A stretch of DNA of 64,000 bases, taken from NCBI RefSeq assembly GCF_001507335.1, contig NZ_LMAH01000001.1, positions 124,001 through 188,000 on the forward strand. The letters are read 5' to 3'. Each line of letters starts with the position of its first letter. The first letter of the stretch is position 1. Positions 1 through 64,000 of this stretch are shown one piece after another. A program made the position numbers and the translations under genes. The DNA is from Chryseobacterium sp. JAH. GTDB taxonomy: Bacteria; Bacteroidota; Bacteroidia; Flavobacteriales; Weeksellaceae. Under the pieces are notes generated by a model that did not search any database, had not been told where the DNA came from, and saw only the letters and a list, made by a program, of their open reading frames with translations.

Positions 1-2
1 CT

Positions 3-593
3 TTTAAAAACGGAGACATCAATAAGCAGAAATTTTCTAAAGCGTTGAGTTCTTACGTAGCTTCGCTTTACTCTTTTGACAGCGATTTTGACCGTTTTAT
101 GAGAAATGAAAAAGACATTTCTGATGATGCTAAAAAAGGTTTTAATCTATTTATGGGAAAAGCCAACTGTGCGACCTGTCATTTTGCTCCCCATTTTTCA
201 GGGCTGGTGCCACCGTTATTCAATGAAAATGAATCTGAAGTTTTGGGAGTGACAAAGCAGCCAATTAAAAAATCTCCTCTGGAAATTGATTCTGACCAAG
301 GAAGAATAAAAAGTAATGTAAAAAAAGAAGATTCCTGGATCTACGAAAACTCTTTTAAAACGATGACTGTAAGAAATATTGCTTTGACGAAGCCTTATTT
401 CCACAACGGTGCTTTCAATACTTTGGAAGAAGTTCTAGATTTCTATAATGAAGGGGGCGCAGAAGGTTTAGGTTTAAAAATTAATAATCAAACTTTACCT
501 GCAGACAAACTTAATCTTAGCGACACCGAAATTAAGCAACTCATCGCATTTCTGAATTCTTTAACAGATATCAGTAAAACAAACGTGAAGTAA
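3..593 (+). CDS. Di-haem cytochrome c peroxidase, C-terminal part (cut by window edge)
   Basis: This is the C-terminal part of a MauG/CcpA-type di-haem peroxidase, which in this family reduces hydrogen peroxide in the periplasm with electrons from cytochrome c. The reading frame is open to the left edge, so the true start lies outside the window; the TTG at 45 is not a credible start. A c-type haem site CATCH lies in the segment ANCATCHFAP, followed by the family-typical stretches FSGLVPPLFNE and TVRNIALTKPYFHNGAF and a closing EEVLDFYNEGG. The N-terminal haem site and any signal peptide must be upstream. A weak hairpin follows at 621-645. The family call is firm; the exact electron donor and substrate cannot be told. 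Confidence 0.85.
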   Translation, partial: FKNGDINKQKFSKALSSYVASLYSFDSDFDRFMRNEKDISDDAKKGFNLFMGKANCATCHFAPHFSGLVPPLFNENESEVLGVTKQPIKKSPLEIDSDQGRIKSNVKKEDSWIYENSFKTMTVRNIALTKPYFHNGAFNTLEEVLDFYNEGGAEGLGLKINNQTLPADKLNLSDTEIKQLIAFLNSLTDISKTNVK

Positions 594-620
594 CATTTAT
601 AGTCGATTATTATGTAGTAC

Positions 621-645
621 AAGCCACCCATATGGGATGGCTTTC
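621..645 (+). terminator. Possible terminator after the peroxidase gene
   Basis: AGCCACCC and GGGATGGCT form a short stem with one bulged A around an ATAT loop, followed by a TTTCGTT stretch. The T-run is weak, so termination is only likely. Confidence 0.45.
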
Positions 646-908
646 GTTATATTAATCTACTTATTTTAGAGGCACTATTGATGCGATTTTTTTTAAGTAG
701 TTTTTCTACAGCATTATTTCTAAAAGACTTTCTATTGAAATCTGTCCTAATTATATTGATAATTGGTAAAATTACGTCTTTTTGTTTTCGTTCTTTTCAT
801 CTCGAAGGTTAACAATAAATTAATCTCCGTAATATTTGATTTGAAATTAATTAATATTTGAGTTGATTTTATTAAAACCTTATTAACAGAGGGCTCGTTC
901 TAATAAAA

Positions 909-916
909 TAGCTTTG
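909..916 (+). promoter_or_regulatory. Bacteroidota -7 box upstream of the PhoX-like gene
   Basis: TAGCTTTG matches the TAnnTTTG consensus exactly and lies 27 bases before the GTG start. No clear -33 TTTG is visible at the usual distance. Confidence 0.55.
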
Positions 917-943
917 CAAAAGAAAAAATAAAAGTATTTAAAA

Positions 944-3592
944 GTGAAAAGAAAACTACTTTCAGTTGCAGCACTTGCAGTGATGACGACATCAATAGTT
1001 CAGGCACAAACTACCATTTTTCCTTTAGGATCATCATGGAAATTTAGTGATAACGACGTAGCTCTTGCTAGTACTTGGAAAGATTCCAACTATGATACGT
1101 CGGCATGGGCCTCTGGAAACGGACCTTTGGGCTATGGTGATCCCGTGACAACTGCCTTTGTTACAGGTGTAGACACAGCTTATCTTACGAAAGATTTCAC
1201 AGTAAACTTAGCCGATCTTAGCGCAACTATGGAATTTGGAGTTAGAAGAGATGACGGTATTGTCGTTTATCTGAACGGCGAAGAGGTTTTTAGAGACAAT
1301 ATGCCTACAGGAGTAGTGACGCATACTACTTTATCCAGTACAACGGTTGACGGCTCAGCGGAAACGGCAATCAATGTTTTTTCAATTCCTAAAAACAAAT
1401 TTGTACAGGGAGTTAACAGAATTGCAATAGAACTGCATAACAGAAGCACCGGAAGTTCAGATTTGACGATTGATGCCTATCTTAAAACTACAGTGGTGAC
1501 TCCTCCTGCTGGAACTGTATTTGCTCAAGGTTCTTCATGGAAATATAAAGATGATAACCAGGCTCAGGTTGCACAGTGGAAAGATACAAGTTTTGATACT
1601 TCAGCATGGTCTTCAGGAAACGGTCCTTTAGGATATGGAGATCCCGTAACAACGATCATTGGTTCAGGATTGGCAACAGCGTATTTTACTAAAGATTTCA
1701 CTGTTAATTTGGCAGATCTTTCGAGCAGTATGGAACTTGGTGTAATGAGAGATGATGGAGTTGTTGTTTATGTTAACGGCGAAGAAGTAGTGAGAGATAA
1801 TATGCCTGCAGGCGTAATTACGCACAATACATTTTCAAGCACTATTGTTGACGGAGCTGCAGAAACTACGTACAATACTTTTATTATTCCAAAAACAAAA
1901 TTTGTACAGGGAAATAACAGAATCTCTATTGAGGTTCACAACAGAGATCTTACAAGTTCAGATCTGAAAATGGATGCTTATCTCAAAAATTCTACTGTAG
2001 TAATACCTCCAGTCTACACGTGTACAGGTACTCACATCAGCTGTTTTACTTCGATTGTACCCACTACTCAAACTTCAAAACTAATTATTCCTGCGGAACA
2101 CAGATTCCAAATGATTTTAAAGGAAGGTGATGCATATACAGAAGGAGGCGGACTTGTTGGCGGACTGAATGACTTCACTGGATATGTAGCTAAAAATGCG
2201 AGCAGCGTAGACGGTTATCTTTCGGTAAACCACGAAACCAATCCTGGTGGAGTGACAATGGCTGAAATTAATTATAATCCTTCGTCAAAACTTTGGGCGC
2301 TGACAAAATCAAGAGGTGTTGATTTTTCTGGAACGAGCTTGGTTCAGACGATTAGAAACTGTTCTGGTGGTGTTACACCTTGGGGAACCATTGTTACAGC
2401 TGAAGAATCTGTTACAGGAAATGATACCAATGCAGATGGATACCATGATTACGGATGGTTGGTAGAAATTAATCCGGTAACCGCTCAGGTAATGTCACAT
2501 AATCCCGCGGGAACAAAAGACAAGCTTTGGCAGATGGGAATTATGAACCATGAAAATGTGGTGATCAATAATACAGGAACCATTGCATATTACGGCGAAG
2601 ATGGCGGTACACACATGGTTTACAAATATGTGATGGACACTCCTAATAATCTATCTTCAGGAAATTTATATGTATTAAAGTTAGATCAAGGTTTGAGCAG
2701 TGGAAATCCTGTAACAACAACAGCTACGTGGGTTCAGGTTCCAAATAAAATACAGGCGGACCAGAATAATACCACGGCTTTAGCACAGTCATTGGGAGGA
2801 ACTTCGTTCAACGGAATTGAAGATATAGAAATTAGCCCTTTGGACGGCAAAATTTACTTTACGGCAAAAGGTTTAAGCAAAGTGTACCGTATGCAGGATA
2901 ATGGTATGACCGCATCTCAAGTTGAAGTTTTCGTTGGCGGATCTTCTACACAATACTCATTCAACACAGCACAAGGTATTAAAACTGAAGCATGGGGGTC
3001 AGGAAATGACAACCTTACCTTTGACGAGTTAGGAAATCTATGGGTTCTTCAGGATGGTGGTAAAAACTACATTTGGGTAGTAGCACCGGATCATACGGCA
3101 GCAAATCCTAAAGTAAGATTATTTGCTTCAATGCCTGCGGGTTCCGAGCCTACAGGTTTAACATTTACACCCGATCATAAATTTGGTTTTTTCTCTATCC
3201 AGCATCCGAATGCGACAATTGATACAGATATTGATGCTACGGGTAACGTAATCAATTATAAAGGAAAATCGGCTACTATGGTCGTTGCCTTACAGCAGTT
3301 TTTAGGTACCGCTGCGGTGTTAGAGACTACAGAAACAATCAAAGAAACAGAGGTTACAGTATCACCGAATCCTACATCAGGATTGGTGAAAATAAATTCT
3401 GCTAAAGCCTTGAAAAACCTTCATATGACAGCTTACAGCATGGATGGTAAGATTGTTTATCAAAAGAAGTTTACAGGAAACAATTCATCTATAGACTTAG
3501 ATTTTACATCTCAATTACAAACTTCAAGAGTATTAATGCTAAACATCGAAGCTGAAGGTTTCCAGAAAACCGTGAAAATTCTCAAAAAATAA
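944..3592 (+). CDS. Secreted PhoX-like (DUF839) protein with duplicated N-terminal domain and T9SS signal
   Basis: The 882-residue product begins at GTG with a signal peptide ending near VQAQ (about residue 22). Residues about 25-185 and 193-350 are two copies of one domain; both contain GSSWK, YDTSAW or FDTSAW, GNGPLGYGDPVTT and NGEEV. Residues about 360-790 resemble the PhoX/DUF839 phosphatase fold, with GGVTPWGTIVTAEES. Residues about 800-882 form a type A T9SS sorting domain opening with VSPNPTSGLVKI. The family includes metal-dependent alkaline phosphatases, so release of phosphate from organic esters at the cell surface is plausible. The residue before the EE pair, Cys in the PhoX enzymes I know, is Ala here, so activity should not be assumed. 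A promoter lies at 909-916 and a terminator at 3611-3646; it looks monocistronic. Confidence 0.8.
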   Translation: MKRKLLSVAALAVMTTSIVQAQTTIFPLGSSWKFSDNDVALASTWKDSNYDTSAWASGNGPLGYGDPVTTAFVTGVDTAYLTKDFTVNLADLSATMEFGVRRDDGIVVYLNGEEVFRDNMPTGVVTHTTLSSTTVDGSAETAINVFSIPKNKFVQGVNRIAIELHNRSTGSSDLTIDAYLKTTVVTPPAGTVFAQGSSWKYKDDNQAQVAQWKDTSFDTSAWSSGNGPLGYGDPVTTIIGSGLATAYFTKDFTVNLADLSSSMELGVMRDDGVVVYVNGEEVVRDNMPAGVITHNTFSSTIVDGAAETTYNTFIIPKTKFVQGNNRISIEVHNRDLTSSDLKMDAYLKNSTVVIPPVYTCTGTHISCFTSIVPTTQTSKLIIPAEHRFQMILKEGDAYTEGGGLVGGLNDFTGYVAKNASSVDGYLSVNHETNPGGVTMAEINYNPSSKLWALTKSRGVDFSGTSLVQTIRNCSGGVTPWGTIVTAEESVTGNDTNADGYHDYGWLVEINPVTAQVMSHNPAGTKDKLWQMGIMNHENVVINNTGTIAYYGEDGGTHMVYKYVMDTPNNLSSGNLYVLKLDQGLSSGNPVTTTATWVQVPNKIQADQNNTTALAQSLGGTSFNGIEDIEISPLDGKIYFTAKGLSKVYRMQDNGMTASQVEVFVGGSSTQYSFNTAQGIKTEAWGSGNDNLTFDELGNLWVLQDGGKNYIWVVAPDHTAANPKVRLFASMPAGSEPTGLTFTPDHKFGFFSIQHPNATIDTDIDATGNVINYKGKSATMVVALQQFLGTAAVLETTETIKETEVTVSPNPTSGLVKINSAKALKNLHMTAYSMDGKIVYQKKFTGNNSSIDLDFTSQLQTSRVLMLNIEAEGFQKTVKILKK

Positions 3593-3610
3593 TTACTTAA
3601 TTTCTTTCTC

Positions 3611-3646
3611 AGCTGCCGGCAGTTTCTTTGTCGGTGGCTTTTTTAT
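3611..3646 (+). terminator. Terminator of the PhoX-like gene
   Basis: A 10-bp stem with G-T pairs (AGCTGCCGGC with GTCGGTGGCT) encloses a 9-base loop and is followed by a run of T. Confidence 0.75.
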
Positions 3647-3682
3647 TTTTAAAAATTGTTGTTAATTTTTTTAGTCTCCCGT

Positions 3683-4582
3683 ATGAAAAAAATATTTCTA
3701 ATCTTAACTCTATTGTCTGCTTATCAATTTAAGGCACAGATTGATCCGATAAAATATCCGACATATACCGATATTGAGGATGCTTTGAAAAGCAAAAAAA
3801 CAGTGTACAGTATGAGCTTCAGAGATAAAGGAATTTTTAATATTCCTCCTGATCTCGTGAAGATAGATTCGATTTTTTTCCTTAATCTGATGGGAAATAA
3901 ACTAGAGAAAATGGATGAGGGAATTTTTAGTTTGAAAGAATTGGAAATATTAAATCTCAATGTCAACAGTATAAAATTTATCCCTGACGAAATTGGAGAA
4001 TTAAGAAAACTGACCACTTTTTCAATAAACCTGAACAGTCTCACAAAAATAAATCCTAATCTTGCCAAACTTCAGAAGCTGAAGACAGTACATTTTGATG
4101 CCAATAATCTGAATGTTTTTCCCGAAGCATTGTTAGGAATTCCGACATTGGAAGAAATCAATCTTCACAGCAATCAGATCAGTTTTGTTTCTCAGGATTT
4201 AGATAAAATTAAAAATTTAAAATATTTAAACCTGTCAGCCAATCAAATTAATGATCTAACAGGTGTGAAATTTCCCAAAAAATTAAAATATTTGGAACTC
4301 CAGCAGAATGCTATTGTCAAACTTCCCGAATCTTTATTTAAATCAAAAAATATTGAATTTTTGAATGTGAGTAATAATCATCTTAAAGAAGTTTCATCTA
4401 AAGTAAAAGGTTTAAAAGGGATTGTGAGCATGAATTTGGCAAACAATCAACTGAATGATCTTCCGAAAGAATTTCACCAGCTTAAAAATCTAAAAACATT
4501 AATTTTAGCCGGAAATCCAATGGAAAAGGAAACGATTCAAAAATTAAAAAAATTAATGCCTCAAACGCAAATCTATTTTTAA
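3683..4582 (+). CDS. Secreted leucine-rich-repeat protein
   Basis: The frame is open from 3656, but the ATG at 3683 gives a proper signal peptide (MKKIFLILTLLSAYQFKAQ), so it is taken as the start (299 residues). After the leader come about eight or nine LRR units of roughly 23 residues with the xxLxxLxxLxLxxNxL pattern, for example LKELEILNLNVNSI, LKYLNLSANQI and LKTLILAGNPM. LRR proteins bind other proteins; the ligand is unknown. No T9SS or lipobox signal is seen, so a periplasmic or released protein is likely. It converges on the SUI1 gene with two bases between the stops and no hairpin between them. Confidence 0.75.
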   Translation: MKKIFLILTLLSAYQFKAQIDPIKYPTYTDIEDALKSKKTVYSMSFRDKGIFNIPPDLVKIDSIFFLNLMGNKLEKMDEGIFSLKELEILNLNVNSIKFIPDEIGELRKLTTFSINLNSLTKINPNLAKLQKLKTVHFDANNLNVFPEALLGIPTLEEINLHSNQISFVSQDLDKIKNLKYLNLSANQINDLTGVKFPKKLKYLELQQNAIVKLPESLFKSKNIEFLNVSNNHLKEVSSKVKGLKGIVSMNLANNQLNDLPKEFHQLKNLKTLILAGNPMEKETIQKLKKLMPQTQIYF

Positions 4583-4584
4583 AA

Positions 4585-4908
4585 TTACCCACCGACTCTT
4601 TTTGTTTTAAATCCCAGGTCCTTCAGGATATTCATGATTTTATCGCGGTTATCACCTTGAATGATAATCGTTCCGTCTTTTTCAGAGCCACCTATTCCCA
4701 GCGTGGTTTTTATTTTTTTTGAAATTTTTTTCAAATCTTCCTCACTACCTTCCCAACCTTCGACGATGGTCACGGGTTTCCCGTTTCTGCCTTTCTTTTC
4801 AAACTTGCAAACCAACGGTTCTTTTTGCTTAAACTCTTCTTCAGGCATTTTAAAATCCTGCTCTTCATGCTCGGGAAAAAGGTTTTTAAGTTGATCACGT
4901 AAATCCAT
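4585..4908 (-). CDS. SUI1/YciH-type translation initiation factor
   Basis: The 107-residue protein ends in an eIF1/SUI1 domain (about residues 35-107), with KGRNGKPVTIVEGWEG, TLGIGGSEKDGTIIIQGD and the closing GFKTKRVGG. The bacterial homologue YciH is thought to affect start-codon selection, but its role in Bacteroidota is not settled. The first 35 residues are acidic and variable. It lies on the opposite strand to both neighbours, so it is transcribed alone. Confidence 0.85.
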   Translation of the reverse strand: MDLRDQLKNLFPEHEEQDFKMPEEEFKQKEPLVCKFEKKGRNGKPVTIVEGWEGSEEDLKKISKKIKTTLGIGGSEKDGTIIIQGDNRDKIMNILKDLGFKTKRVGG

Positions 4909-5303
4909 AGGACAAAATTAATAAAATTTTTAAAAGGTTTGGAGCTTAGATAAATATATACGTATAATTTGGATGACTGACATGTATATGATTGTTCGTA
5001 TTACGTTGCTAAATGAAATGGGCTTTGTTTATCCTTAGTAAAGGATAATTAATTAAAAAAACTTGTTTTTTAGTGCAATTGAAAACAATGCAACGATGTA
5101 CAAAGAATCATATACTAAAGAGAAGTTGCAAAAAGCAGTTTTATTAATTTTCGAAAACAAAGATTTAAATACTACGTTTCACTGTTTAAAGTAAACTATA
5201 ATATTGGGTTCAGTAATATAATTTTTTAATAAAAATTTAAGTTGTTCAAATTCTTGAATTCATTTCTAAATCGATAAATTTGTTTGTTAAAAATAAATTT
5301 AAA
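4909..5303. other. Intergenic region upstream of gpmI
   Basis: About 395 bases of AT-rich DNA separate the divergent SUI1 and gpmI genes. It holds a perfect 8-bp hairpin (TTATCCTT/AAGGATAA, 5029-5048) without a T-run, a 32-codon ORF at 5096-5194 that I do not support as a gene, and the gpmI promoter at 5254-5282. Confidence 0.5.
5254..5282 (+). promoter_or_regulatory. Promoter of gpmI
   Basis: TAAATTTG at 5275-5282 is a perfect -7 box, and a TTG (5254-5256) lies 18 bases upstream as a -33 element. The predicted transcript starts a few bases after 5282. This rules out the TTG at 5280 as a start and supports ATG 5304. Confidence 0.65.
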
Positions 5304-6845
5304 ATGTCAAAAAAAGCAATACTGGCAATACTTGACGGATGGGGTTTGGGTCAAAATCCTGAAGTTTCCGCAATCGCACAGGCAAATACACCGTTTATAG
5401 ACAGTTGTTATCAAAAATATCCTCATACAACTTTAGAGGCAAGTGGTCTCGCAGTAGGGCTTCCTGTAGGCCAGATGGGAAACTCTGAAGTAGGACACAT
5501 GAATTTGGGTGCCGGAAGAGTAGTGTATCAAAATCTGGTAAAACTCAATATGGCAGTTGAAAATGGAACTTTAGGTCATGAAGAAGTTATTCAGGAAGCT
5601 TTTGCTTATGCCAAGACAGAAAATAAAAATGTGCATTTCATTGGATTAGTATCCAACGGAGGAGTGCATTCACATATCAATCACTTAAAAGGATTATTAA
5701 CTGCTGCAAGCGAATACGGATTGCACGAAAATGTGTATGTTCATGCATTTACAGATGGTAGAGATTGCGATCCTCATTCTGGTTTAGTTTTTATTAAAGA
5801 ACTTCAGGATCACATGTCTGCAACAACCGGTGAGTTGGCAACCGTGATTGGCAGATATTTCGCAATGGATAGAGACAGACGCTGGGAGCGTGTAAAACTG
5901 GCTTATGATGCAATGGTGAACGGTATTGGTGAGCGAACCACTGATGCAGTTTCTCTGATTCAAAATTCATATAATGAGGGTGTAACAGATGAGTTTATTA
6001 AACCGATTATTTTGGTGAAAGAAACGCAGATTGGAAACATTGTTCCGGTCGCAAACATTGTTGATAATGATGTGGTGATTTGTTTTAATTTCCGTACAGA
6101 CAGAGGTAGAGAGATTACTGAAGTTCTCTGTCAACATGATATGCCTGAATATTTCATGCGAAAACTGAATCTTCACTATGTTACTCTAACCAATTACGAC
6201 AAAACTTACGAAAACGTAAAAGTAGTTTTTGATGAAGATGTTTTAAAGGAAACTATGGGCGAAATTCTTGAAAGAAACGGGAAATCCCAAATAAGAATTG
6301 CTGAAACAGAAAAATATCCTCACGTTACATTTTTCTTTTCGGGAGGGCGTGAAGAAGAGTTTCATGGTGAAAAAAGATTGCTTTGCCCGAGCCCTAAAGA
6401 TGTTCCGACTTACGATCTTAAACCTGAAATGTCTGCCTATGAAATTACAAATTCAATTTTACCTGAATTAGAAAATGAAACGGCCGATTTTATCTGTTTA
6501 AATTTTGCCAATACAGATATGGTTGGACACACCGGAGTTTTTGAAGCAGCGGTAAGAGCAGCAGAAACAGTGGACAAATGCATCGAAAAAGTTGCTACAA
6601 CAGCTTTCGAACATGGTTATGCAGTCTTCATTCTTGCAGATCATGGAAATTCTGATGTAATGAAAAATGCAGATGGTTCGCCAAACACACAGCATTCAAC
6701 TAATTTGGTGCCGTTAATCGTTATGGATAAAGATCATCAATGGAATTTGAAACCTGGAAAACTTGGTGATATGGCTCCAACGATCTTATCAGTAATGGGC
6801 GTTGAAATCCCTGCAATTATGACGGGTGATATATTAGTAAGCTAA
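5304..6845 (+). CDS. gpmI: 2,3-bisphosphoglycerate-independent phosphoglycerate mutase
   Basis: This enzyme interconverts 3- and 2-phosphoglycerate in glycolysis and gluconeogenesis and uses two Mn ions and a phosphoserine intermediate. The 513-residue length is normal. The first metal motif ILDGWG is near residue 12, the nucleophilic Ser is in GNSEVGHMNLGAGR, and the C-terminal metal ligands are in DMVGHTG and ADHGNSD, followed by TQHSTNLVPL. The start at 5304 is chosen over the upstream in-frame TTG because a -7 box overlaps that TTG. It is transcribed alone, with a terminator at 6868-6899. Confidence 0.97.
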   Translation: MSKKAILAILDGWGLGQNPEVSAIAQANTPFIDSCYQKYPHTTLEASGLAVGLPVGQMGNSEVGHMNLGAGRVVYQNLVKLNMAVENGTLGHEEVIQEAFAYAKTENKNVHFIGLVSNGGVHSHINHLKGLLTAASEYGLHENVYVHAFTDGRDCDPHSGLVFIKELQDHMSATTGELATVIGRYFAMDRDRRWERVKLAYDAMVNGIGERTTDAVSLIQNSYNEGVTDEFIKPIILVKETQIGNIVPVANIVDNDVVICFNFRTDRGREITEVLCQHDMPEYFMRKLNLHYVTLTNYDKTYENVKVVFDEDVLKETMGEILERNGKSQIRIAETEKYPHVTFFFSGGREEEFHGEKRLLCPSPKDVPTYDLKPEMSAYEITNSILPELENETADFICLNFANTDMVGHTGVFEAAVRAAETVDKCIEKVATTAFEHGYAVFILADHGNSDVMKNADGSPNTQHSTNLVPLIVMDKDHQWNLKPGKLGDMAPTILSVMGVEIPAIMTGDILVS

Positions 6846-6867
6846 CTGTATACGATTATGAAATTTA

Positions 6868-6899
6868 TACCGTTGTCTATAGAGATGGCGGTATTTTTT
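6868..6899 (+). terminator. Terminator of gpmI
   Basis: TACCG/CGGTA extended by G-T pairs gives an 11-bp stem with an ATAG loop, followed by TTTTTT. Confidence 0.7.
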
Positions 6900-6963
6900 A
6901 TGATTTTGGTCAGACATGCTATGAGAGACATAGAATATTATGCGCTAAATAATAAAATATTAA

Positions 6964-6971
6964 TATCTTTG
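6964..6971 (+). promoter_or_regulatory. -7 box of the acyl-ACP desaturase gene
   Basis: TATCTTTG matches TAnnTTTG exactly, 22 bases before the ATG at 6994. No convincing -33 element is seen. Confidence 0.55.
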
Positions 6972-6993
6972 TAAATTATAAACGTATTTAAGA

Positions 6994-7971
6994 ATGTACA
7001 ATAAGCTCGTAAGAAAAGAGGTAATGGGTATTTTGGAAAAAGAAGTTGGTTCTTTTTTAGATAAATTTTTAACGCCAATTGAAAAGATTTGGCAGCCATC
7101 TGACTATTTACCGGATCCTTCAAGTGAAAACTTTAAATACGATTTAGATGAAATTCAGACTTTTGCACGTGAAATGCCTTATGATTTGTTCGTAACCTTA
7201 ATTGGTGACTGTATTACAGAAGAAGCATTGCCTTCGTACGAATCTTGGCTAATGGGCGTTGATGGTGTTGATCAGGAAGAAAAAGTGGGATGGGCAAACT
7301 GGGTGAGATCTTGGACGGGTGAAGAAAACCGTCATGGAGATTTATTAAACAAATACCTTTATTTGTGCGGAAGAGTGAACATGAGAGAAGTTGAAATCAC
7401 TACCCAATATCTGATCAGCGACGGTTTTGATCTGGGAACGAGCATGGATCCTTACAGAAACTTTGTTTATACCAGCTTCCAGGAAACTGCTACCAATATT
7501 TCTCACCGTAGAGTAGGAACTTTGGCAAAACAATGCGGGAATGGCAAATTGGCAAAAATGTGTGGGGTTATTGCTGCAGATGAAGCACGACATGCAAAAG
7601 CGTATAAACATTTCGTAGCAAAAATTCTTGAATTAGATCCTTCGGAAATGATTTTAGCGTTTGAAGATATGATGCGTAAAAAAATTGTAATGCCTGCACA
7701 CTTAATGAGACAGTCAGGACAGAAAGCAGGTGAGCTTTGGGGACATTTTTCGGATGCTGCACAAAGATGCATGGTTTACACAGGTCAGGATTATATCAAT
7801 ATCATGAAAGATTTGTTAGACGAATGGAAAATCGAACATGTGACAGGTCTTACCGAAAAAGCTGAAAAAGCACAGGAATATCTAATGAAACTTCCATCCA
7901 GATTACAGAAGATTACCGACAGGGTTTCAACTCCTGATTTACAGTTTCAATTCAGCTGGGTTAAAAATTAG
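6994..7971 (+). CDS. Acyl-ACP desaturase (ferritin-like di-iron)
   Basis: The 325-residue protein belongs to the soluble stearoyl-ACP desaturase family, which introduces a cis double bond into acyl chains on acyl carrier protein using a di-iron centre. Iron ligands are in the two ExxRH motifs: EENRHGDLL (near residue 112) and DEARHAKAYKHF (near residue 196). The segment NFVYTSFQETATNISHRRVG between them is typical of the family. No transmembrane segment is present, in line with a cytosolic enzyme. A -7 box precedes it and a terminator follows at 8001-8032. It likely tunes membrane fluidity; regiospecificity cannot be read from sequence. Confidence 0.92.
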   Translation: MYNKLVRKEVMGILEKEVGSFLDKFLTPIEKIWQPSDYLPDPSSENFKYDLDEIQTFAREMPYDLFVTLIGDCITEEALPSYESWLMGVDGVDQEEKVGWANWVRSWTGEENRHGDLLNKYLYLCGRVNMREVEITTQYLISDGFDLGTSMDPYRNFVYTSFQETATNISHRRVGTLAKQCGNGKLAKMCGVIAADEARHAKAYKHFVAKILELDPSEMILAFEDMMRKKIVMPAHLMRQSGQKAGELWGHFSDAAQRCMVYTGQDYINIMKDLLDEWKIEHVTGLTEKAEKAQEYLMKLPSRLQKITDRVSTPDLQFQFSWVKN

Positions 7972-8000
7972 TTTCCAATTTAACATTAAATTATAAGTAG

Positions 8001-8032
8001 GAGTGTCGGATGTTTTTTCGACACTCTTTTTT
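8001..8032 (+). terminator. Terminator of the desaturase gene
   Basis: GAGTGTCG (8001-8008) pairs with CGACACTC (8019-8026), followed by six T. Confidence 0.85.
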
Positions 8033-8038
8033 ATTTAT

Positions 8039-8046
8039 TATCTTTG
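8039..8046 (+). promoter_or_regulatory. -7 box of the HAD-like gene
   Basis: TATCTTTG lies just after the desaturase terminator and 20 bases before the ATG at 8067. It rejects the longer frame starting at 8010. Confidence 0.6.
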
Positions 8047-8066
8047 CCAAGCTAAAAAAGAACAAA

Positions 8067-8498
8067 ATGGTTAGTAATAAAAAAATTGCTGTAGATTTCG
8101 ACGGAACAATTGTAGACGATGCATATCCTGGAATTGGGAAAGCTAAAATTTTCGCATTTGATACATTGAAAAAATTACAATCTCAAGGATACAGATTAAT
8201 ACTTTGGACATACAGACACGGTAAAACTCTTGATGAAGCCATAGAATTCTGTAGAAAAAACGGAATTGAGTTTTATGCAATTAATTCTAGTTTTGAAGGA
8301 GAAGTTTTTGATAGCGAAACACAATCAAGAAAATTGGATGCAGACTGGTTTATTGATGACAGAAATATTGGTGGCTTTCCTGGATGGGGTGAGATTTATA
8401 ATATTATTAACGAAAGAATAGAATTCCGTGTAGAAGGGAAGGAAGTTTTAGCCTATTCAAAATTAAAAAAAGAAAAGAAAAAAGGGCTTTTCTGGTAA
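8067..8498 (+). CDS. Small HAD-superfamily hydrolase (BT0820-like)
   Basis: This 143-residue protein carries HAD motif I (VDFDGTIV, nucleophile Asp10 and acid/base Asp12), a Thr in LILWTYRHG as motif II, and a C-terminal DWFIDDRNIGG as the acidic motif. It lacks a cap domain, as do the small Bacteroidota proteins related to BT0820. Such proteins hydrolyse phosphate esters; the substrate is unknown. The start at 8067 follows from the -7 box at 8039-8046, which the longer frame would translate. It appears monocistronic. Confidence 0.8.
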   Translation: MVSNKKIAVDFDGTIVDDAYPGIGKAKIFAFDTLKKLQSQGYRLILWTYRHGKTLDEAIEFCRKNGIEFYAINSSFEGEVFDSETQSRKLDADWFIDDRNIGGFPGWGEIYNIINERIEFRVEGKEVLAYSKLKKEKKKGLFW

Positions 8499-8504
8499 AA
8501 TAAC

Positions 8505-8552
8505 TTAGAAATTAGAAGTCAGTAATTAGAAATTATTTTTTAAAACTACTTT
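8505..8552. repeat. Short TTAGAAATTAGAAGT-type intergenic repeat
   Basis: Two imperfect copies of a TAGAAATTAGAA-like unit lie head to tail between the HAD gene and map. The low-complexity phrase resembles dispersed intergenic repeats of this genus, but this is memory and cannot be tested within one window. Confidence 0.35.
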
Positions 8553-8655
8553 TGATTTATAATAAAGAATATAGATGATTGAAGATTATAGAACTTAAGA
8601 TTTTTCATTAAGTTAGTCCAATGTCTGTCATCTATTATTTAATATCTATTAAAAA

Positions 8656-9465
8656 ATGATTCAATTAAAAACGATAGACGAGCTTCGTCTGATGAGAGAA
8701 AGTGCTCAGTTGGTTTCACGCACATTAGGAATGTTGGCAAAAGAAATCAAACCGGGAATTACCACTTTATATTTAGATAAATTAGCTCATGATTTCATCA
8801 AAGATCATGGTGCAGAACCAGCGTTTTTAGGATATGGAGGTTTTCCATATTCGTTATGTATTTCGCCTAACGAACAAGTAGTCCACGGTTTTCCAAGCAA
8901 AGAAGAAATAAAAGAAGGAGATGTACTCTCAGTAGATTGTGGAGCGGTGTTAAACGGTTTTGTAGGTGATCACGCTTATACTTTTGAAATCGGTGAAGTG
9001 AAACCCGAAATCAAAAAATTACTTAAAATAACCAAAGAATCTCTATACAAAGGAATTGCACAATGTGTAAGAGGAAAGAGAATTGGAGATATTTCTCATG
9101 CAATTCAGTCGTATTGTGAGAAAGAAGGTTATGGTGTTGTGAAAGAGTTGGTAGGTCATGGTTTAGGCAGAAAAATGCACGAAGATCCAAGTGTTCCGAA
9201 CTATGGAAAACAAGGAAGTGGAAAAGTCATTAAAGACGGTTTAACGATTGCAATCGAGCCGATGATCAATTTGGGAACCGAAAAAGTGAAATTTCATAAT
9301 GACGGCTGGACAGTTACCACTCTTGATAATCAAACTTCTGCGCACTTTGAACATGACGTAGCCGTAATTAATGGCAAACCCGTGTTACTTTCTACTTTCA
9401 AATACGTGTATGAAGCGTTAGGAATCAAAAGTGATGAAGAAAAGCCTTTCCAAATGGAATTTTAA
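8656..9465 (+). CDS. map: Methionine aminopeptidase, type I
   Basis: It removes the initiator Met from nascent proteins and needs two divalent metals. All five metal ligands are visible in family order: Asp in LSVDCGAV, Asp in GDHAYTF, His in GHGLGRKMHE, Glu in IAIEPMINLG and Glu in HFEHDVAVI. The 269-residue length and the missing internal insertion indicate type I. The stop overlaps the start of the methyltransferase gene by one base (TAATG), so the two are translated from one message. Unlike many bacteria, no secY, infA or ribosomal-protein gene is next to it. Confidence 0.97.
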   Translation: MIQLKTIDELRLMRESAQLVSRTLGMLAKEIKPGITTLYLDKLAHDFIKDHGAEPAFLGYGGFPYSLCISPNEQVVHGFPSKEEIKEGDVLSVDCGAVLNGFVGDHAYTFEIGEVKPEIKKLLKITKESLYKGIAQCVRGKRIGDISHAIQSYCEKEGYGVVKELVGHGLGRKMHEDPSVPNYGKQGSGKVIKDGLTIAIEPMINLGTEKVKFHNDGWTVTTLDNQTSAHFEHDVAVINGKPVLLSTFKYVYEALGIKSDEEKPFQMEF

Positions 9466-10232
9466 TGAAAAAGCTGACTAAGTTTTTACTCAACAAAATC
9501 CCTCGTCCGATGCTTATTCAGATGAGTGTTTGGGCACGACCTTTAATCTACCAGTTCTTCAAAGGAGATCAGTTTTTTGATCCAATTGACGGAAGATCTT
9601 ATCGAAAATTTCTACCTTACGGTTATGGTAAGCAAAGAGAAAATGCTTTATCACCAGGAACGTTAAGTTTGGAAAGACACCGTCAAATGTGGCTGTATCT
9701 GCAGAATGAAACTGATTTTTTCATAAAGAACTCAAAAGTTTTACACATAGCTCCAGAACAGGAATTTTTAAGAAAATTTAAAAGAATGAGCAATCTCAAT
9801 TATATTTCGGCAGATCTTTACTCGCCGATTGTAGATGTGAAAGCCGATATTTTAGATTTACCTTTTGATAATGACAGTTTTGATGTGATTTTTTGCAATC
9901 ATGTTTTAGAACATATTGAAGATGATTCTAAGGCAATGAGCGAATTGTACCGTGTTCTGAAACCGGGCGGCTGGGGAATCGTTCAGGTTCCGATGAAAAA
10001 TTCTTTGGAAAAAACTTATGAAGATTTCACCATTAAAGATCCAAAAGAACGTCAGAAACATTTCGGTCAGTATGATCACGTTCGCTGGTACGGAATGGAT
10101 TATTTTGACCGCTTAAGAAAAGTAGGTTTCGAAACAGAACCTAATTTTTACTCAAAACAATTCTCTGATGCAGAAATTTTAAAATACGGGCTCAATCACA
10201 ACGAGATTTTACCTGTCGTTTATAAAAAATAA
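9465..10232 (+). CDS. Class I SAM-dependent methyltransferase (type 11)
   Basis: The 255-residue protein has a Rossmann-type methyltransferase core: VLHIAPEQEFLRKF in the motif I position (an atypical, glycine-poor SAM loop), DVIFCNHVLEHIEDD as motif IV and LYRVLKPGGWGIVQVPM as post-motif. The N-terminal 75 residues (KFLPYGYG, ALSPGTLSLERHR) are characteristic of a group common in Bacteroidota. No signal peptide is present. The substrate is unknown. It overlaps the map stop codon, implying translational coupling, and is followed by a bidirectional terminator at 10234-10262. Confidence 0.82.
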   Translation: MKKLTKFLLNKIPRPMLIQMSVWARPLIYQFFKGDQFFDPIDGRSYRKFLPYGYGKQRENALSPGTLSLERHRQMWLYLQNETDFFIKNSKVLHIAPEQEFLRKFKRMSNLNYISADLYSPIVDVKADILDLPFDNDSFDVIFCNHVLEHIEDDSKAMSELYRVLKPGGWGIVQVPMKNSLEKTYEDFTIKDPKERQKHFGQYDHVRWYGMDYFDRLRKVGFETEPNFYSKQFSDAEILKYGLNHNEILPVVYKK

Positions 10233-10233
10233 T

Positions 10234-10262
10234 AAAACGTCTTCAATTTTGAAGACGTTTTT
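10234..10262. terminator. Bidirectional terminator between methyltransferase and SMR genes
   Basis: AAAACGTCTTCA and TGAAGACGTTTT form a perfect 12-bp stem with A and T tracts on either side; it can serve both convergent genes. Confidence 0.9.
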
Positions 10263-10306
10263 GTTTGTATCGAAACTTTCAAAACTTATGAAAGTGGTAT
10301 TGAAAA

Positions 10307-10633
10307 CTAATGAGAAACTGCTTTCAAACCAATCACTGAACCAATCAGTGTACAGATAAAAAATATCCTCCAAAAACTTATCGGATCTTTAAATACCAAA
10401 ATTCCCATTAAAACTGTTCCTACAGCACCAATTCCCGTCCAGACTGCATAGGCGGTTCCTATTGGAAGAGTTTCGGTAGCTTTGATAAGTAAAAGCATAC
10501 TGATGGTAAGACAGGCTAGAAAACCTCCGAACCACCAATACATTTCGTTTCCCGATGTTTCTTTTACTTTACCTAAACAAGAGGCAAACCCGACTTCAAA
10601 TAGCCCTGCGATAATTAAGATAATCCAATTCAT
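10307..10633 (-). CDS. SMR-family exporter (SugE/Gdx-like)
   Basis: The 108-residue protein has four hydrophobic helices and the essential membrane Glu in LFEVGFA (residue 13). The signature LPIGTAYAVWTGIGAVGT places it in the small multidrug resistance family, closer to the SugE/Gdx branch than to EmrE. Gdx members export guanidinium in exchange for protons; others export quaternary ammonium compounds. No guanidine riboswitch motif is visible upstream. A Crp-type regulator gene lies 213 bases upstream on the same strand. Function as an exporter is firm, substrate is not. Confidence 0.85.
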   Translation of the reverse strand: MNWIILIIAGLFEVGFASCLGKVKETSGNEMYWWFGGFLACLTISMLLLIKATETLPIGTAYAVWTGIGAVGTVLMGILVFKDPISFWRIFFICTLIGSVIGLKAVSH

Positions 10634-10846
10634 GATTTATAATTTACAGTACAAAGGTGAGGATTTCGTTTAGCTTAAAATTTTACATTTGTTAAAAAGC
10701 AAATCAATCCTAGAGATTATGAAATTTGATTTTGAAATAAAAATTTAATTTAAAATAAAAATATTATCTCGTAGTTTTAGCAAATGAAGCAAATCAATTT
10801 TAAAATAAATCTGCAGTATCTGCATAATTAGCAAGAGTGAAAAAAA

Positions 10847-11410
10847 TCACCTTATTTCTGCACGAATCCTACTCAAACTTACCTGCGTAATTCCCAGATA
10901 AGAAGCAATATGTCCCAGTTGAACTCTTTGTATAAGATAAGGTTTGTCTCTCAGTAAATCTTTATACCGTTCCAAAGCCGTTTTGTATTGTCTAGATATA
11001 ATCAGTTCTTCAGTTTTAATCAGTTCACGTTCAGCAAACTTTCTTCCCCAATTGGCAATATGAATATCTTCATTAAATAAAGCTTTTAATGTTGAAGTTT
11101 CCAAACGGTAAAGTTCGCAATCTTCCAAAAGTTCAATACTTTCATATCCGGGTTTCTCTTCAACGTAACTTTTCATTGAGACTACAGGTTCACCTTCCAA
11201 GCCAAACCAGAAGGTGATATCATTATTCTCTGAAGAAGTAAAGGCTCGAACAATTCCTTTTTTCAAAAAGTAAATATGAGGAACAACCTTATCAGCTTCC
11301 ATTAAAACAAGACCTTTTGGATGCGTAACTTCGGTGATGTATTGCTTTAGTTTGTCTTTAGAAATAGTCGGAAGAGGGTAGATGCGATCAATAATCTCGT
11401 CAATATTCAT
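10847..11410 (-). CDS. Crp/Fnr-family transcription regulator
   Basis: The 187-residue protein has an N-terminal cyclic-nucleotide-binding-like beta roll (about 25-115, with LVLMEADKVVPHIYFLKKGIV) and a short C-terminal helix-turn-helix (VQLGHIASYLGITQVSLSRIR, about 162-183). It lacks the Cys cluster of Fnr. This short type is very common in Bacteroidota, and its ligands are mostly unknown. The SMR exporter gene follows downstream on the same strand, so control of that gene is possible but unproven. Confidence 0.85.
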   Translation of the reverse strand: MNIDEIIDRIYPLPTISKDKLKQYITEVTHPKGLVLMEADKVVPHIYFLKKGIVRAFTSSENNDITFWFGLEGEPVVSMKSYVEEKPGYESIELLEDCELYRLETSTLKALFNEDIHIANWGRKFAERELIKTEELIISRQYKTALERYKDLLRDKPYLIQRVQLGHIASYLGITQVSLSRIRAEIR

Positions 11411-11615
11411 AAAAAATAATAATTGCAGAAGTTATTTGTTGAAACATAATTCTTTGTATTTCGTTTTGAAGTGAACAACTTTATTTAACTTTATTAAATA
11501 TTCATCCTACAAAATCTTTCGTTCAACCTTGAGATCAAAACTTTTAAAGTATTCAAAAATACACTTTTTTCAACATCTAATTTTAATATAGAGCACAAGA
11601 CCGATTTTGTTTTAC

Positions 11616-11623
11616 TAACTTTG
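11616..11623 (+). promoter_or_regulatory. -7 box of era
   Basis: TAACTTTG fits TAnnTTTG and lies 33 bases upstream of the era ATG. Confidence 0.5.
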
Positions 11624-11656
11624 CAAATCGTAATAAAAGCGACTTAATTTTTTTAT

Positions 11657-12532
11657 ATGCATAAAGCAGGATTTGTAAATATCGTTGGAAAGCCAAACGC
11701 TGGAAAATCAACCCTTCTGAATCAATTGATGGGTGAAAAACTAGCAATCGTTACCCAAAAGGCACAGACAACAAGACATAGAATTTTTGGAATTTATAAT
11801 GAAGAAGACTTACAGATCGTATTTTCTGATACTCCCGGAGTTTTAGATCCTAAATACGGTTTGCAGGAAAAAATGATGGATTTTGTAAAAGATTCATTAC
11901 AGGATGCAGACGTTTTTCTTTATATAGTAGACGTTACTGATAAATCTGAACAATCAGCATTTTTAATTGAGAAATTAAATAAAATTCCTGTACCCGTGTT
12001 GTTGCTATTAAATAAAATTGACCAGACCAATCAGGAAGGTCTAGAAAAAATAGCTACGGAATGGCACGAGAGAATTCCAAAAGCTGAAATTCTACCTATT
12101 TCGGCCTTGAACGCGTTTAATATTGATGTTATTTTACCAAAACTGAAATCAATGTTACCGGAAAGTCCGGCGTACTATGATAAAGATATGTACACCGACA
12201 AGCCTGAGCGATTTTTTGTAAACGAAGCGATCAGAGAGAAAATTCTTTTGAATTATGACAAAGAAATTCCCTATTCTGTAGAAGTGGTGACCGAAATGTT
12301 TAAAGAAAAGGAGGGTATTATCTTTATCGACTCGATTATTTATGTGGAAAGAGATACTCAAAAAGGAATTATCATTGGTCATAAGGGGGAAGCAATTAAA
12401 AAAGTAGGAACGGAAGCAAGAATAGATCTGGAGAAATTTTTCTCAAAAAAAATACATTTGAACCTGTTTGTGAAAGTGAAAAAAGATTGGAGAAAGAATG
12501 ACAGAGATTTGAAGAATTTCGGATATCGATAG
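11657..12532 (+). CDS. era: GTPase Era
   Basis: Era is an essential GTPase that binds the 3' end of 16S rRNA and checks maturation of the 30S subunit. The 291-residue protein has G1 (GKPNAGKSTLL, residue 9 on), the effector region QKAQTTRHRIFGI, G3 (FSDTPGVL), G4 (LLNKID) and G5 (ISALNAFN). A C-terminal KH RNA-binding domain follows, with GIIIGHKGEAIKKVG near residue 240. Length and order are normal. It is preceded by its own -7 box and followed by a DoxX gene 68 bases away. Confidence 0.97.
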   Translation: MHKAGFVNIVGKPNAGKSTLLNQLMGEKLAIVTQKAQTTRHRIFGIYNEEDLQIVFSDTPGVLDPKYGLQEKMMDFVKDSLQDADVFLYIVDVTDKSEQSAFLIEKLNKIPVPVLLLLNKIDQTNQEGLEKIATEWHERIPKAEILPISALNAFNIDVILPKLKSMLPESPAYYDKDMYTDKPERFFVNEAIREKILLNYDKEIPYSVEVVTEMFKEKEGIIFIDSIIYVERDTQKGIIIGHKGEAIKKVGTEARIDLEKFFSKKIHLNLFVKVKKDWRKNDRDLKNFGYR

Positions 12533-12600
12533 ACTAAAAAAGTCAATATTCATCATTGAATTAAAAGATTTTTATTATCTTTAAACTAAATTTTTAATCA

Positions 12601-13029
12601 ATGAGCTATTCAAACTTAAAAGCTAATCCAATATACATTGACATCGTTTTATTGATAGTAAGATTATTTATTGGTTTTGCGATGTTATCTCACGGTTTTC
12701 CAAAACTCCAGACATTGTTAGAAGGTGGTGATATTAAATTTTTTGATTTCTTGGGATTGGGACCTACTATTTCTTTGGGATTAACTGTTTTTGCAGAATT
12801 TATCTGTTCAATCTTTCTGATTTTAGGATTGTTTACAAGAATTGCAGTGGGATTCCTTATGTTTACGATGATTATTGCAGGTTTTGTAGTACATGGCTCA
12901 GATCCTTTTGAAAAGAGAGAGGTAAGTCTGCTTTATTTATCAGTGTATGCTCTGGTCATGACTTTAGGAGCAGGAAGATTCTCCATTGACGGCATGATTG
13001 AAAAAAGAAGGAGAGCTTCAGATTGGTAA
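12601..13029 (+). CDS. DoxX-family membrane protein
   Basis: The 142-residue protein has about four membrane helices and the family phrase LFIGFAMLSHGFPKLQTLLEGG near the N-terminus, then TVFAEFICSIFLILGLFTRIA. DoxX proteins sit in the inner membrane and have been linked to quinone or thiol redox, but most bacterial members have no assigned role. It follows era and ends at a strong terminator at 13054-13081. Confidence 0.82.
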   Translation: MSYSNLKANPIYIDIVLLIVRLFIGFAMLSHGFPKLQTLLEGGDIKFFDFLGLGPTISLGLTVFAEFICSIFLILGLFTRIAVGFLMFTMIIAGFVVHGSDPFEKREVSLLYLSVYALVMTLGAGRFSIDGMIEKRRRASDW

Positions 13030-13053
13030 GATCATAACATGAAAAATATATAG

Positions 13054-13081
13054 AGCGGTAATTTATTTACCGCTTTTTTTT
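13054..13081 (+). terminator. Terminator of the DoxX gene
   Basis: AGCGGTAA pairs with TTACCGCT around a short loop, followed by eight T. Confidence 0.85.
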
Positions 13082-13246
13082 GTTTAATTGGAATTGATCT
13101 CGTACTCTGTTACAGGGTTCTTATGTGACAATGAGCCTGTTCTAAAACGTTTTAAAATAAATAAAATGTCTAAATTTTCAATCTGATTTCGTGCTGCTTT
13201 TTTGGTTAATTAGTTTTTATTAAATTCGTAAAAAATCAAAAAGATA

Positions 13247-15649
13247 ATGAAGATCAAATTAACCATCTGTTTGCTGGCGTTTCTTAATTTTTATGAAGCT
13301 CAGGAAAATATTTCTTACCAAAAACCCTCTGCCGAGATCTTAAAATTGGCAGATTATGACAGACCACCTAGTGTAATGACCAATTCAAAAAAAGACTGGG
13401 TTGTTTTTACCTATCGTCCAACATACAAAACTCTTGATGATCTCAATCAGCAGGAAATGAAATTGGGTGGATTAAGAATCAATCCGGTAACGAATATTTC
13501 AAGCTCTACATCTTATTCTTACAATTTAAAAGTAAGAAAGATGAATGATAAAAATGAAGTTCAGGTGAAAGGTTTACCGACAAATCCGAAAATTACCAAT
13601 ACTTCTTTTTCACCGGACGAGAAAAAATTAGCTTTTACCAATACGACCGATAAAGGTGTTGAACTTTGGATTGTTGACTTAGAAACGGCAACGGCAAAGA
13701 AAATCACAAAAGATAATCTGAATGCCAATTTAGGAAATCCGTATAGCTGGATCAAAGATTCACAAAGCTTTCTTATTAAAGTTCTTCCTGAAAACAGACC
13801 CAAACTTACAGATTCTTCTAAAGATTTACCCACAGGTCCTATTGTTTCTACAGCTGACGGAAAGGTATCTCAGAACAGAACATATCAGGATTTGCTTAAA
13901 AATCCACAGGATGAAAAGAATTTTGAAATTCTGACCGCTTCCGAATTGTATCAAGTAGATTTAAATGGAAATGTAAAAAAGATAAAAGATCAGGATTTGT
14001 ATGGAGGGGTTAGTTATTCTCCAGATGGAAATTATCTTATGCTCACTACACTTAAAAAGCCATTTTCGTATATTGTTCCGCTAAGTAGGTTTCCGATGAC
14101 AACGACGGTTTATGATGCGAAAGGAAATGTTGTGAAGGTGGTGAATGAAGTTCCGTTGAATGAGATCATGCCGAAAGGATTTTCATCGGTGAGAACCGGA
14201 AAGAGAGATATGAGCTGGAGAGCTGATCAACCTGCAACTTTGGTTTTCGCTGAAGCTTTAGATGGGGGAGATCAGTCTAAAACCGTTGATTTTAGAGATG
14301 AAGTTTTCACCTGGGAAGCTCCGTTTAATGCGCAGCCAAAGTCTTTCTTTAAGACAAAACAGCGGTATGAAGGTACAAGCTGGACGAATAATCATTATGC
14401 GATTGTTTCTGAAGGTTGGTATGATACGAGAAATACAAAATCTTATTTGGTAGATTTAAATGACGGAAAATCACAGGTTATCGAAGACCGGAATTATCAG
14501 GATGTCTACAGCGATCCAGGAAGTTTCAATACCACCAAAAATGATTTCGGAAGATATGTTTTAGACATGAAAAATGACAAAGCTTATCTGATTGGAGCAG
14601 GATTTACCAAAGACGGACAGCATCCTTTTATTGATGAGATGGATATGAAATCTTTGAAAAAGAAAAGACTTTACACTTCAAATCTTAAAGGTGCCAAAGA
14701 AGAGATTATCGATATTATCAATCCCTCGAAAGGAGAAGTATTGACGATTCAGCAGTCGGCAAGTCAGTATCCGAATTACTTTAAGAAAAATATTAAATCT
14801 AATAAGACCGAAGCGGTTACCAATTTTGCCAATCCTTTTGAAAGCATCAAAGATGTGTACAAAGAAGTCATTACGTACAAAAGAAATGATGGCGTGACTT
14901 TAACTGGAACTCTTTATTTACCTGCAAACTACGACAGAAAGGCAAAAAAAGAAAAACTTCCATTGTTGATTTGGGCTTATCCTACAGAATATAAAGACAA
15001 AAATACAGCAGGGCAAAATACTCAGAACCCGAACGATTTTACGTTCCCTTACTATGGCTCATTTGTATACTGGACAGCAAAAGGATATGCGGTCTTGGAT
15101 GATGCTGCTTTCCCAATCATTGGAGAAGGAAAAACAGAACCCAACGATACGTTTATTCCTCAATTGGTGGCCAACGGAAAAGCTGCTATCAATGCCGTTG
15201 ACCAATTGGGTTATATTGATAGAACAAAAGTAGCAGTTGGTGGACATTCTTACGGCGCATTTATGACAGCCAATCTTTTGACCCATTCTAAAGATTATGC
15301 CTGCGGAATTGCAAGAAGTGGTGCGTATAACAGAACTTTGACGCCGTTTGGTTTCCAAAGCGAACAGAGAAATTTCTGGGATGTTCCTGAAATCTATAAC
15401 ACGATGTCACCTTTTATGAATGCGGATAAAATGAAAACGCCGATGTTGCTGATTCATGGTGATGCCGATAATAATCCGGGAACATTCACTTTGCAGACGG
15501 AAAGATATTTTCAGGCTTTGAAAAATCTTGGTGCACCTGTAAAGATGGTTCTTCTTCCGAAAGAAGCTCACGGTTACGTAGCTAAAGAAAACATACTTCA
15601 TCTTCTTTGGGAACAGGATCAATTTCTGGAGAAATGTTTAAAGAAATAA
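13247..15649 (+). CDS. Secreted S9-family prolyl oligopeptidase-like peptidase
   Basis: The 800-residue product starts with a signal peptide (ending near FYEAQ, residue 19). The first two thirds form a beta-propeller-like region with TolB-like stretches (TNTSFSPDEKKLAFTN, GGVSYSPDGNYLML). The last 270 residues are an alpha/beta-hydrolase domain with the catalytic Ser in GGHSYGAFM (near 667), Asp in HGDADNNPG (near 738) and His in KEAHGYV (near 775). It should cleave short peptides in the periplasm; related enzymes act as dipeptidyl or glutamyl peptidases. It is monocistronic and shares a bidirectional terminator with the convergent GNAT gene. Confidence 0.9.
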   Translation: MKIKLTICLLAFLNFYEAQENISYQKPSAEILKLADYDRPPSVMTNSKKDWVVFTYRPTYKTLDDLNQQEMKLGGLRINPVTNISSSTSYSYNLKVRKMNDKNEVQVKGLPTNPKITNTSFSPDEKKLAFTNTTDKGVELWIVDLETATAKKITKDNLNANLGNPYSWIKDSQSFLIKVLPENRPKLTDSSKDLPTGPIVSTADGKVSQNRTYQDLLKNPQDEKNFEILTASELYQVDLNGNVKKIKDQDLYGGVSYSPDGNYLMLTTLKKPFSYIVPLSRFPMTTTVYDAKGNVVKVVNEVPLNEIMPKGFSSVRTGKRDMSWRADQPATLVFAEALDGGDQSKTVDFRDEVFTWEAPFNAQPKSFFKTKQRYEGTSWTNNHYAIVSEGWYDTRNTKSYLVDLNDGKSQVIEDRNYQDVYSDPGSFNTTKNDFGRYVLDMKNDKAYLIGAGFTKDGQHPFIDEMDMKSLKKKRLYTSNLKGAKEEIIDIINPSKGEVLTIQQSASQYPNYFKKNIKSNKTEAVTNFANPFESIKDVYKEVITYKRNDGVTLTGTLYLPANYDRKAKKEKLPLLIWAYPTEYKDKNTAGQNTQNPNDFTFPYYGSFVYWTAKGYAVLDDAAFPIIGEGKTEPNDTFIPQLVANGKAAINAVDQLGYIDRTKVAVGGHSYGAFMTANLLTHSKDYACGIARSGAYNRTLTPFGFQSEQRNFWDVPEIYNTMSPFMNADKMKTPMLLIHGDADNNPGTFTLQTERYFQALKNLGAPVKMVLLPKEAHGYVAKENILHLLWEQDQFLEKCLKK

Positions 15650-15654
15650 ATGAT

Positions 15655-15684
15655 AAAACCTCGCTCAATTGAGCGAGGTTTTTT
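15655..15684. terminator. Bidirectional terminator between S9 peptidase and GNAT genes
   Basis: A perfect inverted repeat, AAAACCTCGCTCAA with TTGAGCGAGGTTTT, ends in a T-run on both strands. Confidence 0.92.
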
Positions 15685-15706
15685 ATGGAATTTTTTTAAG
15701 TGATAT

Positions 15707-16225
15707 TCAAAGGGCCTTTTTCATCATCAAATCAGTCTGATCCTCATTTCCAAATTTGAAAATATGTTGACCAAATTCCACAAAACCGTTTTTCCTATAA
15801 AACTGAACTGCTCTGCGATTTTCTTCCCAAACACCTAACCAAACATACCCTAAATTTTTATCTTTGGCAATTTCTAAAGCTTTCTTATAAAGAATTTGTC
15901 CGACTTTTTTACCGTGAAAATCTTTTAAAACATATATTCTTTCAATTTCAAGGGAGTCGTTATCCTGCAGCTCTGTTTGAGCATCTCTAAAATTTATTTT
16001 CAAGTATCCAACAGCTTCTTCATCTGATAATGCAAAGAAAAATTCCGAGTTTTCGTTTTTAATTTCTGCTGTTAATTTTTCAATGGTGAAACCCTTAGCC
16101 ATGTATTCAGCCATGTTTTCTTCCGTATTGTCTGGTGAGAACGTGTCGAAAAAAGTTTGTTTGGCAATTTTTTGAAGCTGATCTACGTTTTCTATTCCAA
16201 TTTGTTTTAATATAATTTCTTGCAT
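15707..16225 (-). CDS. GNAT-family N-acetyltransferase
   Basis: The 172-residue protein has a GNAT fold: EERIYVL-like beta-4 segment (DSLEIERIYVLKDFHGKKVGQ), an acetyl-CoA pyrophosphate loop (HGKKVGQILYKKAL), then YVWLGVWEENRRAVQFYRKNGF. It resembles the spermidine/small-amine acetyltransferase group, but the substrate cannot be assigned. It is complete, unlike the frameshifted GNAT gene just upstream on the same strand. Confidence 0.85.
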   Translation of the reverse strand: MQEIILKQIGIENVDQLQKIAKQTFFDTFSPDNTEENMAEYMAKGFTIEKLTAEIKNENSEFFFALSDEEAVGYLKINFRDAQTELQDNDSLEIERIYVLKDFHGKKVGQILYKKALEIAKDKNLGYVWLGVWEENRRAVQFYRKNGFVEFGQHIFKFGNEDQTDLMMKKAL

Positions 16226-16236
16226 GATTTTACTAA

Positions 16237-16740
16237 TTAACTTTTCTTTTCAATTGAATAAATCAGTCCTTCCTGACCCTCAAAATTAAAATCTTGTTGA
16301 TATTGAAGCCCGATCTTCTCTAAGACTTTAATAGAAGCAATATTTTTTTATGGATCTTCCAATGATTGTTTTTAATTTAATTTTTCAAAACCATATTTGA
16401 TGCAGGCCTTTGCGCTTTCCGTAGCAAAACCTTGATTCCAGAAATGCTCGAAAAGCCGAAAGCCGATATCGGTTTCATCCAGCTTTTCAGTATATTTTAA
16501 TCCAGACCAGCCAAGAAATTCTTGTGTCGATTTTTGTATTACTGCCCATCTTCCAAATCCATTTTGCTGATAATCTGAATAGTCTTTTAAAAAAGTTCTT
16601 GCTTCATCAATATCTTTGAATGCAGAGTTTCCTGTATACTTAATGACGTTTGGATTTAAATTTAATTCATAAAAACCTTCTGCGTCACCAATATTAAATT
16701 CTCGTAGCAGAAGACGATTGGTTTCTAGTATAGTTTTCAT
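16237..16740 (-). pseudogene. GNAT acetyltransferase, RimJ/RimL type, broken by frameshifts
   Basis: The intact part (16372-16740, 122 residues) starts with TILETNRLLLREFNIGD, typical of RimJ/RimL-like acetyltransferases, and runs into a stop right after KYGFEKLN. The expected continuation is present downstream: a short piece reading TIIGRS in a second frame, then NIASIKVLEKIGLQYQQDF to a stop at 16237 back in the first frame. Restoring three single bases, each in a homopolymer (TT, CC and a run of seven A on the coding strand), would give one continuous protein of about 168 residues. This is either a real recent pseudogene or sequencing error in homopolymers. Confidence 0.8.
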
Positions 16741-16778
16741 TTTTAAGTGCGAATCTTAAAGTAAAGATAACCAATAAA

Positions 16779-16802
16779 AAAAGCGATCCAAAAATCGCTT
16801 TC
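16779..16802 (-). terminator. Terminator of the MATE gene
   Basis: On the minus strand AAAGCGAT pairs with ATCGCTTT, followed by a long T-run, just after the MATE stop. Confidence 0.85.
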
Positions 16803-16805
16803 ATA

Positions 16806-18170
16806 TTATAAATTATTTGATTGAAGTCTCCTGGCAGACATATTGAGAAAACGTTTTACCAGCAAAAATGCGGAGACGGTTAATCCCAATCCAAGGGCAA
16901 TCCACATTCCGAAAGCTCCCATTCTTAAGGTTACACAAAGAAAATATCCCAAAGGAATGGTAATCAGCCAATAGGCAATAAATGTAATGATTGACGGGAT
17001 TTTGACATCCTGCAAACCTCGCAACATTCCCAATGCGGTTACCTGAATTCCGTCAGAAAGCTGGAATAATGCAGCAATGATCATCAGTTTTGATGCCAAC
17101 ATTATCACTTCCACTTCTTCAGGTTTTGTGAAAAATGTAGGTAAAATATTTCGTCCTAATATGAAGATAATTCCACAAAGACACATAAAAAGGAAGGCAA
17201 TTTTCAGATTGTTGATTCCTATTTTTCTAAATTCTACAAAATTTTGTTCGCCAAGTTTACGCCCAATCATCACCGTAGATGCCACACTGAAACCGATACA
17301 TAAATTAAAAGTAAATGATGCCATACTCAATGCAATCTGATGCGAAGCAATGTCATGAGAAGAAATTAATCCACAGATAAATGCCGCTGCCGCAAAAGCA
17401 GTTACTTCAAAGAACATTTGTAAAGCCGTCGGGAAGCCTAATCTCACCATTTTTTCAAACATTTGCTTAGAGAAAACCTGTATTTTTAAAGAAAACTGCT
17501 TGACATATAATCTAGTTTTTGGTTCCTTTATTAAAACAAAATAAAGAAAAACCACCATGAATATTCTGGCTATTAAACTCGCTAGAGCTGAACCTTTTAC
17601 ACCCATTTCAGGGAAAATCCAAAGTCCTTTGATAAAGACATAATTCAAAACGATATTAATTACATTCGCAATAATAGTTGCTTTAGTTACTCCAATTGTA
17701 TATGATAATCCTTCGGAAACTTCTCTCAATGTCTGAAATGCCATAAACGGAACAATACTAATCGCCATGATCCATAAAAAGTCTGCTGTATCAGGAATTA
17801 TTTTCGCCGGTTGACCAGAATGATAGAGTAGAGGTAATCCTGCAAACAGGACCAGCATCAGAATAATCCCTACGGTCATATTAATCACAAAACCATGACT
17901 GAAAACTGAATTGATGGTCTTATGATCATTCTGAGAATGCGCCTCAGACACCAATGGAGGAATGGCAAACGAAAATCCCAATGCCAAAACAAACATTGAG
18001 AAAAAAACTGCATTTCCCAAAGAAACAGACGCCAGAGCATCAGCACCTAATAATCTACCTACAATAATATTATCGAACAGGTTTACAGAAACCTGCCCAA
18101 CTTGGGTAAGCATTACCGGAAGTGCCAGTGTAAGGGCTTCCTTCGTGTAATTTTTATTTAAAAAGCTCAT
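16806..18170 (-). CDS. MATE-family efflux transporter
   Basis: The 454-residue protein has about twelve hydrophobic helices and two homologous MatE halves. The N-terminal half has LPVMLTQVGQVSVNLFDNII and VGRLLGADALASVSLGNAV, the second half MVRLGFPTALQMFFEV. NorM/DinF-type MATE proteins expel cationic drugs or metabolites in exchange for Na+ or H+. The substrate cannot be inferred. It lies between two terminators and is its own transcription unit. Confidence 0.92.
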   Translation of the reverse strand: MSFLNKNYTKEALTLALPVMLTQVGQVSVNLFDNIIVGRLLGADALASVSLGNAVFFSMFVLALGFSFAIPPLVSEAHSQNDHKTINSVFSHGFVINMTVGIILMLVLFAGLPLLYHSGQPAKIIPDTADFLWIMAISIVPFMAFQTLREVSEGLSYTIGVTKATIIANVINIVLNYVFIKGLWIFPEMGVKGSALASLIARIFMVVFLYFVLIKEPKTRLYVKQFSLKIQVFSKQMFEKMVRLGFPTALQMFFEVTAFAAAAFICGLISSHDIASHQIALSMASFTFNLCIGFSVASTVMIGRKLGEQNFVEFRKIGINNLKIAFLFMCLCGIIFILGRNILPTFFTKPEEVEVIMLASKLMIIAALFQLSDGIQVTALGMLRGLQDVKIPSIITFIAYWLITIPLGYFLCVTLRMGAFGMWIALGLGLTVSAFLLVKRFLNMSARRLQSNNL

Positions 18171-18182
18171 AATAGTTCAAAA

Positions 18183-18213
18183 AAAATTTGCAGTATAGTT
18201 ACTGCAAATTTTT
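18183..18213 (-). terminator. Terminator of the response-regulator gene
   Basis: On the minus strand AAATTTGCAGTAA and TACTGCAAATTT form a long stem with a small loop, followed by a T-run. Confidence 0.8.
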
Positions 18214-18239
18214 ATAATTTATTTTAATTAATAATTAAA

Positions 18240-19424
18240 TTATTTTCTCACAAAACTTGCAACATCTTCTTGGGAAACTGTAGTTCCTCCAAGGATAATT
18301 AATCTTTCCACAACGTTTCTCAGCTCTCTGATATTTCCTGTCCATGATAGTGCTTTTAAGGCATCAATAGCAGTCTCATCAAACTTTTTCAAAGCTGTAC
18401 CGTGCTCATCAGAAATCAACGTAGAGAAGTGGTCTACCAGCAATTTGATATCTTCTTTTCTCTCATCCAAAGGCGGAACGTAGATTTCGATAACCGATAA
18501 TCTGTGATATAAATCTTCTCTGAATCTACCAGCCTCGATTTCCGTCGCCATATTTTTATTGGTTGCTGCAAGTACCCTCACATCAACTTTGATCTCTTTA
18601 TCGCTTCCTACAGGAGAAACTTTGCTTTCCTGCAATGCTCTCAAAACTTTTGCCTGAGCAATTAAACTCATGTCTCCAATTTCATCCAGGAAAATAGTAC
18701 CGCCGGTAGCCTGTTCAAATTTCCCTTGTTTGTCTTTGATAGCCCCTGTAAAAGAACCTTTTACGTGACCGAAAAGTTCAGACTCAATCAATTCAGAAGG
18801 AATCGCAGCACAGTTTACTTCCACCATCGGACCTCTTGCTCTTTCACTTAAATTATGAATAGCATGGGCTACCAATTCTTTTCCGGCACCATTAGGACCA
18901 GTAATTAAAACTCTCGCATCAGAAACCGCCACTTTTTCAATCATTTCCTGAATTTTTTTCAACGGAGCAGATTCACCAATCATTTGGTATTTCTTGTTGA
19001 CTTTTCTTTTCAGGGTTTTGTTCTCGGTCTGAAGATTTTTATTTTCTTTCTTTAGAGTTTCTTTTACTAAAGCGTTTTTCACACTTGTAATCAATCGGTT
19101 GATGTCGATTGGTTTTGAGATAAAATCGTAAGCTCCATCCTTTAAGCAAGCTACCGCAGAATCGATATCGGCATGACCTGAAATCATTATAAATGTTGAT
19201 TCAGGCTTCAAAACCAAGCTTTGCTTCAAAAACTCGGTACCTGACATTTTAGGCATTTTAATATCTGAAATTACTAAAGCAAAGTCTTCTTTCTCAACTT
19301 GTTTATAGCCTTCAAGGCCATCTTCAGCAATAACAAATTCATAATCGGCCAATTCATCCGAAAGAATACTGTGAAGTACTCCGGAGATTGCTTTTTCGTC
19401 TTCTACAATAAGGATTTTTTGCAT
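18240..19424 (-). CDS. NtrC-type sigma-54 response regulator without C-terminal HTH
   Basis: The 394-residue protein has a receiver domain (1-120; phosphoacceptor Asp54 in ISDIKMPKMSG, Lys104), a charged coiled-coil linker (about 117-145) and an AAA+ sigma-54 activator domain with Walker A GPNGAGKE (176-183), a GSFTGA loop (223-228, A to S in the usual GAFTGA) and GGTIFLDEIGDM as Walker B. It stops at SQEDVASFVRK, right after the AAA+ domain. The Fis-type helix-turn-helix of NtrC is missing, and the stop is natural because a strong terminator follows. It may act without binding DNA, as reported for a few HTH-less activators. The start at 19424 is set by the -7 box at 19430-19437. Confidence 0.9.
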   Translation of the reverse strand: MQKILIVEDEKAISGVLHSILSDELADYEFVIAEDGLEGYKQVEKEDFALVISDIKMPKMSGTEFLKQSLVLKPESTFIMISGHADIDSAVACLKDGAYDFISKPIDINRLITSVKNALVKETLKKENKNLQTENKTLKRKVNKKYQMIGESAPLKKIQEMIEKVAVSDARVLITGPNGAGKELVAHAIHNLSERARGPMVEVNCAAIPSELIESELFGHVKGSFTGAIKDKQGKFEQATGGTIFLDEIGDMSLIAQAKVLRALQESKVSPVGSDKEIKVDVRVLAATNKNMATEIEAGRFREDLYHRLSVIEIYVPPLDERKEDIKLLVDHFSTLISDEHGTALKKFDETAIDALKALSWTGNIRELRNVVERLIILGGTTVSQEDVASFVRK

Positions 19425-19429
19425 AGTCG

Positions 19430-19437
19430 CAAATTTA
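19430..19437 (-). promoter_or_regulatory. -7 box of the response-regulator gene
   Basis: On the minus strand TAAATTTG ends only five bases before the ATG at 19424. The transcript is predicted to begin at or beside the start codon. A TTTTTG lies 23 bases upstream. Confidence 0.6.
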
Positions 19438-19480
19438 GGTATTTTTTGGTTGAGTATTAGCAAAAATCGTTCCCAAAAGT

Positions 19481-20140
19481 CTATATCGAGTAATCTCTTC
19501 TTCCAAAAATTGCAGAACCTACACGTACAGAGTTAGCGCCACATTCAATTGCGATAGGGAAGTCGTCACTCATTCCCATAGAAAGTGTTTGTAATGGTTT
19601 GTTTGTATTTAAATTATCGAAAAATTTCTTCAATTTTTCAAATTCTTTTTTTACTTGGTTTTTATCTTCAGTAAAAGTTGCCATCCCCATCAATCCCGTA
19701 ATTTCGATGTTTGGAAATTCTCCGTCAATAAATTTTTGAAATAAACTTTTGGCTTCTTCTATTTGCAATCCGAACTTTGTGTCTTCCTCGGCAATCTTTA
19801 CCTGAAGTAAAACTTTGATTTTTCGGCTATGCTTCCTTGCTTCTTTATTAATTTCATTTAAAAGCTTTTCAGAATCAACACTTTGAATGGTATCAATAAA
19901 TTCTGCAATGTATTTGACTTTGTTGGTTTGAAGATGCCCAATCAAATGCCATTGAATATCCTGTGGAAGCTGAGGATGCTTCTCAACCAATTCCTGTACT
20001 TTATTTTCACCAAAAACTTTTTGCCCCAAATCATACACTTCCTGAATCGCAGAAACGGGATGTGTTTTTGAAACCGTCACCAATTCAACATTAGATGGAA
20101 GTTGTTTTTTTATATTGTTGTAATTTTCCTGAATATTCAT
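19481..20140 (-). CDS. YggS/PROSC-family PLP-binding protein
   Basis: The 219-residue protein is a single TIM-barrel PLP protein of the YggS (PLPBP) family, which controls free pyridoxal phosphate and affects amino- and keto-acid balance. The PLP Lys is in ELVTVSKTHPV (near residue 25); other conserved parts are HLIGHLQTNKVKYI, LMGMATFTED and SMGMSDDFPIAIECG with VRVGSAIFG at the end. It lies 56 bases upstream of the response-regulator gene on the same strand but that gene has its own promoter. Confidence 0.93.
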   Translation of the reverse strand: MNIQENYNNIKKQLPSNVELVTVSKTHPVSAIQEVYDLGQKVFGENKVQELVEKHPQLPQDIQWHLIGHLQTNKVKYIAEFIDTIQSVDSEKLLNEINKEARKHSRKIKVLLQVKIAEEDTKFGLQIEEAKSLFQKFIDGEFPNIEITGLMGMATFTEDKNQVKKEFEKLKKFFDNLNTNKPLQTLSMGMSDDFPIAIECGANSVRVGSAIFGRRDYSI

Positions 20141-20221
20141 ACTTGCAAATTTCTGAAATTTAGAAACGAAAAACTATTAAATAATGGAATTACTTTTAAG
20201 GATGGAAATTTGTACAAAAAA

Positions 20222-20292
20222 TTATCTCGCTGATTTCACAGATTGACACAGATGCGAATAAGAATTATATATACAAGCAACTGTATAATTCG
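20222..20292. repeat. Dispersed-type repeat with CTGTGTCAATCTGTGAAATC phrase
   Basis: The stretch contains, on the minus strand, an imperfect hairpin (GAATTATACA...TATATAATTC) followed by repeated CTGTG phrases and AGCGAGATAA. Such ATCTGTG/GCGAGA intergenic repeats are familiar from Bacteroidota genomes. Only one copy is in the window, so the call rests on memory. Confidence 0.4.
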
Positions 20293-20304
20293 TGGGAGAT
20301 CAAA

Positions 20305-21171
20305 TTAATTTAAAACTTCATTAATTTTTGGATATTCCGAAATTTTCCGGAATACAAAACGATTGGTTTTCTGCAGTTTTTCAATAAATAAATCCAATTC
20401 ATTGACAGAATCAGCATCAGTTAAATACTGATCATGAGTAAGAAACACAAGATGTCTTGAAGTTTTTTCAAGGTCATTAAAGAAAATACTATCTACTCTT
20501 TTGATCATCATCTGATGATTATCTTTGAGCTGCATTTTATTCGTGGGTTTCCATTCGAGATCCCATCCGATTACTTTATAACCAGCAGTTTTTAATCTGT
20601 CTGCAGCCTCTTTTGAACTTTTGATGTCAGTACTTGTAATGTTGTTGAGCCTCCAGATATTTCTTCCCGGAGTTCTGGCAATTTTATTCTGTAATCTTAA
20701 GCTGTCTTTTGCAGTATCAAAATCATGAACAACTAATGCGGGATTTTTGTAGAAGTCTGTGTATCTGTTATGAGCGTGAGTGTGACTGTGATTAGCCAAT
20801 TCTATTAATCTGTCTTTTCTAAGTGATTCCAGGTCCTCCTTTTGTCGTGTGCTTCCGTTAGCATGTTCACCAACCAAAAATGCAGTGGCAGAAACATTCC
20901 TTTTATGAAGAATTTTAAGAAGGTTTTCTGTCCCTCGATTTGGACCGTCATCAAATGTGAGATAAATGACTCTTTTATCTGAAATGATTTCATCATCATC
21001 AATTTTCAAAACTTGCTTTGCGAAGGGAGGTGCTTTAGAAATCACCGTTTCAGATTCTTTCTTGTCTTTTTTCTGATTACAACCTGTAAACAAAATTGAT
21101 GTTGCACCGAACACTGCAACCATCCCTAGAAAAGTCCTGTTGAAAGACTTTTCCGCAAAAGTTTTTTTCAT
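20305..21171 (-). CDS. Polysaccharide deacetylase-family lipoprotein
   Basis: The 288-residue precursor has a lipoprotein signal ending in LFTGC (Cys31). The NodB-type deacetylase domain follows: motif 1 YLTFDDGPN (near residue 70) and motif 2 ANHSHTHAHNR (near residue 126), which hold the Asp and His metal ligands of carbohydrate esterase family 4. Members remove N-acetyl groups from peptidoglycan, chitin or other glycans. The protein should be membrane-anchored on the periplasmic side or at the surface. The polymer substrate is unknown. Confidence 0.87.
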   Translation of the reverse strand: MKKTFAEKSFNRTFLGMVAVFGATSILFTGCNQKKDKKESETVISKAPPFAKQVLKIDDDEIISDKRVIYLTFDDGPNRGTENLLKILHKRNVSATAFLVGEHANGSTRQKEDLESLRKDRLIELANHSHTHAHNRYTDFYKNPALVVHDFDTAKDSLRLQNKIARTPGRNIWRLNNITSTDIKSSKEAADRLKTAGYKVIGWDLEWKPTNKMQLKDNHQMMIKRVDSIFFNDLEKTSRHLVFLTHDQYLTDADSVNELDLFIEKLQKTNRFVFRKISEYPKINEVLN

Positions 21172-21288
21172 AAAAATCGAAGGGTATTAATTGTTAAAAA
21201 AATGTTAATTTTAAAGTTTTAAATTTAGCAATTTTAATACCACTAATTGTGAAAAATTTTAAAATTTAATTTAATTTTAATAAAATTA

Positions 21289-22017
21289 TTAACCCAATAT
21301 TTTTTGAAGATAGATGCCATTTTTGATTGCTGAAATTCCCCAGGTATTATTGAAAAAGATAAATGATTTCAAACATGAACCTTGAATTTTTTCTGCCAAA
21401 TCATTCAAATAATTTTCTGAGTATTCTGATTTGTAAAGAACAGGTTTCCCATGAAGCCGATAGTAAAATACATCGTCTGAATTGATTACGACCTCTTCAG
21501 GAAGGTTCCCCGGAAAACTTACCCCTGAGAAAATAATTTTATTTCTCTGAAGCAATTTAAAGATTTCATCATTCCACCAGGATTCATGACGGAATTCAAT
21601 AACTTTTAAAAATTGAGAATCAACATTTTCTAAAATCCGGTTTACATTTTCCTCAGTATTTTTAAATGAAGGTGGAAACTGGTATAAAAATCCTGCGAGC
21701 TTTTCTTTTAAATTGCTTTGAATATGCGTGCAGAATTCAGTGATTTCTTCTTTGCAGTTTTCCAATCTTTTTTCATGCGAAATGGTCTTTGGAATTTTAA
21801 TGAAAAATTTAAAATCTTCAGGAGTTTCATCATACCATTTTTGAAGCGTTTTGGCGGTTGGTTTTCTGTAAAATGTAGAATTTATTTCAACAGCATTGAA
21901 ATGCTGCGAATACAAACTTAAATAATCTTTACTTTTAGCATTTTCGGGATACAAAACTCCCTTCCAATCATTGTTGTAAAAACCTGAGCATCCGATGTAA
22001 AGATTTTCTTTTTTCAT
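21289..22017 (-). CDS. DUF72-family protein
   Basis: The 242-residue protein has the DUF72 landmarks: YIGCSGFYNNDWKGVLYPE at the start, FNAVEINSTFYRKPTAKTLQKW, FLYQFPPSF, VIEFRHESWW and FYYRLHGKP. The fold is a TIM barrel related to endonuclease IV-like proteins; the biochemical role is unknown in all members I know. A -7 box ends five bases before the start codon, so the message may have no leader. Confidence 0.88.
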   Translation of the reverse strand: MKKENLYIGCSGFYNNDWKGVLYPENAKSKDYLSLYSQHFNAVEINSTFYRKPTAKTLQKWYDETPEDFKFFIKIPKTISHEKRLENCKEEITEFCTHIQSNLKEKLAGFLYQFPPSFKNTEENVNRILENVDSQFLKVIEFRHESWWNDEIFKLLQRNKIIFSGVSFPGNLPEEVVINSDDVFYYRLHGKPVLYKSEYSENYLNDLAEKIQGSCLKSFIFFNNTWGISAIKNGIYLQKILG

Positions 22018-22022
22018 TTTAA

Positions 22023-22030
22023 CAAATATA
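22023..22030 (-). promoter_or_regulatory. -7 box of the DUF72 gene
   Basis: On the minus strand TATATTTG ends five bases before the ATG, a spacing that predicts a leaderless or nearly leaderless mRNA. Confidence 0.55.
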
Positions 22031-22135
22031 TGCTTTCGCAGACCTTTCAGTTTATACAGATTCTTTCAGATAATTATTTTCAAACATCAATTTGCTCAAT
22101 CCACTTTATCTGCGAGCGAAAATGTCAACGAAGAT

Positions 22136-24877
22136 TTATTTCACATTCAAATCAACAGAATTCAATCTCAATGAATTTAAAATAACAGACAGAGAGCTGA
22201 TGCTCATTGACGCTGCAGCAATCATTGGAGATAATAAAATTCCGAAAAAAGGATACAACAATCCTGCCGCAATTGGAATTCCCAGAACATTATAAACAAA
22301 GGCGAAAAAGAGATTTTCTTTAATATTTTTAAGGAGTTTTTCACTTAGAATTTTTGCTTTGGCAACACCGATTAAATCACCTTTCAATAAAGTAATTTCT
22401 GCACTTTCGATGGCGACATCAGTTCCTGTTCCCATGGCAATGCCTATATTGGCTTGCGCTAGGGCAGGAGAGTCGTTGATTCCATCGCCAGTCATGGCTA
22501 CAATTTTTCCTTGTACCTGAAGTTTTTTGACTTCATTTAATTTATCCGCAGGAAGACAATTGGCTTTAAAATGCTTAATTCCCAGTGCGTCTGCAACCGC
22601 TTTTGCGGTGTGCTCGTTATCACCGGTCATCATGATGACATTGATTCCTTCATTCAGAAGCAATTCGACTGCTTTTTTAGAACTTTCTTTTATTTTATCG
22701 GTAAAACTTATAAATCCTAAAACTTCAATTTCTTGCGCAACGTAAGAAATTGTATGCGCTTTTGACTGGATTTCGACTGCTTTCTGTTTTAAAATTTCAG
22801 AAATCTGAATCTGATGTGAAGTCAGAAGATTTTCATTTCCTAAATAAACTGTTTTTCCATTGATAATTCCTTTCACCCCTTTCCCAGAAATATTTTCAAA
22901 ATGACTTACTTTTTCAGCTGAAATATTTTCGTCTTTAGCTTTTTTAATTACCGCGTTTGACAGTGGATGTTCTGAATTTTGATTTAGTGAATATGCTAAC
23001 TTTAAAACTGAATTTTGATTACTAACTAAAGCTTCAATATGTTCAACTGAAGGCTTCCCTTCAGTCAAAGTACCTGTTTTATCAGTGATTAGAACATCTA
23101 CCTTATCCATTTGTTCAAGGGCTTCAGCATTTTTGATTAAAATACCATTCTTCGCTCCCTTACCAATTCCAACCATGAGAGACATTGGAGTTGCCAAACC
23201 TAAAGCACACGGACAAGCCACGATGAGAACGGCGACAGCATTCACAAAAGCGAACAGACTTTTTTTACCTTCCGGACCGAAAAACTGCCATAAAATGAAT
23301 GTAAGAACCGCAACCAATATCACAATCGGAACAAAAACTTTTGCGACCTTATCTGTAAGTTTTTGAATCGGAGCACGACTTCGGCTTGCGTCGTTCACCA
23401 TTTTTATAATCTTTGAAAGCAATGTGTCATCACCTACTTTTTCAGCTTTCATGATGAATACTTGGTTTCCGTTGATTGTTCCTGACGTTACTTTGTCATC
23501 CAAAGTTTTCTCAACAGGAATAGGTTCTCCGGTAATCATACTTTCGTCAATTACGGAATTTCCTTCGGTAATTTTTCCGTCGACAGGAATTTTTTCTCCG
23601 GGTTTTACTCTTAATAAATCACCAATCTTTATTTCAGACAGTAGAACTCTTTTTTCCTCGCCGTTCATCAGCAAATTGGCTTCATCCGGAGAAAGATTCA
23701 TCAGTTCTTTGATGGCATTTCCTGTCTTCTTGTGAGCGGCAGCTTCCATGAGCTGACCTAAAATCACCAATGTAATAATCACACAAACTGCCTCAAAGTA
23801 CAGTGGGATCTCATGGCCATGACCACGAATTTCATGCGGAATTATATCTGGAAATAGTAAAGAGACAATGCTGAAAATAAATGCCGCAGAAACACCCAAG
23901 GCTATTAAACTGAACATATTTAAGTTCCAGGTTTTGAATGAAACAAAACCTCTTTTCATCAAAAACCATCCGGAATAAAACAGCACAGGAATGGTTAGAA
24001 TCAATTCAATATAACCTTGACTATGATGTGAAAAAGGAAAATCAATCACCATTCCTCCCATCGATAAAATAAAAACGGGAATTGTAAATAGTAATGATGT
24101 GATGAATTTTCTTTTTAAAATATTGAAAGTCTCATCTTCTTCGCCATCACCGTTTTTATCAGGATATTTTACCAAATCCATTCCACAGACCGGACAGCCA
24201 ACGTTCGAATCATAGGTTTTATCTCCTTCACAAAACATTGGACAATAATACTTCCCCGCCATGTCATCCGTAACTTTAGGCTTTTCCTGATGCTGATGGT
24301 TGTGAGAATGTAAATGATGATTTGAAACTGAATTTTTAACTAGACCTTCAGTAATTTCTTCTAAATGCATGTGACAAATCGGACAATCACCTTTCTCATC
24401 ATAAGTTTTATCGCCTTCACAAAACATCGGACAGTAATAATCTCCAATGTGATTTTTGAAATTTTCAGGTAAATTGGTTTTAGAAAAGGTAGGTTTGAAG
24501 TTTGGATCTTTTGCGAGTTTCTCTTCAATTGGAACTAAATACATATTGCAAACCTGACATCTTTCGCCTTGTTTAAAATAAACCTTTTCACCTTCGCATT
24601 CCATCGGGCAATAGTAAACTGAAGATGGAGAAACTCTGTCTTGAGGTTTCACAATGGCGACTTCGGGATGATCAGGATCTCCAAGTTTATAGTTTCCTAC
24701 GTCTTGTAAAACTTTATTTAATTCCTCTACGTTTATTTCTCTGTCAGAATTAATAGTCGCTGTATTGCTTTTAAGATTAATATCTGCGTGTATATTTTCA
24801 AGACTGTTGAGTTTTTCTGAAATTTTCTTTTGGCAACCTGAACAGGTCATTCCAAGAATATGATATTGTTTTTGCAT
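22136..24877 (-). CDS. copA: Copper-transporting P1B-type ATPase
   Basis: The 913-residue pump exports Cu+ (or a similar soft metal) across the inner membrane using ATP. Residues 1-65 form an HMA domain with GMTCSGC (Cys12, Cys15). Three Cys-rich heavy-metal-binding modules follow (about 87-115, 144-172, 209-238), each with YYCPM, CEG and a CxxC pair, plus a His-rich linker (near 195-207). The membrane core has the CPC motif in [12 protein letters not shown] (near 553), phosphorylation site DKTGTLTEG (near 597), EHPLSNAV and [13 protein letters not shown] and EHPL place it in the CopA-like group. It lies 137 bases downstream of the HMA/AraC regulator on the same strand. Confidence 0.93.
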
Positions 24878-25014
24878 GGTCCTAAATTTATTCTACAAAT
24901 TTCCAAAATGAAAACGGAAGACTGTTATACATTTAAGGATAATAGTTACAGAATTTGGCAGGAATTGAGTGGAAGAGTTGGAGGGTTTTAATAAGATTTG
25001 TAAACAACAGTTAT

Positions 25015-25575
25015 TTAAATAAAATCAAGAGGTTTCCTATTTTGATCTTTTAGTTTTTTAAACTCTGTAGGCGTATTTCCCGTTATGCTTTTGAACTGTG
25101 ATGAAAGATGCTGCACACTTTTATATCCCATATGTCCGGCGATTTCGGTTAAGGTAAAGTCGTTATTGAATAGAAGCTCCTTTACTTTTTCAATTTTTTG
25201 TAAAATATAATATTGTTCTAAAGTAACACTTTCATTTTGCGAAAAAACTTTAGATAATGTGCTGTAATCCTTGTGAAGTGCACTGCTGAGAAAATTTGAT
25301 AAAACGAAATTTTCGTCGGTGTCTAATCTTCCGACTTTTAGAATTACAAGATTTTTTATGTTTTCGATAAGTTGCTGTGACGGATTTTTTATAATCTCAA
25401 AACCAATTTCCTGCAGCTTATTTTCTAGTTGAATTAACTCACTTTCTGAAATTTCAGATTCTGCATCAACTTCTCCTAATCCAATGCTTTTAATCTTAAT
25501 TTCAGAATGATCAAAAATGCCTGCAACCGCTGAAATACAGCGGTTACATACCATATTTTTTATGAAAATTTTCAT
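25015..25575 (-). CDS. AraC-type regulator with N-terminal CxxC metal domain
   Basis: The 186-residue protein fuses an HMA-like domain to an AraC DNA-binding domain. Residues 1-60 have the fold pattern of metallochaperones with CNRC (Cys10, Cys13) in FIKNMVCNRCISAV. Residues about 110-183 form the double helix-turn-helix (FTLTEIAGHMGYKSVQHLSSQFKSI, then GNTPTEFKK). Direct metal sensing is the natural reading. Its start overlaps the thioesterase stop by four bases (ATGA) and it is followed by the copper ATPase gene, so it probably controls copper export. Metal identity is inferred from context. Confidence 0.88.
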   Translation of the reverse strand: MKIFIKNMVCNRCISAVAGIFDHSEIKIKSIGLGEVDAESEISESELIQLENKLQEIGFEIIKNPSQQLIENIKNLVILKVGRLDTDENFVLSNFLSSALHKDYSTLSKVFSQNESVTLEQYYILQKIEKVKELLFNNDFTLTEIAGHMGYKSVQHLSSQFKSITGNTPTEFKKLKDQNRKPLDFI

Positions 25576-25967
25576 TGCTGACTGTTCAGTCTGTCTTTTA
25601 CAAATTCTACTTTTGTTTTTCCGTGTGGTGAAGGATTTCCGTCTTCATCAAGATTTACCATTACAATTCTGTCAACGGTAATAATTGTCTGATGCGTCAT
25701 TTTATTTCTAACTGCACATTTTAAAGTAAGTGACGTAGATCCAAAAGCTGAAACTTCAATACCAATTTCAATTATATCACCTTGTTTTGCAGAACTTACA
25801 AAATTGATTTCCGAGATATATTTGGTTACTACCTTTTTGTTTTCAAGCTGAATGACAGCATACAAAGCGGCTTCCTCATCGATCCATTGTAAAAGTCTTC
25901 CTCCAAAAAGTGATTGGTTGGGATTTAAATCTTCAGGTTTTACCCATTTTCTGGTATGATAATTCAT
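25572..25967 (-). CDS. Acyl-CoA thioesterase, hotdog fold
   Basis: The 131-residue protein matches the YciA/BFIT-like acyl-CoA hydrolase group: NPNQSLFGGRLLQWIDEEAALYA holds the catalytic acidic residue, followed by VTKYISEINFVSSAKQGDIIEIG. Such hexameric enzymes hydrolyse acyl-CoA thioesters. It has a good -7 box and its stop overlaps the start of the HMA/AraC gene, which makes it the promoter-proximal gene of the metal operon. The functional link to copper is unclear. Confidence 0.87.
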   Translation of the reverse strand: MNYHTRKWVKPEDLNPNQSLFGGRLLQWIDEEAALYAVIQLENKKVVTKYISEINFVSSAKQGDIIEIGIEVSAFGSTSLTLKCAVRNKMTHQTIITVDRIVMVNLDEDGNPSPHGKTKVEFVKDRLNSQQ

Positions 25968-25986
25968 TTAATTGATATTTGCTGAA

Positions 25987-25994
25987 CAAATTTA
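25987..25994 (-). promoter_or_regulatory. -7 box of the thioesterase-regulator-copA unit
   Basis: On the minus strand TAAATTTG lies 19 bases before the thioesterase ATG. Confidence 0.55.
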
Positions 25995-26062
25995 ATGTTT
26001 AAAACTGAAATTTTGCGCTGTTCATCATGTTTTCATTAAAACAATAATATTTATATAGTCAA

Positions 26063-26473
26063 TTATTTTTTTAATCGCATCGCTTTTACTTTCTTGACGG
26101 AATCATTTATTAGAAAGCTTTGATACTCGGGACTCTCGAGGGGAACCATTGCGACTTTACCATCTTCGTTATGATGAAATCCAAAGCCGTAAGTTTTTGC
26201 TAATGACGAACAGCGGAGACAAGGTTGACCTTTGGAAAAAAACTTCTGTCTCTCAATCTCTTTTTCACTGTCAGAAATGTCATTTTTAATTACATAACAA
26301 TTAAAAATGAGATCGTCTGATGTGTATTTATACGCATTTTTAGCAAGAAATTCGTACTGCAGAAGAGCTGCTGTTTTCTGTTTCTTTTCTGGGGGAATCT
26401 GACTTGTTGAAACCGGACAGTCTTGAGCAACTTCAATAAACGTATTGGTATAGTTGGTTGTATGCTGTTTCAT
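26063..26473 (-). CDS. DUF6157-family protein
   Basis: The 136-residue protein has the features I know for DUF6157: an opening TTNYTNTFIEVAQDCPV, a central YKYTSDDLIFNCYV, and a C-terminal SKGQPCLRCSSLAKTYGFGFHHNEDGKVA. It has no signal peptide or membrane helix, and its function is unknown. Two Cys in CLRC could bind a metal, but this is speculation. It is divergent from the RRM gene. Confidence 0.75.
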   Translation of the reverse strand: MKQHTTNYTNTFIEVAQDCPVSTSQIPPEKKQKTAALLQYEFLAKNAYKYTSDDLIFNCYVIKNDISDSEKEIERQKFFSKGQPCLRCSSLAKTYGFGFHHNEDGKVAMVPLESPEYQSFLINDSVKKVKAMRLKK

Positions 26474-26601
26474 GTCTGTTTTTTTAATCTATTTTATCAT
26501 TATATTCATTATAGACGATTCATATAAACGTTTGATTAAAGCTAAATTACGACATTTTCATATTAAATTTTCTTTAACAGATGAAATAATCACAAAAAAG
26601 C

Positions 26602-26631
26602 TTTGATTTATTTAATTTAATTGTATCTTGC
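26602..26631 (+). promoter_or_regulatory. Probable promoter of the RRM protein gene
   Basis: TTTG (26602-26605) and TATCTTGC (26624-26631, one mismatch to TAnnTTTG) are 18 bases apart. The predicted transcript has an unusually long leader of about 90 bases, rich in U just before the start. Confidence 0.5.
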
Positions 26632-26724
26632 AAGCGTTTATATCAGGAATCAATATTATGTTCATTATTATGTTGTTTTTCTTTTATACCAGAATTTATA
26701 TTAATTTTTTAATTTTTTTTTAAA

Positions 26725-27102
26725 ATGAACATTTTTGTTTCAAACATCAATTACGCAACTAAAGAATATGAGTTGCACGATTTATTCGCAGAATTTGGCG
26801 ATGTATCATCTGCTAAAATTGTTACAGACAGAGAAACTGGTCGTTCTAGAGGTTTCGGTTTCGTAGAAATGGGTGATGAAGAAGGAGCTCAAGCTATCGA
26901 AGCTCTTAACCAAAAAGAACTTAACGGTAAGATTCTTAATGTGTCTGAGGCTAAGCCAAGAGAAGAAAAACCAAGAAGAAGTTTTGATAATAACAGAAGC
27001 GGAGGTGGAAGTTATGGTAACAACCGTTCAGGAGGTAACTCTGGAGGTGGTTACGGAAACAACAACCGTGGAGGTAACGGAGGCGGCGGAAGTCGTTGGT
27101 AA
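26725..27102 (+). CDS. RRM-domain RNA-binding protein with Gly-rich tail
   Basis: The 125-residue protein has a single RNA recognition motif: RNP2 in NIFVSNINYA and RNP1 in RGFGFVEM, then a tail of about 40 residues rich in Gly, Asn and Arg (repeats such as GGSYGNNRSGG). This layout is that of bacterial Rbp proteins, which bind single-stranded RNA and are often induced in the cold. The long U-rich leader suggests control after transcription. A strong terminator follows at 27109-27134. The overlapping frame at 26873 is a shadow. Confidence 0.93.
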   Translation: MNIFVSNINYATKEYELHDLFAEFGDVSSAKIVTDRETGRSRGFGFVEMGDEEGAQAIEALNQKELNGKILNVSEAKPREEKPRRSFDNNRSGGGSYGNNRSGGNSGGGYGNNNRGGNGGGGSRW

Positions 27103-27108
27103 AAAATT

Positions 27109-27134
27109 GAAGCGGCTTTTAAGCCGCTTTTTTT
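27109..27134 (+). terminator. Terminator of the RRM gene
   Basis: AAGCGGCT and AGCCGCTT form a GC-rich stem followed by seven T. Confidence 0.92.
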
Positions 27135-27216
27135 ATCTCTTTATTTATGAAGTGGAATTTAGACAATATCACAGTTGCTTACGTAGCAAATATCTAAGCT
27201 CTACGATTTAGACATT

Positions 27217-27684
27217 TCAGTCTTTTTTCTTTTTCTTTTTCTTATCCTTTCCTTTTTTATCTTTCTTAGTTTTCAATATTTCTTCGGCGAATTCTAATGT
27301 CGGAGCCTTTGCTTTTTCAGGTTTCATTTCAATTTTAAGATCAAAATATTCTTTAAGGTCATTCTGAGAAACTAAACTTTCTTTAAATAAAAATTCTAAA
27401 ATTTCACTGCCTGAATTATTGAAAAAATTATGGGTAAGATCTCTAAGTATAAACTTTTTATACTCATCAAAAGGAACAAGAACACTGTACTTAAAGATTC
27501 GACCTTCTTTTTCTGTAGATAAATAACCCTTCTCAACCAAGATTTTCAAATATGTAGAAACTGTATTTTGATGTGGTTTTGGTTCAGGATGCTTTTCCAT
27601 CACCTCTTTTAAATAGAAAGAATTCAAATCCCAAAAAAGCTTCATTAAGTTTTCTTCTGCTGATGTAAGATGATTTATTTTCAT
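27217..27684 (-). CDS. BlaI/MecI-family repressor with Lys-rich tail
   Basis: The first 120 residues are a winged helix of the BlaI/MecI/CopY family (LTSAEENLMKLFWDLNSFYLKEV, QNTVSTYLKILVEKGYLSTEKEGRIFKYS). The protein is 155 residues, longer than usual because of a C-terminal extension that ends in an almost pure Lys/Asp tail (about the last 16 residues). Partners of this family are usually BlaR1/MecR1-type membrane peptidases, but none is nearby. A 26-base imperfect palindrome at 27705-27730, just upstream of the start, is a good operator candidate for self-control. Confidence 0.87.
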   Translation of the reverse strand: MKINHLTSAEENLMKLFWDLNSFYLKEVMEKHPEPKPHQNTVSTYLKILVEKGYLSTEKEGRIFKYSVLVPFDEYKKFILRDLTHNFFNNSGSEILEFLFKESLVSQNDLKEYFDLKIEMKPEKAKAPTLEFAEEILKTKKDKKGKDKKKKKKKD

Positions 27685-27704
27685 ATTTGGATATATAATG
27701 TTTA

Positions 27705-27730
27705 GTTAATGCTAACATGTAACCGTTAAT
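27705..27730. promoter_or_regulatory. Candidate BlaI-type operator (imperfect palindrome)
   Basis: A 26-base dyad centred on ACATGT, with GTTAAT at one end and GTTAAT-like ATTAAC at the other, matches its own complement at 18 of 26 positions. It lies 20 bases upstream of the BlaI-like start. BlaI-family sites are dyads with TACA/TGTA cores, which fits. Confidence 0.5.
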
Positions 27731-27796
27731 GAAGAGCTAGGAGCTAGTCATTTCGATTTCATATTTAAACCTTATCAAATAATAAGTAGCGTTATA

Positions 27797-28444
27797 TTAC
27801 TTAATTGTAGTTTCCACAGGAATCACTTCAGTTGGTATATCATTACGCTGATACTTATTGTTGCAATAAAGATAGATAAAAGAAACCAAAATAGCGATGC
27901 CTGCTCCCATAAATACTTCTTTTACGGTATGTCTTTTCAAAATAATCCTGGTAATACCAACTAAAATTGCAATTCCGAGCCATGCAAAACCAATTTCAAT
28001 ATCAAAAGCAAAGAATAAAGCAGCTACAAAAACATTGAATGCCGTGTGCATCGAACTTTTAATATATAAATTACTGAACTGTAAAGCGAACAGAAGAATT
28101 AAAATAAACAACATCACGAAATCTATAAATCCGTTTTTAATATAATTAAATGTTAAATAGGAAATAACGCATACCGCAATGAAAATATATAATGTTTTTC
28201 TTTGAACCCGATTAGAGACATCCATATTGGTATACCTGCCTGTCTTTACATTCCATATGATCCAAATAATTACCGGCAGGATGGTAATCAATAAAATCGG
28301 TAAAAAGTGTGTAAATGCTTCTTTAAACGTGTAATTCTGAATACTGAAATACATAAAATAGATAACCAGAGAAACTAAAGGATTAAAAAAATCTGAGATA
28401 ATTCTTGAAACAATGTGTAGTAAAGAGGTCTTTTTTTCTTCCAT
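27797..28444 (-). CDS. PAP2-like membrane phosphatase
   Basis: The 215-residue protein has about six membrane helices. PAP2 motifs can be traced in degenerate form: RVQRK where KxxxxxxRP is expected, SSMHTAF for PSGH, and TRIILKRHTVKEVFMGAGI for the last SRxxxxxHxxxD. The general His is kept in both places, but the usual Pro and Asp are not. It may be a lipid phosphatase or an inactive relative. It is divergent from pdhA. Confidence 0.7.
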   Translation of the reverse strand: MEEKKTSLLHIVSRIISDFFNPLVSLVIYFMYFSIQNYTFKEAFTHFLPILLITILPVIIWIIWNVKTGRYTNMDVSNRVQRKTLYIFIAVCVISYLTFNYIKNGFIDFVMLFILILLFALQFSNLYIKSSMHTAFNVFVAALFFAFDIEIGFAWLGIAILVGITRIILKRHTVKEVFMGAGIAILVSFIYLYCNNKYQRNDIPTEVIPVETTIK

Positions 28445-28524
28445 ATTGAAGTTTGTGATGTAAATATAACATTATAACTAAAAAAACAATTGCTCTATAT
28501 ATAATAAAAACAAAGTTTTTTTTA

Positions 28525-28532
28525 TATTTTTG
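28525..28532 (+). promoter_or_regulatory. -7 box of pdhA
   Basis: TATTTTTG fits TAnnTTTG and lies 38 bases upstream of the pdhA ATG. Confidence 0.45.
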
Positions 28533-28570
28533 CTCAACTATTTCATAATAAATAAGCAAGAAGCTAGCAC

Positions 28571-29572
28571 ATGAAAGAATTTTCTAAAGAGGTATACCTG
28601 AAGTGGTATGAAGATATGACAATGTGGAGAAGGTTTGAAGACAAATGCCGTTCTCTTTATCTAAAACAAAAAATCAGAGGTTTTTTACATTTGTACAATG
28701 GTCAGGAGGCTATTCCTGCAGGTTTTACACATGCAATGGATTTAACTAAAGACAGCATGATCACTGCCTACAGATGTCACATTCATCCAATGGCGATGGG
28801 AGTAGACCCAAAAAGAATCATGGCAGAACTTTGCGGTAAAGCTACGGGTACTTCCGGAGGTATGGGTGGATCTATGCACATCTTCAGTAAAGAACACAGA
28901 TTTTACGGAGGTCACGGTATTGTAGGAGGACAGATTCCTTTGGGAGCAGGAATTGCTTTCGCAGATAAATATTTCGACAGAAAAGCAGTAAACATCTGTT
29001 TCTTTGGAGACGGTGCTGCAAGACAAGGTTCTCTTCATGAAACTTTCAACATGGCAATGAACTGGAAGCTTCCGGTAGTATTTGTAGTTGAAAACAATCA
29101 ATATGCAATGGGAACTTCTGTAAAAAGAACTGCAAACCACGAAGATATCTACAAACTAGGATTGGGTTACGAAATGCCTTGTTTAGCTGTTGATGCAATG
29201 GATCCTGAGAAAGTAGCTGAAGCTGCTTACGAAGCTATAGAAAGAGCTAGAAGAGGAGACGGACCTACTTTCATCGAAGCAAGAACCTATCGTTTCAGAG
29301 GTCACTCAATGTCTGATGCTGAGCCTTACAGATCTAAGGATGAAGTTGCTATTGCGAAAAAAGATGATCCAATTGAATTAATCAAAGCGAGAATCTTAGA
29401 AAACAACTGGGCAACTGAAGAAGAATTGGAAGCTACAGATAATAAATCAAGAGACTTTGTAGAAGAGTGCATCGAGTTTATGGAAAATTCTCCGTATCCG
29501 ACTGCTGAAAAAATCTACGAGTATGTGTATGCTCAGGAAGATTATCCATTCTTAGACAAATTAGAAAACTAA
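28571..29572 (+). CDS. pdhA: Pyruvate dehydrogenase E1 component, alpha subunit
   Basis: The alpha subunit binds thiamine diphosphate together with the beta subunit and decarboxylates pyruvate, feeding the E2 lipoyl groups. The 333-residue protein has the ThDP motif GDGAARQGSLHETFNMA ending in VVENN, the HGIVGGQIPLGAGIAFA region, and the phosphorylation-loop equivalent YRFRGHSMSDAEPYR. The E2 gene follows 94 bases downstream. No beta-subunit gene is nearby, so pdhB must be elsewhere. Confidence 0.95.
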   Translation: MKEFSKEVYLKWYEDMTMWRRFEDKCRSLYLKQKIRGFLHLYNGQEAIPAGFTHAMDLTKDSMITAYRCHIHPMAMGVDPKRIMAELCGKATGTSGGMGGSMHIFSKEHRFYGGHGIVGGQIPLGAGIAFADKYFDRKAVNICFFGDGAARQGSLHETFNMAMNWKLPVVFVVENNQYAMGTSVKRTANHEDIYKLGLGYEMPCLAVDAMDPEKVAEAAYEAIERARRGDGPTFIEARTYRFRGHSMSDAEPYRSKDEVAIAKKDDPIELIKARILENNWATEEELEATDNKSRDFVEECIEFMENSPYPTAEKIYEYVYAQEDYPFLDKLEN

Positions 29573-29587
29573 ACGATAATTAAGTCA

Positions 29588-29660
29588 ATTTGAAAATTTG
29601 AAAATGAGGTCGTTAACACATCCTTTTTTAATTTTCAAATTCCCAAATTTTCAAATTAAA
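29588..29660. repeat. Inverted AATTTGAAAATTTGAAAAT repeat between pdhA and pdhC
   Basis: AATTTGAAAATTTGAAAAT (about 29588-29606) is mirrored by ATTTTCAAATTCCCAAATTTTCAAATT (about 29631-29657), giving a long AT-rich hairpin in the 94-base gap. It looks like a dispersed intergenic repeat of this genus, and it could act on the linked message. Confidence 0.55.
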
Positions 29661-29666
29661 AAAAAT

Positions 29667-31286
29667 ATGGCAGAAGTTATTACAATGCCACGTCTTTCCG
29701 ACACTATGACGGAAGGAAAAGTGGCAAAATGGCATAAAAAAGTAGGAGATAAAATAAAGGAAGGAGATATTTTAGCTGAAATTGAAACGGATAAAGCGGT
29801 TCAGGATTTCGAATCTGAAATTGAAGGAACTCTTTTATTTGTAGGTGTTGAAGAAGGTGCTGCAGCAGCAGTTGATTCTATTTTGGCAATTATTGGTCAG
29901 GAAGGTGAAGATATTTCTTCTCTAAAAGGGGGAAGTGCTCCGGTAACTGAAGGTGGTTCTGAGGAAAAAAAATCTGAGGAAGAATCTAAAACAGAAAATG
30001 AATCTACAGGCGTTGAGCAAACTTCAGCAGAAGTTCCTGCAGGTGTAGAGGTAATCACTATGCCTAGACTTTCTGATACAATGACAGAAGGTAAGGTTGC
30101 CAAATGGCACAAAAATGTTGGAGATACAGTAAAAGAAGGAGATCTTCTTGCTGAGATTGAAACAGATAAAGCAGTTCAGGATTTTGAATCTGAATTTAAT
30201 GGAATACTTCTTAAACAAGGTGTTGAAGAAGGTGGTGCTGCACCAGTTGATACTGTTTTGGCGATCATAGGTCCCGAAGGAACTGATGTGTCAGGAGTTG
30301 GAGCTGCAAAACCTGCAACAAAGTCTGAGGATAAACCAACAGAGCAAAAATCTGAAGCGAAAGCAGAAGAGAAATCGGTTGCACAAACAGCAAACGCTTC
30401 ATCATCAGATAGAGTAGCAATTTCTCCTTTAGCTAAAAAAATGGCTCAGGATAAAGGTGTTGACATCAACAGCCTTCAAGGTTCTGGTGAAAACGGAAGA
30501 ATTGTGAAAAAAGATATTGAAAACTATCAACCTGCACAAAAAACTGAATCAGCTCCGGCTAACCAAAGTAATGCAGCAGCTCAGGTTGCGCTGAGCTTTG
30601 TACAGGGAGAAGATACAGAAACTCCAAACTCTCAGGTAAGAAACATCATTGCGAAACGTCTTTCTGAAAGCAAATTCTCTGCTCCTCATTATTATCTGAT
30701 GGTTGAAATCAACATGGATAAAGCGATTGAAGCAAGAAAAGAAATCAACTCATTGCCAGATACAAAAATTTCATTCAACGACATGGTAATTAAGGCGACA
30801 GCAGTTGCTTTAAGAAAACATCCACAGGTGAACTCTAGCTGGGCAGGAGATAAAGTAATTCACAGAGGAAATATCAACGTTGGAGTAGCAGTTGCTATTC
30901 CTGATGGATTGGTAGTTCCGGTTCTGAAAAATACAGACCAAATGAATTACACTCAGATTTCTGCTGCTGTGAAAGATATGGCCGGAAGAGCAAAATCTAA
31001 AGGGCTTAAAGCAAACGAAATGGAAGGTTCTACATTCTCTATCTCAAACTTAGGAATGTTCGGAATTGAAACTTTTACAAGTATCATCAACCAACCCAAC
31101 GCTGCAATCCTTTCAGTAGGGGCAATTATCGAAAAACCAATCGTGAAGAACGGTCAGATCGTTGTAGGAAACATTATGAAACTTTCATTGGCATGTGACC
31201 ACAGAGTGGTAGACGGTGCTACGGGAGCTCAGTTTTTACAGACTTTAAAAACATATTTAGAAAGTCCTTTAACATTGTTACTGTAA
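29667..31286 (+). CDS. pdhC: Dihydrolipoamide acetyltransferase, E2 of pyruvate dehydrogenase
   Basis: E2 carries acetyl groups from E1 to coenzyme A. The 539-residue protein has two lipoyl domains (about 1-80 and 125-205), each with the lipoyl Lys in ETDKAVQDFESE, Ala/Glu/Lys-rich linkers, a peripheral subunit-binding domain (VAISPLAKKMAQDKGVDI) and a catalytic domain with the active His in CDHRVVDGATGAQFL. The ATG at 29667 is chosen over the upstream in-frame start because the extra 23 residues come from the repeat. A terminator lies at 31307-31336. Confidence 0.95.
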   Translation: MAEVITMPRLSDTMTEGKVAKWHKKVGDKIKEGDILAEIETDKAVQDFESEIEGTLLFVGVEEGAAAAVDSILAIIGQEGEDISSLKGGSAPVTEGGSEEKKSEEESKTENESTGVEQTSAEVPAGVEVITMPRLSDTMTEGKVAKWHKNVGDTVKEGDLLAEIETDKAVQDFESEFNGILLKQGVEEGGAAPVDTVLAIIGPEGTDVSGVGAAKPATKSEDKPTEQKSEAKAEEKSVAQTANASSSDRVAISPLAKKMAQDKGVDINSLQGSGENGRIVKKDIENYQPAQKTESAPANQSNAAAQVALSFVQGEDTETPNSQVRNIIAKRLSESKFSAPHYYLMVEINMDKAIEARKEINSLPDTKISFNDMVIKATAVALRKHPQVNSSWAGDKVIHRGNINVGVAVAIPDGLVVPVLKNTDQMNYTQISAAVKDMAGRAKSKGLKANEMEGSTFSISNLGMFGIETFTSIINQPNAAILSVGAIIEKPIVKNGQIVVGNIMKLSLACDHRVVDGATGAQFLQTLKTYLESPLTLLL

Positions 31287-31306
31287 TTTTCTTTTTATAT
31301 TATACT

Positions 31307-31336
31307 AAAACCTCTCATCTCGAGAGGTTTTTTTTG
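31307..31336 (+). terminator. Terminator of the pdhA-pdhC unit
   Basis: AAAACCTCTC and GAGAGGTTTT form a perfect stem followed by eight T. Confidence 0.9.
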
Positions 31337-31432
31337 TGTTAAATTCTTCTTTAGTGCAACTCTTAATTCTACTTCTAACTTAAGAATCTTTGCCAATAAA
31401 AAATAATATCCTATTTTAGTGAAAAAATATAA

Positions 31433-32299
31433 ATGAAGAAAATTATTATCGGAATGCTTTCATTTCTAAGCATCACAGCTTATGCACAGAACCAGCGTTT
31501 TTCCTACGAGTATAAATTTGTGATAGATTCTACAGAAAAAGATAAAGTAGAAACAGAAATCATGCTTCTTAATGTTTTTTCGAAAGGTTCACAGTTTTAC
31601 AGCCAGGCGGTAGCAAAAACAGACTCTACAATGAGTGCCGAAATATCAAAACAGGTGAATTCTGGGAGTACGAATATTAATCTGAAAGGAATAGCACTAG
31701 GCGGAAGGGTACGACATCAGGTAGAAAAAAATTATCCCGATTATCTCGTTAATTATTTTATAAAGATGGGAGGCGAAGAGTACATGGTTACGGAAAGCAG
31801 AAATCAAGACTGGAAAATTCTCCCCGACAAAGAAAAAATCGGAGAATTGATGGCACAAAAAGCTACTTGTAATTTTGCCGGTCGCAGCTGGATAGCTTGG
31901 TTTGTTGCCGAAATTCCGATACAGGATGGACCATATAAATTTCATGGTTTACCCGGTTTGATTGTTAAAATTGAGGACCAGACAAAATCTCATTCTTATG
32001 AGTTAAAAGGAATTAAAAAATTGAGTGAAGATACGGAGTTCAAAAGCTTTAAAGATAAAACAAGATATAATTCGTTGATTGCTTTAGATCAAAAAAAATT
32101 TAAGAAAGCATATTTAGACTTTCGAGCAGATCCAAACAAAGGAGCCAGACAGATGGCTTCTTCAGGCACGGTTATATCGATGAAAGATGCATCTGGAAAT
32201 CCGGTAGATATGAGTAAAATGATGAAAGACAGGGAGAAAAAGCAAATCGAAGTCAATAAAAAGAATAATAATCTCTTGGAATTAGACTTACTGAAATAA
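31433..32299 (+). CDS. GLPGLI-family secreted protein, copy 1 of tandem set
   Basis: The 288-residue precursor has a signal peptide ending in TAYAQ (about residue 19), then RFSYEYKFVIDSTEKDK, DWKILPDKEKIGEL, NFAGRSWIAWF and the family name motif KFHGLPGLIVKIED (near residue 168). GLPGLI proteins are found in Bacteroidota; their function is unknown to me, though they are often exported. No lipobox or T9SS domain is present. The next copy starts 23 bases after its stop, so the three form one operon. Confidence 0.85.
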   Translation: MKKIIIGMLSFLSITAYAQNQRFSYEYKFVIDSTEKDKVETEIMLLNVFSKGSQFYSQAVAKTDSTMSAEISKQVNSGSTNINLKGIALGGRVRHQVEKNYPDYLVNYFIKMGGEEYMVTESRNQDWKILPDKEKIGELMAQKATCNFAGRSWIAWFVAEIPIQDGPYKFHGLPGLIVKIEDQTKSHSYELKGIKKLSEDTEFKSFKDKTRYNSLIALDQKKFKKAYLDFRADPNKGARQMASSGTVISMKDASGNPVDMSKMMKDREKKQIEVNKKNNNLLELDLLK

Positions 32300-32322
32300 T
32301 TAAACTCATATAAATCAGTCAA

Positions 32323-33168
32323 ATGAAAGTATCATTTATCGCAGCCTTTTCATTTTTAAGCATATATCTTAATGCACAAAGTCAACGATTTATTTATGAG
32401 TACAAATTTGTAAAAGATTCTACCGAAAAAAGTAAATCTGAAACTGAACTCATGGTTTTAGATGCCACTAAAATAGGTTCTAAATTTTACAGTTTGAAAA
32501 AAAGCACGGCAGACTCGATACACCTGGACAGAGTGCAAAAAGGAGAAAAAGATTTTTCAGGAATAGATTATGGATTGGTGCTGTATGTGGTTGAAAAAAC
32601 CTATCCCGATTTTAAAATTGAGTTCTTCAATATGTTCGAAATGGATAAATACAAGGTTACCGACAGGAGAAAATTAGATTGGAAAATACTGCCAGATAAA
32701 GAGAAAATGGGTGAATTTAATACTCAAAAAGCTTCCGTTAATTTTGCCGGAAGAACTTGGACAGCGTGGTTTGCAACTGATATTCCGATTCAGGACGGAC
32801 CTTATAAGTTTCATGGTCTTCCCGGATTGATTGTAAAATTGGAGGATAAAACCCAGTCACATTCTTTTGTGTTAAAAGAAATCAAAAAGCTTGCTGGAGA
32901 TTATCAGTGGGAAAGTGACAATAAAATAAAAAGCTTTAATGCAACAGTTCCACTCGATGAGATAAAATATAAAAAACAGTTTATTGATTTAAGAAATAAT
33001 CCGGCTAAAAGTTTAAGACAAATAGTTTCAAGCAATCAAAAAATAAATATAATTGATGAAACCGGAAAACCCTTAGATATTGAAAAATTAATTAAAGACA
33101 AAGAAAGAGCGGCTAAGGAAAATAATGCCAGAGACAATAATGTATTAGAACTGGAGTTATTAAAATAA
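32323..33168 (+). CDS. GLPGLI-family secreted protein, copy 2 of tandem set
   Basis: This 281-residue paralogue has a signal peptide (MKVSFIAAFSFLSIYLNAQ) and the same landmarks: RFIYEYKFVKDSTEKSK, DWKILPDKEKMGEF, NFAGRTWTAWFATDIPIQDG and KFHGLPGLIVKLED (near 162). It is closer to copy 3 than to copy 1 in the region after the leader. The C-terminal end EKLIKDKERAAKENN ends like its neighbours in NNxLELxLLK. Function unknown. The downstream copy begins 16 bases after its stop. Confidence 0.85.
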   Translation: MKVSFIAAFSFLSIYLNAQSQRFIYEYKFVKDSTEKSKSETELMVLDATKIGSKFYSLKKSTADSIHLDRVQKGEKDFSGIDYGLVLYVVEKTYPDFKIEFFNMFEMDKYKVTDRRKLDWKILPDKEKMGEFNTQKASVNFAGRTWTAWFATDIPIQDGPYKFHGLPGLIVKLEDKTQSHSFVLKEIKKLAGDYQWESDNKIKSFNATVPLDEIKYKKQFIDLRNNPAKSLRQIVSSNQKINIIDETGKPLDIEKLIKDKERAAKENNARDNNVLELELLK

Positions 33169-33184
33169 TTTAAAAAAAACATTA

Positions 33185-34030
33185 ATGAAAAACCTATTAC
33201 TTATAATTTTCACTTTTTCAAATATTCTATTATATGCACAAAATCAAAGATTCAGCTACGAATATAAATTTGTGACTGATTCTACAGCAAAAGATAAATC
33301 TGAAACTGAACTGATGTATCTCGATATTTCTAAAAACGGTTCTAAATTTTATAGTAGAGACAAAGCTGTTGCAGATTCGCTGATGAAAGAAATAGACAAA
33401 AAAAGCAATCCCGATTTTTCAGGAATAAAGTTTGGGAAAGTTCAGTTTGTCGTTGAAAAGTCATATCCCGATTATAAAATTATATTTTTTAATTCGGTAG
33501 ATATGGACAATTATAAAGTTTCTGATGAAAGAAATATTGACTGGAAAATTCTTGCTGAAAAAGAAAAAATAGGAGAATTTAGTGCTCAAAAAGCAACCAC
33601 TAGTTTTGCTGGAAGAAAATGGACAGCTTGGTTTACAACAGATCTTCCTTTTCAGGATGGTCCGTATAAATTTCATGGATTACCTGGTTTGATTGTGAAA
33701 ATTGAAGATAAAGCAAAGTCTCATTCTTTTATTTTAAAGGGTGTAAAAAATCTCAAAGCAGACGAAATTTGGATCAGTGAAACTGATAGGGAAAGATACG
33801 ACCCTTTGATCAATCTCAATTATGATAAATATAATCAGCAAGTGATAGATCACAGAAATAATCCTACAAAAGGTATGAGACAATTGATGGCAAGAGGTGG
33901 AAGCGTCAAATTTACTGATCAAAACGGAAAAGAACTTGATACCAATAAAATGATGAGAGAACAAGAAAAAAGAGCTAAAGAAAATAATGTAAAAGATAAT
34001 AATCTTTTAGAATTGGATATATTACAATAA
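33185..34030 (+). CDS. GLPGLI-family secreted protein, copy 3 of tandem set
   Basis: This 281-residue paralogue has a signal peptide ending near LLYAQ and the landmarks RFSYEYKFVTDSTAKDKSE, DWKILAEKEKIGEF, SFAGRKWTAWFTTDLPFQDG and KFHGLPGLIVKIED (near 161). It is the last gene of the operon and ends at the hairpin 34034-34060. The three copies diverge most between about residues 60 and 100 and in the last 80 residues, which suggests that ligand or partner contacts differ there. Confidence 0.85.
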   Translation: MKNLLLIIFTFSNILLYAQNQRFSYEYKFVTDSTAKDKSETELMYLDISKNGSKFYSRDKAVADSLMKEIDKKSNPDFSGIKFGKVQFVVEKSYPDYKIIFFNSVDMDNYKVSDERNIDWKILAEKEKIGEFSAQKATTSFAGRKWTAWFTTDLPFQDGPYKFHGLPGLIVKIEDKAKSHSFILKGVKNLKADEIWISETDRERYDPLINLNYDKYNQQVIDHRNNPTKGMRQLMARGGSVKFTDQNGKELDTNKMMREQEKRAKENNVKDNNLLELDILQ

Positions 34031-34033
34031 AAA

Positions 34034-34062
34034 AACGTCCGAAACTTTGTTTCGGGCGTTCA
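34034..34062. terminator. Bidirectional terminator between GLPGLI operon and transaldolase gene
   Basis: AACGTCCGAAAC and GTTTCGGGCGTT pair with one G-T; the T-run is strong on the minus strand and weaker on the plus strand. Confidence 0.82.
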
Positions 34063-34082
34063 TATTTTTAAACTAAAAATGA

Positions 34083-34736
34083 TTAAGCTAGTTTCTGAGA
34101 ATCTGCAATAAACTGAGCCAATCCGCTGTCTGTTAACGGATGCTTCAATAAACTCAATATTGGAGGAAGTGGTGAAGTAATAACATCAGCACCAATCTTT
34201 GCACAGTCAATAATGTGCATTGAGTGACGGATAGATGCTGCTAAAATTTCAGTTTCGTACATATAGTTATCAAAAACCAATCTGATTTCTTCGATTAGGT
34301 TTAGTCCGTCAGTAGAAATATCATCTAATCTTCCCAAGAAAGGAGAAACATAAGTAGCACCTGCTTTAGCTGCTAAAAGAGCCTGTCCGACAGAGAAAAT
34401 CAAAGTACAGTTGGTTCTGATTCCTTTGTCTGAAAAATATTTTAATGCTTTGATACCGTCTTTAATCATTGGTATTTTCACCACGATATTTGGGTGAATT
34501 GCTGCCAGCTCATCACCTTCTTTAATCATCTCTTCATACGTAGTAGAAAGTACTTCCGCAGAAATATCTCCGTCTACGATCTCACATATTGCTTTGTAAT
34601 GATTTTTAATGGCTTCAGCTCCCTGAATTCCTTCTTTTGCCATTAATGAAGGGTTTGTGGTTACTCCATCTAGAATCCCAAGATCTTTAGCTTCTTTAAT
34701 TTGCTCTAAATTAGCAGTGTCAATAAAAAATTTCAT
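34083..34736 (-). CDS. fsa: Transaldolase / fructose-6-phosphate aldolase family
   Basis: The 217-residue protein belongs to the short MipB/TalC branch of class I aldolases. The Schiff-base Lys is in [12 protein letters not shown] (near residue 83), and [29 protein letters not shown] at the start is typical. Members either transfer dihydroxyacetone units in the non-oxidative pentose phosphate pathway or cleave fructose 6-phosphate. Sequence alone does not decide; a role as the main transaldolase is the usual annotation in this group. A -7 box lies upstream at 34755-34762. Confidence 0.9.
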
Positions 34737-34754
34737 ATAATAGATTTATTCTTA

Positions 34755-34762
34755 CAAAGATA
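34755..34762 (-). promoter_or_regulatory. -7 box of the transaldolase gene
   Basis: On the minus strand TATCTTTG lies 18 bases before the ATG. Confidence 0.55.
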
Positions 34763-34841
34763 ACGAATACTTTTAATTGAGGCACGAGAATGAAGGTTCG
34801 ATTTCATTATCCGTATTTCTAAATTTAATTAGTAAAAACCT

Positions 34842-34849
34842 TAATTTTG
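34842..34849 (+). promoter_or_regulatory. -7 box of the YdeI-like gene
   Basis: TAATTTTG ends six bases before the ATG at 34856; the mRNA may be leaderless or nearly so. It excludes the TTG at 34847 as a start. Confidence 0.5.
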
Positions 34850-34855
34850 TTTGTC

Positions 34856-35344
34856 ATGGAAAAGAGTCATTTCAAAACTCAGCTCGAAATCATAGGAATC
34901 AATCCTTTTGTATTCTTACCAGATGAAGTCTTATCTAGAATTTTTGATCAATCGGGTAGAGATAAAAGTCCCATTCCCGTAAAAGGGAAGGTAAATGGTA
35001 AAGACTTTAAACAAAATTTAATGAAGTACGCCGGCGAATGGAGATTGTATATCAATCTCACCATGCTGAAAGATTCACCCAAAAGAATCGGTGAGGTGAT
35101 TGAAGTCTTCGTTGAGTTTGATGATTCTGAAAGAACCATTTCCATTCATCCTGATCTAGAAACAGCCATTAGAGAAAATGCGATTGCAAAAATAAATTTT
35201 GATCAACTTACTCCTTCTGCAAAAATGGAACTCATCCGCTACATCAACAATTTAAAATCTGAAGCAGCCATTCAGCGAAATATTGAGAAAATACTTAAGT
35301 ACTTATTAGGTGAAACTGATTTTTTTGGTAAAAGAATAAAATAA
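34856..35344 (+). CDS. DUF1905/YdeI-family protein
   Basis: The 162-residue protein combines an N-terminal DUF1905-type barrel (about 1-90, with PVKGKVNGKDFKQNLMKYAGEWRLYIN) and a C-terminal YdeI/OmpD-associated helical segment (LTPSAKMELIRYINNLKSEAAIQRN). It has no signal peptide and no known enzymatic role. It converges on the TPR gene through a shared hairpin. The start is set by the -7 box. Confidence 0.8.
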   Translation: MEKSHFKTQLEIIGINPFVFLPDEVLSRIFDQSGRDKSPIPVKGKVNGKDFKQNLMKYAGEWRLYINLTMLKDSPKRIGEVIEVFVEFDDSERTISIHPDLETAIRENAIAKINFDQLTPSAKMELIRYINNLKSEAAIQRNIEKILKYLLGETDFFGKRIK

Positions 35345-35360
35345 GTAGAAGCAAAAAAAA

Positions 35361-35388
35361 AATAATCCGAGAAATTTCCCGGATTATT
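35361..35388. terminator. Bidirectional terminator between YdeI-like and TPR genes
   Basis: AATAATCCG and CGGATTATT form a stem; the T-run is long on the minus strand, where it ends the TPR gene... the arms also follow the plus-strand gene closely. Confidence 0.75.
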
Positions 35389-35392
35389 TATG

Positions 35393-35944
35393 CTATGAAT
35401 TTAAAGCTTTACTTAGTTTCAATGCATCCTGATTGCTTGGGTCATACTGCAGCGATTTTGCAATATACTCTTTTGCTTTGGCAGGATTTGTTTGTTGCTC
35501 TGCAAAGGCAATATACAGATACGCATATGCCAAACTTTTCTTATTCTGCTCCAATTCCTGAGGTTTTACTGTAGCAATATACTTTTCGTAAGCAATTTTT
35601 GCATTGGCATCATCCTTAGCAGACTGATAGGCATATCCTTGGCTGTAATAAGCAGGTGCCCAATCAGGTAAAAGGACAGATATTTTTTTCCATGTATCAA
35701 TTGCATTTGGCCAGTCGGCAGCATCTTGATAAGCTGTTGCTAGTTTTGCTAATGATTCTGAATCCTTAGGATTGGTTTCGATTTGTTTTTTAAGGGCATC
35801 AACAGTTGGGTTAGTTTGTACCGGAGTTGTTGTAGTAGCCTTCGCAGTATCTGTAGGTGTCGTTTGTGCATTCACAAAACCAGCAGTTCCTACAAGCATT
35901 AAACCTAAAAAAAGATTTTTAACATTACTTTTAGTCATTTTCAT
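35393..35944 (-). CDS. Secreted TPR-repeat protein
   Basis: The 183-residue precursor has a signal peptide (cleavage near GFVNAQ) preceded by MKMTKSNVKN; the second Met is also possible as start. A Thr-rich linker follows, then about three TPR units (SESLAKLATAYQDAADWPNAIDTWKKI, APAYYSQGYAYQSAKDDANAKIAYEKYI, KEYIAKSLQYDPSNQDALKL). TPR proteins act as scaffolds; periplasmic location is inferred. No partner is obvious in the neighbourhood. Confidence 0.82.
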   Translation of the reverse strand: MKMTKSNVKNLFLGLMLVGTAGFVNAQTTPTDTAKATTTTPVQTNPTVDALKKQIETNPKDSESLAKLATAYQDAADWPNAIDTWKKISVLLPDWAPAYYSQGYAYQSAKDDANAKIAYEKYIATVKPQELEQNKKSLAYAYLYIAFAEQQTNPAKAKEYIAKSLQYDPSNQDALKLSKALNS

Positions 35945-36067
35945 AATCTTACATTTTTTAAAATTCTATAATTTAAAATTCAATAATAATTCCATAAAAT
36001 CTCAAATTTTAGAAGCTTTAAGTTTTTTTAGAAAATATTAACTGATTAGTCTTTTTTTTAGCGTAAT

Positions 36068-36099
36068 TTTTGATTCATGTCGGTTTGGGTTTATCTTTG
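36068..36099 (+). promoter_or_regulatory. Promoter of the dipeptidase E gene
   Basis: TTTTG (36068-36072) and TATCTTTG (36092-36099) are spaced by 19 bases, a textbook Bacteroidota promoter, 41 bases before the ATG. Confidence 0.7.
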
Positions 36100-36140
36100 T
36101 AACTCAACAGTTTTTAAATAATCAAGATAAATTATTTTGT

Positions 36141-36833
36141 ATGAACATTATTTTAGCCTCTACATCTACACTTTTTGGTGGGCAGTATTTAGAATATTTA
36201 AGAGAAGAATTAAAACAATTATATAAGGGTATTGATGAAATTATTTTCATTCCATTTGCACGACCGGGCGGGATTTCTCACGACGACTATACAGAGAAAG
36301 CGCGTTCTTTTTTTGAAACAATCAATATCACCATAAAAGGTCTACATGAGTTTGAAGATAAAAATAATGCATTAGACAATGCTAAAGGCTTTTTCACAGG
36401 CGGCGGAAATACATTCTTGTTGGTGAAAACGTTACATGAAGAAAACCTGATGAGTCTATTAAAACAGAACATAGAAAACGGAAAACCTTATTTGGGATGC
36501 AGTGCTGGAAGTAATATTGGAGGACAAAACATGAAAAACACCAACGATATGCCTATCGTTTACCCACCAAGTTTCGATTGTATGGGATTGGTTCCTTTTA
36601 ATATTAATCCTCATTATTTGGATCCAAACCCGGAGTTGAAACATAATGGAGAAACCAGAGAAACCAGAATCAAAGAATTTTTAACGCAGAATAATATCAA
36701 AGTTGTCGGGCTTCGTGAAGGAAACTGGATTCGAAGAGTGGACGATAAAATAACTGTAGAAGGAAGCGAACGGACAAGAATATTTGAAAGAGAAAAAGAA
36801 CCATACGAAATTGAATCTGGCAGTCAGCTGTAA
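36141..36833 (+). CDS. pepE: Dipeptidase E (S51 family)
   Basis: Peptidase E hydrolyses Asp-X dipeptides in the cytosol. The 230-residue protein has the nucleophilic Ser in LGCSAGSNIGG (near residue 120), GFFTGGGNTFLLVKTL before it, and FNINPHYLDPNPE with the His/Asp region after it. Size and order match the family. It has its own promoter; the PBP4-like gene follows 41 bases later but also has a -7 box. Confidence 0.92.
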   Translation: MNIILASTSTLFGGQYLEYLREELKQLYKGIDEIIFIPFARPGGISHDDYTEKARSFFETINITIKGLHEFEDKNNALDNAKGFFTGGGNTFLLVKTLHEENLMSLLKQNIENGKPYLGCSAGSNIGGQNMKNTNDMPIVYPPSFDCMGLVPFNINPHYLDPNPELKHNGETRETRIKEFLTQNNIKVVGLREGNWIRRVDDKITVEGSERTRIFEREKEPYEIESGSQL

Positions 36834-36850
36834 TTTCAGATCTTAATTTT

Positions 36851-36858
36851 TATATTTG
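36851..36858 (+). promoter_or_regulatory. -7 box of the PBP4-like gene
   Basis: TATATTTG lies 16 bases before the ATG at 36875. Confidence 0.5.
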
Positions 36859-36874
36859 AATAAACATTTCCTAA

Positions 36875-38248
36875 ATGAAAAAATCATTTGCATTAATACT
36901 GTTTTCAACCCAAATAATTTTTGCTCAAAACATCAGTCAAAAATTAGACGAGGTAACAAAAAATCTAATGAATTCTTCATTAGCAGTTTCATCAAACCTG
37001 TCTTTTTATGTTGCTGACGAGAGTGGAAATCTAATATATGAATTTCAGGGAAGTAAAGGACTTTCAACAGCTTCAACGCAGAAAATCTTCACTGCCGCCG
37101 CCGCTTTGGAAACTTTAGGAAAAAATTACACGTATAAAACAACGTCAGCCTATTCAGGTACAATTTCTAATGGAAATTTAAACGGAAACCTGCTCATCAC
37201 CTCCAATGGTGACCCTACATTAGGAAGTTGGCGTTATGAAGGCTATAAACCTGAAAATTTTAAACAAAAACTATTAGAAGCCATTAAGAAGTCCGGGATT
37301 ACAAAAATATCGGGTGACTTGATTATTGATGACTCCTATTTTGACCATCAGACGATTCCTGGAGGCTGGCCATGGGATGATTTGGGAAATTATTATGGTG
37401 CAGGTGTTTGGGGTGTCAACTGGCGCGAGAATCAGTTTGATATCAATATTAACGGAACCGATTTTAAAAATTTCTCTTATCCTTTAGCCGGAATTAAATG
37501 GTTAAATGATTTGAAAGCAGGAGGAAGTTCAGATCAAAGTCTTATTTTCACAGCTCCGTATTCTGATGTTGCTTTGATTAACGGGAGCTTGCCTGCCGGA
37601 AAAGTAACAACCGTTTCTGGGGCTGTTCCTAATCCTCCTTTGCAGTTAGGAGTAGAAATACAAAATTGGCTGAAAGATTCAGGAATTGATTTTTCAGGAA
37701 AAGTGTTAACCAATTCTCGATTAGAAATTGAAGGAAAAAAAGCTTTAGATTTCCCCAAAAGCAACATCATACTCTCGTATGATTCTCCAACTTTAGATAA
37801 AATCGTTTATTGGTTTCTGAGAAAATCTGTGAACATGTATGGAGAGAATTTCATTAAGACTTTAGCAAAAGAAAAGAAAGGAAACTCCAGTTTTAAAAGT
37901 GGAGTAGTCTATCTCAGAGAATTCTGGAAAGGAAAAGGTATCAATACAAGCATGATAAATTTTGCCGATGGAAGCGGACTTTCTCCCCAAAATTACGTCT
38001 CGGCAAAAGCAGAAGTCCAGGCCTTACTTTATGCAAAAAAACAATCTTGGTTTGAATCCTACTATGACGGATTTCCCACTCAGGATAATGGGATGAAAAT
38101 GAAAAGTGGTACAATGAGAGATACAAAATCCTACGCAGGTTATCATACATCAAAAGAGGGCAAAAAATATGTTTATTCCATCATCATCAATAATTATGAA
38201 GGAAGCGGAAGTACAGAATTGCAGAAAATTTTAAATGTTTTAAAATAA
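36875..38248 (+). CDS. dacB: D-alanyl-D-alanine carboxypeptidase/endopeptidase, PBP4 type
   Basis: This class C penicillin-binding protein trims or opens peptide bridges in peptidoglycan. The 457-residue precursor has a signal peptide ending in IIFAQ. The S13 family motifs are SxxK in STQKIF (near residue 68), SxN in KSVNMYGEN (near 310) and KTG as KSGTM (near 410). The TAYSGTISNGNLNGNLLI region belongs to the family's inserted domain. A histidine kinase gene begins seven bases after its stop, which implies one transcript and possible envelope sensing. Confidence 0.92.
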   Translation: MKKSFALILFSTQIIFAQNISQKLDEVTKNLMNSSLAVSSNLSFYVADESGNLIYEFQGSKGLSTASTQKIFTAAAALETLGKNYTYKTTSAYSGTISNGNLNGNLLITSNGDPTLGSWRYEGYKPENFKQKLLEAIKKSGITKISGDLIIDDSYFDHQTIPGGWPWDDLGNYYGAGVWGVNWRENQFDININGTDFKNFSYPLAGIKWLNDLKAGGSSDQSLIFTAPYSDVALINGSLPAGKVTTVSGAVPNPPLQLGVEIQNWLKDSGIDFSGKVLTNSRLEIEGKKALDFPKSNIILSYDSPTLDKIVYWFLRKSVNMYGENFIKTLAKEKKGNSSFKSGVVYLREFWKGKGINTSMINFADGSGLSPQNYVSAKAEVQALLYAKKQSWFESYYDGFPTQDNGMKMKSGTMRDTKSYAGYHTSKEGKKYVYSIIINNYEGSGSTELQKILNVLK

Positions 38249-38255
38249 AAATCAA

Positions 38256-39410
38256 TTGAAAAAAAGATCCATTTTTTCCAGATTCAACAACTGGTTTATT
38301 TTTTCTCTGATGACCTTAGTTGTTGTAGCAATAGTAATTGCTTCCACTTTGGTAGTTAATTACTTAAAGAAAGAGGAAGTAAAAAGGGTTGATATATTGG
38401 TTAAAGCTCTAAAATTTCAGCAAGATATTACCCCAAGTCTGGAGGTTCAGGAGCTCCTTCTTGCCATTTATAGTTCTAATACAACGATTCCGGTCATCAT
38501 TTTAGACAAAAATGATCAGATTATAGAATACAAACATTTACCCAAGCGAATTGGTGATGATTCTCAGGAGATCATTTCTTTGGCCAAAAGAATGGAAAAA
38601 AAATATCCTGCTATAGCAATAAAAGTACAAGGAGGCAATGACCAAATTGTTTATTATGACAACTCGGAAATGCTTAATAATCTCCAGTACTTTCCTTTTC
38701 TGCTCGGATTTTTTGTTCTCTGTTATTTCCTGTTTTCCTTTTGGTTTTTAAGAACGGTAAAAAAAACCGATGAAGGTTATCTTTGGGCAGGTTTAGCCAA
38801 AGAAACTGCACATCAAATCGGTACCCCTTTATCATCGATGATGGGGTGGATGGAAATTATGAAGCTCGAAAACCCGGAGTCTGACGGAGTGCTTGAAATA
38901 GAAAAAGATATCGAAAGATTGCGTACTATTTCAGAACGATTTTCTAAAATAGGTTCAGTTCCTGAACTTAATGATATGAATTTTAATGAAACCATTCAGG
39001 AGAATTATGATTATTTGAAAACAAGAATCTCTAAGAAAATAAACTTTACACTTCTTCTTCCAACATACAGTATTTTGGTCCCTCACAATAAAATTCTGAT
39101 GAGCTGGGTTATTGAAAATTTAGTCAAAAATGCGGTTGATGCAATGAAGGGACAGGGAGTCTTACAGATGTCTGTTTTTGAACGCAACAAAAATATTTTG
39201 GTCGAGGTAAAAGATAATGGAAGTGGCATGACTAAATACCAGGCTCAAAACGCTTTCAAACCTGGTTATTCTACAAAAAAACGAGGATGGGGATTGGGTT
39301 TAAGTTTAGCAAAAAGAGTAGTGCAGGAATACCATAACGGTGATATTAAGATTTCGCAAACTGAAGTTGGAAAAGGAACAACTTTTAGAATTCTTATTAA
39401 AAAAGGATAA
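38256..39410 (+). CDS. Sensor histidine kinase, membrane-bound, TTG start
   Basis: The 384-residue protein starts at TTG (KKRSIFSRFNNWFIFS), since no ATG is in place and the gene begins seven bases after dacB. It has two membrane helices (about 14-36 and 143-168) flanking a small periplasmic sensor region. The catalytic part has the H box in ETAHQIGTPLSSMMGWME (His near 186), the N box NLVKNAVDAM (near 288), DNGSGM and GWGLGLSLAKR. No response regulator is adjacent; the window's only one is the HTH-less protein at 18240-19424. Pairing with dacB suggests a cell-wall signal. Confidence 0.88.
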   Translation: MKKRSIFSRFNNWFIFSLMTLVVVAIVIASTLVVNYLKKEEVKRVDILVKALKFQQDITPSLEVQELLLAIYSSNTTIPVIILDKNDQIIEYKHLPKRIGDDSQEIISLAKRMEKKYPAIAIKVQGGNDQIVYYDNSEMLNNLQYFPFLLGFFVLCYFLFSFWFLRTVKKTDEGYLWAGLAKETAHQIGTPLSSMMGWMEIMKLENPESDGVLEIEKDIERLRTISERFSKIGSVPELNDMNFNETIQENYDYLKTRISKKINFTLLLPTYSILVPHNKILMSWVIENLVKNAVDAMKGQGVLQMSVFERNKNILVEVKDNGSGMTKYQAQNAFKPGYSTKKRGWGLGLSLAKRVVQEYHNGDIKISQTEVGKGTTFRILIKKG

Positions 39411-39476
39411 TTGCATTTCATTTTTTCAATGCATCTAAAACCACAATCTAAAAGGCCAAAAGCAAAAAAAAATCAC

Positions 39477-39484
39477 TATTTTTG
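39477..39484 (+). promoter_or_regulatory. -7 box of the ABC ATPase gene
   Basis: TATTTTTG ends four bases before the ATG at 39489, again a leaderless arrangement. Confidence 0.5.
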
Positions 39485-39488
39485 AAGC

Positions 39489-40157
39489 ATGATTAGAGCA
39501 AGCAACATCCATAAATCTTATGGAAATCTGGAAGTTTTGAAAGGTGTAGACCTGCACATTAAAGCAGGTGAAGTAGTTTCAATTGTTGGGGAATCAGGAG
39601 CTGGAAAATCTACACTTTTGCAGATTTTAGGAACTTTAGACAGTCCTTCAAATCCTAAAAATTATCATACGGAAATTGCTCTGAACGGCGAATCATTCAT
39701 TCATATGAGTGATAAACAGATTTCAAGATTTAGAAATCAGAACATCGGTTTTGTTTTTCAGTTTCACCAACTTCTACCCGAATTCACAGCTTTGGAAAAT
39801 GTCTTGATTCCTACGAAAATTGCGGGTGCCAACGAAAAAGAGGCAACAGAAAAGGCATTTGATCTGTTTGAAGATTTGAAAATTGCACATCGATTGCATC
39901 ACAAGCCTAATCAATTATCAGGAGGTGAAGCGCAAAGAGTAGCGGTTGCCAGAGCTTTGATTAATTCTCCTAAAATTATCTATGCTGATGAGCCCACTGG
40001 GAACTTAGACTCAAAAAATGCAGATGACCTTCACAGATTATTTTTTGATTTAAGAGATAAGTACAATCAGACATTTGTGATTGTAACACATAATCCTAAT
40101 TTAGCTGAAATCACAGACCGAAAACTCGTCATGAAAGACGGACTGATTATAGAATAA
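39489..40157 (+). CDS. ABC transporter ATP-binding protein (LolD/MacB type)
   Basis: The 222-residue ATPase has Walker [12 protein letters not shown] (near residue 35), Q-loop [12 protein letters not shown], signature [15 protein letters not shown] and Walker [13 protein letters not shown]. The [15 protein letters not shown] stretch fits the LolD group, which drives release of lipoproteins from the inner membrane through LolC/E. No permease gene is adjacent, so the partner is elsewhere. The L,D-transpeptidase gene follows 47 bases later on the same strand. Confidence 0.88.
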
Positions 40158-40204
40158 TTGCCTATCAATTTAGTTTTATATAAATTTAAAACACACTTTT
40201 TCTG

Positions 40205-40777
40205 ATGAAACAATTTATTTTTCTGTTTCTCTTTATTCTATCTTGTTCTAAAACGCAATCTCAGCAAAGTCACTTGGTTTTGCCTGCTGCAAAAGTTTCT
40301 GAAATCAAAGAGTTCTTGAAAGGTAAAAATTACAATCAGGATATTGCTGTTTTTATTAATTTTAAAACACATTCAGGAAAGTATCGGTATTTCGTTTACG
40401 ACTTAAAAAAAGATAAAATTTTACAGAAAGCAATTGTTTCTCATGGCTCGGGTTCAGTTATTTCTAAATCGAATGCCCTGAAATTCTCAAATGTAGAAGG
40501 TTCTTATCAGTCTTCTGTCGGAAAGTATGAAATCCGTGAAAATTATATCGGCAAGTTCGGAAAAGCTTATAGATTGCAAGGCTTGGGTTCTACAAACAGC
40601 AATGCGATGCAGCGTGCAATTGTTCTCCATTCTTATGATTGTATACCCAATCAGGAATCGGAAAATTTAGCCTGTTTGAGTTTAGGTTGCCCAATGCTTT
40701 CCAAAATTGCTTTCAATCAAACAGCAAAATATATTGACCAGTCAAAAAAAACAATTATTTTATACGCTTTTTACTAA
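40205..40777 (+). CDS. L,D-transpeptidase-family lipoprotein
   Basis: The 190-residue precursor has a lipobox FILSC (Cys14). The rest resembles the murein L,D-transpeptidase catalytic domain family: IVSHGSGS, SSVGKYEIRENYIGKFGKAY, then VLHSYDCIP and the catalytic Cys in LSLGCPML. Such enzymes join or attach to peptidoglycan peptides. An anchored enzyme with this Cys motif fits wall modification in the periplasm. radC follows 27 bases after the stop, with no functional link known. Confidence 0.8.
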   Translation: MKQFIFLFLFILSCSKTQSQQSHLVLPAAKVSEIKEFLKGKNYNQDIAVFINFKTHSGKYRYFVYDLKKDKILQKAIVSHGSGSVISKSNALKFSNVEGSYQSSVGKYEIRENYIGKFGKAYRLQGLGSTNSNAMQRAIVLHSYDCIPNQESENLACLSLGCPMLSKIAFNQTAKYIDQSKKTIILYAFY

Positions 40778-40804
40778 ATTTACTTTTCGTTTAAACTTCT
40801 AAAT

Positions 40805-41482
40805 ATGTCCATTAAATTTCTTGCTGAAGATGACAGACCCAGAGAAAAATTTTTACTGAAAGGTAAAAATTCACTTTCTGATTCTGAACTTTTGGCAATT
40901 ATCATGGGAAGCGGAAGTCGAGATGAAACGGCCGTAGAATTAGCACGGAAAATTTTAGCTTCTGTCAATAACAATTGGCATCAGTTGAGCCTATTAACGA
41001 TAAAAGACCTTACTAAATTTAAAGGAGTAGGAGAAGTAAAAGCAATCTCTATAGCAACAGCATTGGAAATTGGTAGGAGAAGGGCTAGCCAGGAAATCCC
41101 TGAAAAAGCACAGATTTCAAGCAGTAAAAATGCGTACCAAATCCTGAAACTTCATATGGCAGATCTAAGGACAGAAGAATTTTGGGCCATTTTTCTGAAT
41201 CAAAGCAATAAAGTGATTCATATTGCACAGCTTACACAAGGCGGGATTAATCAGTCAATTGTTGATATCCGTATTTTGTTTAAAACAGCTTTAGATTATT
41301 TTGCCACAGGAATTATTATTTCGCACAATCATCCGTCCGGCAATTTAAAACCAAGTGCAGAAGATATCAATATCACAAAAAAAATTAAGGAAGCAGGAAA
41401 TCTAATGAATGTTCAGCTGCTTGATCACCTAATTATTACACAGAATTCTTATCTAAGTTTCGCAGACGAAGGATTACTATGA
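40805..41482 (+). CDS. radC: RadC family protein (JAMM domain)
   Basis: The 225-residue protein has an N-terminal helix-hairpin-helix region (KFKGVGEVKAISIATALEIGRRRA) and a C-terminal JAMM metalloprotease-like domain with HNHPSGNLKPSAEDINITKKI (His, His and Asp ligands) and LLDHLIIT. RadC was once tied to recombination repair, but this has been withdrawn for E. coli and the role is open. Its stop overlaps the start of the next gene by four bases (ATGA). Confidence 0.92.
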   Translation: MSIKFLAEDDRPREKFLLKGKNSLSDSELLAIIMGSGSRDETAVELARKILASVNNNWHQLSLLTIKDLTKFKGVGEVKAISIATALEIGRRRASQEIPEKAQISSSKNAYQILKLHMADLRTEEFWAIFLNQSNKVIHIAQLTQGGINQSIVDIRILFKTALDYFATGIIISHNHPSGNLKPSAEDINITKKIKEAGNLMNVQLLDHLIITQNSYLSFADEGLL

Positions 41483-42396
41483 TTAAAAGGCTGAAATACA
41501 AGGAAATAGATTTCGTTAAATATACTAAATGTTTAGAAAATTCTGAACAGAGGAAATATTCCGCTGCAAAAGATTATCTCGATATTACTTCAGATAAAAA
41601 CTGGGAATTATTGGTTTACAATGATTACGAAGCGGTAATGCCCATTCCGTTTGTATTGAAATTTGGTTTGAAAATCGTTCACAATCCTATGCTTTGTCAG
41701 CAATTAGGAATATTTTCGGCCATCGATTCTGTTGAAATTAATGAGGAATTTCTTTCTTACTTAGAAAAAAATTATCTCATCAGAATTTATCCTTTCAATG
41801 ATGCAAACCATTTTAATTCAGATTTAAAAAAGAAAAAAAACTATATTATTTATCCTGATTCTTACGAAAATGTATATTCAAAGTATTCTCCCAAAAGAAA
41901 ACGAAAGCTAAGGTCAGAAGAAGAAATTCTAAGAAATTCTGAAATACAGGTCATTAAGTTTAATGAAGCTGAAAAATTCATTCAGTCAAACTTTTTAGGT
42001 GCCAATAAAGAGAATGATGTTGCCCGATTTATAGGGATCTTCAAAAAATTTTCACATTCTGAATATGTCTTTTTTTATGCATATTATTTTAAAAGTCAAA
42101 TAACAAATGTGATTGCAGTTTACTCAGATGAAAAAACCAATGCATTGCTGGGAACATTTAATGATAAAAATTATGTGAAATTTTCCGGAGCTTCCATTCT
42201 TATAGATAATGTCTTAAAAGAAAATATAGAAAAAAAGATTTTTGATTTTGAAGGAAGTGAATTGCCCAATGTTGAAGAGTTTTTCCGAGGTTTTCGTCCC
42301 GACCTGAGACCTTTTCCGGTAATTGAGTCATCAAAAAAGGATCTACTATTTAAATTATTAAGTCCAAAATATCTTTTCAAATATTTCTATAAATAA
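41479..42396 (+). CDS. GNAT/FemAB-like acyltransferase, unassigned
   Basis: The 305-residue protein has no clear signal or membrane segment. It opens with RLKYKEIDFVKYTKCLENSE and its second half reads like a FemAB/GNAT-type transferase (KYSPKRKRKLRSEEEI, then GASILIDNVLKENIEKKIFDFEGSELPNVEEFFRGF). Proteins of this type attach amino acids or acyl groups to cell-wall or lipid substrates. It overlaps radC by four bases and is followed 70 bases later by a PhyH gene. Family assignment is by pattern only. Confidence 0.6.
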   Translation: MIKRLKYKEIDFVKYTKCLENSEQRKYSAAKDYLDITSDKNWELLVYNDYEAVMPIPFVLKFGLKIVHNPMLCQQLGIFSAIDSVEINEEFLSYLEKNYLIRIYPFNDANHFNSDLKKKKNYIIYPDSYENVYSKYSPKRKRKLRSEEEILRNSEIQVIKFNEAEKFIQSNFLGANKENDVARFIGIFKKFSHSEYVFFYAYYFKSQITNVIAVYSDEKTNALLGTFNDKNYVKFSGASILIDNVLKENIEKKIFDFEGSELPNVEEFFRGFRPDLRPFPVIESSKKDLLFKLLSPKYLFKYFYK

Positions 42397-42466
42397 AGAC
42401 TCTAGTTTAGATTAATTCTAAATATTATTCTTAAATTTATACTGTAATTATCAACGAAATCCGGCA

Positions 42467-43399
42467 ATGCTCAATACAATCCGAAACTACAAATTTCCTT
42501 ATATCGTTTACAATTTTTTCAACAAGAAAAAACTGAAACACAATATTCCGCTTTATAAAAAATTTGGACTGGATAAAAGTTATTTTTCGAGTATTTCGAG
42601 CAAAGATTTTGCAAATCTTCCTGATGAAGACCGCAAAGTTGATTATCCAAAACTTATAGAAACTGATTTTTATAAAAATCTCACACCCGAAAATCAGAAT
42701 TCCGTGCTTGAATTTGATGACAAAGGTTTTTTAGTATTGAGAAATTTTCTGACGGAGAAAATCGCTGATCAGATCAATGCTGAGATAGACAAATTGATGG
42801 CAGATGGAACCGTAAAATTCCGCTATGGTGGTAAACTGATGTTTGTGATTCATCATTCTGAAATCATTAAAAATATTGGTAACGACAAAAGTTTACTTGA
42901 ATTTTTATCGGTTTTGATAGATGGCCAGGCAAAACTATTTCAAAGCATCAATTTCATCAACGGAAGTCAACAGAAAACCCACTCAGACAGTATTCATATG
43001 ACGACGTATCCGCTTGGCGGACTTTTAGGAGTTTGGATTGCTCTAGAAGATGTTGATAAAACAAACGGAGCTTTACATTACATTCCGGGAAGCCATAAGT
43101 TGCCATATTTTTTAAATTCGGATTATGATAATGAAGGTTCGGCTTTCAAAATAGGGAAGAAGAGTTATAAAGCATATGAAGAATTCCTTGATGAAAAAGT
43201 AAAAGAATTAGGTCTTAAAAAAGAAGTTTTCAAAGCAAAAAAAGGTGATTTACTGATCTGGCACGCCAATATTCTTCATGGCGGTGAACCCCATGTAGAT
43301 CAATCGAAAACCAGAAAGAGCTTAGTGTATCATTATTTTGACGAAAACAGTATTTGTTATCATGAGGTGACTCAACGGCCCGCACTTTTTGAATTGTAG
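42467..43399 (+). CDS. Phytanoyl-CoA dioxygenase (PhyH)-family Fe(II)/2OG oxygenase
   Basis: The 310-residue protein has the non-haem iron HxD motif in THSDSIHM (near residue 172), a distal His in WHANILHGGEPH (near 268) and the 2-oxoglutarate-binding Arg in KTRKSLVYHYF. The middle segment LGVWIALEDVDKTNGALHYIPGSHKLP is diagnostic. These enzymes hydroxylate lipids or small molecules. The neighbours are a FemAB-like protein and a FkbM methyltransferase, which suggests modification of a glycan, lipid or metabolite, but the substrate is unknown. Confidence 0.87.
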   Translation: MLNTIRNYKFPYIVYNFFNKKKLKHNIPLYKKFGLDKSYFSSISSKDFANLPDEDRKVDYPKLIETDFYKNLTPENQNSVLEFDDKGFLVLRNFLTEKIADQINAEIDKLMADGTVKFRYGGKLMFVIHHSEIIKNIGNDKSLLEFLSVLIDGQAKLFQSINFINGSQQKTHSDSIHMTTYPLGGLLGVWIALEDVDKTNGALHYIPGSHKLPYFLNSDYDNEGSAFKIGKKSYKAYEEFLDEKVKELGLKKEVFKAKKGDLLIWHANILHGGEPHVDQSKTRKSLVYHYFDENSICYHEVTQRPALFEL

Positions 43400-43408
43400 A
43401 TGAATTAC

Positions 43409-44191
43409 CTAATCTTTAGTCAATATCAATACAGAATCTTTATCCCGTTTAATATTAAATCCAAAAGGCTTCAGGTCTTCTTTTAAATCTGATGAAGTAT
43501 AAGGATGGTGGATTTCTATGATTATATGATCGACATTTGAAAGCCAAGAGGTGTTTTTATGCAATAAAGTAATCTCACCACCTTCAATATCTATTTTCAT
43601 AAGGTCTATATGTTGAATGTCGAATTTCTGTTTCAAGCTTTCAATTGAAACTGCTTGTGTTGAAACTCCGACGTCTGATATTTTTTGATTATATGAAAGT
43701 TCGTCGCTGCTGAAATTGACAGATCCATCTTCAAAATATGCTGCAGCATTCATACAAACAATATTTTTGAATGAACTTGTATTATTTTTAAGTAACTCAA
43801 AATTTTCTACAGAGGCTTCTACCGAATATATTTTTGCATTGGGATATTTCAGAGACAAGTAGATAGAAGTGATACCAATATGCGCTCCCAAATCAAAAAT
43901 AATTTTTGGATCTTTTTTTAAAAGATAAAGATGTTCTGAATATGTTTTTTTCCAGAATACTTCGTAAAAAATATCGATGTCACCTTTAAAAGTTCTCAGA
44001 TAAATGTCAAATTTTTGAAATTCATTTTTTAAATGATAAACAAAGGTCTCATTATCTTTTAAATCTAAACTGCCTTTTTTGAATCGCTTGCTGTATCTTT
44101 TTGAATTCACGATTAACGAAATCCATGATTTTAAACTGCTGCTGACTTTACCTGTAAAAAATAGTTTTGAAATGTAATTGCTGAACGACAT
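43409..44191 (-). CDS. FkbM-family methyltransferase
   Basis: The 260-residue protein has SAM-binding motif I in IIFDLGAHIGITSIYLSLKYP, motif II with YSVEAS, and DLMKIDIEGGE as the acidic motif. FkbM-type enzymes methylate O-positions of sugars or polyketides. The gene faces the PhyH gene with nine bases between their stops, so it is a separate transcript. It may share substrates with the PhyH protein, but this is inference. Confidence 0.87.
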   Translation of the reverse strand: MSFSNYISKLFFTGKVSSSLKSWISLIVNSKRYSKRFKKGSLDLKDNETFVYHLKNEFQKFDIYLRTFKGDIDIFYEVFWKKTYSEHLYLLKKDPKIIFDLGAHIGITSIYLSLKYPNAKIYSVEASVENFELLKNNTSSFKNIVCMNAAAYFEDGSVNFSSDELSYNQKISDVGVSTQAVSIESLKQKFDIQHIDLMKIDIEGGEITLLHKNTSWLSNVDHIIIEIHHPYTSSDLKEDLKPFGFNIKRDKDSVLILTKD

Positions 44192-44341
44192 ACTTGAATT
44201 TAGGGATTTCAGATGCGTAAAAGTACTCTAAATTTCAGTTAAACTATATCTGTTCCGATGATTTCTTCCGCACCGTAATTACTTGTCGGCAAAGCTTTTA
44301 TTAAAACTTGTTAAAATAACGATTAAATAGCAAATATTTAG

Positions 44342-44349
44342 TAATTTTG
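44342..44349 (+). promoter_or_regulatory. -7 box of the 44362 gene
   Basis: TAATTTTG lies 12 bases before the ATG at 44362, giving a very short leader and excluding the TTG at 44347. Confidence 0.5.
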
Positions 44350-44361
44350 CTTCCTCAAATT

Positions 44362-44874
44362 ATGACAGATTTTTCAGACTATTTACCGTATGCATTTGCA
44401 TTGATTGTGGCGATTCCTTTTTTGGTTTTGCTCAGACAGTTTGTCTACACATATATCAATTTAAAAAACCAAGAAATCAAATTACTTTCTGTAAAGTCAA
44501 ACTCTGAAAACAAAACGCACTCTTACGAAAGAATGACGCTCTTTTTAGAGAGAATGAAGCCTTCCAATCTAATTCAAAAATTTGATAAAGATTTGGCAGC
44601 TCACGAGTTTGTATTTTTGACGGAAAGAACTATCAATGAAGAGTTTGAATATAATTCATCTCAACAATTATACGTAACTAAAAATGCATGGCAGAATATT
44701 GTTGATTCTAAAAATGCTGTCATTGATCTTCTTCACAAGACTTACGAAAGTCTTAATAATAATCCTAATCTCAACGAGTTCAAAACCGTTTTCATCATGA
44801 ATTACATGAATGGAGATGATTATATAGGAGCGACCATCGAAGATTTAAGAAGAGAGATTTTAATAATTGCTTAA
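44362..44874 (+). CDS. Membrane-anchored protein of unknown function
   Basis: The 170-residue protein has one N-terminal membrane helix (about residues 8-28, AFALIVAIPFLVLLRQFVYTYI), then a charged cytosolic or periplasmic part (RMTLFLERMKPSNLIQKFDKDL, EFEYNSSQQLYVTKNAW) with helical periodicity. I do not recognise the family. It lies 17 bases upstream of ppa and therefore shares its transcript, which gives a weak link to pyrophosphate metabolism or to membrane biology. Confidence 0.75.
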   Translation: MTDFSDYLPYAFALIVAIPFLVLLRQFVYTYINLKNQEIKLLSVKSNSENKTHSYERMTLFLERMKPSNLIQKFDKDLAAHEFVFLTERTINEEFEYNSSQQLYVTKNAWQNIVDSKNAVIDLLHKTYESLNNNPNLNEFKTVFIMNYMNGDDYIGATIEDLRREILIIA

Positions 44875-44891
44875 ACTATAAAAATAAATAA

Positions 44892-45503
44892 ATGATTCCA
44901 AATTTTAAAGCACATCCGTGGCATGGGATTTCTGCAGGAGAAGATGCGCCAAACGTTGTCAACGTTTTTGTGGAAATTGTTCCTTCAGATACTATTAAAT
45001 ACGAAATTGATAAAGCTACTGGATATTTAAAGGTTGACAGACCTCAGAAATTCTCAAACATTATTCCTGCATTATATGGTTTTGTTCCAAGAACATACTG
45101 TAACGAAGAAGTAATGAAATTAGCTGTAGAAAGTGGAGCAGACGACGTTACCATGGGAGATCATGATCCTTTGGATATCTGTGTTTTGAGCTCTCACAAT
45201 ATTCATTCGGGAGGATTATTGATGGAAGCTATTCCAATCGGTGGTTTCAAAATGATTGATGGTGGTGAAGCTGATGATAAAATCGTTGCCGTAATGGTAA
45301 GCGACCACGCATTCGGACATTTCAGAGATATCAGTGAACTTCCAGAGGCTGAAGTGAAAAGATTGATGCACTACTTTTTAACGTACAAAAACCTTCCGGA
45401 TGAGCCTGCAAAATGCAGAATCCAGGAAGTTTACGGAGCTGAACACGCTAGAAAAGTAATTATTGCATCTCAGAATGATTACGCAAGCAAATTTGGGGGA
45501 TAA
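44892..45503 (+). CDS. ppa: Soluble inorganic pyrophosphatase, family I
   Basis: This cytosolic enzyme hydrolyses PPi to phosphate with Mg2+, pulling biosynthetic reactions. The 203-residue protein has the signature DHDPLDICVL with three metal Asp, plus the substrate residues in KYEIDKATGYLKVDR and FVPRTYC. It is slightly longer than the E. coli enzyme. It follows the membrane protein gene at 17 bases, and a terminator separates it from hppA, which encodes a second, membrane-bound pyrophosphatase. Confidence 0.95.
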   Translation: MIPNFKAHPWHGISAGEDAPNVVNVFVEIVPSDTIKYEIDKATGYLKVDRPQKFSNIIPALYGFVPRTYCNEEVMKLAVESGADDVTMGDHDPLDICVLSSHNIHSGGLLMEAIPIGGFKMIDGGEADDKIVAVMVSDHAFGHFRDISELPEAEVKRLMHYFLTYKNLPDEPAKCRIQEVYGAEHARKVIIASQNDYASKFGG

Positions 45504-45525
45504 TATTCCTTCTATGATAAATTTA

Positions 45526-45562
45526 AAAGAGTAAATGAATTTTCATTTGCTCTTTTTTTTTT
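45526..45562 (+). terminator. Terminator between ppa and hppA
   Basis: AGAGTAAATGA and TCATTTGCTCT pair with one G-T around ATTT, followed by ten T. Confidence 0.85.
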
Positions 45563-45685
45563 GTGAAATTTTCAATATTTAATTTAACCCTTTATTGAGT
45601 TTTTAAACACTTTATAATATTTTCCATTTTCTGAATAGAATTATTTGGTATATTTATTATTCTATTACCAAAAAAATATTAAACT

Positions 45686-48421
45686 ATGGACTTATTTTAT
45701 TTAGTACCCATTTTTGGTGTTATCGCATTACTCTATACATTTCTTCAAAGCCGTTGGGTGACCAAACAAAATGCAGGAAATGAACGAATGAAAGTAATCA
45801 GCGGACACATTGCCGACGGAGCTATGGCCTTCCTGAAAGCAGAATACAAAATTCTAACCTATTTCGTTGTTATTGTCGCCATTTTATTGGCTGTGATGGG
45901 CACAACAAATTCAAATTCGCACTGGAGCATCAGTATTGCGTTTGTTATTGGCGCCGTATTTTCTGCTTTGGCGGGATTTATCGGGATGAAAATTGCCACA
46001 AAAGCAAACGTAAGAACTGCCGAAGCTGCAAAAACTTCGTTAGCGAAAGCTCTTAAAGTCTCTTTTGCAGGTGGTTCTGTTATGGGGATGGGCGTTGCCG
46101 GACTTGCGGTTTTAGGATTGGGAGCTTTGTATCTAATTGTTAAACAAATCTTCGCTCCAAATTCCCCTGTTGATTCTCATGAAATGGAAAGAACCATTGA
46201 AATTCTTACAGGATTTTCTTTGGGTGCAGAATCAATTGCTCTTTTCGCCAGAGTAGGTGGCGGAATTTACACTAAAGCAGCCGACGTAGGCGCCGATTTA
46301 GTAGGTAAAGTTGAAGCAGGAATACCAGAAGATGACCCTAGAAATCCGGCTACTATTGCGGATAATGTAGGTGACAATGTAGGTGACGTTGCCGGAATGG
46401 GTGCCGATTTATTCGGTTCTTATGTTGCAACCGTTTTAGCAACAATGGTTTTAGGACGTGAAACTATGTCAGACGATGCATTCGGAGGTTTTGCACCTGT
46501 TCTTTTACCAATGTTGATTGCCGGAACAGGAATTATCTTTTCTATGATCGGAACTTTATTTGTCAAAATTAATGATGACGAAGATTCTTCTACATCAAGT
46601 GTTCAGAATGCTTTGAACCTTGGGAACTGGGGAAGTATCGTTATTACAGCAATATCTTCTTATTTCTTGGTTAATTATTTATTACCGGAAACAATGGTTC
46701 TACGTGGACTTGAATTTACTAAAATGGGCGTTTTCGGAGCCATCATGGTAGGTCTTGTGGTAGGAACCTTAATGAGTATCATCACAGAATACTACACAGC
46801 AATGGGCAAAAGGCCAGTAAAAAGTATTGTAAAACAATCTTCTACAGGCCATGCAACAAACATCATCGGTGGACTTTCAGTAGGGATGGAATCTACATTT
46901 TTACCGATTATTGTTTTAGCTGGAGGTATCTACGGTTCATATCTATGTGCAGGATTATATGGTGTGGCCATTGCAGCAGCAGGTATGATGGCAACAACAG
47001 CAATGCAGCTAGCCATTGATGCATTCGGGCCAATTGCTGATAATGCCGGTGGAATTGCAGAAATGAGTGAGCTACCAAAAGAGGTTCGCGAAAAAACAGA
47101 TATTTTGGATGCCGTAGGAAATACAACAGCAGCAACAGGAAAAGGTTTTGCGATTGCTTCAGCAGCTTTGACCGCTTTAGCTCTATTTGCAGCCTTTGTT
47201 GGAATTGCAGGAATTGATGGAATTGATATTTACAGGGCAGACGTCCTCGCCGGTTTATTTGTTGGAGGAATGATTCCTTTTATTTTTTCATCACTGGCAA
47301 TTACTGCAGTTGGACAGGCAGCAATGGCAATGGTAGAAGAAGTGAGAAGACAATTCAGAGAAATACCTGGTATTTTAGAAGGTAAGGCAGAACCTGAATA
47401 TGAAAAATGTGTTGCGATTTCTACCGATGCTTCCATTAGAAAAATGATGCTTCCGGGAGCCATCGCTATTATTTCACCGCTTTTAGTCGGGTTTATTTTT
47501 GGACCCGAAGTTTTGGGAGGTTTTTTAGCCGGAGCAACAGTCTGTGGTGTTTTGATGGGAATGTTCCAGAATAATGCAGGTGGAGCTTGGGATAATGCTA
47601 AAAAGTCTTTTGAGAAGGGAGCAAAAATAAACGGTGAAACGTATTACAAAGGTTCAGAACCACACAAGGCCTCAGTAACGGGGGATACGGTCGGAGATCC
47701 ATTTAAAGATACTTCAGGACCATCAATGAATATTTTAATTAAATTAATGTCTATTGTTTCATTGGTAATTGCACCTACGCTAGCCGTGATGCACAAAGAT
47801 AAAATTGAAGCCAACAGACAGGCAAAAATTGAGAGCTTAACAGGAATGACGGGTACAATTTCTGCCAAACAAAATGTTTCAGGAACTCCAATAGAGGTTG
47901 TGCCAGCGCCGATAACAGGGCAACTCAATGAAAGTGGGGATTTTGTATATAATACAGGAAATATTCAGGAGATCAAGCTGAAAGGAGGCAAAACCATTTC
48001 TTTAGGAAATCAGAGCCAACTCTTGCTGATGTATAATCAAATAAAAAATAACCAGCAGACCGTTTTAGATCCTGATGAATGGTTTACCATCGAAAATTTA
48101 TTTTTTGAAACCGAGTCCAGCGACTTAAAAGCAGGCTCCGAAGTTCAACTGATGAACCTTGCTGAAATTTTAAATGCATATCCAAATCTTAAAATAAAGT
48201 TAGGTGGCTACACAGATAATTCAGGAAGCGAGGAAGGAAACAAGCAGTTATCAAACCTTAGAGCGCAAACTGCGAAGCTAAAACTTTTAGAATTAGGAAT
48301 CGCAGCTGACAGAGTAGAAGCAGAAGGTTATGGATCACAATATCCTGTTTGTGCAGCTAATGATACCGATGAATGTATGGCAACAAATAGAAGAATTGAT
48401 GTGAGAGTTCTTTCTTTATAA
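45686..48421 (+). CDS. hppA: Membrane pyrophosphatase (ion pump) fused to an OmpA-like domain
   Basis: The first about 705 residues are a complete membrane-bound pyrophosphatase, which pumps H+ and/or Na+ on PPi hydrolysis: [28 protein letters not shown] and GGAWDNAKK are the substrate and Mg motifs, with about 16 helices. The motif [11 protein letters not shown] has Ala and Gly where K+-independent enzymes have Lys and Thr, which points to the K+-dependent type. A linker of about 90 residues leads to an OmpA-like domain (about 796-911): [29 protein letters not shown] and TNRRIDVRV keep the peptidoglycan-binding Asp and Arg. M-PPase C-termini lie outside the cytosol, so this domain should reach the periplasm. 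Confidence 0.93.
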
Positions 48422-48438
48422 TTAAATTAAACTTAACT

Positions 48439-48477
48439 AAAACGAAACACCGCAGAAAAACTGCGGTGTTTCGTTTT
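48439..48477. terminator. Bidirectional terminator after hppA
   Basis: AACGAAACACCGCAG and CTGCGGTGTTTCGTT form a perfect 15-bp stem with an AAAAA loop between convergent genes. Confidence 0.93.
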
Positions 48478-48491
48478 AAAAAAATTCTAAT

Positions 48492-48809
48492 TTATCTTCT
48501 TTCTAATATTTCAGTACATATATTTCTTCCTTCATTACACCAATAAGTATATGTAAATTCATTTTTATCATTTCGTGTGATTTCGTACACTGTCTTTTTT
48601 CCAACAAAATGAAGATTATCCTCAAATAATAATTTTGATTCAATTTTTGTAATTTCAGTTTCGAATTTGCAATCATTTAGTATTTTCATTTTACTTGTGA
48701 TCATTATAAGATTATCTCCCCAAACTTCATTCATTGTATGTGTTGTAAATCTAACTTTATACGTTTCATCACTATCAGATTTTAATCTTGACAAAGTAAC
48801 ATTTTTCAA
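48492..48809 (-). CDS. Unknown small protein, possibly truncated or frameshifted at its start
   Basis: The 105-residue frame has no recognised family. It is beta-rich and polar (VRFTTHTMNEVWGDNLIMITSK, VYEITRNDKNEFTYTYWCNEG). The only in-frame start is a TTG at 48809. Just upstream, a different frame reads MLWNKSLLLILLL from an ATG at 48846, which looks like the beginning of an export signal. A single frameshift near 48810 would join the two into one secreted protein. It could be a decayed gene; no promoter box is seen. Confidence 0.5.
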   Translation of the reverse strand: MKNVTLSRLKSDSDETYKVRFTTHTMNEVWGDNLIMITSKMKILNDCKFETEITKIESKLLFEDNLHFVGKKTVYEITRNDKNEFTYTYWCNEGRNICTEILERR

Positions 48810-48871
48810 GAAGTAAAATAAGTAGAAGACTTTTATTCCAAAGCATGATGAAAAAGATTTTTAAGTTTATA

Positions 48872-50011
48872 TCACAAATTTTTTCTCAAATGATCCAAAG
48901 CCTGAATAATCACATCATCTTTTTTGGCAAAACTAAATCTTATATAATCTGAATCCTGTTTTGACTGGTAAAAAGCAGAAAGCGGAAGGCATGAAACTTT
49001 TTTTTCTACAGTCAGCCATTTAGAAAATTCCACATCGGTCATGGTTTTTGAAATATTCCTGAAGTTTACCAATTGGAAAAAACCACCTTCAGCTTGTTGT
49101 TCGATTTGTAATGGTGTATCTTCAATCATTTCATTGAAGACATTTCTCTTATTCTGCATGATTTTTTGGTTATCTGAAGGGTCAAAAATTTCAAGATATT
49201 TTGCAATCGCATACTGACAAGGAGCATTTGAACTATATGAGATATATTGCTGGTGGTGTCTGAAGTTATCCAGTAATTCTTCTGAAGCTAAAAGATAACT
49301 GACTTTCCAGCCTGTAGCATGGAACATTTTACCAAAAGAGAAAATAGAGAAGGTTCTTTTCTTAAGTTCAGAATGAAGAAACGGACTGTAATGAGCAACT
49401 TCATCATAACAATAGATGTCATATATTTCTTCTGAAATTACATAAATCTCCTGATTTTTTATCAACTGATAGAGCTTTTCCCAGTCTGAAGCCGTCCACA
49501 TTTTCCCTGTCGGGTTTTGTGGAGAATTAATAATAATTGCTTTTGTTTTTTCTGAAATACAGTTTTGAAGTTTTTCCCATTCAATGGAAAAATCATTATC
49601 CAGATTATAGTAAACAGGAATTCCGCCATTCAAGACAATAGATGGTGCATAAGTATAATAGGAAGGCTGAATAACAATCACTTCATCCCCAAATTCTAAG
49701 ATCGATTTCAGTGAGGTATACAAGGCAAAAGTAGAACACGGAACAATATTAACTTCTTCTTTCTTAAGTCTCAAACTATTGATTCTTTGAGAATTAAACT
49801 TTAATATATTATCAATCAGTAGAGGGTTACCGGAAAGAGATTCGTAGCTGTGACTGATGATGTCAGCAGACTCTTTGAGATAATATCGAAGCCTCTTATC
49901 AATTTCAAAATCGGGAAGACCCAATGACAAATCGTAACTCTGATGTCTTAACGCAAGTTCAGACATTTCAGTGAAAAATGTGTAGTCATTAAATCCGTAT
50001 TTTTTTTTCAT
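48872..50011 (-). CDS. PLP-dependent aminotransferase (class I, methionine/kynurenine type)
   Basis: The 379-residue enzyme has the class I/II aminotransferase fold. It resembles YbdL/kynurenine aminotransferase: LSLGLPDFEIDKRLRYYLKES, NSPQNPTGKMW, the PLP Lys in FSFGKMFHATGWK (near residue 228) and IRFSFAKKDD at the end. Proteins of this type transaminate methionine and aromatic amino acids. The start at 50011 is chosen over 50023 because a -7 box (50021-50028) overlaps the upstream Met. Confidence 0.87.
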   Translation of the reverse strand: MKKKYGFNDYTFFTEMSELALRHQSYDLSLGLPDFEIDKRLRYYLKESADIISHSYESLSGNPLLIDNILKFNSQRINSLRLKKEEVNIVPCSTFALYTSLKSILEFGDEVIVIQPSYYTYAPSIVLNGGIPVYYNLDNDFSIEWEKLQNCISEKTKAIIINSPQNPTGKMWTASDWEKLYQLIKNQEIYVISEEIYDIYCYDEVAHYSPFLHSELKKRTFSIFSFGKMFHATGWKVSYLLASEELLDNFRHHQQYISYSSNAPCQYAIAKYLEIFDPSDNQKIMQNKRNVFNEMIEDTPLQIEQQAEGGFFQLVNFRNISKTMTDVEFSKWLTVEKKVSCLPLSAFYQSKQDSDYIRFSFAKKDDVIIQALDHLRKNL

Positions 50012-50020
50012 ATAGACTAT

Positions 50021-50028
50021 CAAATATA
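50021..50028 (-). promoter_or_regulatory. -7 box of the aminotransferase gene
   Basis: On the minus strand TATATTTG lies 9 bases before the ATG at 50011. Confidence 0.55.
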
Positions 50029-50198
50029 TAAAAAAAACGATGCCGTACCACAGTTAAATTATTTTTGCTATTTTTAAACAAATAATTTGTAAATGAAATC
50101 GACGTCATTGGTTTTGATTAACAAACACCAATAAAAAAGACGATAACATTACTTGTTACAACTTTTTGGTATAAACTTTTAAAAAATAAAATCTGTAT

Positions 50199-51254
50199 AT
50201 GAAAAAAATTCTGATTCCTATGTTTTCTGCTTTCGTTTTGGCAAGTTGTGGAACTTCAAAAGTTACTACAACTGGTCAAGATACGTCAAAGTCGGTTAGT
50301 TCAAGTTTACCTAAAGACGACAAAGCTTTTCAGTCTGCTTATCAAGCTATTAAACTTGAAGACCTTAAAAAAAACCTCTACGTTATTGCAGCCGATGATA
50401 TGGAAGGTCGAGACACAGGAAGCCCTGGTCAGAAAAAGGCAGGGGAGTACATGATTAATTATTATAAAAGTATAGGAGTTTCGTTTCCGAAAACCTTAGG
50501 ATCGTATTACCAAAAAGTCCCGGCTGAATATATGCAGAAAAGAGGGGGTAGAAATTTACCTGATTCAGAAAACATTCTAGCTTTTATAGAAGGTAGTGAA
50601 AAACCTCAAGAAATAGTTGTAGTTTCTGCACATTATGACCATGTCGGAACACAAAATGGTGTAGTGTATAACGGAGCAGATGATGATGGAAGTGGAACGG
50701 TTGCCGTCATGGAAATTGCCAAAGCATTTCAAACTGCTAAAAAAGCAGGTAACGGTCCCAAAAGATCTATCTTGTTTCTTCATGTAACCGGTGAAGAACA
50801 CGGACTCTTTGGATCCGAATATTATTCTGATAATCCTGTTTTTCCCTTGGCCAATACTGTTGTTGATTTAAATATCGATATGATTGGTCGCGATGATCCC
50901 GAAAATAGAGGTAAAAAATATGTGTATGTCATCGGATCTGAAATGTTGAGTTCTGAATTGAAAATAATCAATGAAGCTGCTAATAAAAAAACGGTGAATT
51001 TAGAATTAAATTACATGTATGACGACCCTAATGATCCGCAGAGATTATATTACAGATCAGATCATTATAATTTTGCAAAAAATAATATTCCTGTAGCGTT
51101 TTATTTTGACGGTATTCATGAAGACTATCATAAGTCAACCGATGATGTAGAAAAAATAGACTACGATATGTTACAAAAGAGAACGCAGCTGGTTTTTGCG
51201 ACAGCTTGGGAAATTGCCAACAGAGAAGCTAGAATTGTTGTAGACAAAAAATAA
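50199..51254 (+). CDS. M28-family zinc peptidase, lipoprotein
   Basis: The 351-residue precursor has a lipobox FVLASC (Cys17). The M28 catalytic domain shows the zinc ligands in VSAHYDHVG, NGADDDGSGTV and TGEEHGLFGSEYY, an Asp in NIDMIGRDD and a final His in FDGIHEDYHKSTDD. Such aminopeptidases release N-terminal residues from peptides; here it would act outside the inner membrane. It is transcribed alone and ends at a terminator at 51271-51304. Confidence 0.92.
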   Translation: MKKILIPMFSAFVLASCGTSKVTTTGQDTSKSVSSSLPKDDKAFQSAYQAIKLEDLKKNLYVIAADDMEGRDTGSPGQKKAGEYMINYYKSIGVSFPKTLGSYYQKVPAEYMQKRGGRNLPDSENILAFIEGSEKPQEIVVVSAHYDHVGTQNGVVYNGADDDGSGTVAVMEIAKAFQTAKKAGNGPKRSILFLHVTGEEHGLFGSEYYSDNPVFPLANTVVDLNIDMIGRDDPENRGKKYVYVIGSEMLSSELKIINEAANKKTVNLELNYMYDDPNDPQRLYYRSDHYNFAKNNIPVAFYFDGIHEDYHKSTDDVEKIDYDMLQKRTQLVFATAWEIANREARIVVDKK

Positions 51255-51270
51255 GTTAAACTAAAATATT

Positions 51271-51304
51271 AAAACCTATAAGAATTTTCTTGTAGGTTTT
51301 TTTC
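51271..51304 (+). terminator. Terminator of the M28 peptidase gene
   Basis: AAAACCTATAAGAA and TTCTTGTAGGTTTT pair with one G-T, followed by a T-run. Confidence 0.82.
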
Positions 51305-51313
51305 ATTAAGAAT

Positions 51314-51682
51314 ATGAAACAAAATATAAAATCAATCCGACCTTTTATAGGAGCGAAAAACTTTGAAGAAAGCAGATCATTTTATAGAGATTTGGGTTTT
51401 GAGGAAGTTGTTCTTGAACACAACTTCTCAGTTTTTAAAAAAAATGAAATTGCTTTTTATCTGCAGGATTACTATGCAAAAGAATGGATTGAAAATACAA
51501 TGGTCTTTGTTGAAGTTGAGGATACAGAAGCATATTATAATGAAATGCTCGCTCTAAATCTTCCTGAAAAATATGCAACAGCAAAGCTCAGCCCAATCAA
51601 AACAATGGATTGGGGAAAAGAGTGTTTCCTACACGATCCTTCAGGAATACTTTGGCATTTTGGAGAGTTTTTTAATCAATAA
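51314..51682 (+). CDS. VOC-family (glyoxalase/bleomycin-resistance-like) protein
   Basis: The 122-residue protein has two beta-alpha-beta-beta-beta units of the vicinal oxygen chelate fold: IRPFIGAKNFEESRSFYRDLGFEEV at the start and MDWGKECFLHDPSGILWHFGEF at the end. Metal ligands are not obvious, so it could be a binding protein rather than an enzyme. It begins ten bases after the terminator of the M28 gene, and promoter elements are not clear. Confidence 0.82.
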   Translation: MKQNIKSIRPFIGAKNFEESRSFYRDLGFEEVVLEHNFSVFKKNEIAFYLQDYYAKEWIENTMVFVEVEDTEAYYNEMLALNLPEKYATAKLSPIKTMDWGKECFLHDPSGILWHFGEFFNQ

Positions 51683-51841
51683 GCAATCATTGAAGTAAAC
51701 TTCCGAAATTGGAATTGTGATAGTAAAAAAAACAAGAATATGAGAGCTGTGCATTTAACACATGAGAATTACACTGCATTAAAATCAAAAAACCTATTAT
51801 TTCTTAAAACGCCTGGAATTCGTGTAGATAGAGGCGAGATT

Positions 51842-53275
51842 TTATTTCAAAATCCACTGAGTTGCCAACTGAATTTGATTATCATTATTTAAATCTTTAG
51901 AAGGTTCCACTAATTCATCAGGTTGTATTTTCCCGGTATAATTTTTACCTGTCCTGTCCATTTCATAAGAACTTGCCAGAAGAATCATTTTCCCATCGCT
52001 TAGTTTGAATCCTTTATTTGCACTTGTCAGTCCAGCAGAAGGAGTTCCGAAAGTTCTCACATTGGTTTTTCCAATAAAAGAAATAGCAGTCGCTTCACCG
52101 CTGCTCGCTGTCATGGGACCAATTAAAACAGCAATGCGATTATTTTCATTTTTAAGGTGGTAAGGTTTGCTCGTCTTTGTATAGTTGGTTTTTCCATTTT
52201 TATATTTCCAAGGAGTTTTCTTTTTTCCATCAGTGAAATATCCTAAAGTTCCATCGCCAATCAATGGTCCCAAACCGGCGATCATAGGAAACATATTTCC
52301 TCCCGTATTGGTTCTCAGATCAACAATCCAGCCCTTGATATCATTTTCGGTATCAAGTTTTTCTATCATCTGCTGAATCTTTGCTGCAAACGAATTGCCG
52401 AGCTTACTGTTCACAGATGAAAATCCGGGAACCATAATATAGCCGATATTTCCTGCAATTAATTTACTTTCTGGTTCTTTAGCTGCAGGATTCGTTGTGT
52501 TTTTCTGATCAACAGTAGTTTTAGATTCAATAAAAGAATGAGAATCTCCGGCTTTTCGCAATTCTTTTAACATATATTGCAAAGCTGGTGAAGTATCATC
52601 TGTCTTTTCCATTCCTTTAGAAATTCTCTGCAGATTGGTTTCCATTTTAGTCCAATCTACTTTTTCCCTGAAAATAGAATATTTCTGAATGATTTTTTTA
52701 AAATCATTAATATAGTTTAAAGCTTCTTTTGATGCCGGTTTTTGCGAAAACGGAATTTCTGTTATGCTGAAATCGTCAAACCACACTTTTCCACCCTTAG
52801 ATAAATAGCCGCCCAATAAAAAATTATCTGCTTCATCATCTATCATAAATTCTAAAGAATACTTTTTCCAGTCAGCATTAGGAATGATATTTTTTCCCTG
52901 AGAAAGTGAATTCCCAAAATCAATCATTTTTTTCTCTTTATCTCTTACCTGTGACCACAATACAATATCTCCAACTGTGTTTTCAGATTTAATGTATGCA
53001 CTTATTTCTATTTTACGCAATCCTTTTCCTGGAACTGTTGCCACCTGAGAGAAAGGCTGGAATCCACCTGCATCTTGTTTTGAACATAAAATCTGTAAAG
53101 AATTATTTCCTGAATACTTCATATTATGATCAATCTGTATTTCATATGGGTAAACGGCCTTTGAATTCCATCCCGTAGGAAAATGATCTTTTAAGCTTTC
53201 GAAGCCCGAATTTTGTAATTGTGCCTGCGCAAAAAATCCGCATAACAAAAGAATACTGAATAAATTTTTGTTCAT
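51842..53275 (-). CDS. S41-family C-terminal processing peptidase, secreted
   Basis: The 477-residue precursor starts at the ATG at 53275 (MNKNLFSILLLCGFFAQAQ is a good signal peptide); the upstream Met at 53296 is less likely. Residues about 20-175 form a beta-sandwich resembling carbohydrate-binding or Ig-like modules (SGNNSLQILCSKQD, GDIVLWSQVRD, KVWFDDFSI). The S41 domain follows, with NIGYIMVPGFSS, GWIVDLRTNTGGNMFP, catalytic Ser in GPMTASSGEATAISF and Lys in FIGKTNVRTFG. It resembles surface or periplasmic tail proteases. A PDZ domain is not obvious. Confidence 0.87.
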   Translation of the reverse strand: MNKNLFSILLLCGFFAQAQLQNSGFESLKDHFPTGWNSKAVYPYEIQIDHNMKYSGNNSLQILCSKQDAGGFQPFSQVATVPGKGLRKIEISAYIKSENTVGDIVLWSQVRDKEKKMIDFGNSLSQGKNIIPNADWKKYSLEFMIDDEADNFLLGGYLSKGGKVWFDDFSITEIPFSQKPASKEALNYINDFKKIIQKYSIFREKVDWTKMETNLQRISKGMEKTDDTSPALQYMLKELRKAGDSHSFIESKTTVDQKNTTNPAAKEPESKLIAGNIGYIMVPGFSSVNSKLGNSFAAKIQQMIEKLDTENDIKGWIVDLRTNTGGNMFPMIAGLGPLIGDGTLGYFTDGKKKTPWKYKNGKTNYTKTSKPYHLKNENNRIAVLIGPMTASSGEATAISFIGKTNVRTFGTPSAGLTSANKGFKLSDGKMILLASSYEMDRTGKNYTGKIQPDELVEPSKDLNNDNQIQLATQWILK

Positions 53276-53347
53276 AAAATTATTTGATTGGTTCAAAAAT
53301 AAAGAAGATGTATCATATAAATGTTTGTTTATGAAATTTTAACGAAA

Positions 53348-53372
53348 GAATCCGCTCTTTAGAAGCGGATTC
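53348..53372 (-). terminator. Hairpin upstream of the S41 gene
   Basis: GAATCCGCT and AGCGGATTC form a nine-base stem with a CTTTAGA loop. On the minus strand it is followed only by TTTCGTT, so it is a weak terminator, or a leader structure 73 bases before the S41 start. Confidence 0.5.
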
Positions 53373-53418
53373 AATAGATAAATACATCTCATTTTTTTTA
53401 ATTAGACAACAACAAAAA

Positions 53419-53446
53419 AGCACAGCCGACGATGCTGTGCTTAAAT
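53419..53446 (-). terminator. Terminator right after the small ORF 53441-53503
   Basis: AAGCACAGC and GCTGTGCTT form a nine-base stem. On the minus strand it is followed by TTTTTTG and starts within the stop codon of the small ORF. Confidence 0.75.
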
Positions 53447-53503
53447 TTTTATTTCAAATTTAATTGCAATTCCGAAAACGAAGAGAGCAAAAATTGATTT
53501 CAT
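53441..53503 (-). CDS. Candidate small hydrophobic protein, 20 residues
   Basis: The ORF reads MKSIFALFVFGIAIKFEIKI and stops directly at a strong terminator hairpin (53419-53446). A short hydrophobic segment with a basic end is what a small membrane peptide looks like. The tight fit between stop codon and terminator is the main argument. No promoter box was confirmed upstream, and the peptide is too short for family assignment. Confidence 0.45.
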   Translation of the reverse strand: MKSIFALFVFGIAIKFEIKI

Positions 53504-53652
53504 TTCAGTTTTATTACATAGTAAATGTAAGAATATTTTTAATACGCAACATTATTTTAATGTTAAAATTCACATCTTATCCACATTTTTTTGTGGATAA
53601 GATTTTTATGCCATAAGATTAAATATAAATGAACTTTTCATCAAATATTTTA

Positions 53653-53660
53653 TATATTTG
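53653..53660 (+). promoter_or_regulatory. -7 box of the T9SS beta-propeller gene
   Basis: TATATTTG lies 16 bases before the ATG. Confidence 0.55.
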
Positions 53661-53676
53661 ATATATTTTCACACTT

Positions 53677-55482
53677 ATGAGACAAATATCCTTTTTTTTC
53701 TATTTATTTTCCTTAACTCTATTTGTAAAAGCGCAATCTGTTTTTCCCTATACGAAAGCATGGGGAACATATGTAGGAGGATCAGGCACTCTTATTTATG
53801 ATCAAAATCAGTACGGTAACGCATTTCATTTAGACAGTTACAACAATATCTATGTTGGCGGTGTTACAAATATGCAGAGTGGTTATCCAGATTCGTACTA
53901 CAATCAATATGTGTATGGCGGTGGCAACAATGTGACAATGGGAGTTTCCTATAATCATTACAACGCCAAATTTTCTGTAGACGGAAATTTTCTAAAAGGA
54001 AGCTATACCGGAGCATCAGGATTAGGATTTACAAATTTAATTGGTATTGATCACAATAATAATAAATACTACATTCAATCAATTCCTGGTCAGGTTCCAA
54101 ATCTTGCAACTCCCGGAGTTTGGGTGGAGCAGACACCTTCAGGAAATTTCAGTTATCTTCTTTCAAAATATGATAATTCTAATAACCTTCTTTGGAAAAC
54201 ATATATACCAAATCCTTCAAATAATTATTTTACCATAAAGTTCGATTCTGATAACAATATTTATTTATTGGGGCGCACTGCCCAGGACATTCCTAATCTT
54301 ACAACAACCGGAGCATTTCAGGAGAATTTCGCATTAATTTCTTCAACAGAGTATGTTAATTCTTTTTTAGTAAAACTTAATACTTCCGGACAGAGAGTTT
54401 GGGCAACCTATATTGCACGGCAAATTTATGATTATGACATTTATGCATCAGGAATCTATCTTTTGACTTTATCATCGAATACACAGGTGCCTGGTTATGC
54501 CACAATAGGAACTTTCCAATCAAATACATTTGGCAAGCAGTTAGTCTTAAAATTTAATACTTCAAATGGCTTCAGGCAGTGGGGTACTTATCTTGGTACA
54601 AATAATACTGATTATAACGATATGGCAAATGATGTAGAAGTAAATGAAACTGGAATATACATCAGCGGGCTCACCTCAATTTCTTCAAACCCTTCTTATT
54701 TCGCAACTTCCGGAGCTTTCAAAACCGCTGTTACAGGAAATACGGATCTCTATCTTACAAAATTCGACTTTACAGGAAACAGAGTTTGGGGAACCTACTT
54801 TGGTAGCAATAATGTAGAAGGTGTAAATGCTTTTCCTAATCTAAGTCTTTTAGGTGACCGTATTGTAATGATAGGTAAACAATATTCCAATACAGATAAT
54901 ATTTCAACCGCAGGAGCATACCTCACAACACCGATTGGTACACTCCCTACATCTACAAATTCTTTTTTTGTAGAATTTGATTCTTCCGGGAGCAGAAAAT
55001 ACTGTTCTTATTTTTTAGACCGTGGCAGCTCAACTTATGGAGATAAGCATTCTCCTGTATTGCTGAATGATGGTTCATTAATAATTTGGGGATTTACCTC
55101 AAATTCTACAGCGGTAGGTACTTCAGGATCTGCATTTCCTTCGATGATAAATCCTTATCCCGGAATGCCATTTGGCTACATTGTTAAATTTAATCTTAAA
55201 AACCAATTAGGAACTACGGATTTACTTAAAAACGATGATTTACAGCTTTATGACAATCCGAACAATGGGAACTTCAGTATTTCAGGAAGTATTTTAGAAA
55301 AGCAGAAAGCAAGCCTTGCCATATTCGATATGTCTGGGAAATTAATTCATCAGACTTCATTTGAAAAAAAGAAAACCAATCAATTTAATTTACGTTATAA
55401 ATTAACAACTGGCAATTATCTGCTTGAAGTAAAATCTGAAAAAGGTATGAAGCTGAAAGTTTTTAAAATGACCGTGAGATAA
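53677..55482 (+). CDS. Secreted SBBP-type beta-propeller protein with T9SS sorting domain
   Basis: The 601-residue precursor has a signal peptide ending in LFVKAQ. The body is a series of about nine SBBP-like units, recognised by repeats of the W[GA]TY[FL]GG or similar (AWGTYVGGSG, QWGTYLGTNNTDY, VWGTYFGSNN) and of GNIYxxG-like turns. The last 80 residues are a type A T9SS domain beginning LYDNPNNGNFSISG. The protein should be released or anchored at the cell surface; no enzyme function is visible. It ends at a bidirectional terminator. Confidence 0.85.
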   Translation: MRQISFFFYLFSLTLFVKAQSVFPYTKAWGTYVGGSGTLIYDQNQYGNAFHLDSYNNIYVGGVTNMQSGYPDSYYNQYVYGGGNNVTMGVSYNHYNAKFSVDGNFLKGSYTGASGLGFTNLIGIDHNNNKYYIQSIPGQVPNLATPGVWVEQTPSGNFSYLLSKYDNSNNLLWKTYIPNPSNNYFTIKFDSDNNIYLLGRTAQDIPNLTTTGAFQENFALISSTEYVNSFLVKLNTSGQRVWATYIARQIYDYDIYASGIYLLTLSSNTQVPGYATIGTFQSNTFGKQLVLKFNTSNGFRQWGTYLGTNNTDYNDMANDVEVNETGIYISGLTSISSNPSYFATSGAFKTAVTGNTDLYLTKFDFTGNRVWGTYFGSNNVEGVNAFPNLSLLGDRIVMIGKQYSNTDNISTAGAYLTTPIGTLPTSTNSFFVEFDSSGSRKYCSYFLDRGSSTYGDKHSPVLLNDGSLIIWGFTSNSTAVGTSGSAFPSMINPYPGMPFGYIVKFNLKNQLGTTDLLKNDDLQLYDNPNNGNFSISGSILEKQKASLAIFDMSGKLIHQTSFEKKKTNQFNLRYKLTTGNYLLEVKSEKGMKLKVFKMTVR

Positions 55483-55485
55483 TAA

Positions 55486-55514
55486 AAAAAGGAAGCAAAT
55501 TTTGCTTCCTTTTA
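55486..55514. terminator. Bidirectional terminator between the T9SS gene and uvrA
   Basis: AAAGGAAGCAAA and TTTGCTTCCTTT form a near-perfect palindrome with A and T tracts. Confidence 0.88.
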
Positions 55515-55534
55515 TGTTTAAATATGATATTGTA

Positions 55535-58321
55535 TTACAACTTCTCTGCGATATACTTCGCAGTATGCGATTTTTTATTTTTAGCTAAATCTTCCGGAGT
55601 TCCTGCAAAAACAACTTCTCCACCGTATTTTCCGGCTTCCGGACCAATGTCGATGATATGATCTGCAGATTTCATAATATCGGGTTGATGTTCAATGACA
55701 ATCACAGAATGTCCAAGATCAATCAAAGCCTGAAGAGATTTTAATAATTTCTGAATATCATGGAAATGCAATCCTGTTGAAGGTTCATCAAAAATAAACA
55801 AAGTCTTATCTGTTGTCACACCTTTCACAAGGAATGATGCCAATTTCACACGCTGCGCTTCACCTCCGGAAAGAGTAGAAGAGCTTTGTCCCAACTGCAG
55901 ATATCCCAAACCAACTTCCTGAAGCGGTGTCAGTTTGGTGACAATTTTATCTTCTTTATTATCTTTAAAAAAGGTCAAAGCTTCATCAACAGTCATGTGA
56001 AGAATATCCGAAATATTTTTTTCGTCAAATCGTACTTCAAGAATCTCGTTTTTGAAACGTGTTCCTTTACAGACTTCACATTCCAGTTCAATATCAGCCA
56101 TAAACTGCATGGAAACATTGATGACTCCCTCTCCTTTACATTCGTCACATCTTCCACCATCAACGTTAAAAGAAAAATGCTTCGGCTTGTAACCCATCAT
56201 TTTCGAAACTTTCTGTTTTGAAAATAAATCTCTGATGTCGTCATACGCTTTCAAATACGTTACAGGATTTGATCGGGATGATTTTCCGATAGGATTTTGA
56301 TCAATTAATTCAATGTGTTTTACCAGTTTTTTCGGAAATTCCACAGAATCATAGTCACCTTTTTTTCCACCCATCCCCAGCTGAATCTGGATGTCATTGG
56401 TAAGAATTTCCTTCATCAAAGTAGATTTTCCACTTCCGGAAACTCCTGAAATCACAACCAAACTTTCTAAAGGAACATCAACATCTATATTTTTAAGATT
56501 ATTGGTTCTTGCACCTTTGATATGAATGAATTCCTTTGCTTTTCTTCGTTTTTCAGGAACTTTAATTTCTAACTTTCCCGTGAGATATTTTGAAGTCAGC
56601 GTAGCAGCATCTTTCAATTCTTTATAATTTCCTGCAAAAACCAATTCACCACCTAGATAACCTGCTTCCGGACCGATATCAATGATATAGTCTGCAGCTC
56701 TCATTACGTCTTCATCATGTTCTACAACAATTACAGTATTTCCTAAATCACGGAGATTTTTTAAAACACCAATCAGATTTTCGGTATCACGAGAGTGCAA
56801 TCCTATCGATGGCTCATCTAATATATAAATGGAACCCACCAAAGAACTCCCCAAACTTGTTGCCAGATTAATCCTCTGACTTTCCCCACCTGAAAGCGTG
56901 TTTGATGTTCTGTTAATCGATAAATATCCTAAACCGACTTTCAGTAAAAACTCCAATCGGGTAGTGATTTCATATAATAATCTCTTAGCAATATCTTTAT
57001 CGTGCTGACTAAGTTGTAAGCTGTTAATCATCGGTGACAATTCATCCAAAGGAAGCTCAATCATCGATTGAATATTATGTCCGTCAATTTTCACCCAAAT
57101 CGTTTCCTCACGCAAGCGAAGACCTTCACAAGTCGGGCAAAGCGTTTTTCCACGGTAACGGGACAACATCACACGATACTGAATTTTATATAAATTTTCT
57201 TCAAGCATTACGAAGAAATTATTCAGAGAAGGAAACGTTTTACTTCCGTCACCTTTCCAAAGATAATTCTTCTGTTCTTTGGACAATTGATGATAAGGCT
57301 TATGAATAGGGAAGTCTTTTGCTTTTTTAATGAAATCTTTTTTCCATTCGCTCATCGTTTCACCTTTCCATGAAGCAATGGCGTCTTCAAAAACAGATAA
57401 GGCTTTATTGGGAATAACCAAATCTTCATCAATTCCAATCACTTTTCCGTACCCCTCACAGGTCGGACAAGCACCGTAAGGATTATTAAAACTAAAAAAA
57501 TGAACGTTCGGCTCAAGAAATTCTAATCCGTCAAGCTCAAATTTATTAGAGAAATCTTTCCTGTCTCCGTTTGCAATATTTTTTAATGAACAATATCCGC
57601 GACCTTCATAGAAAGCCATTTGAATCGAATCTGCCAAACGCTGAAGAAAACTTTCGTCATCTTCATACGAAAAACGGTCGATGACCAAATTGATTATCAT
57701 TCCTTTTTCAGGCTTGAATCCGAAGCTTTCTAAATCTTCTATTCCGGCAACATTTCCATTAACTTCCAATCTTGTGAATCCTGCAAGTTTCAGAATATTT
57801 AAATTTTCAGTGAAATTTTCAATATCATATTCCAAAGGAGCAGTTAATAGAAATGAGGTATCACTTTTTGCCGATTTAATGTAATCAATCACATCAGAAA
57901 CTGAATCTTTTTTCACTTCATCACCTGAAACCGGAGAAAATGTTCTCCCGATTCTTGCAAAAAGAAGTTTCATATAATCGTAAATCTCAGTGGAAGTTCC
58001 CACCGTCGAACGAGGATTCGAAGAAATTACTTTCTGCTGTATTGCAATCGAAGGTGCTAACCCTTTGATATCATCAACTTTAGGTTTTTCTAACTTGCCT
58101 AAAAACTGACGTGCATAAGAACTCAAACTTTCTACATAACGTCTTTGTCCTTCAGCATAAATCGTATCAAATGCCAGAGAAGATTTTCCGCTTCCGGAAA
58201 CTCCTGTAATGACGATCAATTTATTTTTAGGAATTAATACATCTATGTGTTTCAGGTTGTTAAGATGTGCATTCTTAACGAAAACCTGTTTTTTTATATC
58301 TATTTCTGTAATTGGAGCCAT
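55535..58321 (-). CDS. uvrA: Excinuclease ABC subunit A
   Basis: UvrA finds DNA lesions and loads UvrB in nucleotide excision repair. The 928-residue protein has two ABC ATPase halves with Walker A GVSGSGKSSLAFDT and GVSGSGKSTLMKE, two signature motifs (NTLSGGESQRI and [14 protein letters not shown]) and zinc-finger Cys pairs (CPTCEGYG, CPTCEGLR, CDECKGEG, CEVCKGTR). Length and layout are normal. It has no operon partners. Confidence 0.97.
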   Translation of the reverse strand: MAPITEIDIKKQVFVKNAHLNNLKHIDVLIPKNKLIVITGVSGSGKSSLAFDTIYAEGQRRYVESLSSYARQFLGKLEKPKVDDIKGLAPSIAIQQKVISSNPRSTVGTSTEIYDYMKLLFARIGRTFSPVSGDEVKKDSVSDVIDYIKSAKSDTSFLLTAPLEYDIENFTENLNILKLAGFTRLEVNGNVAGIEDLESFGFKPEKGMIINLVIDRFSYEDDESFLQRLADSIQMAFYEGRGYCSLKNIANGDRKDFSNKFELDGLEFLEPNVHFFSFNNPYGACPTCEGYGKVIGIDEDLVIPNKALSVFEDAIASWKGETMSEWKKDFIKKAKDFPIHKPYHQLSKEQKNYLWKGDGSKTFPSLNNFFVMLEENLYKIQYRVMLSRYRGKTLCPTCEGLRLREETIWVKIDGHNIQSMIELPLDELSPMINSLQLSQHDKDIAKRLLYEITTRLEFLLKVGLGYLSINRTSNTLSGGESQRINLATSLGSSLVGSIYILDEPSIGLHSRDTENLIGVLKNLRDLGNTVIVVEHDEDVMRAADYIIDIGPEAGYLGGELVFAGNYKELKDAATLTSKYLTGKLEIKVPEKRRKAKEFIHIKGARTNNLKNIDVDVPLESLVVISGVSGSGKSTLMKEILTNDIQIQLGMGGKKGDYDSVEFPKKLVKHIELIDQNPIGKSSRSNPVTYLKAYDDIRDLFSKQKVSKMMGYKPKHFSFNVDGGRCDECKGEGVINVSMQFMADIELECEVCKGTRFKNEILEVRFDEKNISDILHMTVDEALTFFKDNKEDKIVTKLTPLQEVGLGYLQLGQSSSTLSGGEAQRVKLASFLVKGVTTDKTLFIFDEPSTGLHFHDIQKLLKSLQALIDLGHSVIVIEHQPDIMKSADHIIDIGPEAGKYGGEVVFAGTPEDLAKNKKSHTAKYIAEKL

Positions 58322-58563
58322 AGTAAAATTGTGACCAACAAAAATACGAAATTCTGAGTAGTAAATTTAAAAGATTTTGTAATAAAACCTTTGGTTCTCC
58401 AAAATACTGTTCGCAAAAATTTCTTTAAAAGTGAATGTTTTTTTGAAGTTTATTTTAATTTTAGTCTTAATTTGTTTTTAATTGCAAAATTAAAATTTAT
58501 ATCCAAAAAAATGACAGCATTGGCTGTAAAAACAAACAGTGGTTTTATTCAACATGATTCAAT

Positions 58564-59370
58564 ATGCGTTTTAAAAGATTTTTGTTTATCTGCGTACTTA
58601 CCTTTCAGTCAATACATTCGCAAAATAAATATGATAATGCAGAGCTTAAAATTGATTATCAAATGATTATCTCAGATGATCAAGTCAATAACAACGGGAC
58701 TGACGTGCGACATTCGTATGATTTCACTCTTTTATGTAATGCGGTAAAATCAATTTACGCAAATAATGGATTGCAAAATTACTATGAATTTATCCGAAAA
58801 AGCAGAAGTAACAGACAGGCACCAAGCCTAGATAGAAGTCTGTATCCAAAATCTAAGAGCAGCGTATATAAAGAGGGTGGAAGTGTAGTTGTAACTTTGC
58901 CGGTTGGGAATAATCTGTATAGTTTTAATGAGCCTGAATTGAAATGGGAAACAGTTTCAAATGAAAAAAAAGAGATTTTAGGAAATCTGTGTTTAAAGGC
59001 AAAGGCAATTACAGACACAGGCCAATTATATTATGCATGGTATTGTCCCAAAATTCCAATTCCTGAAGGACCATTTCGTTTTAAAGGACTTGCGGGATTA
59101 ATTTTAGAAGTACATAACGAAAACAGAAGCCTGATCATCGAGGCAACTAAAATAGAAAAATCAAACGATATTATTGAGCCAATTGCTTACGTAAATACAG
59201 TACATTTAAAAGAGAAAGCTGATTTTATAAAAAAAAGATCAGAATATATTGACAATCCTAATGCTGATAAGTTTTCTTCACCTTACAAAGCTTACACCCT
59301 TGACGGAAAGGAAATAAAAGTTGACAAAAGAAAGTCACTACAGGTAAATGAAAATATTCTTTTAGATTAA
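58564..59370 (+). CDS. GLPGLI-family secreted protein, fourth copy
   Basis: The 268-residue precursor has a signal peptide ending near SIHSQ. The name motif appears as RFKGLAGLILEV (near residue 172), preceded by TGQLYYAWYCPKIPIPEGPF. It is much more diverged than the tandem copies at 31433-34030, and the first 130 residues (YDFTLLCNAVKSIYANN) differ. The ATG at 58564 is chosen for its signal peptide; the longer upstream frame is different. It ends at a terminator and precedes a TonB-dependent receptor gene. Confidence 0.82.
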   Translation: MRFKRFLFICVLTFQSIHSQNKYDNAELKIDYQMIISDDQVNNNGTDVRHSYDFTLLCNAVKSIYANNGLQNYYEFIRKSRSNRQAPSLDRSLYPKSKSSVYKEGGSVVVTLPVGNNLYSFNEPELKWETVSNEKKEILGNLCLKAKAITDTGQLYYAWYCPKIPIPEGPFRFKGLAGLILEVHNENRSLIIEATKIEKSNDIIEPIAYVNTVHLKEKADFIKKRSEYIDNPNADKFSSPYKAYTLDGKEIKVDKRKSLQVNENILLD

Positions 59371-59395
59371 AGTATAAATTATTAATCGACCAATA

Positions 59396-59428
59396 AAAAT
59401 CCACTTTGCAAAACGTGGATTTTTTATT
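59396..59428 (+). terminator. Terminator of the fourth GLPGLI gene
   Basis: AAAATCCAC and GTGGATTTT form a stem followed by T, so the receptor gene downstream has its own promoter. Confidence 0.82.
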
Positions 59429-59518
59429 TCAAATACAGAAACAATATATCGGCAATCTTTAAAAACAACAGACATAATTTATAGTAAAATTTGTCAAAAT
59501 ATAATATGACAAGTATCA

Positions 59519-59550
59519 TTTTTTGGTCTGATTGAAGTCTGCTAATTTTG
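59519..59550 (+). promoter_or_regulatory. Promoter of the TonB-dependent receptor gene
   Basis: TTTTTG (ending 59525) and TAATTTTG (59543-59550) are spaced by 17 bases, 28 bases before the ATG. Confidence 0.7.
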
Positions 59551-59578
59551 AACGCTTCAAACTTAACTATATAAAACT

Positions 59579-61390
59579 ATGATCAGAAAACTGATTACCC
59601 TTTCCACTGCTTCACTTTTTTTTTCGGTTTCAGCTCAGGAAAAATTTGCAGAGATTGATTCTGTAGAGATTCAGGGGAAATTTATCTCAACTCCTTACAA
59701 ATCTGCCAACCAGAATATTTCAGTCATTACGAGAACAGATATCTTAAATTCACCTGCAACAAGTATTGACGAGATTCTTCAGCAAATTGCAGGAATGGAT
59801 ATAAGAAGGAGAGGTGCCAACGGTGTGCAGAGTGATATTAGCTTTCGTGGAAGTTCTTTCGAACAGGTTCTTTTGCTCATAAACGGAATCAGAATGAATG
59901 ATTCTCAAACCGGTCACAATTCACTGAATGTGCCGGTAGATTTGGAAGATGTTGAGAGAATTGAGATTATCAAAGGTCCGGCAGCAAGACGTTTCGGACA
60001 AAATGCTTATGCCGGAGCCATTAATATCATCACGAAAGCGACTCCCGGAAGAAGAGTGAAAATAAAAGCTGAAGCAGGCGATTACGAAACGTACGGTCTT
60101 GGTTTGAATGCCAATTTTGGAAATGGAAAATTTTCAAATCTACTACAGGCAAACTCAAATTCTTCGCAAGGGTACCGCCACAATACAGATTTTGAAATGA
60201 AAAATGTCTTTTATCAAAATCAGTTACAAATTAAAAACGGAAGCATCAGATTACAGGCTGGTATTTCTGAGAAAAAATTTGGAGCGAACGGTTTTTATTC
60301 ATCACCTGCTGCGACTGAACAGTATGAGGAACTTCAGGCTTCAATCGTAAGTTTGGCTCATCAACAAACGTTTGGAAAATTAAAATTAAATTCAAATGTG
60401 TATTGGCGACGTGGGCAGGATATGTATCTTTTTAACAGAGAAAAACCCGAAATCTACAGAAACATGCACATCGGAAATAATGTGGGTGGCGAAGTGAATT
60501 CAAGTTACACTTCAAAACTGGGAACTACGGGGATAGGTGTAGAATTGAGAAAAGAATTTTTGGCAAGTAACAATTTAGGTCACAGAGAACGTTTTGTTTC
60601 TCAGGTTTTCTTTGAACATCATTTATCTCTTTTAGATAAAAAATTGAACATTACTCCAGGGATTTCATGGGCAAATTATTCTAATGAAGGAAATTTCTTT
60701 TATCCCGGATTGGATGTGGGTTATACTTTCTACGAAAACAATAAAATCTACGGAAACATCTCAAAAGTTCACCGTGTACCAACTTTCACAGACTTATATT
60801 ATACCAGCAAAACAGAACGGGGAAATGAAAACTTGCTGCCTGAAAGTGCAGTGTATGCAGAAGTTGGATATCAATATCAGAACAAAAATATCTTAGGAAA
60901 AGTAAGTGGTTTCTACAGGGGCTCATCGGATGCTATCGATTGGGTAAAAAACTCTTTGCAAGATCCTATCTGGTATGCAAAAAATGTGGGTGATACAGAA
61001 ATCAAGGGTGTTGAAGCTGAAGTGAGTCATCAAATTTTGGATTGGATGAAATATACTCTTGGATACACTTATTTAGATAATAAATTCAAAGAATTCAATA
61101 ACGGATATTCAAGATATGTACTTGATAATCTAAAACATCAGTTTGTAGCAAAATTAAATACTAAATTTTTAAAATATTTCACTAACGAATTAGTTTACAG
61201 ATATAGCGACCGTGTGAATTTGGGAAGTTATAATCTTTTGGATGAAAAAATAAGCTTTACAAAAAATGACTTATCGGTTTATGTTTTGATTAACAATGTC
61301 ACAGATTCTGATTACACAGAAACATTTGGTGTACCGATGCCTCAGAGATGGTTTCACATTGGTTTGACTTACAATATTAATGTTAAGTAA
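59579..61390 (+). CDS. TonB-dependent outer-membrane receptor
   Basis: The 603-residue protein has a signal peptide (ending SVSAQ), a plug domain (TSIDEILQQIAGMDIRRRGANGVQSDISFRGSSFEQVLLL, then PVDLEDVERIEIIKGPAARRFGQNAYAGAINIIT) and a beta barrel ending in PMPQRWFHIGLTYNI, as TonB receptors do. At about 600 residues it is a short receptor without a carboxypeptidase-like N-terminal domain. It belongs to the vitamin B12/siderophore-type group by size, but the ligand is unknown. No cobalamin riboswitch is visible upstream. A DUF2490 gene follows. Confidence 0.9.
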   Translation: MIRKLITLSTASLFFSVSAQEKFAEIDSVEIQGKFISTPYKSANQNISVITRTDILNSPATSIDEILQQIAGMDIRRRGANGVQSDISFRGSSFEQVLLLINGIRMNDSQTGHNSLNVPVDLEDVERIEIIKGPAARRFGQNAYAGAINIITKATPGRRVKIKAEAGDYETYGLGLNANFGNGKFSNLLQANSNSSQGYRHNTDFEMKNVFYQNQLQIKNGSIRLQAGISEKKFGANGFYSSPAATEQYEELQASIVSLAHQQTFGKLKLNSNVYWRRGQDMYLFNREKPEIYRNMHIGNNVGGEVNSSYTSKLGTTGIGVELRKEFLASNNLGHRERFVSQVFFEHHLSLLDKKLNITPGISWANYSNEGNFFYPGLDVGYTFYENNKIYGNISKVHRVPTFTDLYYTSKTERGNENLLPESAVYAEVGYQYQNKNILGKVSGFYRGSSDAIDWVKNSLQDPIWYAKNVGDTEIKGVEAEVSHQILDWMKYTLGYTYLDNKFKEFNNGYSRYVLDNLKHQFVAKLNTKFLKYFTNELVYRYSDRVNLGSYNLLDEKISFTKNDLSVYVLINNVTDSDYTETFGVPMPQRWFHIGLTYNINVK

Positions 61391-61419
61391 ACTTAACATT
61401 ACCGAATTGTTAAATCATT

Positions 61420-61427
61420 TACTTTTG
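61420..61427 (+). promoter_or_regulatory. -7 box of the DUF2490 gene
   Basis: TACTTTTG lies 14 bases before the ATG; the gene may also be read through from the receptor gene. Confidence 0.45.
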
Positions 61428-61441
61428 CAAAAATTTTTTGG

Positions 61442-62161
61442 ATGAAACTTATTACAAGTCTTGGTTTTGTTTTGATGATGAGTCTTTTTAGTGCTCAGGA
61501 ACATATTTCCTCTTTTAATGCGCTGACTGTGACCTATAAGTTTCATCCAAAATTTTTCCTTTATGCTGAAGGACAATCCAGAGGTATCGAAGAATATACT
61601 TATCCTGATTATTACGAAATAAAAGGTGGTTTAGGATACAATTTGACTAAAAATCACAAGCCATTTATAGGGTTAGGACGATACGCAACTTACAAAGAGC
61701 ATGCAATCAATAAAGAAGAATTTCGTGTTTGGCTGCAGGATGTGATTGATTTTAAAACGGGAGTTGTAAAATTTGAAAACAGATTTCGTGCAGAAAAGTC
61801 ATGGTTTTACGAACCGCAAACCGACAAAAGATCAGAAAGGATGCGTTACCGATACCGTTTGAATGTTTCCGTTCCTTTAAATGCTAAGAAAATTGCACCA
61901 GGAACTTTATTTGCAAACGTTTATGACGAAATTTTTATTGTATCACCGATCAAACCGGCATTTGCAAGAAATAGAGTATATGGAGGTCTCGGTTATCAGA
62001 TTGATGAAAACTTCGGTGTTTTAGGCGGTTATTTATGGCAAAGAGAATTTGAAGCAAAAGGTAACAAAAATGTACATTTCATCTACTTTGCCTTAAACAT
62101 CAATATCGATGACACAAAAGACCCCCAACCAAAAACCTACCATTTCCCGGGAGCCGACTAA
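61442..62161 (+). CDS. DUF2490-family outer-membrane beta-barrel protein
   Basis: The 239-residue precursor has a signal peptide (ending LFSAQ) and beta-barrel alternation (KFFLYAEGQSRGIEEY, ENRFRAEKSWFYEPQ, RYRYRLNVSVPL), typical of DUF2490. It lies 51 bases after the TonB receptor gene. Proteins of this family are predicted outer-membrane barrels of unknown role. The stop overlaps the stop of the convergent HD gene by four bases. Confidence 0.85.
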   Translation: MKLITSLGFVLMMSLFSAQEHISSFNALTVTYKFHPKFFLYAEGQSRGIEEYTYPDYYEIKGGLGYNLTKNHKPFIGLGRYATYKEHAINKEEFRVWLQDVIDFKTGVVKFENRFRAEKSWFYEPQTDKRSERMRYRYRLNVSVPLNAKKIAPGTLFANVYDEIFIVSPIKPAFARNRVYGGLGYQIDENFGVLGGYLWQREFEAKGNKNVHFIYFALNINIDDTKDPQPKTYHFPGAD

Positions 62162-62604
62162 TATTTCTCAGATAAGTATCGATACGCCTTCAGGTATTTG
62201 TTGAATCTTGTAATGTCCTTCGGGGTAAGTTCACGATTGACTCTTCTCAAATCCATATTATCACGCAGGTCATTCAGCTTTACCGCAACTGCCAACCGAG
62301 ATCTTTCTGTTCTTCTTACAAAATCATCGTAAATCTCATCAGGATCATATTTAGTAAGACAGCTGACAGCGTATAAAATATATTCCGGAAAACCTTCATT
62401 CCTCAAATATTCGAGGCTGAAGTCTTGTGGATTATCTTCCACCACATCATGTAAAACTCCCACGATTTTCTCGTCCATAGTTTTACCGTATTCCATGACA
62501 CGCATTACATGAGCGATGTATGGAGCATGGTATTTATCTTTTTGACCTTTATGTGCTTTGTCAGCAATTTTTATAGCTTTATGTAGAAGTTCTTCTTTAG
62601 TCAT
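62158..62604 (-). CDS. HD-domain phosphohydrolase, SpoT-hydrolase/MESH1-like
   Basis: The 148-residue protein has the order of motifs found in small alarmone hydrolases and the SpoT hydrolase domain: AHKGQKDKYHAPYIAHVMRV at the start, VLHDVVEDN, and KLNDLRDN near residue 115. The HD-plus-ED arrangement fits removal of pyrophosphate from (p)ppGpp or NADPH-like substrates, but KLNDLRDN is a diverged version of the usual KxxDRxHN. Its size fits MESH1. It is a single gene converging on DUF2490. Confidence 0.8.
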   Translation of the reverse strand: MTKEELLHKAIKIADKAHKGQKDKYHAPYIAHVMRVMEYGKTMDEKIVGVLHDVVEDNPQDFSLEYLRNEGFPEYILYAVSCLTKYDPDEIYDDFVRRTERSRLAVAVKLNDLRDNMDLRRVNRELTPKDITRFNKYLKAYRYLSEKY

Positions 62605-63032
62605 TTCATAAAAAATAGACTACAAAAATATAAAACAGCCTTTATAACTTCTACATTTTTTTAATAATTTTAGAAGATGTTATCAACAATTAATGATGTT
62701 TTACAATTTATTTTGTTGCTAGCTTTTTTGATTTTATTGAATCGAAAAGAATTAAGAATTTTAAATTGAGTATTTTTTTCACCAATCTGTTCAAACTTGA
62801 ATATATTTTCAGGATTTTACGGCTTGGTAACGGACATTTTATAAAGTTGCACTAAAGTACTGTCAATGTGATTCTCATCTGATGAAGATAAAAAAGTGGT
62901 TTTCTGATATAACCCCTTTTTAATTATTTTTTCTGATTTGATTTTATTTTGTAAAAATAATTTTGTTACAACGGAATTTCAATAGGTAAATAAAATGTTA
63001 AACTCAAGAATCGAATCGCAACCTATTTAGCA
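62605..63032. other. 428-bp intergenic region
   Basis: AT-rich DNA between the HD and YdeI genes. It holds a 30-codon ORF (62677-62769) described separately. I see no RNA gene, no transposon remnant and no clear hairpin. Confidence 0.5.
62677..62769 (+). CDS. Candidate small membrane protein, 30 residues
   Basis: The ORF encodes one hydrophobic helix (ILLLAFLILL) preceded by an acidic/polar start and followed by a basic end (NRKELRIL), which fits a single-pass small membrane protein with the C-terminus in the cytosol. TAATTTTA ten bases upstream of the ATG is close to a -7 box. No homologue is known to me, and no terminator is evident. Support is weak. Confidence 0.35.
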   Translation: MLSTINDVLQFILLLAFLILLNRKELRILN

Positions 63033-63614
63033 TCAATCATCAAGTCCTTTTACTTCAAGAATTTTATTGTAATATTTTTCAATTCGTGCTTCACGCGTTT
63101 TAGATTGTTTGGCTTGTGAAAAGTAAAACAGATATCCCTTCTGACGTCCTGGTGTCAGAGAATAAAATGCTTTTTTAAACTCATCATCATCATCCAGAAC
63201 CTTGTTAAATTCATCAGGAATAGGGTAGTCTTTAACTGTTTTTAATTCTACTATCAACCCTGATTTCTCAATATCAACCGCTTCTTTAATGTAGTTTGTG
63301 ATTAGAGATTTTACTTCTGTAATCTCTTTACTATTTATAAAGCGCAACTGTCTTGCAGACTGTACATTTTTAGTTTGCTGTATCAAAATATTGTCAGGAT
63401 CTTTCAGTAAAACTCCTTTATAGAAAAGCAATGCGCAATATTCCTTAAATCCGTGAATCAACACTATGTTTTTCCCTTCGAAAGTATAACAGGGATGCAT
63501 CCATTTAAAATCTTCTACAAGAAGTTTATTTTCAAGAATAATTTCTCTCAAAAGATAAAACTCCTCATTCCATTTTCTAGCTTTTTCAAAAAATATTTCG
63601 GCCTCAGTATTCAT
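63033..63614 (-). CDS. YdeI/OmpD-associated family protein with DUF1801-type domain
   Basis: The 193-residue protein has an N-terminal DUF1801/YdhG-like domain (about 1-110, with EDFKWMHPCYTFEGKNIVLIHGFKEYCALLFYKG) and a C-terminal YdeI-like helical segment (FKKAFYSLTPGRQKGYLFYFSQAKQSKTREARI). No enzymatic role is known. A second YdeI-type protein, with a different N-terminal domain, is at 34856-35344. It lies 12 bases downstream of the DoxX gene and may share its transcript. Confidence 0.82.
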   Translation of the reverse strand: MNTEAEIFFEKARKWNEEFYLLREIILENKLLVEDFKWMHPCYTFEGKNIVLIHGFKEYCALLFYKGVLLKDPDNILIQQTKNVQSARQLRFINSKEITEVKSLITNYIKEAVDIEKSGLIVELKTVKDYPIPDEFNKVLDDDDEFKKAFYSLTPGRQKGYLFYFSQAKQSKTREARIEKYYNKILEVKGLDD

Positions 63615-63626
63615 CGTCTTGCTATT

Positions 63627-63998
63627 TTAAGGGATTAATTTCCTTTCAGATGGTCTGAAAATCCATGAAATAATAGTAACAACTAATAGAACAATTGACG
63701 GAATAGCCTCAACAAATGATTGTCCCACTGCAAAATGTGAGATTACGGCTCCCGTCATTGCAAAGAAAAATCCTGCATAAGCCCATTCTTTTATCAATGG
63801 TAATTTTGGAAGCAAAATTATAATAACACCCAAAATTTTCCAGACACCGAGAATGGTCAGAAGATATAAGGGATAACCAAGTTTAGTAACAATTTCGTTG
63901 TAACCACCAATTTGCAAGGTTTGTTGTATACCTCCCGCCAACATTCCGGTGGATAGGAAAACAGTTGTAATCCAATATATTATTTTATCTCGTTTCAT
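63627..63998 (-). CDS. DoxX-like membrane protein
   Basis: The 123-residue protein has four membrane helices and the DoxX-like phrases LAGGIQQTLQIGGY and LGVWKILGVIIILLPKLPLIKEWAYAG. The ATG at 63998 is two bases from the window edge, so the promoter is outside and a longer upstream start cannot be excluded. The YdeI-type gene follows 12 bases downstream. Function unknown, and it is only distantly related to the DoxX protein at 12601-13029. Confidence 0.78.
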   Translation of the reverse strand: MKRDKIIYWITTVFLSTGMLAGGIQQTLQIGGYNEIVTKLGYPLYLLTILGVWKILGVIIILLPKLPLIKEWAYAGFFFAMTGAVISHFAVGQSFVEAIPSIVLLVVTIISWIFRPSERKLIP

Positions 63999-64000
63999 TA

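Follow-up and report, generated by a model that had tools for sequence, protein, structure and literature searches.

A candidate HMA-AraC copper sensor and its predicted direct-repeat operator at a copper-pump locus of Chryseobacterium

We analysed a stretch of 64,000 nucleotides from Chryseobacterium sp. JAH, the whole of which is called the window below. Three neighbouring genes lie on its minus strand: a 4HBT (YciA-like) acyl-CoA thioesterase gene (25572-25967), assigned from domain models and neighbourhood; the gene of a 186-aa HMA-AraC regulator, our candidate Cu(I) sensor (25015-25575), recognised by its frame, Pfam, profiles and a structure model; and the gene of a P1B-type ATPase (22136-24877), a predicted Cu(I) pump and the proposed target, assigned from domain models and motifs. 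A sequence-only reading had placed a thioesterase, a CxxC-AraC regulator and a copper ATPase on one strand, with a four-base overlap of the first two; the gene calls agree, the domains were confirmed, and the overlap is the ATGA at 25572-25575. The regulator and ATPase genes are 137 nt apart (24878-25014). We compared this layout with 70 loci of the window's own, Chryseobacterium-type regulator family, some of which represent one species under two names. The thioesterase stood in front of the regulator in 63/70 loci, overlapping it by ATGA in 60 of these 63 and by a single nucleotide in the remaining 3, and a same-strand ATPase lay downstream in 66/70; two of the four loci without it (L016 and L065) have little downstream sequence. 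Because it recurs in this way, the arrangement is not due to chance.

The ATPase contains one HMA domain and three HMBD stretches. It scored 579.7 bits against the copper-translocating model TIGR01511 (cut-off 397), and it also exceeded the cut-off of TIGR01512, the Cd-family model, at a score lower than that for copper (410.5; cut-off 313.5). Its motifs are CPC at 555, NLFFAFVYN at 855 (N-x6-YN) and MSISS at 891 (M-x2-SS), which we take to denote the Cu(I) class, and the enzyme is predicted to be a P1B-1 Cu(I) pump. The thioesterase matched 4HBT (PF03061) at 46.1 bits (cut-off 20.6) and reached just 23.8 of the 162 bits for the YciA model. Some match to it was found in 115/118 genomes, and at the best 17 loci outside the own family (56-76% identity, about 1.5 kb on each side) the orthologue was without a nearby regulator in 17/17. 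The earlier puzzle of why an acyl-CoA thioesterase should stand in front loses its force here: judged from these orthologues, the gene is a lineage-specific neighbour. A functional link between thioesterase and copper was rejected as unsupported, since the orthologues outside the own family lack the regulator; a role through coupled translation is possible.

The C-terminal part of the regulator is an AraC-type double helix-turn-helix DNA-binding domain (residues 96-174; 25054-25290, minus strand), with 52.4 bits for HTH_18 (cut-off 33.6, E 6.5e-14), 41.1 bits for HTH_AraC (cut-off 26.6) and structural matches to MarA, SoxS and AraC. These two were its sole Pfam matches; no MerR HTH, ArsR-type HTH, Trns_repr_metal (PF02583) or Penicillinase_R (PF03965) domain was found in it. 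The N-terminal domain (residues 1-63; 25387-25575, minus strand) was not matched by Pfam HMA (PF00403) up to E = 10, nor by a clean HMA profile, which matched 54/78 family members; a tandem regulator paralogue at one locus (L128) gave 20.5 bits against PF00403, under the cut-off of 24.8. Compared with copper HMA domains by hhalign, the domain reached 96.8% (E 2.5e-10) and the controls 0.3% and 0.1%, the column-shuffled control coming with a format warning. The AlphaFold2 model of the domain has a beta-alpha-beta-beta-alpha-beta fold (mean pLDDT 89.7) with the CxxC before helix 1. Foldseek ranked the gold-binding protein GolB as the top HMA match, and structural re-alignment gave Z 7.2-7.7 for HMA chains, with ACT domains equally high. 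The proposed Cu(I) site, Cys10-x-x-Cys13 (MVCNRC; codons at 25537-25548, minus strand), is conserved: with the window copy counted, Cys10 occurs in 110/111 relatives and Cys13 in 111/111, CxxC is kept in 78/78 of a second relative set, and MVCxRC is nearly invariant in the family. Both the domain make-up and the conserved CxxC are seen directly. A CxxC metallochaperone-like domain fused to an AraC domain, as previously claimed, is borne out, with both cysteines present and the domain visible to family profiles or the structure model while Pfam HMA is blind to it. By these profile and model comparisons, the N-terminal domain is a diverged HMA domain, homologous to the CopZ/Atx1 type.

Of 198 Bacteroidota genomes, 96 contain at least one close or fairly close regulator relative. 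Eighty loci were taken and 78 retained, L174 and L178 being dropped for absence of the regulator frame; the 78 are the best matches to the window regulator, not a random sample. A same-strand P1B ATPase lay within genes -3 to +5 of the regulator in 50/78 loci, and any HMA, HMBD or P1B gene on either strand in 63/78; the remaining 15 family members have an intact CxxC and no copper gene among the neighbours. Neighbours of the regulator and its site in other Bacteroidota include copZ-like plus copA-like genes, single P1B ATPases and HMA-MauE-type proteins, with an RND pump behind the site in two genomes and a multicopper oxidase nearby in one locus. We also searched for established sensors. The CueR model exceeded its cut-off (147.4 bits) in 0/198 genomes, and 25/198 had CueR-like matches of 98-138 bits; these scores are not far under the cut-off, so MerR-type sensors may serve part of the phylum. 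CsoR-family genes occurred in 61/198 genomes, and in 8 of these they coexist with a strong regulator relative (tallied by hand, E <= 1e-18), a co-occurrence confounded by lineage. PF02583 (CsoR) had no match in the own genome. A separate PF03965 (CopY/BlaI) gene lies at 27217-27684 of the window.

The gap before the ATPase contains a predicted operator (24922-24951, minus strand), recognised comparatively as the direct repeat TRTAAC-N15-TRTAAC with a 21-nt period: TGTAAC (24945-24950) and TATAAC (24924-24929), with TATCC between. When both strands of the window were scanned with the operator model, this was the best site, at 20.1 bits. The region 25968-26062, upstream of the thioesterase, had been proposed for gel shift of the regulator; its best score was -10.0 bits, the alignment there displays a consensus -7 element with the repeat absent, and we rejected it as an operator. 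The 21-nt-period TRTAAC pair was present in 26/41 regulator-to-copper-gene gaps of other families (L128, L138 and L148 among them precede a tandem regulator paralogue). At most 4 were obtained in 300 shuffles, which keep base content alone and not dinucleotides, and other box distances from 8 to 35 nt each occurred in no more than 3 of the 41 gaps. With a matrix from Chryseobacterium-type gaps only (L041 left out of training), at most 1/100 shuffles equalled the score in 26/41 other-family gaps; for the pair and matrix tests, the Chryseobacterium locus L110 was left out of 42 gaps. A scan of whole loci found 51 sites in 50/78 loci, against 1 in the reversed-sequence control, while 28/78 loci had no site of at least 18 bits. 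Forty-eight of the 51 sites were within 150 nt of an HMA- or P1B-labelled gene, two of these being tandem regulator paralogues. That the family, the repeat and copper genes go together is likewise a direct observation. Regulation by the paralogue C5 found no support: it has MVSLRC, no copper neighbours evident by eye and a best site of 12.1 bits.

Genome-wide, the own genome gave one site and its control none when up to 3 mismatches from the Chryseobacterium consensus were allowed, and the degenerate pattern with up to 2 mismatches gave 3 matches there vs 2 in the control. Across the 198 genomes, the degenerate pattern with at most 1 mismatch gave 39 matches vs 13 for its reversed control, no more than a threefold difference. 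Genomes with a match numbered 26/96 among regulator-bearing and 3/102 among other genomes, but the reversed control was also skewed (12 vs 1 genomes), and this comparison is therefore not used as operator evidence. Of the 38 distinct matches that were assigned, the 39th (G019:C11) being left out, 11 stand in front of HMA/P1B genes, 2 in front of RND pumps and 1 in front of a family member with MVSNRC; all others fall within frames or upstream of genes of other kinds. In regulator-lacking genomes, all 5 matches were inside frames.

The promoter consensus comprises a -7 and a -33 element. In the window, the predicted ATPase promoter has the -7-like element GAAATTTG (24896-24903, minus strand), and the operator covers its -33 position, where TTG is absent; the thioesterase-regulator promoter has the consensus -7 element TAAATTTG (25987-25994, minus strand) and no operator. 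A -7-like element followed box 2 by 28-29 nt in 56/63 Chryseobacterium-type gaps and in 21/35 other gaps of at least 15 bits (from the 42, L110 included). Among promoters with a recognised -7 element, TTG at -33 was found in 0/64 before pumps (65 examined) and 47/56 before thioesterases (62 examined). By eye, the window's thioesterase promoter lacks this TTG and so seems one of the 9/56 without it; its description as basal and constitutive rests on the relatives, not on the window copy. A three-gene operon had been proposed, and this does not fit the 137 nt before the ATPase, which hold a conserved repeat and a promoter-like element of their own. Both were still recognisable in five loci, L072, L084, L067, L090 (the most diverged) and L092, in which 1.0-5.8 kb separate the ATPase start from the regulator. 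The pump is predicted to have its own promoter, and read-through from the upstream promoter may also reach it. The repeat is seen to occupy the place of the -33 box, a position that would suit an activator.

These results suggest that the regulator acts as a copper sensor of a hitherto unrecognised kind; its repeat is shared by many relatives in one phylum. With a probability of about two in three, we read it as an HMA-AraC one-component cytoplasmic Cu(I) sensor that would activate copper efflux genes through the TRTAAC repeat. The HMA-like and AraC fusion, the copper-gene linkage and the dedicated repeat favour, as the best reading, the single-protein copper sensor first suggested, distinct from CueR, CsoR and CopY. 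Binding of the regulator to the repeat, Cu(I) as its ligand and activation over repression are what we infer from these sequence patterns. In the proposed mechanism, the thioesterase-regulator promoter would supply basal regulator, and two subunits would occupy TRTAAC-N15-TRTAAC at the pump promoter, across its -33 position. Cys10 and Cys13 would then take up Cu(I), the complex would recruit RNA polymerase, and the P1B ATPase would be made and export copper. In other Bacteroidota, the same regulator/site pair would serve copZ-like plus copA-like, P1B, HMA-MauE-type and RND genes.

A repressor on the same operator is unlikely. The apo-protein would cover -33 until released by Cu(I), as with CsoR or CopY, and the position of the repeat would suit this too; however, pump promoters without a -33 TTG (64/64) look unable to fire well unaided, the 21-nt pair lies upstream of the regulators themselves, as an autoregulatory site, in just 2/78, and the AraC family is described as mainly activators in a section of PMC8151288. 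Slightly less likely again is a regulator that controls the pump and responds to a thiophilic signal other than copper (Ag, Hg, Cd or redox/thiol stress), its domain being HMA-like by descent only. The GolB match and the TIGR01512 score would agree with this, but that score is the lower of the two, the ATPase has the three Cu(I)-class motifs, and in other families the regulator has copZ-like HMA, P1B ATPase and, at one locus, multicopper oxidase genes nearby. A single copper-induced thioesterase-regulator-pump operon driven from 25968-26062 would suit the shared strand, the ATGA overlap and the gene order retained in most Chryseobacterium loci, but is very improbable given the separate repeat and promoter-like element before even distant ATPases, the operator score of that region and the thioesterase orthologues without a regulator.

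We compared the preferred reading, a Cu(I)-sensing HMA-AraC activator, with known systems. The N-terminal domain of the regulator is homologous to CopZ/Atx1-type metallochaperones and, like them, carries its CxxC where helix 1 begins. GMTCxxC is the usual HMA metallochaperone motif and is present in the window ATPase, whereas the regulator has MVCxRC and adds an AraC DNA-binding domain. MarA, SoxS and Rob share the C-terminal double HTH (Z 13.6 to MarA 1bl0, 12.5 to SoxS 7w5w), have sites overlapping the promoter and, to our knowledge, no metal domain; the predicted site of the regulator differs in being a 21-nt tandem repeat. The cysteine-rich domain of YbtA, another AraC-family protein, is presumably no HMA domain. 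As described in part of PMC8725597, YbtA of the yersiniabactin island requires a CXXC (206/209), located in that cysteine-rich predicted ligand-binding domain, for copper-linked activation and has putative repeat sites, but it depends on Cu(II)-yersiniabactin, and its targets are siderophore genes.

The relevant section of a 2020 review (PMC7558416) names four families of Cu(I)-sensing efflux regulators, MerR-(CueR), CsoR-, CopY- and ArsR-like. CueR, as covered there, resembles the predicted regulator in one-component, two-Cys Cu(I) sensing and activation of a P1B ATPase gene (copA), but belongs to another DNA-binding family with another site, the regulator having no MerR match. CsoR and CopY, in the same section, are likewise Cu(I) sensors that regulate copper efflux, but their domains are unrelated. 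In the part seen of a 2023 survey of marine bacteria (PMC10141476), Bacteroidota copper-system homologues are only two-component and ECF systems, and the part seen of PMC6532875 concerns cadA, czcA and czcD. Among the matches listed in open-access literature, we found no description of an HMA-AraC copper sensor, although one elsewhere is possible. On the best reading of its sequence, the regulator stands outside the four reviewed families. Somewhat better than even are the odds that HMA-AraC proteins form a fifth one, a major one-component Bacteroidota sensor that governs pumps, chaperones and RND exporters through one conserved operator. If so, this family would help fill the copper-sensor gap in Bacteroidota and might yield a copper-inducible promoter for use in Flavobacterium-type hosts; the precise 30-nt candidate site makes the idea directly testable. 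The copper-carrier fold itself would then serve as sensor, and carrier, sensor and pump could pass copper on through their matching HMA domains.

The N-terminal domain of the 186-aa regulator (25015-25575, reverse strand) is, judged by its sequence, a heavy-metal-associated (HMA) domain. Against Pfam the window regulator matched only an AraC HTH; a profile of its N-terminal family, in a profile-profile comparison, matched copper HMA domains with a probability of 96.8% and E 2.5e-10, with column-shuffled and HTH-half controls at 0.3% and 0.1%. A clean HMA profile, built from non-regulator proteins only, matched 54 of 78 relatives, 27 of them at E <= 1e-3; it matched neither their residue-shuffled copies nor the window regulator. 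In 111 relatives, the window copy included, the proposed Cu(I) site lies in K-N-M-V-C-x-R-C, with Cys10 kept in 110 and Cys13 in all. The AlphaFold2 model of the regulator (mean pLDDT 89.7) has the N-terminal order beta-alpha-beta-beta-alpha-beta, with CxxC opening helix 1, and beyond this HMA-like fold one helix, then a double HTH. The first HMA matches in Foldseek were weak (GolB, E 0.07; Atx1, E 0.09), yet their probability was high. Structural re-alignment placed GolB, Atx1, CopZ and HAH1 at Z 7.2-7.7, and ACT domains, which have the same kind of fold, scored level with them; HMA is preferred to ACT because sequence and CxxC decide. A terminator-like hairpin (25522-25548, reverse strand) spans the CxxC codons; by eye, 10 relatives did not share it, and chance alone predicts 0.7 such sites.

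Among named relatives of the regulator, the nearest come from Chryseobacterium aahli (84%) and C. kimseyorum (81%). Its gene shares a 4-nt ATGA overlap with a called 4HBT thioesterase gene (25572-25967, reverse strand), and a 913-aa P1B ATPase (22136-24877, reverse strand) starts 137 nt beyond it. The ATPase carries, by Pfam, one N-terminal HMA domain plus three HMBD stretches. It passed the copper model TIGR01511 (579.7 bits; cut-off 397) and also, with a lower score, the Cd model TIGR01512 (410.5 bits; cut-off 313.5), and it carries CPC, NLFFAFVYN and MSISS, which we take to be Cu(I) pump signatures. The own genome gave three Pfam HMA matches, one under cut-off, all within 795-918-aa frames, and no stand-alone CopZ-like chaperone was seen among them. 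Upstream of the thioesterase lie a DUF6157 gene (26063-26473, reverse strand), which holds this place at some Chryseobacterium loci only, and, at about 1.2 kb, a BlaI/MecI/CopY-family (PF03965) repressor gene (27217-27684, reverse strand).

Matches to the regulator at E <= 1e-3, plain AraC proteins among them, occurred in 229/395 Bacteroidota genomes; among the 198 genomes that served in later tests, 96 had relatives at E <= 1e-18 (hand tally). On plasmids, 28 records had at least 80% of the query covered, and all 25 matches listed carry host names that we place in Bacteroidota. Within the window's own family (70 loci), the ATPase lies downstream at 66 and the thioesterase in front at 63. A further set of 78 loci, 77 from other families, is not a random sample because its loci were selected for the best match, with a single locus for most genera. 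Here 50 loci have a P1B ATPase on the regulator's strand within genes -3 to +5, and 63 have an HMA, HMBD or P1B gene regardless of strand; other neighbours include an HMA-MauE protein and, at one locus, a multicopper oxidase. The remaining 15 loci have no copper gene nearby despite an intact CxxC. A second regulator copy in the own genome (L118 8079-8660; C5:176078-176659) reads MVSLRC, the first Cys replaced by Ser; it has neither evident copper neighbours nor a strong operator close by, and its metal sensing may be lost. Another family member (L215; G029:C1, ~1714177-1714728) reads MVSNRC, also without the first Cys, and has an operator-like repeat in front of it.

In other families, thioesterase orthologues (56-76% identity) had no regulator nearby at 17/17 loci inspected, and regulator and pump stay paired where the thioesterase is absent. 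The thioesterase looks like a neighbour that would lend promoter and coupled translation from outside the copper circuit.

The predicted operator is a direct repeat, TRTAAC-N15-TRTAAC, with a 21-nt period. In the aligned pre-ATPase gaps of the Chryseobacterium group, T(A/G)TAACnATTATCCTTAAATTTATAACA, then GAAATTTG, was kept with few changes. A matrix trained on 62/63 of these gaps (24 distinct sites) found a site in 26 of 41 other-family gaps at <=1 of 100 shuffles. Two T(A/G)(T/C)AA words exactly 21 nt apart were likewise present in 26 of the 41, any other spacing from 8 to 35 nt in <=3 each; 300 shuffles gave at most 4, and regulator upstream regions 2/78. De novo motif discovery in the 41 gaps returned tTAtAActctTtTCcAaAATtnTGTAACa. 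At 18 bits its matrix found 51 sites in 50 of the 78 loci on both strands (reversed sequences, 1 site), leaving 28 loci without any; 48 sites are no more than 150 nt from a gene with the label HMA or P1B, although two such genes are tandem regulator paralogues, and 15 of the 18 sites beyond the training gaps precede HMA or P1B genes. At L040 a long (AACT)n tandem repeat lies just upstream of the predicted operator in the regulator-ATPase gap.

Scanning both strands of the 64-kb window with this de novo matrix, trained on no Chryseobacterium gap, placed the top site at 24922-24951 (reverse strand; 20.1 bits; runner-up 14.5), not at 25968-26062, the region that the sequence-only reading had proposed for a gel shift. 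In the own genome the Chryseobacterium consensus occurred once at <=3 mismatches (controls 0), and a looser pattern at 2 mismatches gave 3 matches vs 2 in the control. The proposed three-gene operon was not borne out either: the ATPase has its own repeat and promoter-like element, and the repeat was still recognisable where the ATPase starts 1.0-5.8 kb from the regulator (L072, L084, L067, L090, L092).

The Bacteroidota promoter consensus is TTTG at -33 and TAnnTTTG at -7. The nNTTTG element that we read as the -7 box starts 28 or 29 nt past the second TRTAAC (box 2) in 56/63 Chryseobacterium-type gaps and in 21/35 other gaps scoring >=15 bits, which puts the -33 position under box 2. A -7 element was recognised in 64/65 pump and 56/62 thioesterase promoters. 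Among these, TTG at -33 was found in 0/64 pump vs 47/56 thioesterase promoters, and TA opening the -7 box in 0/64 vs 56/56. Such a design suggests that the pump promoter would be activator-dependent. TTTCC lies ~10 nt away from the first TRTAAC, a spacing that would suit a tandem of two subunits, each making two HTH contacts.

The site also occurs at other genes. In two related genomes (G082 and G176; loci L232 and L233) a second copy (3001-3027, reverse strand) precedes the gene of an RND pump (ACR_tran) and is likely to bring this gene into the regulon in trans. The site also accompanies tandem regulator paralogues and HMA-MauE-type genes. At L128, L138 and L148 the HMA-AraC regulator occurs as a tandem pair, with an operator-like repeat before the second copy; at L100, L107, L108, L112, L115, L120 and L123 the operator lies ahead of an HMA protein of 237-247 aa, which Pfam shows to be an HMA-MauE fusion at L100, the one scanned. 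The genome-wide site count, only threefold above control, was not used as proof.

These findings point to a family of candidate copper sensors across the phylum Bacteroidota with a defined predicted DNA site, and the initial copper-sensor guess was a good one, given the HMA-like CxxC domain, the copper-gene neighbours and the dedicated repeat. One review names four Cu(I)-sensing families controlling efflux (PMC7558416), and a marine-bacteria survey gives only two-component and ECF homologues for Bacteroidota (PMC10141476). No genome of the 198 exceeded the CueR cut-off of 147.4 bits. MerR-type copper sensors may serve part of the phylum, since 124 of these genomes had a MerR-type match of some kind and 25 a CueR-like match of 98-138 bits. 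CsoR-family genes were present in 61/198, 8 of which also had a strong regulator relative, a pattern that is partly a lineage effect. Among the open-access literature matches listed, we found no HMA-AraC copper sensor. The nearest AraC case found was YbtA, which requires a CXXC for copper-linked activation, though for a siderophore complex (PMC8725597).
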